This document shows positions 1-20,401 of a stretch of 20,401 nt of DNA, piece by piece. Every line of letters begins with the position of its first letter. The stretch's first letter is position 1. The notes under the pieces are model-generated. The model had not been told where the DNA came from, did no database searches, and saw only the letters and a list, made by a program, of their open reading frames with translations. The position numbers and the translations under genes were made by a program. The stretch comes from a virus, in the IMG/VR virus record IMGVR_UViG_3300010331_000048, positions 1 to 20,401 of that record. One strand, written 5' to 3'.

Positions 1-396
1 AACTTACCTGTAATAATACAAGCTGCTATAACAATTTTGCTTGCAATTATAAATGGTTTGGTTAAAGCATTACCACAATTGATAGCAATGCTACCTAGAA
101 TAATAGATAGCATATTAAAAGTAATAACTACTAACTTACCAATAATTCTCCAAGCTGGAATAACAATTTTAATAGCTCTTATAAAAGGATTAGTAAATGC
201 ATTACCACAATTAATAGCCATGTTACCAACTATAATTAATACCATAGTAAAAGTACTTACAAATAATTTACCTCTTATAATTAATGCAGCTGTTCAAATT
301 ATGATTGCATTAATAGGTGGGCTGATACAGGCAATTCCACAACTTATTGCTGCAATACCTAAAATAATAAGTGCCATTAAAAATGCATTTTCCAGT
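1..396 (+). repeat. Three tandem 132-bp coding repeats in the tape measure gene
   Basis: Units lie at 1-132, 133-264 and 265-396, each encoding 44 residues that begin Asn-Leu-Pro. Protein similarity is strong, but the DNA has drifted at many third positions, so the duplications are not recent. More copies may lie to the left of the window. Confidence 0.9.
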
Positions 397-906
397 ATTA
401 ATTGGGGAGAAATTGGTGTTAACATCTTATCTGGCATAGGGAAAGGAATTCTTGCTGGAATTGGAAGCGTAGTAAGTGCCGCAAAGAATGCCGCGTCTAA
501 AATAAAAGATGGCATTGCAGGATTTTTTGGGATACATTCACCATCGACACTTATGCGAGACTTAGTAGGTAAGAATATAGTTAAAGGAATTGGAGTGGGT
601 GTAGAATTAGAAACTCCAAATCTACAGAAAGATATAAATAATAATTTATCTAGTTTAACCAGTAAAATGAAAGGCACAGTGGATTATGAAACTGCTAGGA
701 CTACATCAAAGGTTGCTGCAATGCATGGCTACACATTCAATAAAGAAAGAGTTAATGCAGATGATATATCCAGTAAACAAACTACACAGACTATAATAGT
801 TCCAGTAAATTTAGATGGAAAGACTATAGCAACTGTTACTGCACCATACAATGACAACATGAGTGGGAAAAGAATAAATTTAAGTGAAAGGGGATTGATC
901 CTATAA
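1..906 (+). CDS. Phage tail tape measure protein, C-terminal part
   Basis: The reading frame is open from base 1, so the N-terminus lies to the left and only the last 301 residues are present. The visible part begins with three very hydrophobic repeats of 44 residues (Leu-Pro, Ile and Ala rich, each with an 'LPQLIA'-type core), followed by a Gly/Ala-rich helical stretch with 'GFFGIHSPSTLMRDLVGKNIVKG'-like character around residues 170-200. That last motif is typical of siphophage tape measure C-termini. Tape measure proteins set tail length, occupy the tail lumen and may help DNA cross the host membrane. The stop codon overlaps the next start (TAATG), and that next gene is a distal tail protein, the usual order. 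Family assignment is from motifs and synteny. Confidence 0.9.
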   Translation, partial: NLPVIIQAAITILLAIINGLVKALPQLIAMLPRIIDSILKVITTNLPIILQAGITILIALIKGLVNALPQLIAMLPTIINTIVKVLTNNLPLIINAAVQIMIALIGGLIQAIPQLIAAIPKIISAIKNAFSSINWGEIGVNILSGIGKGILAGIGSVVSAAKNAASKIKDGIAGFFGIHSPSTLMRDLVGKNIVKGIGVGVELETPNLQKDINNNLSSLTSKMKGTVDYETARTTSKVAAMHGYTFNKERVNADDISSKQTTQTIIVPVNLDGKTIATVTAPYNDNMSGKRINLSERGLIL

Positions 907-1610
907 TGTATTATGGTTTTGAGATAAATGGAAAGCATAGCTTTAAAGATTTTGGATTACGGATTATAGACAGGGAATTCAATCCTCCTAATAAAGTGAA
1001 AATAAAACAAACTGTGCCATTCATGAATGGATCATACGACTTTTCTACTTTATATGGAGAACAGACATATGAGGAAAGAATAATAAAATATACTTTGAAC
1101 CTTAAGTATAGAAACAAGTTTGAATATATAACTAAAAAAATTCAAATTACTGAATGGTTGATGTCTGGTATCCAAAAGGAATTGTATGATGATTTAATTC
1201 CTGGGTATTATTTTTTAGCTGAATGTGAAAATGGTCCTGTATTTAGTGAATACCATACAGGTTGTGAAATTGAAGTTGTATTTATAGCTTATCCTTTTAA
1301 AATGGGTATAAGCCAAGAAGGTACTTATCAATTGTGGGACACATTTTGTTTTGCGACTGATTATATGCAAGAAAGCGTATTTGATGTAGTTGGTACTAAA
1401 GATATACAACTGTATAATGTTGCAGCTACTAAGATAGTACCCACGATTATTTGTAGTTCAAATTTTAGTATTATTAAAGCTGGAATAACTTATAATTTCA
1501 GTACTGGAACAACTAAAAATTTGAAATTTAAACTGGAAAAGGGAATGAATATTATGATTTTAAATGGTACCGGAAATATTGAATTTGTATTTAGAAAGCA
1601 GGTGTTATAA
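906..1610 (+). CDS. Distal tail protein (Dit, siphovirus tail component)
   Basis: This 234-aa protein has the N-terminal pattern of the Sipho_tail/Dit family: a short beta start, 'FKDFGLRI' near residues 13-20, then 'VPFMNGSYDFS' and 'YEERIIKYTLNL' in the first 65 residues. Dit forms the hexameric hub that joins the tail tube to the baseplate or tail tip. The C-terminal half is beta-rich and probably forms the galectin-like or second ring domain. The start overlaps the tape-measure stop (TAATG) and its own stop overlaps the next start in the same way, so the three genes are translationally coupled. An AAAGGGG Shine-Dalgarno lies about 13 bases upstream. Function comes from motif recognition plus position. 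Confidence 0.88.
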   Translation: MYYGFEINGKHSFKDFGLRIIDREFNPPNKVKIKQTVPFMNGSYDFSTLYGEQTYEERIIKYTLNLKYRNKFEYITKKIQITEWLMSGIQKELYDDLIPGYYFLAECENGPVFSEYHTGCEIEVVFIAYPFKMGISQEGTYQLWDTFCFATDYMQESVFDVVGTKDIQLYNVAATKIVPTIICSSNFSIIKAGITYNFSTGTTKNLKFKLEKGMNIMILNGTGNIEFVFRKQVL

Positions 1611-3352
1611 TGTATGAAGTAAGCATTTTTAATAATAATATTGAGACAGTTATTCAGTCGTTAAGCACAGATAAAGAAGCTCCACATATAGATAAATTGC
1701 CCTTAAAAGAAGGATTGTCCATGGTTGATAGTCTTTCTTTTGTTTTGTATGCAAATAATCCAGGCTATAATAGTTTATTTGAGTTAACGACAAAGGTTAA
1801 AGTAACAGATACAAGGGATAACACTACAAGGTTTACGGGTCGTGTTTTAGACGTAAATGAACACATGGATAGTAATGGACTATTTTATAAAGAAGTGTTG
1901 TGCGAGAGTGCATTAAGCTATTTAAATGATACTAAGCAACGCGCAAATGCGTTTGCAACAACAGATGCAACTATATTTCTAATGCAGATATTAGCAATTC
2001 ATAATAGTAAAGTAGATGCTAGTAAACAGATCCAAGTAGGCAATGTGGATATAGTTGGTAGTGTGGCATATAGTTGTAATTTTAAAAGCACACTGGCAGA
2101 ATTAATCGCAGTTAAAGACAAAATGGGTGGAGAGATACGAGTAAGAGAAGTAAATGACATCTTATACTTAGATTGGCTACAAAGTTTTAGTATTAATACA
2201 GTAGAAATAACCCTTGGTGAAAATATGAAAGATATGATTAAGGGTAAAGATGTTACCTCTTTAGGCACAAGAATTATACCACTGGGGGCCAACAATTTAA
2301 CAATAGCCAGTGTAAATGGTGGTAAAGATTATATTGAGGACATAGCAGCTAGTAGCACTTATGGAGTAATAGAAAAAACAGTTGAGTATAAAGACATAAT
2401 AGACGCAACAGAATTATATAACACTTGCATGGCTGATTTAAGCAATTATACCCAACCTTTGTTTTTACTAGAAAGCAATGCACTAGATTTAAGTTTTTTA
2501 ACAGGTAATAAACCAGAACAATTTATGCTAGGTATCAATATTCATTTAAATAATCCGGTTATGGGTGTAGATAGTATTTACAAAGCAGTACAAATTGAAT
2601 TGGATTTATTGCAGGCATATGATCCTAAACTCACTATAGCAAATTTCCCACTTAAATTGAGTAGTACTATAAATGATTTAAGAGCATCCTCTATGCAAAA
2701 CAATGGTGTATATAATAATGTACAGGTAGGTGATGCGTTTGGAATTAGGGCAGTACGCAGTGATGGTAAGGTGGTAACTACATTAAACGCAACAGAGGGA
2801 ATAAGCATAGAAAACGAAAATCAAAAAGTTTTATACGTTGATGTAAATGGAAATATAATTGCAAATAGCGGAACTTATAATGATATAACTGCCAATAATG
2901 TAACTGCTGTAAATGGCACATATACGAATATAAAAGCAGTAAATATGGTGGCAAATGAAATGAAAACAAGTGCCACACTAGATTATATAAAATTACATGC
3001 TTTATGGATGGATTTTTTTAGTAATGGAAGTCTTGAAATGCAAATGGGTATATTAGACTTTTTTGGAGCAGGCATACCTGCTATTTATGCTGCGCATGGA
3101 TTAGCACTTGGCAGTGCAGGAAGTATAACCCTAGAAGGGTCTACAGTTAATCTGAAAGGTAATGTACAAGTAAACGGTGCAGCATTAACGAGTGGATTAC
3201 AGATGCAAGGTAACTACTTATTTTTAACGAATGGATGTTATTTAGAATGTCTAGCAGGTAGATTAATTTTACATGCAAATTCAACGAATTACGTGAGTAT
3301 AGGTGCTGGATTAATGCAAGTTACAGAAAATGGAGTAAGTAGGCCAATATAA
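1610..3352 (+). CDS. Tail-tip / tail-associated protein (prophage tail, Tal-like)
   Basis: This 580-aa protein begins directly after Dit, the standard place for the Tal or prophage tail endopeptidase family (gp44-like fold). Residues 1 to about 370 are beta-rich and contain 'FTGRVLDV' near residue 74, a typical motif of the first hub domain. No peptidase active site is recognisable, so I do not claim enzymatic activity. The C-terminal third (about 380-580) has Gly/Asn-rich beta segments, including two similar 'NGTY..I.A.N' stretches near residues 420-450, and may be a fibre-like extension. Tal trimers form the tail tip and connect Dit to the receptor-binding protein. Coupled start by TAATG overlap. 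Confidence 0.85.
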   Translation: MYEVSIFNNNIETVIQSLSTDKEAPHIDKLPLKEGLSMVDSLSFVLYANNPGYNSLFELTTKVKVTDTRDNTTRFTGRVLDVNEHMDSNGLFYKEVLCESALSYLNDTKQRANAFATTDATIFLMQILAIHNSKVDASKQIQVGNVDIVGSVAYSCNFKSTLAELIAVKDKMGGEIRVREVNDILYLDWLQSFSINTVEITLGENMKDMIKGKDVTSLGTRIIPLGANNLTIASVNGGKDYIEDIAASSTYGVIEKTVEYKDIIDATELYNTCMADLSNYTQPLFLLESNALDLSFLTGNKPEQFMLGINIHLNNPVMGVDSIYKAVQIELDLLQAYDPKLTIANFPLKLSSTINDLRASSMQNNGVYNNVQVGDAFGIRAVRSDGKVVTTLNATEGISIENENQKVLYVDVNGNIIANSGTYNDITANNVTAVNGTYTNIKAVNMVANEMKTSATLDYIKLHALWMDFFSNGSLEMQMGILDFFGAGIPAIYAAHGLALGSAGSITLEGSTVNLKGNVQVNGAALTSGLQMQGNYLFLTNGCYLECLAGRLILHANSTNYVSIGAGLMQVTENGVSRPI

Positions 3353-3375
3353 GCAAAGACGAAAGGGGATAAATA

Positions 3376-5478
3376 ATGGCAGATATAATAGATAAGATAG
3401 CAGCAATAAGAGCGGCTGATTATGGTATAGAAGTAAAAAAAAGTATTGCAGACGGAATAGAATCTATAAACATAGAGGTAGTAAATACTACAGAAAGGCA
3501 GACTGTATTAGAAACTGATATGTCTACTGCAAAAGCCGATGCAATCCAAGCTACTGCAGATGCTAATACAGCTACAACTAATGCCGATAATGCTACCGAA
3601 GTAGCAAATATAGCAATAACAGAAGCAAATACCGCTAGAGATAATGCAAATGAAAAAGCAACACTAGCAGATAGCAAAGCAACTTTGGCACAAACTGCAA
3701 CAGATATTGCAAACACTACAGTTGAAAATATAAATAATAATACATTAATAATATATAAACCTTGGGTAGCTAATTTTGCTGCAATAGCTACTGCCTATCC
3801 AGCACCTGTTTTAGGCTGGACAACACAGACTATAGATACAAATACTCGTTATAGATACAACGGAACTGCATGGACTAATATTGGAGCTTTTAGTGGTGAT
3901 AAAACTGGAGATATGAGCCAAATATCTGAAACAAATTTAGTCCAGGCGGTGCTTAATGATAGGTCACAATTGGCAGATATGACGAAGGACTTAAATGATT
4001 ACAAACACCTAATTGTTAATGGTGATTGGAGTATTGCATTACAAACTGCAATAAATGAAAGTTTAGATAATGCGGTAATTAAAATTCCACATGGTGTGAT
4101 TATTAAAAACCCCGTGTGTATTACGAATATAAATGCAATAAGGTTTATCGGTGACAGAGGGAAAGAAGAAGTAAACCCTAATATTACGGTAAGTGGTGCA
4201 GGTACGATTGATTTGTTATTTACACGTAATTGTACATTTGAGAATATTAGTTTTTTAGGAGATAGAAATAATCGCCCCGAAAGGATATTTTTATTAGGAA
4301 GGACTGCTTTTGGGGAGTTCCCGTACGGTCACCGGTTTATTAATTGTGGGTTTTATGGTCATTGTGAGAAATATGCGGTTGTAATTTCTGGTGGAGAAGT
4401 AAATAAATTTATATCTTGTGATTTTTCGATGGCTAGTAATAAGGGTATTTGTTGCATTACAGACAATACCGACAATGAATTTAGTTCAACATTTGCCACA
4501 CTTACCAATACTATAATATCAACTACAATAAATAGTTTTGACCATTGTAGTTTTAGTTATTATGGTGCATTAGATAGTTGCGAAGCTTTAATAAAATTTG
4601 AGACAGAAAATTGTGGTTCGACTTTTAATGATTGTTATTTTTTAAGTAATGGTCTAGTAGCAGGCAAATATCCTGACGTATTTAAGTTTTTACTTAGTCA
4701 ATCATCGACTGGAAGATGTGTCACTATTACTAATTGCGTCCATGAAAACATGAATTTCGGTGGATCATTTTTAAAATGTGTATCTAGGAATGCAAATGTA
4801 TATGATTTTGTTTTTGTAATGGTTGGTAATAAATTTAAAGGACATTCTGTTGCATCGGGTTATGCATTTGATTTTCAAAATGTAACATTATTGAATTCAT
4901 TAATGAAATCTAATAGTTTTATGTGTTCGGGTGTTGAAGTCGGAAGGTTAAAATTTGGTAATTTTATATCTTGTGATATTGATTTACCTAATGCAACGGA
5001 TAGTAGTTCTCTATTTGGTGATATTTTAATGAGTAAAATAGTATCGAGAGCGTTGATAACATCCTTACAAATTAAAACACCATTGCAAATACGAGGTAGC
5101 ATAATCAAAAATCAATGGGAAATATATATTGACCCTTATTGTAATGATATTTTCAAAGTTGGTAGAATTGAATTTACCAAAGCACCTGATGGACAAACAT
5201 TAATTAAGACAAATAGCCGAATTATTAATGTAATGCCAACGTCGGCTTTAGGTGGAGTAAATACGAATGATGGAGATATAGCAATAAGCACGGGAGTAGG
5301 TACAGTTCAAATTAAAGTAAATGGTATTATAAAATTTTTACAACCAATTGTAGCATGTACAACTGCAACGAGACCAACCGTATCAATAGTTGGGTTTCAT
5401 GTTTTTGATACTACTTTAAATAAAGGTATAGATTGGAATGGTAGCGTGTGGAAAGATGGTTCCGGCGTAACTGTTTAG
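3376..5478 (+). CDS. Receptor-binding / tail fibre protein with beta-helix domain
   Basis: This 700-aa protein is preceded by a clear AAAGGGG site. Residues 1 to about 125 are rich in Ala, Thr, Asp and Asn with heptad-like spacing, consistent with a trimeric coiled-coil stalk. Residues about 128-175 ('YRYNGTAWTNIG') are a small linking domain found in many phage fibres. Residues about 210-560 contain repeated short beta strands and 'F.NC.F' or 'F..C.F' ladder steps, the signature of a right-handed pectate-lyase-like beta-helix. The end ('FDTTLNKGIDWNGSVWKDG') matches the usual fibre C-terminal module. It probably recognises or trims cell-surface glycans. The specific receptor and any enzyme activity cannot be read from the sequence. 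The last structural gene before lysis. Confidence 0.85.
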   Translation: MADIIDKIAAIRAADYGIEVKKSIADGIESINIEVVNTTERQTVLETDMSTAKADAIQATADANTATTNADNATEVANIAITEANTARDNANEKATLADSKATLAQTATDIANTTVENINNNTLIIYKPWVANFAAIATAYPAPVLGWTTQTIDTNTRYRYNGTAWTNIGAFSGDKTGDMSQISETNLVQAVLNDRSQLADMTKDLNDYKHLIVNGDWSIALQTAINESLDNAVIKIPHGVIIKNPVCITNINAIRFIGDRGKEEVNPNITVSGAGTIDLLFTRNCTFENISFLGDRNNRPERIFLLGRTAFGEFPYGHRFINCGFYGHCEKYAVVISGGEVNKFISCDFSMASNKGICCITDNTDNEFSSTFATLTNTIISTTINSFDHCSFSYYGALDSCEALIKFETENCGSTFNDCYFLSNGLVAGKYPDVFKFLLSQSSTGRCVTITNCVHENMNFGGSFLKCVSRNANVYDFVFVMVGNKFKGHSVASGYAFDFQNVTLLNSLMKSNSFMCSGVEVGRLKFGNFISCDIDLPNATDSSSLFGDILMSKIVSRALITSLQIKTPLQIRGSIIKNQWEIYIDPYCNDIFKVGRIEFTKAPDGQTLIKTNSRIINVMPTSALGGVNTNDGDIAISTGVGTVQIKVNGIIKFLQPIVACTTATRPTVSIVGFHVFDTTLNKGIDWNGSVWKDGSGVTV

Positions 5479-5498
5479 TTACACAATTGGAAAATAGT

Positions 5499-5530
5499 GC
5501 GTACGTACAAATACTTATTTGTACGTACGC
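5499..5530. repeat. 32-bp perfect palindrome between tail fibre and RHH gene
   Basis: Two 15-bp arms (5499-5513 and 5516-5530, gcgtacgtacaaata and its exact complement) are separated by only two bases. No T-run follows, so it is not a standard intrinsic terminator. It lies 13 bases upstream of the -35 element for the next gene, a DNA-binding RHH protein, so an operator role is plausible. Confidence 0.85.
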
Positions 5531-5543
5531 ATATGTAAAAAGG

Positions 5544-5571
5544 TTACAAAGTAATCACTCTGTTATATAAT
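5544..5571 (+). promoter_or_regulatory. Sigma-A-type promoter for the 5590 RHH gene
   Basis: TTACAA at 5544-5549 and a perfect TATAAT at 5566-5571 are separated by 16 bases. It would start transcription close to base 5578, just before the ribosome-binding site of the small gene. Confidence 0.6.
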
Positions 5572-5589
5572 AATTTTGGGGTGATTATT

Positions 5590-5766
5590 TTGGACAAAAA
5601 GAAAAGAGCAGATCATTTAAATATTAGTATCAAACCAGAAATTGTTGAAGAATTTAGAAAGTATGCAGAAAAAAAGGGAGTATTAATATCTCCTTGGGTA
5701 GCTGCAAAGATGCGCGAGTTTATTGAAGATGAGAAAGCTCTGGAAGAAATGAAAAAGAATAGGTAA
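5590..5766 (+). CDS. Small ribbon-helix-helix DNA-binding protein (58 aa)
   Basis: The short beta segment 'LNISIKPEIVEEFRKYA' (about residues 10-26) followed by 'SPWVAAKMREFIED' fits a ribbon-helix-helix fold of Arc/CopG type; such proteins dimerise and bind palindromic operators. I chose the TTG start at 5590 because GGGGTGAT (5578-5585) sits at proper distance; an in-frame GTG at 5581 lies inside that site. The gene has its own promoter and a 32-bp palindrome upstream, so it is expressed apart from the tail operon and may regulate itself or the lysis genes. No toxin partner is adjacent. Its targets are unknown. Confidence 0.75.
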   Translation: MDKKKRADHLNISIKPEIVEEFRKYAEKKGVLISPWVAAKMREFIEDEKALEEMKKNR

Positions 5767-5772
5767 AAAAGT

Positions 5773-5803
5773 AAGGCATCCATAAGGGTGTCTTTTACTT
5801 TTA
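5773..5803 (+). terminator. Intrinsic terminator after the small RHH gene
   Basis: GGCATCC (5775-5781) pairs with GGGTGTC (5786-5792) through two G-T wobbles around an ATAA loop, then a broken T-run follows. Confidence 0.55.
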
Positions 5804-5829
5804 AAAAGAAAGGGTGTGTTCTTGGTATC

Positions 5830-5964
5830 ATGCAAATAAAAGAAATTAAAGAGATGTTAAGAATTATACATGGATTATTTAAATACCTAACATCAGAAGA
5901 AGTTGATGAAATTGTAAACCTGTTACATGATATAACAACAAGAAAAACACATAAGTCGCAATAG
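5830..5964 (+). CDS. Hypothetical 44-aa phage protein
   Basis: A short open frame starting at ATG 5830 encodes a charged, helical protein with two predicted amphipathic helices, roughly residues 3-20 and 22-38 ('TSEEVDEIVNLL'). An AAAGGGTG site is about 15 bases upstream, longer than ideal, and no better in-frame start exists. It lies between the tail fibre and holin, where many siphophages carry tiny uncharacterised proteins. No family is recognised. Confidence 0.5.
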   Translation: MQIKEIKEMLRIIHGLFKYLTSEEVDEIVNLLHDITTRKTHKSQ

Positions 5965-6088
5965 TAAATACTTATATTTATATGTGCTTATAAACCCTTA
6001 CAAATAGCCATTCGTACATATAAATGGATATTATTTACAATAGGAAAACAGGACGACACAACTACAAAATAAAATAACACAAATTAAG

Positions 6089-6111
6089 AGGGCCTCCAAG
6101 GGTCCTTTTTT
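6089..6111 (+). terminator. Intrinsic terminator upstream of the holin gene
   Basis: AGGGCC (6089-6094) pairs with GGTCCT (6101-6106) through one G-T wobble, followed immediately by five Ts. It separates the 44-aa gene from the lysis cassette. No strong promoter for the holin is evident downstream of it, so some read-through is likely. Confidence 0.6.
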
Positions 6112-6137
6112 AATACAAAAATACTAGGAGGTATGAT

Positions 6138-6569
6138 ATGGATAAAGGAACTTCAATTAAAACAGTAATAGCAGTAATGGGGACATGTTTAACGTGGCTG
6201 TTCGGTGTGTGGGATACGGCTATAATAGTTTTACTCTTATTCATGGTGCTTGATTATATGACAGGATTAATAAAGGCATATGTAAATAAAGAGATCTCTT
6301 CTGATGTGGGCCTTAAGGGCATAGCTAGGAAGAGTTTAATACTTATAGTAATAATTGTAGCGGTTTTGTTAGACAGACTCTTAAATGCGGGCACATGGTT
6401 ATTTAGGACATTGATATGTTACTTTTACATTGCAAATGAGGGCATTAGTTTACTAGAAAATTGTGCTCAGTTAGGGTTACCCATACCAGAAAAATTAAGA
6501 GATGCACTAGTACAGTTACAGGCTGGTAATAAAAAAGGCGCTAAAGAGGAGGAGAATAAAGTTGAATAA
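6138..6569 (+). CDS. Phage holin, toxin-secretion/phage-lysis (holin_4) family
   Basis: A 143-aa protein preceded by an AGGAGGTATGAT Shine-Dalgarno. Three hydrophobic segments are visible at about residues 8-24, 27-47 and 66-90, with the family motif 'LLLFMVLDYMTGLIKAY' near residues 31-48 and a charged, lysine- and glutamate-rich tail. Holins accumulate in the membrane and then open it to release or activate the endolysin. The stop overlaps the amidase start by 8 bases, so the two are translationally coupled. Confidence 0.92.
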   Translation: MDKGTSIKTVIAVMGTCLTWLFGVWDTAIIVLLLFMVLDYMTGLIKAYVNKEISSDVGLKGIARKSLILIVIIVAVLLDRLLNAGTWLFRTLICYFYIANEGISLLENCAQLGLPIPEKLRDALVQLQAGNKKGAKEEENKVE

Positions 6570-7356
6570 AGTTTGGATTGATGATGGACATGGCGGAAGT
6601 GATCCAGGAGCTGTTGCTCTTGGGCTAGTAGAAAAGTCAATTAACTTGGTAATGTCTTTATCCTGTAAAGCAGAACTAGAAAGACATAATGTATTGGTGG
6701 GAATGACAAGACTAGGTGATGCTACAGTATCACTTACACAAAGAGCAACGCTAGCCAATAATTGGGGAGCTCATTATTTTATATCTATCCATAACAATGC
6801 TGGTGGAGGTGATAGGGGAGAGGTTATTCATTCTGTTAATAATGGTAAAGGATTAGAACTAGCTAATAAAATAGCTATAAAAATAAAAACAGAAACGCAG
6901 CAAGATTTTGTGAAAGTATACTCAAGACCTTCAACTAGCAGCCCTAATAAAGATTACTATTCGGTAATTGCTAATACCAAGATGCCAGCAGTTATAGTGG
7001 AGGGTGCATTCTTAGATAATCACTTAGATAATAACGCTATAGACACTGTAGAAGAGCAAAAGGGTTTTGGGGTTGCAATTGCTCATGGCATATTAAATCA
7101 GCTTGATGTGGCTATAAAATCAACTATAAAGCCTATAGTTATAGTTCCTATAGAAGAAAAACCTTTTGTTGTCCCAGCAAATAATTTAATTCCACCAACT
7201 GGCCCAAATATTACATTGTTAAACGGTGGCGGATGGATTGAACATGCAGCGGATGGCAGAGTTATAACACATCAATCAAGATCAGTATATTTTGCGATAA
7301 CCGCGGATGGTCATTTAGATTTTACTGTTAATGGAGTTTGCACAAGATTAAAATAA
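6562..7356 (+). CDS. Endolysin: N-acetylmuramoyl-L-alanine amidase (Amidase_3)
   Basis: A 264-aa zinc amidase cutting the bond between N-acetylmuramic acid and the stem peptide. The start is TTG 6562, preceded by GAGGAGGAG. Zinc ligands are visible as His10 ('DDGHGG'), Glu24 and His77 ('SIHNN'), and the catalytic glutamate as Glu147 ('VEGAF'). The catalytic domain covers about residues 3-178. A proline-rich linker near 183-205 leads to a C-terminal domain of about 60 residues, probably cell-wall binding but of no family I recognise. There is no signal peptide, matching holin-dependent release. Confidence 0.93.
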   Translation: MNKVWIDDGHGGSDPGAVALGLVEKSINLVMSLSCKAELERHNVLVGMTRLGDATVSLTQRATLANNWGAHYFISIHNNAGGGDRGEVIHSVNNGKGLELANKIAIKIKTETQQDFVKVYSRPSTSSPNKDYYSVIANTKMPAVIVEGAFLDNHLDNNAIDTVEEQKGFGVAIAHGILNQLDVAIKSTIKPIVIVPIEEKPFVVPANNLIPPTGPNITLLNGGGWIEHAADGRVITHQSRSVYFAITADGHLDFTVNGVCTRLK

Positions 7357-7373
7357 ATTTTGGAGGTATTAAT

Positions 7374-7571
7374 ATGGATTTAAAAACAAGAATGAAAAAC
7401 AAATATTTTTGGGTGGCTGCAGTAGCATTAGTTGTTGCTGTAGTTAAACAAGTCAATCCAACAATTATCCCAGAAAACTATGAAGTTACTGTAAATGTGG
7501 TTTTAACATCCCTAGTTGCCATGGGAATACTTTTAGATCCAACAAGTCCTGGCATAGAAGATAAAGAATGA
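7374..7571 (+). CDS. Second holin, phi LC3 family (65 aa)
   Basis: The start ATG 7374 is preceded by TGGAGGT at ideal spacing; an upstream in-frame start at 7338 lies inside the amidase and is unlikely. The protein fits the phi LC3/phage_holin_1 family: a basic N-terminus ('RMKNKYFWVA'), two membrane segments (about residues 12-28 and 39-53), and the family ending 'GILLDPTSPGI'. Two holin-like proteins flanking an endolysin is a known arrangement; one may act as antiholin, but which is not readable from sequence. Confidence 0.88.
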   Translation: MDLKTRMKNKYFWVAAVALVVAVVKQVNPTIIPENYEVTVNVVLTSLVAMGILLDPTSPGIEDKE

Positions 7572-7574
7572 TTT

Positions 7575-7620
7575 AAAAGACCTGAGGTTAGTTTAAATAC
7601 TAATTCTCAGGTCTTTTTTT
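7575..7620 (+). terminator. Strong terminator closing the lysis cassette
   Basis: AAAAGACCTGAG (7575-7586) pairs perfectly with CTCAGGTCTTTT (7606-7617), followed by a T-run. A weaker inner pairing occurs in the loop. A diverged copy of this structure is found at 8256-8292. Confidence 0.9.
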
Positions 7621-7630
7621 ATTTTTTGTA

Positions 7631-7807
7631 TTATGAGTTGAGAGGCTTATAAGTATTTTTAGTTACATTAAATTCAACCTGCATATCAATTCTTATGTTT
7701 TCAGGAAAGGATCTTGTATACACAAAACATATTTTTTCACCACTCACTATTTTAATATAATGTACGGAACTATCGTGGTCCGAATAATCTACTACAGTAC
7801 CAACCAT
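7631..7807 (-). CDS. Hypothetical 58-aa beta-rich protein
   Basis: Start ATG at 7807-7805 with an AAAGGAGATG Shine-Dalgarno seven bases away, which strongly supports expression. The product alternates short hydrophobic and charged segments ('GTVVDYSDHDSS', 'VHYIKIV', 'KICFVYT', 'MQVEFNV'), suggesting a small all-beta fold such as an SH3-like or OB-like barrel. It has no membrane segment and no family is recognised. It points against the lysis genes and ends 11 bases from their terminator. With the next minus-strand gene it forms a two-gene cassette in opposite orientation to its surroundings. Confidence 0.65.
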   Translation of the reverse strand: MVGTVVDYSDHDSSVHYIKIVSGEKICFVYTRSFPENIRIDMQVEFNVTKNTYKPLNS

Positions 7808-7821
7808 TTATAACATCTCCT

Positions 7822-7850
7822 TTTAAATCACCCTTGGAGTATGCTATAAT
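7822..7850 (+). promoter_or_regulatory. Extended -10 promoter, plus strand
   Basis: TTTAAA (7822-7827), 17 bases, then TATAAT (7845-7850) preceded by TGC, an extended -10. It faces away from the 7631 gene and has no plus-strand ORF of note in front of it. Confidence 0.45.
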
Positions 7851-7856
7851 TAAATA

Positions 7857-7930
7857 GACGATACTTTTTAGGTGTTATTTTGCTTTGAAGTCTACAAACT
7901 CTGGTAGGGGCGTAGACTTCTTTTTATTTT
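7857..7930 (+). ncRNA. Candidate short RNA ending in an intrinsic terminator
   Basis: Transcription from the extended -10 promoter would start near 7857 and run into a hairpin whose 9-bp arms (GAAGTCTAC and GTAGACTTC) flank a loop of about 16 bases and are followed by a long T-run. The predicted RNA is about 70-75 nt. Its 3' end overlaps the stop of the convergent minus-strand gene at 7924, so the hairpin could instead be only a convergent terminator. Confidence 0.35.
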
Positions 7931-8124
7931 TTTAAACTTTTTCTGATTTCTTCAATCGCATTATTATTAAAAAGATAATTTCTCTTTCCAGCACTTCGCA
8001 TATCCTCAGATTTAATATTCCCATTTTCAAGTAGCATTTTTGCTACGCGAATTAAATATGAGGGGTTAATATCTAACATTTCTGATACTTCTTTTGTTAT
8101 AAACACGTTGTTAACATTATTCAT
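7924..8124 (-). CDS. Small HTH regulator, MerR/excisionase-like (66 aa)
   Basis: The sequence 'VFITKEVSEMLDINPSYLIRVAKML' (about residues 7-31) is a winged helix-turn-helix opening of the MerR/excisionase type, followed by 'AGKRNYLFNNNAIEEI', the wing and third helix. I chose the ATG at 8124 because GAAAGGATG lies at correct spacing; longer frames upstream run through the promoter. It has a near-consensus promoter (8216-8188) overlapped by two 14-bp direct repeats, pointing to autoregulation. It lacks the C-terminal effector domain of full-length MerR proteins. It could be a second excisionase-type factor or a local regulator. Confidence 0.7.
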   Translation of the reverse strand: MNNVNNVFITKEVSEMLDINPSYLIRVAKMLLENGNIKSEDMRSAGKRNYLFNNNAIEEIRKSLKK

Positions 8125-8158
8125 TTTAATCATCCTTTCATGTGTATATAGATTATTG

Positions 8159-8211
8159 GTCGCATGTCGTATATGTGACTTAACTTTATTGTACATTGTC
8201 GCAAGTCGTAT
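8159..8211. repeat. Two 14-bp direct repeats, likely operators
   Basis: GTCGCATGTCGTAT (8159-8172) and GTCGCAAGTCGTAT (8198-8211) differ at one base and start 39 bp apart. One fills the promoter spacer and touches the -35, the other lies just downstream of the expected start. Each contains two GTCG half-sites in direct orientation. This placement fits repression by the product of the 7924 gene. Confidence 0.7.
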
Positions 8212-8216
8212 GTCAA
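8188..8216 (-). promoter_or_regulatory. Near-consensus promoter for the 7924 HTH gene
   Basis: On the minus strand, a perfect TTGACA (8216-8211), 17 bases, then TACAAT (8193-8188). This is one of the strongest promoters in the window and would start transcription near 8181. Confidence 0.8.
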
Positions 8217-8255
8217 TACAATTTGTAAAAAATAATTTAACCAATTGAGTTATAG

Positions 8256-8292
8256 AATCTGAGGTTAGAGGATCTAGCTTCAGGATTTTTTT
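8256..8292 (+). terminator. Terminator-like hairpin, diverged copy of the lysis terminator
   Basis: A stem AATCTGAGG / CTTCAGGATT with one bulge is followed by seven Ts and then ATTTTT. It shares the 10-mer CTGAGGTTAG and the same T-rich tail with the terminator at 7575-7620. No plus-strand gene precedes it. Confidence 0.5.
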
Positions 8293-8365
8293 ATTTTTGT
8301 TACAAATATAAAGGAATTTAAAACACTTTGGAGAATATTTACATAATATGAATTGAGGTGGTTAT

Positions 8366-8566
8366 ATGGTTAAAAATAAACTACTACAAATAAGACTAGG
8401 TTTAGGTTATAAATTCCAAAAGGATTTTGCAGAATTTTTAGAGATAAACCATAAAGATTATAACAGGATTGAAAATAACAATAAACAAGTATATCTTGAA
8501 ACTGCAATCAATATAGGCCAAAAATTAAATATGAAAATTGAAGATATATGGTACTTAGAAAAATAA
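8366..8566 (+). CDS. Small XRE-family HTH regulator (66 aa)
   Basis: A single Cro/CI-type helix-turn-helix domain fills the protein: 'FAEFLEINHKDYNRIENNNKQV' around residues 21-42 covers the two core helices and the recognition turn, then 'IGQKLNMKIEDIWYL' forms the closing helices. A GAGGTGG Shine-Dalgarno precedes the ATG. Its length matches many Cro-like proteins and short antitoxin-type regulators. The pair with the RHH gene 130 bases downstream hints at a small regulatory island, but no toxin is adjacent. Its operator is not identified. Confidence 0.75.
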   Translation: MVKNKLLQIRLGLGYKFQKDFAEFLEINHKDYNRIENNNKQVYLETAINIGQKLNMKIEDIWYLEK

Positions 8567-8696
8567 GTATCATATTTTTTTATGATTAAATCTACTACTT
8601 AATAGATTATTTATAGTGGACAAGCAACATTTCATGAATTGGTACATAGAATGTTATTAGGTAGTAAGGTAAAGAACAATAAACAGGAGGTACAAA

Positions 8697-8846
8697 ATGC
8701 CGAAAGTAGAGGTAAGTTTTAAGCAAACATCAAAAGACATGAAGCTATTTGCAAAAGTAATTAGTGAGGAGGAGAAGTCCGTTTTTGTTAAAAATGCTCT
8801 TGAATTTTATATTGAGTATCTAGAAAATAATAAAAAAAGGCAATAA
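8697..8846 (+). CDS. Small RHH/CopG-like protein (49 aa)
   Basis: ATG 8697 follows an excellent AGGAGG. 'VEVSFKQTSKDMKLFAKVI' (about residues 4-22) would form the ribbon strand and first helix, and 'KSVFVKNALEFYIEYLEN' (27-44) the second helix, the layout of minimal ribbon-helix-helix proteins. Such proteins act as dimeric repressors, often as antitoxins or plasmid copy regulators. The adjacent downstream stretch carries the toxin-like peptide on the opposite strand, but there is no evidence they work together. Confidence 0.65.
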   Translation: MPKVEVSFKQTSKDMKLFAKVISEEEKSVFVKNALEFYIEYLENNKKRQ

Positions 8847-8930
8847 AAAGAGCCTAACCTGTGTGGTCAGACTTATTCTATCTCGCGAACCCTTACGTCT
8901 TGCTACGCTTCAACGCCTCAAGTTAGCTTA
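8845..8930 (-). ncRNA. Structured, GC-richer RNA 3' region with terminator
   Basis: Read on the minus strand, CUAACUU (8926-8920) pairs with AGGUUAG (8860-8854), with a G-C and A-U extension after one bulge, followed by CUUUUU. The single mismatch is a permitted U-G wobble on the minus strand but a C-A mismatch on the plus strand, which favours a minus-strand RNA. The roughly 60 bases between the arms are markedly GC-richer than their surroundings. I read this as the folded 3' end of the short transcript encoding the 8999-9064 peptide. It matches no RNA family I know. Confidence 0.45.
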
Positions 8931-8942
8931 TGCATCCATTAT

Positions 8943-8971
8943 TTGAAATGTGCTACTTTTAACACTATATT
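8943..8971 (+). promoter_or_regulatory. Promoter reading antisense into the small peptide gene
   Basis: TTGAAA (8943-8948), 17 bases, TATATT (8966-8971). Transcription would start near 8978 and run antisense through the entire 8999-9064 ORF and its ribosome-binding site. It may instead, or also, contribute to the operon starting at 9136. Confidence 0.45.
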
Positions 8972-8998
8972 AATTGTTTATTAACAGAATATTAATAA

Positions 8999-9064
8999 TT
9001 ATAGGAAAGCTTGAATTAAATCAACTGCAACAATTAAACCCGCGCCAAATGCAAATAACAACAT
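8999..9064 (-). CDS. 21-aa hydrophobic peptide, type I toxin-like
   Basis: ATG at 9064-9062 is preceded by AAGGATGTGAT at optimal spacing, nearly the full anti-16S complement, unlikely by chance for so short an ORF. The peptide is almost wholly hydrophobic (starts MLLFAFGAG, ends LIQAFL) with one internal Asp, long enough for one membrane helix. A TATAAT lies upstream on the same strand (9096-9091). Size and hydrophobicity resemble Ibs/Fst-class type I toxins, but there is no recognisable sequence family and no lysine-rich tail. A peptide with another role cannot be excluded. Confidence 0.45.
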   Translation of the reverse strand: MLLFAFGAGLIVAVDLIQAFL

Positions 9065-9087
9065 GAAATCACATCCTTTATACTATT

Positions 9088-9115
9088 TTGATTATATTAT
9101 GACCCAATATATAAA
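9088..9115 (+). promoter_or_regulatory. Promoter for the membrane-protein/ATPase operon
   Basis: TTGATT (9088-9093), 16 bases, TATAAA (9110-9115), followed by AGGGGGAAG and the start at 9136. It overlaps the divergent control region of the small peptide. Confidence 0.5.
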
Positions 9116-9135
9116 TAATTATTCAGGGGGAAGAT

Positions 9136-9555
9136 ATGGAAATATTAATTATTAAAAATAATAAAACTATAGTTAATCATGAATTTAAAACATTAAGTAA
9201 AAAACATGCTGAGGATATGGAGTTAATTGCAACCAAAATTAATAGCAATACTGGGACCAAAAGAGCGGCTATATTTGTGCTAGGTAGTTTACTGTGTTTT
9301 AACAATATTGTTGTAGCGGCAGCAAGTAAGGATCCTTTAAAGGCATTACCTATAGTTGGTGCTAAGATTTTAGATATAGTGCAAATGTTCGGATGGTTTA
9401 TATGCGCAATAGGTGGTGTAATAACAATTTTAAAAGCTCTTATGGCGGGAGATACAAAAAGTATTCCCAAAATAATGATGGGATTTGGTATGGGATTTGC
9501 TTCACTTTATTTATTTCCAGCATTATTAAATATGATTAAAGATATATTTCAATAG
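9136..9555 (+). CDS. VirB2/TrbC-pilin-shaped small membrane protein (139 aa)
   Basis: Layout: a hydrophilic leader of about 42 residues; a hydrophobic stretch at about 43-62 ending 'VVAAAS', a plausible signal-peptidase site; then two transmembrane helices at about 77-99 and 113-134 joined by a short charged loop ('MAGDTKSIPK'). That combination is characteristic of VirB2/TrbC-type pilins of conjugation machines. It is translated from AGGGGGAAG under its own promoter and heads an operon with a second small membrane protein and a conjugation-type ATPase. The pilin reading is structural inference, not a sequence match; it could be a small inner-membrane channel subunit. Such a gene is unexpected beside phage lysis genes. 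Confidence 0.55.
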   Translation: MEILIIKNNKTIVNHEFKTLSKKHAEDMELIATKINSNTGTKRAAIFVLGSLLCFNNIVVAAASKDPLKALPIVGAKILDIVQMFGWFICAIGGVITILKALMAGDTKSIPKIMMGFGMGFASLYLFPALLNMIKDIFQ

Positions 9556-9568
9556 AGGAGGTATCTAT

Positions 9569-10000
9569 ATGTTCCTAAATAGAATGTTAGCAGCCGCACC
9601 AACAGAAATAGAAAAAATGTTATTAGAACAACAGGAAACTCTAAGGAAATTAGCAGAGATTAAAGTTAATGTAGAAAAACTTAAAAGTGGTAGCATTGGG
9701 CAAATGTATGATGCCCCTAATACTCTAAAAACTCCAATTTTTGATATGGGTAGTATTTCATGGGTTGCAAAAGCTGAGAGTTTTTTTAATGCTACAGATA
9801 AGGCTATAAACTGGTTAACGCATCCAGTACTAATAATTAATAGCGTAGCAGGAATTAGTTTTTATATAGCAGTAGCGGTTGGACTTACTGGCCTTATATT
9901 TTATATTGTTGGAATTAAGAAGGGCATGAAATATACTGTAGGAAGTGTGATTGGTTACTCTTTAATTCAAATAGTAAACTATGGGGTGAGCTTATTGTGA
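9569..10000 (+). CDS. Small membrane protein of the ATPase operon (143 aa)
   Basis: ATG 9569 follows GAGGAGGT. Residues about 10-42 form a charged, probably coiled-coil helix. Residues about 75-90 are amphipathic, and two transmembrane helices follow at about 92-115 and 122-142 with a short basic loop between ('GIKKGMKYT'). The gene lies 13 bases after the VirB2-like gene and its stop overlaps the ATPase start (GTGA), so the three are tightly coupled. Membrane position and coupling suggest it anchors or gates for the ATPase. No family is recognised. Confidence 0.6.
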   Translation: MFLNRMLAAAPTEIEKMLLEQQETLRKLAEIKVNVEKLKSGSIGQMYDAPNTLKTPIFDMGSISWVAKAESFFNATDKAINWLTHPVLIINSVAGISFYIAVAVGLTGLIFYIVGIKKGMKYTVGSVIGYSLIQIVNYGVSLL

Positions 10001-12345
10001 TAAGCATGAAATTGTCTAAGTATATTGAAATAGTTTATCCTGTGTACGTGACACTTAAAATAGTTCCAGATACTAGCATAAGGAACTACAATTCTAGCAC
10101 AATTGCAAAGGCCATGAATTACACATATAGGACTATAGCTCAAAGGATTCACAAGGAGGAAAAAAAGTTAAAATGGAAAGTTGATGCCCCAGCCAAAATT
10201 AGTTTCTTTATAGATATTAAAAAAAATGATGTTAGTTTTTATTTTATAGTTCCTGAGCGCCATCTAACCTTAATAAAAGAAAAAATTACTAACACATGGC
10301 CAAAGGCTGCTATCACAATTGCAAATGAAATTAGCCCCTTTTCTAAAGATGCAATTATGTATCAATTAAAATATTCTAAAGAAGATGCTATGAGCCTCAA
10401 TTTGGATAAGAAGTGTAATGAGCCCTTGAATGGTATTCTAAATGTATTAGATGTGCTAGAGGAAGATGACAGGGTGGGAATTTTCTATAATTTTGTACCT
10501 GTACAACAAAAGGGGTGGAGGCAAGAGCACCAAAGGACCATGGATAAAATTAAAAAGAACGAATTTATAGATAAGGAAAAGTTTAATGCCTGGTTTATTA
10601 TTAAAAGTGGAATGATGCTATTAATTAATTTAGTTCAAGACTTTATGGATACTCTTGGTGATTTTCTAGGAGCTGAACGCAAAAGTACAACTCTGTCATT
10701 GGCAGAGGTAGCTATGAGTAGTTTAATTCTAGAGAACACTAAGAAACCAACTAGCGCCACCATGAGCAAAAAGGATTCTACAGTAATAAACACACAAATA
10801 TTAGTCATATCTGAGAGTGAAGATAAGCAAAGACAAAATAATACTGCTATAGGAGTATGTGAAAGCTTCAGCACGATTAATGAAGATAATAAACTAATAT
10901 ATAAAAAAGTAAAAGCAAAAAATATATTTTATGTAAATGATTTAAAAATTGCTGGGGCAGAAGAAAATAAGTGTAGTATTGAAGAATGTCAAAACTTCCT
11001 GGAGCTTCCGGGAAAGGAATTATTAATTCAACATAAAATAATAAAAAAAATTGATGCACTAGAAACCAAAGTTCCAGAAGAATTACAAAGTGGAATTATA
11101 AGAGCAGGAATAAACATGTATAAGGGTATACCATCAAGAGTTTATCAAACAGAGGATGAAGAACTCAGGAATACTATAATGTGCGTTTGTGGACCGAATA
11201 GGAGTGGTAAAACCACACTTATAGCTAATATAGTCAAAGATGTAATGGAAGATGGCAGAAGTGTAATTCTACCTGACTTCTGTGGCAAGTGTGAATTGTC
11301 AGATGCACTTGCTCAAGTAATTCCAGCAAACAAAATTATTAATGTAAATTGTAATGACCTACTGAATGTACAAGGATTTGGATTTAATGAAATAGTACCA
11401 CATGATGAAAGTATGGAAGCATTATATATTTGTGCTAAGAAAAAGGCTGCTAAATTAAAAGAGCTTATTAATTTAATCAACTCAGGTGAAAGTGATCTTG
11501 AAGGAAGAATGGAAAGATATTTAGAGTTTGCAGCGCTTATAGTATTTGTGAGTAATGGTCCTGTAAATGATGTATTTAAAATGCTAAAGGATCATGTTCT
11601 AAGACATAAATACATTAATAGCATTCCAGAAGAGCTTGAATCAAATATGGAAGAATATGTGGAAGAATTATTGGAGATAGATGAGATAGGGAAAGCCAAA
11701 GAAAATTTAGGGGAGGTAATAGGTACAAAAATGGGGAGCATCTCTGCAATACTAAGTAGGATCCATAGACTTAAAGAAAATGCCTATATAGAAAAAATGT
11801 TAAAAAAAGATTGTAAGGACAATATAAATTTAATTGATGCAATGCAAGGTGGTAAATTGATTTGCATAAGGATGAGCACAGATATGTTTGGCACAAATGC
11901 GGAGAAAGATATATTCGTATGTTATTGGATGGTTAAAATGTGGGCAGCTCTCCAGAAGAGATTTAATGATGTAGAGAGGGAGGACTTAACTCAGGCAGTA
12001 ATACTTATAGATGAGTTATATCAGGTTAAAAATTGTGAAATATATCTAACTAGTATATTAAGCCAAATAGCCAGGCATAGAATTAAAATAATTTTAAGTT
12101 GTCACCATCTAGCCCAAATTCCAGTAATTCAGAATGAAATGAAATCCGCGCTCTGTAGTTATACATTTATAGCTGGAAGCAATAAGAAAAATTTTAATGC
12201 TATGAAAGAAGAATTTACTGATAAAGGTTACGAACTAGAAGACTTGCTACATTTAAAAAGACACAATGCATTAAATTTGTTAGCTTATGAGGGAGGATAC
12301 TGGGCAGGGATAACGCAACTTCCTTCACCAATTAAGAGGATGTAG
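9997..12345 (+). CDS. Conjugation-type (VirD4/TraG/HerA-like) P-loop ATPase, 782 aa
   Basis: Start GTG 9997 with GGGGTGA seven bases upstream. The C-terminal half is an additional-strand P-loop ATPase: Walker A 'GPNRSGKTT' at residues 399-407, Walker B 'ILIDE' at 669-673, then 'SQIARHRIK' at 689-697 and 'LSCHHLAQIP' just after, the arrangement seen in VirD4/TraG coupling proteins and HerA translocases. The first 380 residues are not a familiar domain; 'GIFYNFVPVQQKGWR' near 163-177 and a hydrophobic stretch near 205-215 stand out. No relaxase, VirB4 or other secretion gene is nearby, so the substrate is unknown (DNA or protein). The hairpin terminator follows directly. Confidence 0.75.
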   Translation: MISMKLSKYIEIVYPVYVTLKIVPDTSIRNYNSSTIAKAMNYTYRTIAQRIHKEEKKLKWKVDAPAKISFFIDIKKNDVSFYFIVPERHLTLIKEKITNTWPKAAITIANEISPFSKDAIMYQLKYSKEDAMSLNLDKKCNEPLNGILNVLDVLEEDDRVGIFYNFVPVQQKGWRQEHQRTMDKIKKNEFIDKEKFNAWFIIKSGMMLLINLVQDFMDTLGDFLGAERKSTTLSLAEVAMSSLILENTKKPTSATMSKKDSTVINTQILVISESEDKQRQNNTAIGVCESFSTINEDNKLIYKKVKAKNIFYVNDLKIAGAEENKCSIEECQNFLELPGKELLIQHKIIKKIDALETKVPEELQSGIIRAGINMYKGIPSRVYQTEDEELRNTIMCVCGPNRSGKTTLIANIVKDVMEDGRSVILPDFCGKCELSDALAQVIPANKIINVNCNDLLNVQGFGFNEIVPHDESMEALYICAKKKAAKLKELINLINSGESDLEGRMERYLEFAALIVFVSNGPVNDVFKMLKDHVLRHKYINSIPEELESNMEEYVEELLEIDEIGKAKENLGEVIGTKMGSISAILSRIHRLKENAYIEKMLKKDCKDNINLIDAMQGGKLICIRMSTDMFGTNAEKDIFVCYWMVKMWAALQKRFNDVEREDLTQAVILIDELYQVKNCEIYLTSILSQIARHRIKIILSCHHLAQIPVIQNEMKSALCSYTFIAGSNKKNFNAMKEEFTDKGYELEDLLHLKRHNALNLLAYEGGYWAGITQLPSPIKRM

Positions 12346-12368
12346 CATAAGTGCTATATCCTCTTTTT
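12335..12368 (+). terminator. Very strong terminator of the ATPase operon
   Basis: A 13-bp stem (12335-12347 with 12352-12364, one G-T wobble) around a four-base loop, followed by a run of Ts. The ATPase stop codon (12343-12345) lies inside the stem. Confidence 0.92.
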
Positions 12369-12503
12369 ATAATACCTTATAAACAGTATATTCATTTTAA
12401 GCCTATACTAAAATGCATAGGTAATATCATAAGGGCAATATAGTTAGACAAGTCTTACAAGCCAAATTTGAGGGTCAGTTTCACAATGAAACTTAAAATT
12501 AAT

Positions 12504-12710
12504 CTACTTATTTTTATATACAATTAGTTTTCTCGGAGTTGTATCCAGGGCCAATGCAATGTCACATAGCAATGTTAATCTTATGTCATATTTACCATTT
12601 TCAATTTCAGATAAAAAATTTCTACTTATTCCAACTTTTTTTGCTAATTCTGTTTGCGTTAGTTTTTTAGCCAGCCTTATTTCTTTGATTTTAAGTCTAT
12701 ATTGGTCCAT
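12504..12710 (-). CDS. XRE-family regulator, probably leaderless (68 aa)
   Basis: A complete Cro/CI helix-turn-helix domain: 'LTQTELAKKVGISRNFLSEIENGKYDIRLTLLCDIALAL' spans about residues 17-55, with the 'TQTELA..VGIS...SEIENG' motif clear. I chose ATG 12710 over an upstream TTG at 12725 because neither has a Shine-Dalgarno site and a perfect minus-strand TATAAT ends six bases before the ATG, so the mRNA should begin at or next to it. Lambda CI from PRM is a known precedent. Divergently paired with the RHH gene at 12832; palindromes between them are probable operators. Confidence 0.8.
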   Translation of the reverse strand: MDQYRLKIKEIRLAKKLTQTELAKKVGISRNFLSEIENGKYDIRLTLLCDIALALDTTPRKLIVYKNK

Positions 12711-12716
12711 ATCGTA

Positions 12717-12722
12717 ATTATA
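12717..12722 (-). promoter_or_regulatory. -10 element setting a leaderless transcript
   Basis: TATAAT on the minus strand (12722-12717) leaves six bases to the ATG at 12710. The -35 region is weak, so an activator or an extended contact may be needed. Confidence 0.5.
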
Positions 12723-12735
12723 CAATGCACTCGTA

Positions 12736-12757
12736 TAACTTGTATACAGGTAAGTTA
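12736..12757. promoter_or_regulatory. Operator-like inverted repeat upstream of the 12504 gene
   Basis: TAACTT (12736-12741) and AAGTTA (12752-12757) form a perfect inverted repeat with a ten-base centre, about two helical turns overall. Overlapping weaker palindromes (GTATA/TATAC, GGTAA/TTACC) lie beside it. Position just upstream of the -10 suggests regulation of the XRE gene. Confidence 0.5.
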
Positions 12758-12783
12758 TGACAGGTGTTGTTACCTTATGTGTC

Positions 12784-12812
12784 TTGTTTTAACGTTACGT
12801 TGAAATTATAAT
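12784..12812 (+). promoter_or_regulatory. Promoter with a palindrome in its spacer
   Basis: TTGTTT (12784-12789), 17 bases, TATAAT (12807-12812). The spacer contains the perfect palindrome AACGTTACGTT (12791-12801), a probable binding site for a regulator such as the RHH protein it drives. Confidence 0.65.
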
Positions 12813-12831
12813 TATTCCATGGGGTGGTAAT

Positions 12832-12984
12832 ATGTTAATACATAGAGTTAGATTTGGTAGTTCTATGGATAAGAAGCTAGATGAGGGTTTGCGGAAGTTA
12901 GCAAAAGAATCAAGAATAACAATATCAAAACTGCTGGATGAAGCCATAGAAGACCTTTTAATAAAACACTCTGCTGATAAGTAG
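12832..12984 (+). CDS. Ribbon-helix-helix protein (RHH_3-like, 50 aa)
   Basis: 'HRVRFGSSMDKKLDEGLRKLAKESRITISKLLDEAIEDLL' covers residues 4-43 and matches the RHH_3 pattern (arginine-started strand, 'MDKKL..GL..LA', then 'I(T/S)ISKLLDEAIE'). These small dimeric repressors bind palindromes. ATG 12832 is preceded by GGGGTGG. The gene is transcribed away from the XRE gene at 12504, giving a divergent regulator pair in the accessory block. Confidence 0.8.
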   Translation: MLIHRVRFGSSMDKKLDEGLRKLAKESRITISKLLDEAIEDLLIKHSADK

Positions 12985-12996
12985 GGTGTTTTGTAC
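12963..12996 (+). terminator. Terminator after the 12832 RHH gene
   Basis: AAAACACTCT (12963-12972) pairs with AGGGTGTTTT (12983-12992), one wobble. The stop codon is in the loop side of the stem. The following T-run is interrupted. Confidence 0.55.
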
Positions 12997-13119
12997 TTTT
13001 ATGGGATAATTTAGTGCAAAATTGTCGAAACTGTCGGTGCGCTCGACACTATTTAGACTTATAATAAATATGCGATAAATAATTAACAAGAAACTATTGC
13101 AAATCTTGAATAAAAACAC

Positions 13120-13131
13120 GAACACTTGTTC
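13120..13131. promoter_or_regulatory. LexA (SOS) box
   Basis: GAACACTTGTTC fits the Gram-positive LexA/DinR consensus GAACN4GTTC perfectly and is flanked by C and T as in many Bacillus boxes. It abuts the -35 of the promoter for the 13201 gene. Confidence 0.75.
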
Positions 13132-13160
13132 TTTACTTATCGTGGATAAAAGAGTATTAT
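13132..13160 (+). promoter_or_regulatory. SOS-regulated promoter for the 13201 gene
   Basis: TTTACT (13132-13137), 17 bases, TATTAT (13155-13160), with the LexA box immediately upstream. DNA damage should relieve LexA repression here. Confidence 0.6.
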
Positions 13161-13200
13161 AAATAATTACAGGAGATAAAAAACTGGGGGCGCATTGATA

Positions 13201-13395
13201 ATGAATAAAATAAAATTCTATAAATTAAGATATAAAAATAAAAGAATATTTTTAGGATATTGCAATTATAAAAATTTTAAATGGTCTTGTATAAAAATAA
13301 ATGGGTGTCTTTTTCTAGTTATAAATAGTAATTATAGCCAACAAAACAAGAGCAAGATACTCCATCAGATTTTACGCGGAGAAATAAGCAACTAA
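13201..13395 (+). CDS. Basic 64-aa protein under LexA control, hypothetical
   Basis: ATG 13201 follows GGGGG at about ten bases; an in-frame TTG at 13195 is the alternative. The product is rich in Lys, Tyr and Asn. Its C-terminal part ('INSNYSQQNKSKILHQIL') faintly resembles the segment before the HExxH motif of ImmA/IrrE metallopeptidases, which often cut phage repressors, but the zinc motif itself is absent, so this would be a degenerate relative at best. Position behind an SOS box and beside attP suggests a role in induction or excision. Function is unknown. Its end overlaps the first integrase arm-type repeat. Confidence 0.55.
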   Translation: MNKIKFYKLRYKNKRIFLGYCNYKNFKWSCIKINGCLFLVINSNYSQQNKSKILHQILRGEISN

Positions 13396-13580
13396 CACAC
13401 AACTAACAAAACAGGCTCTAAGGCTTGTGAAATGGTGGTTGCAAATTCTCAAAGAGATAAAAATAACCAAGTTGAAAACCCCACAAACGCTGATGTTTGT
13501 GGGGTTTCTTCTTTATAAAAACGTATGAAAATGTATCAAAATTTACTCACAACTAACATATAACTAACATATAACTAACA
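13390..13580. other. Probable attP: five phased arm-type sites
   Basis: AACTAACA occurs at 13390 and 13401 on one side and at 13551, 13562 and 13573 on the other, all in the same orientation and exactly 11 bp apart within each group. This is the layout of arm-type binding sites for the N-terminal domain of lambda-type integrases, with the crossover core expected in between (13409-13550). The integrase gene starts its 3' end only 23 bases away. The core itself cannot be pinned down without the bacterial attachment site. Confidence 0.7.
13476..13507. terminator. Bidirectional terminator inside attP
   Basis: A perfect 13-bp stem, AAACCCCACAAAC (13476-13488) with its complement (13495-13507), around a six-base loop. 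Ts follow on both strands, so it can end both the 13201 transcript and read-through from the opposite direction. Confidence 0.85.
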
Positions 13581-13593
13581 AACTATTATATTT

Positions 13594-13625
13594 AAAAAGC
13601 TATTAGATTAAATCAATAGCTTTTT
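13594..13625. terminator. Bidirectional terminator at the integrase 3' end
   Basis: AAAAAGCTATT (13594-13604) pairs with AATAGCTTTTT (13615-13625) around a ten-base loop. T-runs follow in both directions, and the integrase stop codon (13603-13605) overlaps one arm. Confidence 0.85.
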
Positions 13626-14625
13626 TTAATTGCTCTATATCTTTATGTGTATAAACATTAGCAGTAGTTTCATAACTAGCATGACCTATTATCTTTTGTA
13701 GAGCAATTGTATCAGCTCCAGCATTACTCATTAGAGTTGCAAATGTATGTCTGCAATCATGTGGTTTATGTTTAAAGTTCAATTGCTCCATAATTGGTGT
13801 GAATTTCTCTTTGTAATAATTTTCATATTTGAACTGCTTTCCATTTTCTCTAGCAATTAAATACTCGTTACCCTCAGATACTCTAGCAGATATCATATCA
13901 AAAATTTTACTACTTATTGGTATAATCCTATCTTTACCAGCATCTGTCTTAATTCCACCAGTTATGGTCCTGTTCTCCAAATCTACATCTCCTGGCTTAA
14001 GTATAATTAATTCTCCTATTCTAAGGCCTGTATAAATCATAATTAAAATAGTATCTACGTATTTAATACTATCTTTAACTTCAATTAATCTTTTTATTTC
14101 CTTATCAGAAAATGCCTTTCTTGTGCTGTCCTCGGTATTTTTACCTATTTCTACGTAGTTTGAATAGTCCTTATTTATAATATCATTTTCCATTGCAAAT
14201 TTAAAAAGCTGATTATAAAGAACTTTAATTTTTCTTAAGTTACCATGTTTTTTACCACATGTCCTTATAACGTCTTGCATATGCTTAGTTCTTATATCGA
14301 CAAACTTCATATCATGTAGAGCAGCGCAAGTTATATACGCAGCCTTATAACCATTAACTGCGCTTTGAGTTACACTTTCAAACTTACCTACATTCCAATT
14401 ATTATATACATCACTAAAAGTTACAGTTGATACTTCTATACTATAGGGATCCTTATTAAAATCAGCCAAGGCTTGCATTGCTAATTCCCTTTTTTCATAA
14501 TATCCTATAGTCTGATATAACTGTTTTGCATTATCATCCCATCCTATAGTCTTACGAGCCATGAAAGGCTTTCTTCTTTTGCCACTTAACTTATAAACTG
14601 ATCCATAGCCATTTGGGTTTCTCAT
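13603..14625 (-). CDS. int: Tyrosine-family phage integrase
   Basis: A 340-aa recombinase with all catalytic residues visible: Arg202 ('TGLRIGE'), Lys231 ('AGKDR'), His289 and Arg292 ('HDCRH'), His315 ('GHAS') and nucleophile Tyr325 ('NVYTH'). Residues about 1-55 are a basic, beta-rich arm-binding (AP2-like) domain, 65-155 the core-binding SAM-like domain, and 170-340 the catalytic domain. It inserts and excises the phage genome by recombining attP with attB. AAAGGAG lies five bases before the ATG. It is transcribed after the repressor gene, with only 24 bases between them, so both likely share the repressor promoter. Five arm sites lie just past its end. Confidence 0.96.
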   Translation of the reverse strand: MRNPNGYGSVYKLSGKRRKPFMARKTIGWDDNAKQLYQTIGYYEKRELAMQALADFNKDPYSIEVSTVTFSDVYNNWNVGKFESVTQSAVNGYKAAYITCAALHDMKFVDIRTKHMQDVIRTCGKKHGNLRKIKVLYNQLFKFAMENDIINKDYSNYVEIGKNTEDSTRKAFSDKEIKRLIEVKDSIKYVDTILIMIYTGLRIGELIILKPGDVDLENRTITGGIKTDAGKDRIIPISSKIFDMISARVSEGNEYLIARENGKQFKYENYYKEKFTPIMEQLNFKHKPHDCRHTFATLMSNAGADTIALQKIIGHASYETTANVYTHKDIEQLKKAIDLI

Positions 14626-14649
14626 TGTTACTCCTTTATTTATCTATAG

Positions 14650-15102
14650 TTATTTTTTATATTTATAACCAACCATTTTCATTTGTTCTAATAAAGCATT
14701 CCCGAATTCCATAACATCTCTGTCTGACATTTCATTTATATTAAAACCCTCAGCTGCAAACATTTGGTGCTTACTTATGTAAGCCCTAGCTTCCTCTGGA
14801 CAAGTAAATTGCTCAGGAACTACATCTAGATTGGATTCTATTTTTTTTGCATTACTTACTTTATCAGGAGCATATATTGCTTCCATCTCTTTAACTAAAG
14901 AATCCTGTATTTCTTTAAAAAATTCATCAACTGAAACATCAAGAGCATCTGCAAGCTTATTTAGAATTTTAGTAGACGGATTAGTTTTTTCATTTCGCTC
15001 AATAGCAGAAATATAACTTGCGTTCATTTTGGCTTTTCTTGCCAACTCATTTACACCAAGTCCTTTCTGTTCTCTTAGATCTTTTATTTTATCACCTAGC
15101 AT
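14650..15102 (-). CDS. CI-like phage repressor without peptidase domain
   Basis: A 150-aa protein with a canonical XRE helix-turn-helix at residues about 5-60 ('VNELARKAKMNASYISAIERN'), then an acidic, mostly helical C-terminal region (about 70-150) likely for oligomerisation. There is no S24 autocleavage domain, so inactivation cannot follow lambda-type RecA self-cleavage; an antirepressor or ImmA-like protease is the usual alternative. GGAGG precedes the ATG. Position divergent from a Cro-like gene, with seven operators between them, makes it the master lysogeny repressor. Confidence 0.88.
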   Translation of the reverse strand: MLGDKIKDLREQKGLGVNELARKAKMNASYISAIERNEKTNPSTKILNKLADALDVSVDEFFKEIQDSLVKEMEAIYAPDKVSNAKKIESNLDVVPEQFTCPEEARAYISKHQMFAAEGFNINEMSDRDVMEFGNALLEQMKMVGYKYKK

Positions 15103-15157
15103 TTTGTAACCTCCGTAAATGTATTCTATTAGAATATATTATACCCTACTAGAATAT

Positions 15158-15185
15158 ATTATATTCCTATAGAATGTGAAGTCAA
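15158..15185 (-). promoter_or_regulatory. Repressor (leftward) promoter
   Basis: On the minus strand, TTGACT (15185-15180), 16 bases, TATAAT (15163-15158). The operator at 15163-15175 lies in its spacer, so the repressor should regulate itself. Confidence 0.75.
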
Positions 15186-15267
15186 TAGGAAATAGAAGAA
15201 ATACGGAGGTATATTCTGATAGAACATGATAATTTGTTCTAACCATGTGCCATCAGAATTTTAAACT

Positions 15268-15296
15268 TTGTGTATTCTGATAGCACATGATATTAT
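15268..15296 (+). promoter_or_regulatory. Early (rightward) lytic promoter
   Basis: TTGTGT (15268-15273), 17 bases, TATTAT (15291-15296). An operator starts at the first base of the spacer (15274) and another at 15297 covers the start site, so repressor binding should block it. Confidence 0.7.
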
Positions 15297-15329
15297 ATTC
15301 TCATGGAACACGAAAGTGAGGTGAACGAC

Positions 15330-15542
15330 ATGAATAAGATTAAATTTTACAGAAACAACTTAAATTTATCAATATATAAAGTGGCTGAATTAGCAGGATT
15401 AACTCCAAGCTATATCTCTAACTTAGAAAATGATAATAGGACAAACCCATCGAGGGAAGCAATGCAGAAAATATCTAATGCATTAAAAGAAAGTGTACAA
15501 GCAATATTCTTCCCAGATGATAGAGAGGAAGGATCAGAGTGA
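15330..15542 (+). CDS. Cro-like XRE regulator (70 aa)
   Basis: A full helix-turn-helix domain: 'LSIYKVAELAGLTPSYISNLEND' at about residues 13-35, then 'SREAMQKISNALKESVQAIFF'. I chose ATG 15330, which has GAGGTGA at correct spacing; the upstream ATG at 15303 lies inside an operator and has no ribosome-binding site. As first gene of the early operon it probably competes with the repressor at the shared operators. Its stop overlaps the next start (GTGA). Confidence 0.85.
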   Translation: MNKIKFYRNNLNLSIYKVAELAGLTPSYISNLENDNRTNPSREAMQKISNALKESVQAIFFPDDREEGSE

Positions 15543-15739
15543 ATCAAAGCAGCGGTAAACATCTATCAGTAGTCAGAGCAGCAGACATCATGGGTAAATC
15601 TCAACAATTTGTGAGAATTGGGTTACAAAGAAACTTATTACCATTCGGAACAGCAGTAAAGATGAGCACGATGTGGACTTACTACATATCACCTAAACAG
15701 TTTTGTGAGTATGTAGGTATAGACGAAAAAACCTTATAG
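15539..15739 (+). CDS. HTH protein, excisionase/MerR-like (66 aa)
   Basis: A GTG start overlaps the Cro-like stop. 'VVRAADIMGKSQQFVRIGLQRNLLPFGTAVK' (about residues 11-41) reads as a winged helix-turn-helix of the excisionase/MerR type, and the end ('YISPKQFCEYVGID') is the usual third helix. Similar small proteins follow Cro in many Firmicute phages. It may be an excisionase that steers the integrase toward excision, or an early regulator; the position away from int argues for caution. It ends in a 6-bp GNRA-loop hairpin. Confidence 0.65.
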   Translation: MNQSSGKHLSVVRAADIMGKSQQFVRIGLQRNLLPFGTAVKMSTMWTYYISPKQFCEYVGIDEKTL

Positions 15740-15881
15740 GCTGAGAAGCCTAATTAAAAATTTCATTTTAACGTATCAAGGCAAACACTTCTTAAGATAT
15801 ATTATGCAATTCATTTCTAAAATATACCAATAAAGCGCAATGCTTTTATAGAGATAAAATAAAATTGGGAGGCTGATTATC

Positions 15882-16466
15882 ATGAAAGAGGAACTGATCC
15901 AAGAGTTTAAAAACGGAAACAAAAGAGCCGGAGACGATTTTTACAATGCAAACAGAGGTCTGGTGCATACAGTAGCTAAAAAATACCAACGCATGAGTAT
16001 GGACCAACAAGAGGTTATGGCAATAGTTAATCAAGCATTTGCACATGCAATCAAAAATGTGGATTTAGAAAAAGCTATGTTTTCAACATACTTCGGAGCA
16101 GTAGCACATGGAATGATAATGAGACATATCAGAGATTATGAAAGCACTATCAGGACGCAAAGAAAAGATGTGGCAGCAGGGAAAATAGTGTACTGCGAAA
16201 GTTTTAATCTAGTAATAGCAGGGGCATCTGAAGATATTACATTAGGCAGCAAACTTAGTTCGGAGCAAGATTTTACAAAAGTTTTTGTGGATGAGGCCCT
16301 AAGCAAAATCAATAAAAAAGACAGACAAGCTTTCAAACTTAAATTATTTTGTGATCTTTCACAGTGTGAGATAGCTGAAAAGCTTGGGACTAGTCAGGTA
16401 GAAGTTAGCAGGCGACTAGCAAGAGCCAAAACCTCATTAAAAATATTTTTGAGAGAGGTGAGTTAA
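15882..16466 (+). CDS. Sigma-70-family RNA polymerase sigma factor
   Basis: A 194-aa protein with sigma region 2 at about residues 23-86 ('RGLVHTVAKKY', then 'FSTYFGAVAHGMIMRHIRD') and region 4 at about 140-190 with its helix-turn-helix 'LSQCEIAEKLGTSQVEVSRRLARAK'. Region 3 is reduced, as in SigF-like or ECF-like factors. TGGGAGG precedes the ATG. Phage sigma factors redirect host polymerase to middle or late promoters, so this may switch on the structural and lysis genes. Which promoters it recognises is not visible from this window. First gene after a 142-base gap with no obvious promoter. Confidence 0.85.
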   Translation: MKEELIQEFKNGNKRAGDDFYNANRGLVHTVAKKYQRMSMDQQEVMAIVNQAFAHAIKNVDLEKAMFSTYFGAVAHGMIMRHIRDYESTIRTQRKDVAAGKIVYCESFNLVIAGASEDITLGSKLSSEQDFTKVFVDEALSKINKKDRQAFKLKLFCDLSQCEIAEKLGTSQVEVSRRLARAKTSLKIFLREVS

Positions 16467-16467
16467 A

Positions 16468-16629
16468 ATGGCAGGTGGAAAAACTAGATGCAGCCAATGT
16501 GTACATGCTAGTAAAAAAGCAACTGAAAAGCCTTGTGACAAATGTGGTGAAGTTCAATTCTGTAGAAACAAGGTTGCTAATCAATTCCTAGATGCCAGTA
16601 AAAATTTAATTAGTGGCGATTTGAAATGA
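16468..16629 (+). CDS. Zinc-ribbon small protein (53 aa)
   Basis: ATG 16468 directly follows the sigma gene behind GAGAGGTGAG. Cysteines at residues 8, 11, 23 and 26 (CxxC, 11 residues, CxxC) form a probable zinc site, with another cysteine at 32. The rest is basic and helical. The stop overlaps the next start (ATGA). Possible nucleic-acid or protein binding; no family is recognised. Confidence 0.65.
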   Translation: MAGGKTRCSQCVHASKKATEKPCDKCGEVQFCRNKVANQFLDASKNLISGDLK

Positions 16630-16817
16630 TAATCAAGATTAAATGCAAAGAGTGTAGAGCAATATGGCGAATAAAAAAAGATACATTAAAAGAAGCCAGG
16701 AAAACTAAAAAGGATTATAAAGGTTGCCTCTGCAGAACATGTGATTTTAAGGCACTAGCGAATAAAACCGCAAAAGAAATTGTGAGAGGAGCTAAACATT
16801 ATGACACCTATAGGTAA
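16626..16817 (+). CDS. Zinc-ribbon small protein (63 aa)
   Basis: It starts inside the stop of the preceding zinc-ribbon gene. Two CxxC-like pairs are seen, 'CKEC' at residues 7-10 and 'CLCRTC' at about 34-39, separated by a Lys-rich helix. The two adjacent genes thus encode different tiny putative zinc proteins, common in phage early regions and of unknown role. Its end overlaps the next membrane-protein gene by 17 bases. Confidence 0.65.
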   Translation: MIIKIKCKECRAIWRIKKDTLKEARKTKKDYKGCLCRTCDFKALANKTAKEIVRGAKHYDTYR

Positions 16818-16944
16818 ATTAGTAATGACTGTTTATAGCCTTGTAGTTGTAGGTGGATTTATTATAAAGGACTTGAAAAGAGGTGATAAAGGATGGAAAG
16901 GGGTGCTACTTATACCAACACTAATATTATTAATGAACATGTAG
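16801..16944 (+). CDS. Two-helix membrane protein (47 aa), nested start
   Basis: ATG 16801 lies inside the zinc-ribbon gene, preceded by AGAGGAG at good spacing. Two hydrophobic helices (about residues 5-22 and 34-47) flank a short basic loop ('KDLKRGDKGWKG'). Its last 52 bases overlap the next gene in another frame. Small membrane proteins of this type in early regions may alter host membranes or exclude other phages, but nothing specific is visible. Confidence 0.5.
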   Translation: MTPIGKLVMTVYSLVVVGGFIIKDLKRGDKGWKGVLLIPTLILLMNM

Positions 16945-17147
16945 AAAATGTTATCAAGTTGTATTTTTCAGGGTTCTCAGTAAGAGAGGCATTAAAAGAA
17001 GTTATGACTACAGAAGTATTACGAAAGAAATTAAACAAGCTTATAATAGAAAAAAATTATGATCTTACTGACCTAGAAGTAATTAGGTTATCCCAGAGAT
17101 TAGATAAGCACATAGTAAAAGAACAAAGAAAAAAGGCTGCTCTGTAA
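16893..17147 (+). CDS. Spo0E-like aspartyl-phosphate phosphatase (84 aa)
   Basis: Residues about 42-79 match the Spo0E family: 'LRKKLNKLIIEKNYDLTDLEV' followed by 'RLSQRLDKHIVKEQ', where 'SQRLD' (67-71) replaces the typical SQELD. Spo0E proteins dephosphorylate Spo0A~P and so block entry into sporulation. The N-terminal 41 residues are extra; an internal ATG at 17004 would give a 47-aa protein of the usual family length but has a poor ribosome-binding site, whereas ATG 16893 has AGAGGTG. A phage could use it to keep the host from sporulating during infection. The Glu-to-Arg change in the motif leaves activity open. Confidence 0.7.
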   Translation: MERGATYTNTNIINEHVENVIKLYFSGFSVREALKEVMTTEVLRKKLNKLIIEKNYDLTDLEVIRLSQRLDKHIVKEQRKKAAL

Positions 17148-17206
17148 AGCAACCTAGTATAAATAGTTGTTAAATCCATTATATCACAGAAAGTGAGGTT
17201 GTACAG

Positions 17207-17356
17207 ATGGAGAAGAAATATAAGTATGTATTAGAAGGAGTATTGGCAAATCTGAGGTCGATAGATGGCCCCAATGAAGCTGATGAATATATCAATGACT
17301 CTATAAGAATTATTTCCAAAGTCTTAAAGGATGGTGAATTAAATGAAAACTTATAA
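17207..17356 (+). CDS. Hypothetical 49-aa early protein
   Basis: ATG 17207 follows GTGAGG. The product is acidic and helical ('LEGVLANLRSIDGPNEADEYINDSIRIISKVL'-like, residues 9-40), without membrane segments or known motif. It overlaps the next gene by 14 bases, supporting expression as part of the early operon. No family is recognised. Confidence 0.55.
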   Translation: MEKKYKYVLEGVLANLRSIDGPNEADEYINDSIRIISKVLKDGELNENL

Positions 17357-17723
17357 AACATGGGAAGCTATTAAAATGCTAACTGTAAATTTGGAGCTTA
17401 GATTTAAGGATAATGAAAATAGAATTTTATCTAATCGCCATAGCGCGCTAGAATGCATGTACCACAATAGAAAAATTGTTATTGACTTAGATGAATCATG
17501 GACATTAATACAGCAGTCAGTAACTTTTATGGAAGCAACAAAAGCTTTTATCAGTGGTCAAAATGTAAGAGTAGAATATGCATCTAGTACAGATGGAGAA
17601 TTAGAAACTGTATTGTTTAGCCAAGCAGATGCATCTAAACCTGGAATAATGAAATATAACCAAAACTTAACTTTTTATGTAATTGAAAATGGAAATTGGT
17701 TTATAGAGGAGGTAATTGAGTAA
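17343..17723 (+). CDS. Hypothetical 126-aa protein with internal duplication
   Basis: Two similar halves are seen. Each begins with a 'T(W/F).EA.K' segment ('KTWEAIKML' at residue 5, 'VTFMEATKAF' at about 60), continues with an Arg-containing strand, and ends with an aromatic strand ('ESWTLIQQ', 'GNWFIEE'). The 'F.EA.....G..VR' pattern is common among small phage proteins, including anti-defence Tad2-type folds, but the match is too weak to name. It overlaps the preceding gene and abuts the DUF1351 gene. Confidence 0.6.
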   Translation: MKTYKTWEAIKMLTVNLELRFKDNENRILSNRHSALECMYHNRKIVIDLDESWTLIQQSVTFMEATKAFISGQNVRVEYASSTDGELETVLFSQADASKPGIMKYNQNLTFYVIENGNWFIEEVIE

Positions 17724-18743
17724 ATGCAAGAATTAGCCTTAGTATCAAAAACCACAGCTGCAGTAGTTTCATTTAACTACGCTGAGATAGATGCTCACCT
17801 GGATGAAGTACTAAAGAAATATGGTGGTCTGTTATTCACAGAAGAAACTGTGGCAGAGTGTAAGAAAACCATAGCAGAACTTAAGAAAGGTAAAAAATCG
17901 TTAAATGATTTTAAGATAAAAACTAAAAAATTATTAACTGAGGACATTACAAAATTTGAGGACCAGTGCAAAAAACTTAGTGATAAATTCGATACAGTCA
18001 TAGACCCAATTGGTGTTCAGGCGGATGCATTCGAGGTTACTAGGAAAGAAGATAAGAAACTAGCTATCCAAACAATAATAGACACTTTAACTGATGAGAG
18101 GTTCCTGGAGTATAAGTATTACAGTCAGTTGGTAATTACAGAGCAAATGTTGAATAAAGGCCCCAAGATAAAAGATATTACTGCAGATTTAACCAAGCAA
18201 GCTGATATATTACTATCTCTGCAAAATGTAGAGGAAGCCAACATTGAACTTATTAAAAGTAAAGTTGAACTTGCTAATGCACAATATGGAGTTACCTTAC
18301 TAAATAATCTGTATCTTTCATTATTAAGTAATGGTGAAGATGTTACTAACCTAATCAAAATGATTAATGAAAATGCTGAACAGACCAAGATTGCAGCTGA
18401 AGAAGCTGAAACTGAGAAATTAGCAATTGAAGCAAGAAGAGTTGAAAGAGCAGACAGGCTTGCAGTTGAAAAGGCTGATTATGATGCTAGGATGGCTGAA
18501 GAAGATAGAATTAAAAAAGAAAGAAAAATTGAGCTAGACGAAGCCTTAAAGCAAGAATTTAAAAGAGTTTTAGATATGCAACAAGTGGAGGAATCAAAAG
18601 TTATTACACCTAGTCCGCGCCCAATAGAAACTATAGCAGACCCTGGAGTAATGGCCACAGAAACTTATACAGTTACTGGAACAGAGGCACAACTAGATGC
18701 TCTAGAAAATTACTTAAATGTTAATGGCTTTGTTTGGATCTAA
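17724..18743 (+). CDS. DUF1351-type phage protein (339 aa)
   Basis: The first 190 residues match DUF1351: 'YAEIDAHLDEVLKKYGGLLFTEETVAECKK' character at 19-48, then 'KKLLTEDITKFEDQCKKL' helices. Residues about 190-300 are a long, highly charged coiled coil. The last 30 residues ('YTVTGTEAQLDALENYLNVNGF') are a small domain common in this family's ends. Such proteins lie next to RecT-type annealing or exonuclease genes in siphophages and are thought to assist recombination or replication. Function is not established. Starts right after the previous stop. Confidence 0.85.
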   Translation: MQELALVSKTTAAVVSFNYAEIDAHLDEVLKKYGGLLFTEETVAECKKTIAELKKGKKSLNDFKIKTKKLLTEDITKFEDQCKKLSDKFDTVIDPIGVQADAFEVTRKEDKKLAIQTIIDTLTDERFLEYKYYSQLVITEQMLNKGPKIKDITADLTKQADILLSLQNVEEANIELIKSKVELANAQYGVTLLNNLYLSLLSNGEDVTNLIKMINENAEQTKIAAEEAETEKLAIEARRVERADRLAVEKADYDARMAEEDRIKKERKIELDEALKQEFKRVLDMQQVEESKVITPSPRPIETIADPGVMATETYTVTGTEAQLDALENYLNVNGFVWI

Positions 18744-18757
18744 GGAGGTGTAAATAG

Positions 18758-19015
18758 ATGCAAGAAAAGATAGCACTGGTTAAATTTAATAACAACTCAG
18801 CGACAGAGTACATGGAATACTCCTATAACACAGATATAGAGGACCTAAAGAAAGATGATGTACTTGTAGTACCAACTAACACTTCATACTCAATAGCTCA
18901 TTTCTCTAGGTATTCAGATAATAAGCAGCATGTAAAGAATGCTACTAAGTGGATTATTCAGAAAGTAGATATCGAGGGCTTTGAAAATAGAATGTTTTTA
19001 GGAGGTTTTGATTAA
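18758..19015 (+). CDS. Hypothetical 85-aa early protein
   Basis: AAGGAGGTG precedes the ATG. The protein alternates short beta strands and loops ('IALVKFN', 'DDVLVVPT', 'SYSIAHFSRY', 'KWIIQKVD') and ends 'RMFLGGFD', consistent with a small beta-barrel. No family is recognised. Its stop is immediately followed by the next start. Confidence 0.6.
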   Translation: MQEKIALVKFNNNSATEYMEYSYNTDIEDLKKDDVLVVPTNTSYSIAHFSRYSDNKQHVKNATKWIIQKVDIEGFENRMFLGGFD

Positions 19016-19222
19016 ATGGGTAAGTTAAAGAAAATAGCTTATCAAATAGAAAATGGTGAGACTGTATATTTGCACGAGAGAATTATCAAAGGCATAACTA
19101 AGAGTGCATATATCACAAAGCAGTGGGTAGAAGAGCATCCCAGAAGATTAATGGTTGAGTATAAAAGTAAAAAGTTTAAATCACATGGTTCAATGGAAAT
19201 TATTGATCTAGGTCCAGACTAA
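19016..19222 (+). CDS. Hypothetical 68-aa early protein
   Basis: ATG 19016 directly follows the preceding stop, with AGGAGG inside the end of that gene. The product is basic and beta-rich ('IAYQIENGETVYLHER', 'ITKQWVEEHP', 'MEIIDLGP'). It has no recognisable motif or membrane segment; likely a structural or regulatory early protein. Confidence 0.6.
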   Translation: MGKLKKIAYQIENGETVYLHERIIKGITKSAYITKQWVEEHPRRLMVEYKSKKFKSHGSMEIIDLGPD

Positions 19223-19235
19223 GGAGGAAATATAA

Positions 19236-19382
19236 ATGCTTAAAGGTTTAAAGAAAGCAAAAGAAATTATTGAGAATGAAATAATATTTGCAAAAACAGT
19301 TAATCCTCAGATGGCAATGGGTATGTCTCAGGTATTAATGCTTATAGAAAGAAAAATAAAAACTGAAAGCGAGGAAATATAA
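19236..19382 (+). CDS. Hypothetical 48-aa early protein
   Basis: ATG 19236 follows an excellent AAGGAGG. A helical, Lys/Glu-rich protein with a Met-rich middle ('NPQMAMGMSQVLML', about residues 23-36). No family is recognised. Confidence 0.6.
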   Translation: MLKGLKKAKEIIENEIIFAKTVNPQMAMGMSQVLMLIERKIKTESEEI

Positions 19383-19385
19383 TTT

Positions 19386-19835
19386 ATGAAAATAACAGCA
19401 GAATTTAATTCAACAGAGGAACTAATAAGCTTCATTGGTGCATTTGATACTAAGAGCTCCATCCCAAGTCAAGGTGTTACTAATATAACCAATGCAACTC
19501 CAACTGCAGCAGAGACTAAGAAAGCAGCTAAGAATGAGGTTGTTAAAAAGGAGGACAAACCTGTAGAGCCAGTTAAAACAGAAACTCTAAAGGAAGAAAT
19601 TAAAGAAATTGTTCCAACTAAAGATGCTGAAATTATTAAAGAAGAAACTAAGGCCACTGAGGGAGAAGTTGAAATTACTAAAGAGATGGTAAGAGAAAGA
19701 CTTGGAGTGATAATGAAGTCAGGCAAGCAGGCAGAAGTTAAAGCACTTGTAGCTAAACATGGTGCTAGTAAATTACCTGATCTAAAAGAAGAGGAATACG
19801 CAGCAGTATATCAGGAAGCGGAGAAATTACTATAA
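19386..19835 (+). CDS. Hypothetical 149-aa protein with acidic linker
   Basis: Three parts are visible: a short structured N-terminus (1-22), a low-complexity Glu/Lys/Thr/Pro linker (about 35-98), and a compact helical C-terminal domain (about 99-149, 'MVRERLGVIMKSGKQAEVKALVAKHG' character) that recurs at the ends of phage proteins of this neighbourhood. The linker suggests a tether between two binding domains. The stop overlaps the next start (TAATG). Function is unknown. Confidence 0.65.
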   Translation: MKITAEFNSTEELISFIGAFDTKSSIPSQGVTNITNATPTAAETKKAAKNEVVKKEDKPVEPVKTETLKEEIKEIVPTKDAEIIKEETKATEGEVEITKEMVRERLGVIMKSGKQAEVKALVAKHGASKLPDLKEEEYAAVYQEAEKLL

Positions 19836-20401
19836 TGGCACAGCATGCAATATTAAGCGCAAGTGGAGCCAAGAAGTGGTTAAATTGCCCGCCTAGTGCT
19901 AGATTGGAACAACAATTTAGTAATAAAACTTCTACAGCTGCAGAAGAGGGAACCTTGGCGCATGAGCTTGGGGAGTTAACATTACAGAAAGAATTAAAAT
20001 TTATAAGTACTAGAAAATTCAATTCTGAATTTAAGAAGATAGAAACACATGAGCTTTTTACTTCAGACATGCCTGACTATGTAGATATTTATGTTTCTAC
20101 TTGTATGGAAAAAGTAGCAGAAGCTAGGGCAAAAACCTCAGATGCGATTATTAGTCTAGAACAGAGACTTAATTACAGTAGATGGGTACCGGAAGGCTTT
20201 GGTACCGGAGACATGGTCATTATTGCAGATGGAACAATTGAAATTATTGACCTTAAGTATGGTAAAGGTGCTCCAGTAAGTGCGATAGATAATATACAAA
20301 TGAGACTTTATGCTCTAGGAGCAATAGCAGAGTTTGAATTTCTATATGATATGCAAAATGTAAAAATGACTATTATCCAACCTAGATTAGATAGCATTAG
20401 C
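19835..20401 (+). CDS. DUF2800 protein, PD-(D/E)XK nuclease-like (partial)
   Basis: The first 189 residues are present; the gene runs off the right edge. Conserved nuclease marks are visible: 'EGTLAHE' (His43), 'GTGD' with Asp126, 'IDLKYG' with Asp139 and Lys141, and 'QMRLY' (155-159), the QxxxY-type motif of RecB/Cas4-like PD-(D/E)XK nucleases. DUF2800 genes usually sit by phage recombination genes and probably process DNA ends. Start is coupled to the preceding gene. Confidence 0.85.
   Translation, partial: MAQHAILSASGAKKWLNCPPSARLEQQFSNKTSTAAEEGTLAHELGELTLQKELKFISTRKFNSEFKKIETHELFTSDMPDYVDIYVSTCMEKVAEARAKTSDAIISLEQRLNYSRWVPEGFGTGDMVIIADGTIEIIDLKYGKGAPVSAIDNIQMRLYALGAIAEFEFLYDMQNVKMTIIQPRLDSIS

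Follow-up and report, generated by a model that had tools for sequence, protein, structure and literature searches.

Genomic context of the locus

The window (the whole stretch of DNA analysed, a complete virus record of 20,401 bases) carries genes for a tail, an endolysin-type amidase, an integrase and a CI-like repressor, plus a rightward operon, as assigned with Pfam and PHROGs (Table 1). This gene content marks it as a fragment of a temperate clostridial phage, since it includes a tyrosine integrase gene, and its relatives point to a host among the Clostridiaceae. The rightward operon opens with a Cro/XRE-type gene followed by the RNA polymerase sigma factor gene and lies opposite the repressor and integrase, an arrangement that agrees with the placement of the gene studied here in an early operon by the initial annotation. 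A promoter scan of this DNA found as many promoter-like sites as expected by chance, with no above-chance match for a promoter of the gene's own, and the search for Spo0A boxes (TTGTCGAA) gave 8 near-matches against 12.6 expected, thus no signal.

Table 1. Features of the window that bear on the spo0E-like gene, with their supporting evidence.
Feature	Position	Strand	Evidence or remark
Tyrosine integrase	13603..14625	-	context gene
CI-like XRE repressor, divergent from the operon	14650..15102	-	context gene; Pfam, PHROGs
Phage RNA polymerase sigma factor, head of the segment	15882..16466	+	phrog_351, E=4e-33
63-aa protein with Cys pairs, zinc-ribbon-like	16626..16817	+	homologues in L219, L220; absent in L256
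47-aa gene, overlaps the spo0E-like gene by 52 nt	16801..16944	+	phrog_35134, E=3e-13
Shine-Dalgarno sequence AGAGGTGA for the 84-aa start	16879..16886	+	conserved in four phages
84-aa protein, N-terminal phage module plus Spo0E-like domain	16893..17147	+	homologues, purifying selection
N-terminal module, residues 12-38: helix, Gly turn, helix (...LYFSGFSVREALKEV...)	16926..17006	+	phrog_25562, E=1.9e-5
Spo0E-like domain, residues 41-76	17013..17120	+	PF09388; 2C0S ranked first by Foldseek and VIA-align
Signature SQRLD (SxxxD), residues 67-71	17091..17105	+	census; definition from PMC11115286
49-aa gene 3' of the cassette (MEKKYKYVLEGVLANLRSIDGPNEADEYI...)	17207..17356	+	present in L002, L003, L220

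In the genome scan, the productive query was the protein encoded at 19835-20401, which adjoins a phrog_674 protein. Elsewhere in the window, the interval from the lysis genes to the integrase (9136-12345) encodes a P-loop ATPase of 782 aa as well as two small membrane proteins; by eye the ATPase resembles a VirD4/TraG-type coupling protein or a T4SS-like one, which is unusual cargo for a siphophage. The window's 49-aa gene has a homologue in prophage L219 (L219:10468-10806) that is joined to an XRE-type helix-turn-helix.

An 84-residue protein with a Spo0E-like domain

The product of the 84-aa reading frame is MERGATYTNTNIINEHVENVIKLYFSGFSVREALKEVMTTEVLRKKLNKLIIEKNYDLTDLEVIRLSQRLDKHIVKEQRKKAAL. 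Its C-terminal half matches the PF09388 SpoOE-like family at residues 41-76 (E=6.6e-10, 39.3 bits against a Pfam cut-off of 23), the sole such match within the 20,401-base record, so that the family membership proposed in the initial annotation is upheld, as are the reading frame itself and the roughly 41 extra N-terminal residues, about 40 of which lie 5' of the Pfam match; a Shine-Dalgarno sequence precedes the frame. Among PHROGs, the Spo0E part matched phrog_35355 and, weakly, phrog_31003, both of which are annotated as ‘unknown function’; an NCBIfam search of the 84-aa protein returned no match.

Three full-length homologues, with 54-69% identity, are encoded by L220, L219 and the viral contig L256. 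When the window gene was compared with that of L220, the closest of the three, pN/pS was 0.36 over the whole gene and 0.11 over codons 18-40, indicating purifying selection; the value against L219 was 0.45. Codons 1-17, which overlap the membrane-protein gene, had the reversed selection pattern in the comparison with L220, as would fit the other frame being the constrained one there. The three full-length homologues and the whole-gene pN/pS of 0.36 confirm, at the level of sequence comparison, that the frame is a real gene for a Spo0E-like protein, beyond what chance would give. By tblastn, no relative was found among 50,697 phage records with the whole protein or with either half, nor among plasmids with the whole protein.

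The accepted Spo0E signature is SxxxD, in which the aspartate is critical (PMC11115286). For comparison with the window's SQRLD, PF09388 matches were sampled across 245 clostridial genomes; 78 genomes had at least one, and 117 distinct domains entered the census. Serine occupies the first motif position in all 117 domains, with Gln at the second in 66, Leu at the fourth in 113 and Asp at the fifth in 112, while the third position is variable (E 44, K 20, Q 16, R 11, D 5, L 5). By frequency SQELD leads, followed by SQKLD and then SQRLD, so the signature that the initial annotation had regarded as altered is an ordinary one. As Arg occurs at this position in 11 of 117 domains and the residue varies among the protein's own homologues (SQKLD in L219 and L256, SQRLD in L220), no message can be read from it. 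The residues that define the signature, S67 and D71, are invariant across the window protein and its three homologues.

An overlapping cassette shared by four phages

The fusion of N-terminal module and Spo0E-like domain occurs in the window and in three other prophages or phages: L220 (genome G471), L219 (genome G468) and viral contig L256. In all four, the fused gene follows a gene for a 47-aa predicted membrane protein, probably with two membrane-spanning segments when judged by eye, and the two genes overlap by exactly 52 nt in the +2 frame. The Shine-Dalgarno sequence is followed in the four phages by an ATG or TTG start codon. Conservation of both this ribosome-binding site and the overlap establishes the start codon and thereby the product, which is the 84-aa form. 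The shorter 47-aa form considered in the initial annotation would start at an internal Met, residue 38, that is not conserved in L219 or L256, and it is accordingly disfavoured.

The surroundings of the gene pair differ between phages. On its 5' side, three of the four have the 63-aa Cys-rich gene and L256 has an antirepressor-like gene instead; on its 3' side lie a phrog_674-type protein in the window and an ATPase and RecT in L219 and L220. The sigma factor, the phrog_674 protein, the 49-aa gene and a Cys-rich gene of 51-53 aa recur in L002 and L003, two relatives of the window region in which the spo0E-like gene is missing and other small genes stand at the position of the pair. This position is therefore a variable slot, and the spo0E-like gene is an accessory one since two close relatives do without it. 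As these comparisons show, the fused gene and the overlapping 47-aa gene travel between phages as one exchangeable cassette. When the 47-aa gene was used as a query, no further viral contig was recovered. In L256 (1-2082), a serine recombinase gene lies at a phage end, directly next to a B12-binding radical-SAM-like gene that is truncated; this junction is probably the site of integration into the host.

The N-terminal module also occurs on its own in prophages

Residues 15-37 of the 84-aa protein match phrog_25562, a family annotated as ‘unknown function’, and the first 41 residues align to a prophage protein (L034, identical in viral contig L168) with a zinc-ribbon-like C-terminal half in place of Spo0E, which suggests that the module accepts different C-terminal partners. 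The gene for this zinc-ribbon fusion adjoins a DnaB-type helicase gene in both cases (L034:1492-1746 and L168:3992-4246). A strict DNA pattern for LYFxGxSV gave no match, at least partly because L168 uses a CTA leucine codon.

A profile of the module was built from the residues 5' of the Spo0E match and those of three relatives, leaving out the Spo0E part. When 206 Clostridiaceae genomes were searched with it, about 20 loci matched at E<1e-3. Most of these encode stand-alone proteins of about 35-60 aa; 16 of 19 members match phrog_25562, and Pfam found no convincing domain over the module in the 19. Although it contained no Spo0E residues, the profile also recovered two proteins that are homologous to the window protein over its full length (L192/L219 and L194/L220). 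A separate Spo0E-like gene lies within 1.5 kb of the unfused module at 5 of 16 loci (L190, L191, L193, L197 and L198) and within 8 kb at 8 of 16, always on the same strand, where random placement would give 0.05 and 0.25, respectively; a 17th unfused locus, L207, which likewise has no Spo0E-like gene nearby, was left out of this test. Because module and spo0E genes both reside in prophages, prophage recT loci of the same bacterial family were used as a control, and none of 30 had a Spo0E-like domain within 1.5 kb (Fisher p=0.003). The module was not fused upstream of Spo0E in any of 118 sampled clostridial Spo0E frames, 93 of which have upstream space too short for 30 residues. Since unfused modules adjoin spo0E genes and the module is absent from the sampled Spo0E frames, the window protein is most readily explained as two small phage proteins, neighbours elsewhere, that have here been fused.

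Predicted structure

An AlphaFold model made from a two-sequence input, with the L256 homologue as the second sequence, contains three helices (residues 3-25, 30-53 and 61-83) and has a mean pLDDT of 83.5, rising to about 94 over residues 41-70; a single-sequence model reached a pLDDT of 62 and had no structural match. Helices 30-53 and 61-83 form an antiparallel two-helix hairpin as in the Spo0E family, with scores that are modest, as befits a small helical protein. The best match in the PDB was 2C0S, a Spo0E-type aspartyl-phosphate phosphatase from Bacillus, in both Foldseek (probability 0.90, rmsd 1.5, but E 1.6) and VIA-align (Z 7.4, rmsd 1.4 over 52 residues, model residues 31-84). Z-scores of this size are common among helical proteins and the runners-up are close to 2C0S, so weight is placed on the agreement of the first rank with the sequence match. 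At the sequence level, 2BZB and 2C0S are also retrieved with a profile made from 12 Spo0E-like domains. A search of a viral structure library with the model gave nothing significant, and phmmer matches in the PDB to designed dTor proteins were dismissed as repeat-driven artefacts.

According to the model, Spo0E helix 1 begins with what was counted as the module's second helix, which would leave one helix and the Gly turn, residues 1-29, as the true addition.

Proposed function and alternative explanations

It is proposed that the window gene encodes an early-lytic phage protein whose Spo0E-like domain acts on host Spo0A~P to prevent sporulation, with a rough probability of 0.55. This proposal draws on the family assignment, the fold prediction, the fusion, the cassette and the purifying selection. 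The gene would be transcribed early after induction or infection, as expected from its location in an operon divergent from the CI-like repressor. The C-terminal hairpin would then bind the receiver domain of host Spo0A~P and place the SxxxD aspartate at the phosphorylated site, where the phosphate may be removed, if the protein is a phosphatase like others of its family, or masked; with Spo0A kept unphosphorylated, a doomed cell would not be committed to sporulation. For the other role raised in the initial annotation, keeping the host from curing itself of the phage, the analysis turned up evidence in neither direction. The helix-turn-helix-like N-terminal module is an addition made by the phage; its second helix passes into the first helix of Spo0E, so that the predicted protein has three helices, and the module most likely adds a contact, either to a partner protein or for dimerisation. 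As for the presumed target, spo0A is present in all seven checked genomes that contain the fusion or an adjacent pair, these being genomes of relatives and not that of the window's own host. Spo0E is known to bind the Spo0A receiver domain, and its loss raises sporulation in Bacillus and C. difficile (PMC11115286).

The interfaces between Spo0E and Spo0A are species-specific, and in C. difficile the Spo0E protein also binds RstA and has an influence on motility that does not depend on Spo0A (PMC11115286); the window protein could therefore have targets besides Spo0A. It is nevertheless unlikely that the domain acts on another partner altogether, such as a different response regulator or an RRNPP/RstA-like regulator, in which case motility, stress or quorum-sensing pathways or phage promoters would be tuned rather than sporulation as such. 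The RstA route is a precedent for such a partner, a single clostridial genome can contain as many as 14-15 Spo0E-like genes, and viral spo0E genes adjoin RRNPP quorum-sensing genes (PMC10075063). However, the target best established for the family is Spo0A, and no RRNPP receptor or propeptide was recognised among the neighbours searched, which comprised part of the reading frames of the 20-kb fragment compared with Pfam and PHROGs.

The cassette raises the question of what the functional unit is. That four phages agree in gene order and in the 52-nt overlap although the neighbouring genes differ could mean that the 47-aa membrane protein tethers the fused protein, or is regulated by it, with the module as the tether and a membrane site, for example near the sensor kinases that feed Spo0A, as the destination. 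This is considered quite unlikely, as the overlap may persist merely because one gene holds the ribosome-binding site of the other. It is more improbable still that the gene is expressed from the prophage to delay sporulation of lysogens (lysogenic conversion) and does not serve lytic growth. The accessory, mobile distribution of the gene would suit such a role, and a passage of PMC10075063 cites a C. acetobutylicum prophage quorum-sensing receptor mutant with about threefold fewer spores, but in lysogens the CI-like repressor should keep the divergent operon, and this gene with it, silent, and the promoter scan offers it no promoter of its own. A bolder reading, less likely than not, can also be considered, in which the module is a phage-specific adaptor that redirects small regulatory domains such as Spo0E or the zinc ribbon, and the fused protein and its 47-aa membrane partner act jointly as a portable anti-sporulation cassette, a type of Spo0A control undescribed for cellular Spo0E.

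Relation to known systems

By sporulating, a cell can escape phages, but spores can also carry phages along. YqaH of B. subtilis is a prophage protein that binds Spo0A; to our knowledge, phage steering of the Spo0A switch is a largely untested field. The window protein shares with the Spo0E phosphatases (PF09388; solved as 2C0S and 2BZB) the two-helix hairpin, the SxxxD signature and a size in the range of 40-100 aa, but differs from them in the N-terminal phage module that continues into Spo0E helix 1 in the model. Spo0E family genes have been reported in phages, as homologues beside RRNPP genes that were proposed to manipulate sporulation (PMC10075063) and as gp70 of Brevibacillus phage SecTim467 (PMC4909266), so the Spo0E part and the idea of a sporulation hijack are already known; unlike these genes, that of the window is fused to the module and overlaps the gene for the 47-aa membrane protein. 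No description of the module fusion or of the 52-nt overlapping cassette was found in the open-access papers searched. Other regulators of sporulation carried by phages of spore-formers belong to different families and act at a different step: phage sigma factors lower spore yield (PMC9429907), and gut phages carry truncated spo0A (PMC10294663, where Spo0E is not named).

A small cassette conserved in four phages leads to predictions on S67, D71, the module and the membrane partner. In addition, phrog_25562, whose members resemble the module but stand alone where the window copy is fused to Spo0E, gains a functional hypothesis as an otherwise unannotated phage family, and phrog_31003 and phrog_35355 could be annotated as Spo0E-like on the basis of their matches to such domains. 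Clostridial Spo0E-like domains were also seen inside open frames of 200-340 aa (L071, L042, L092 and other long frames), so fusions of Spo0E to larger proteins may be more numerous than annotation indicates.
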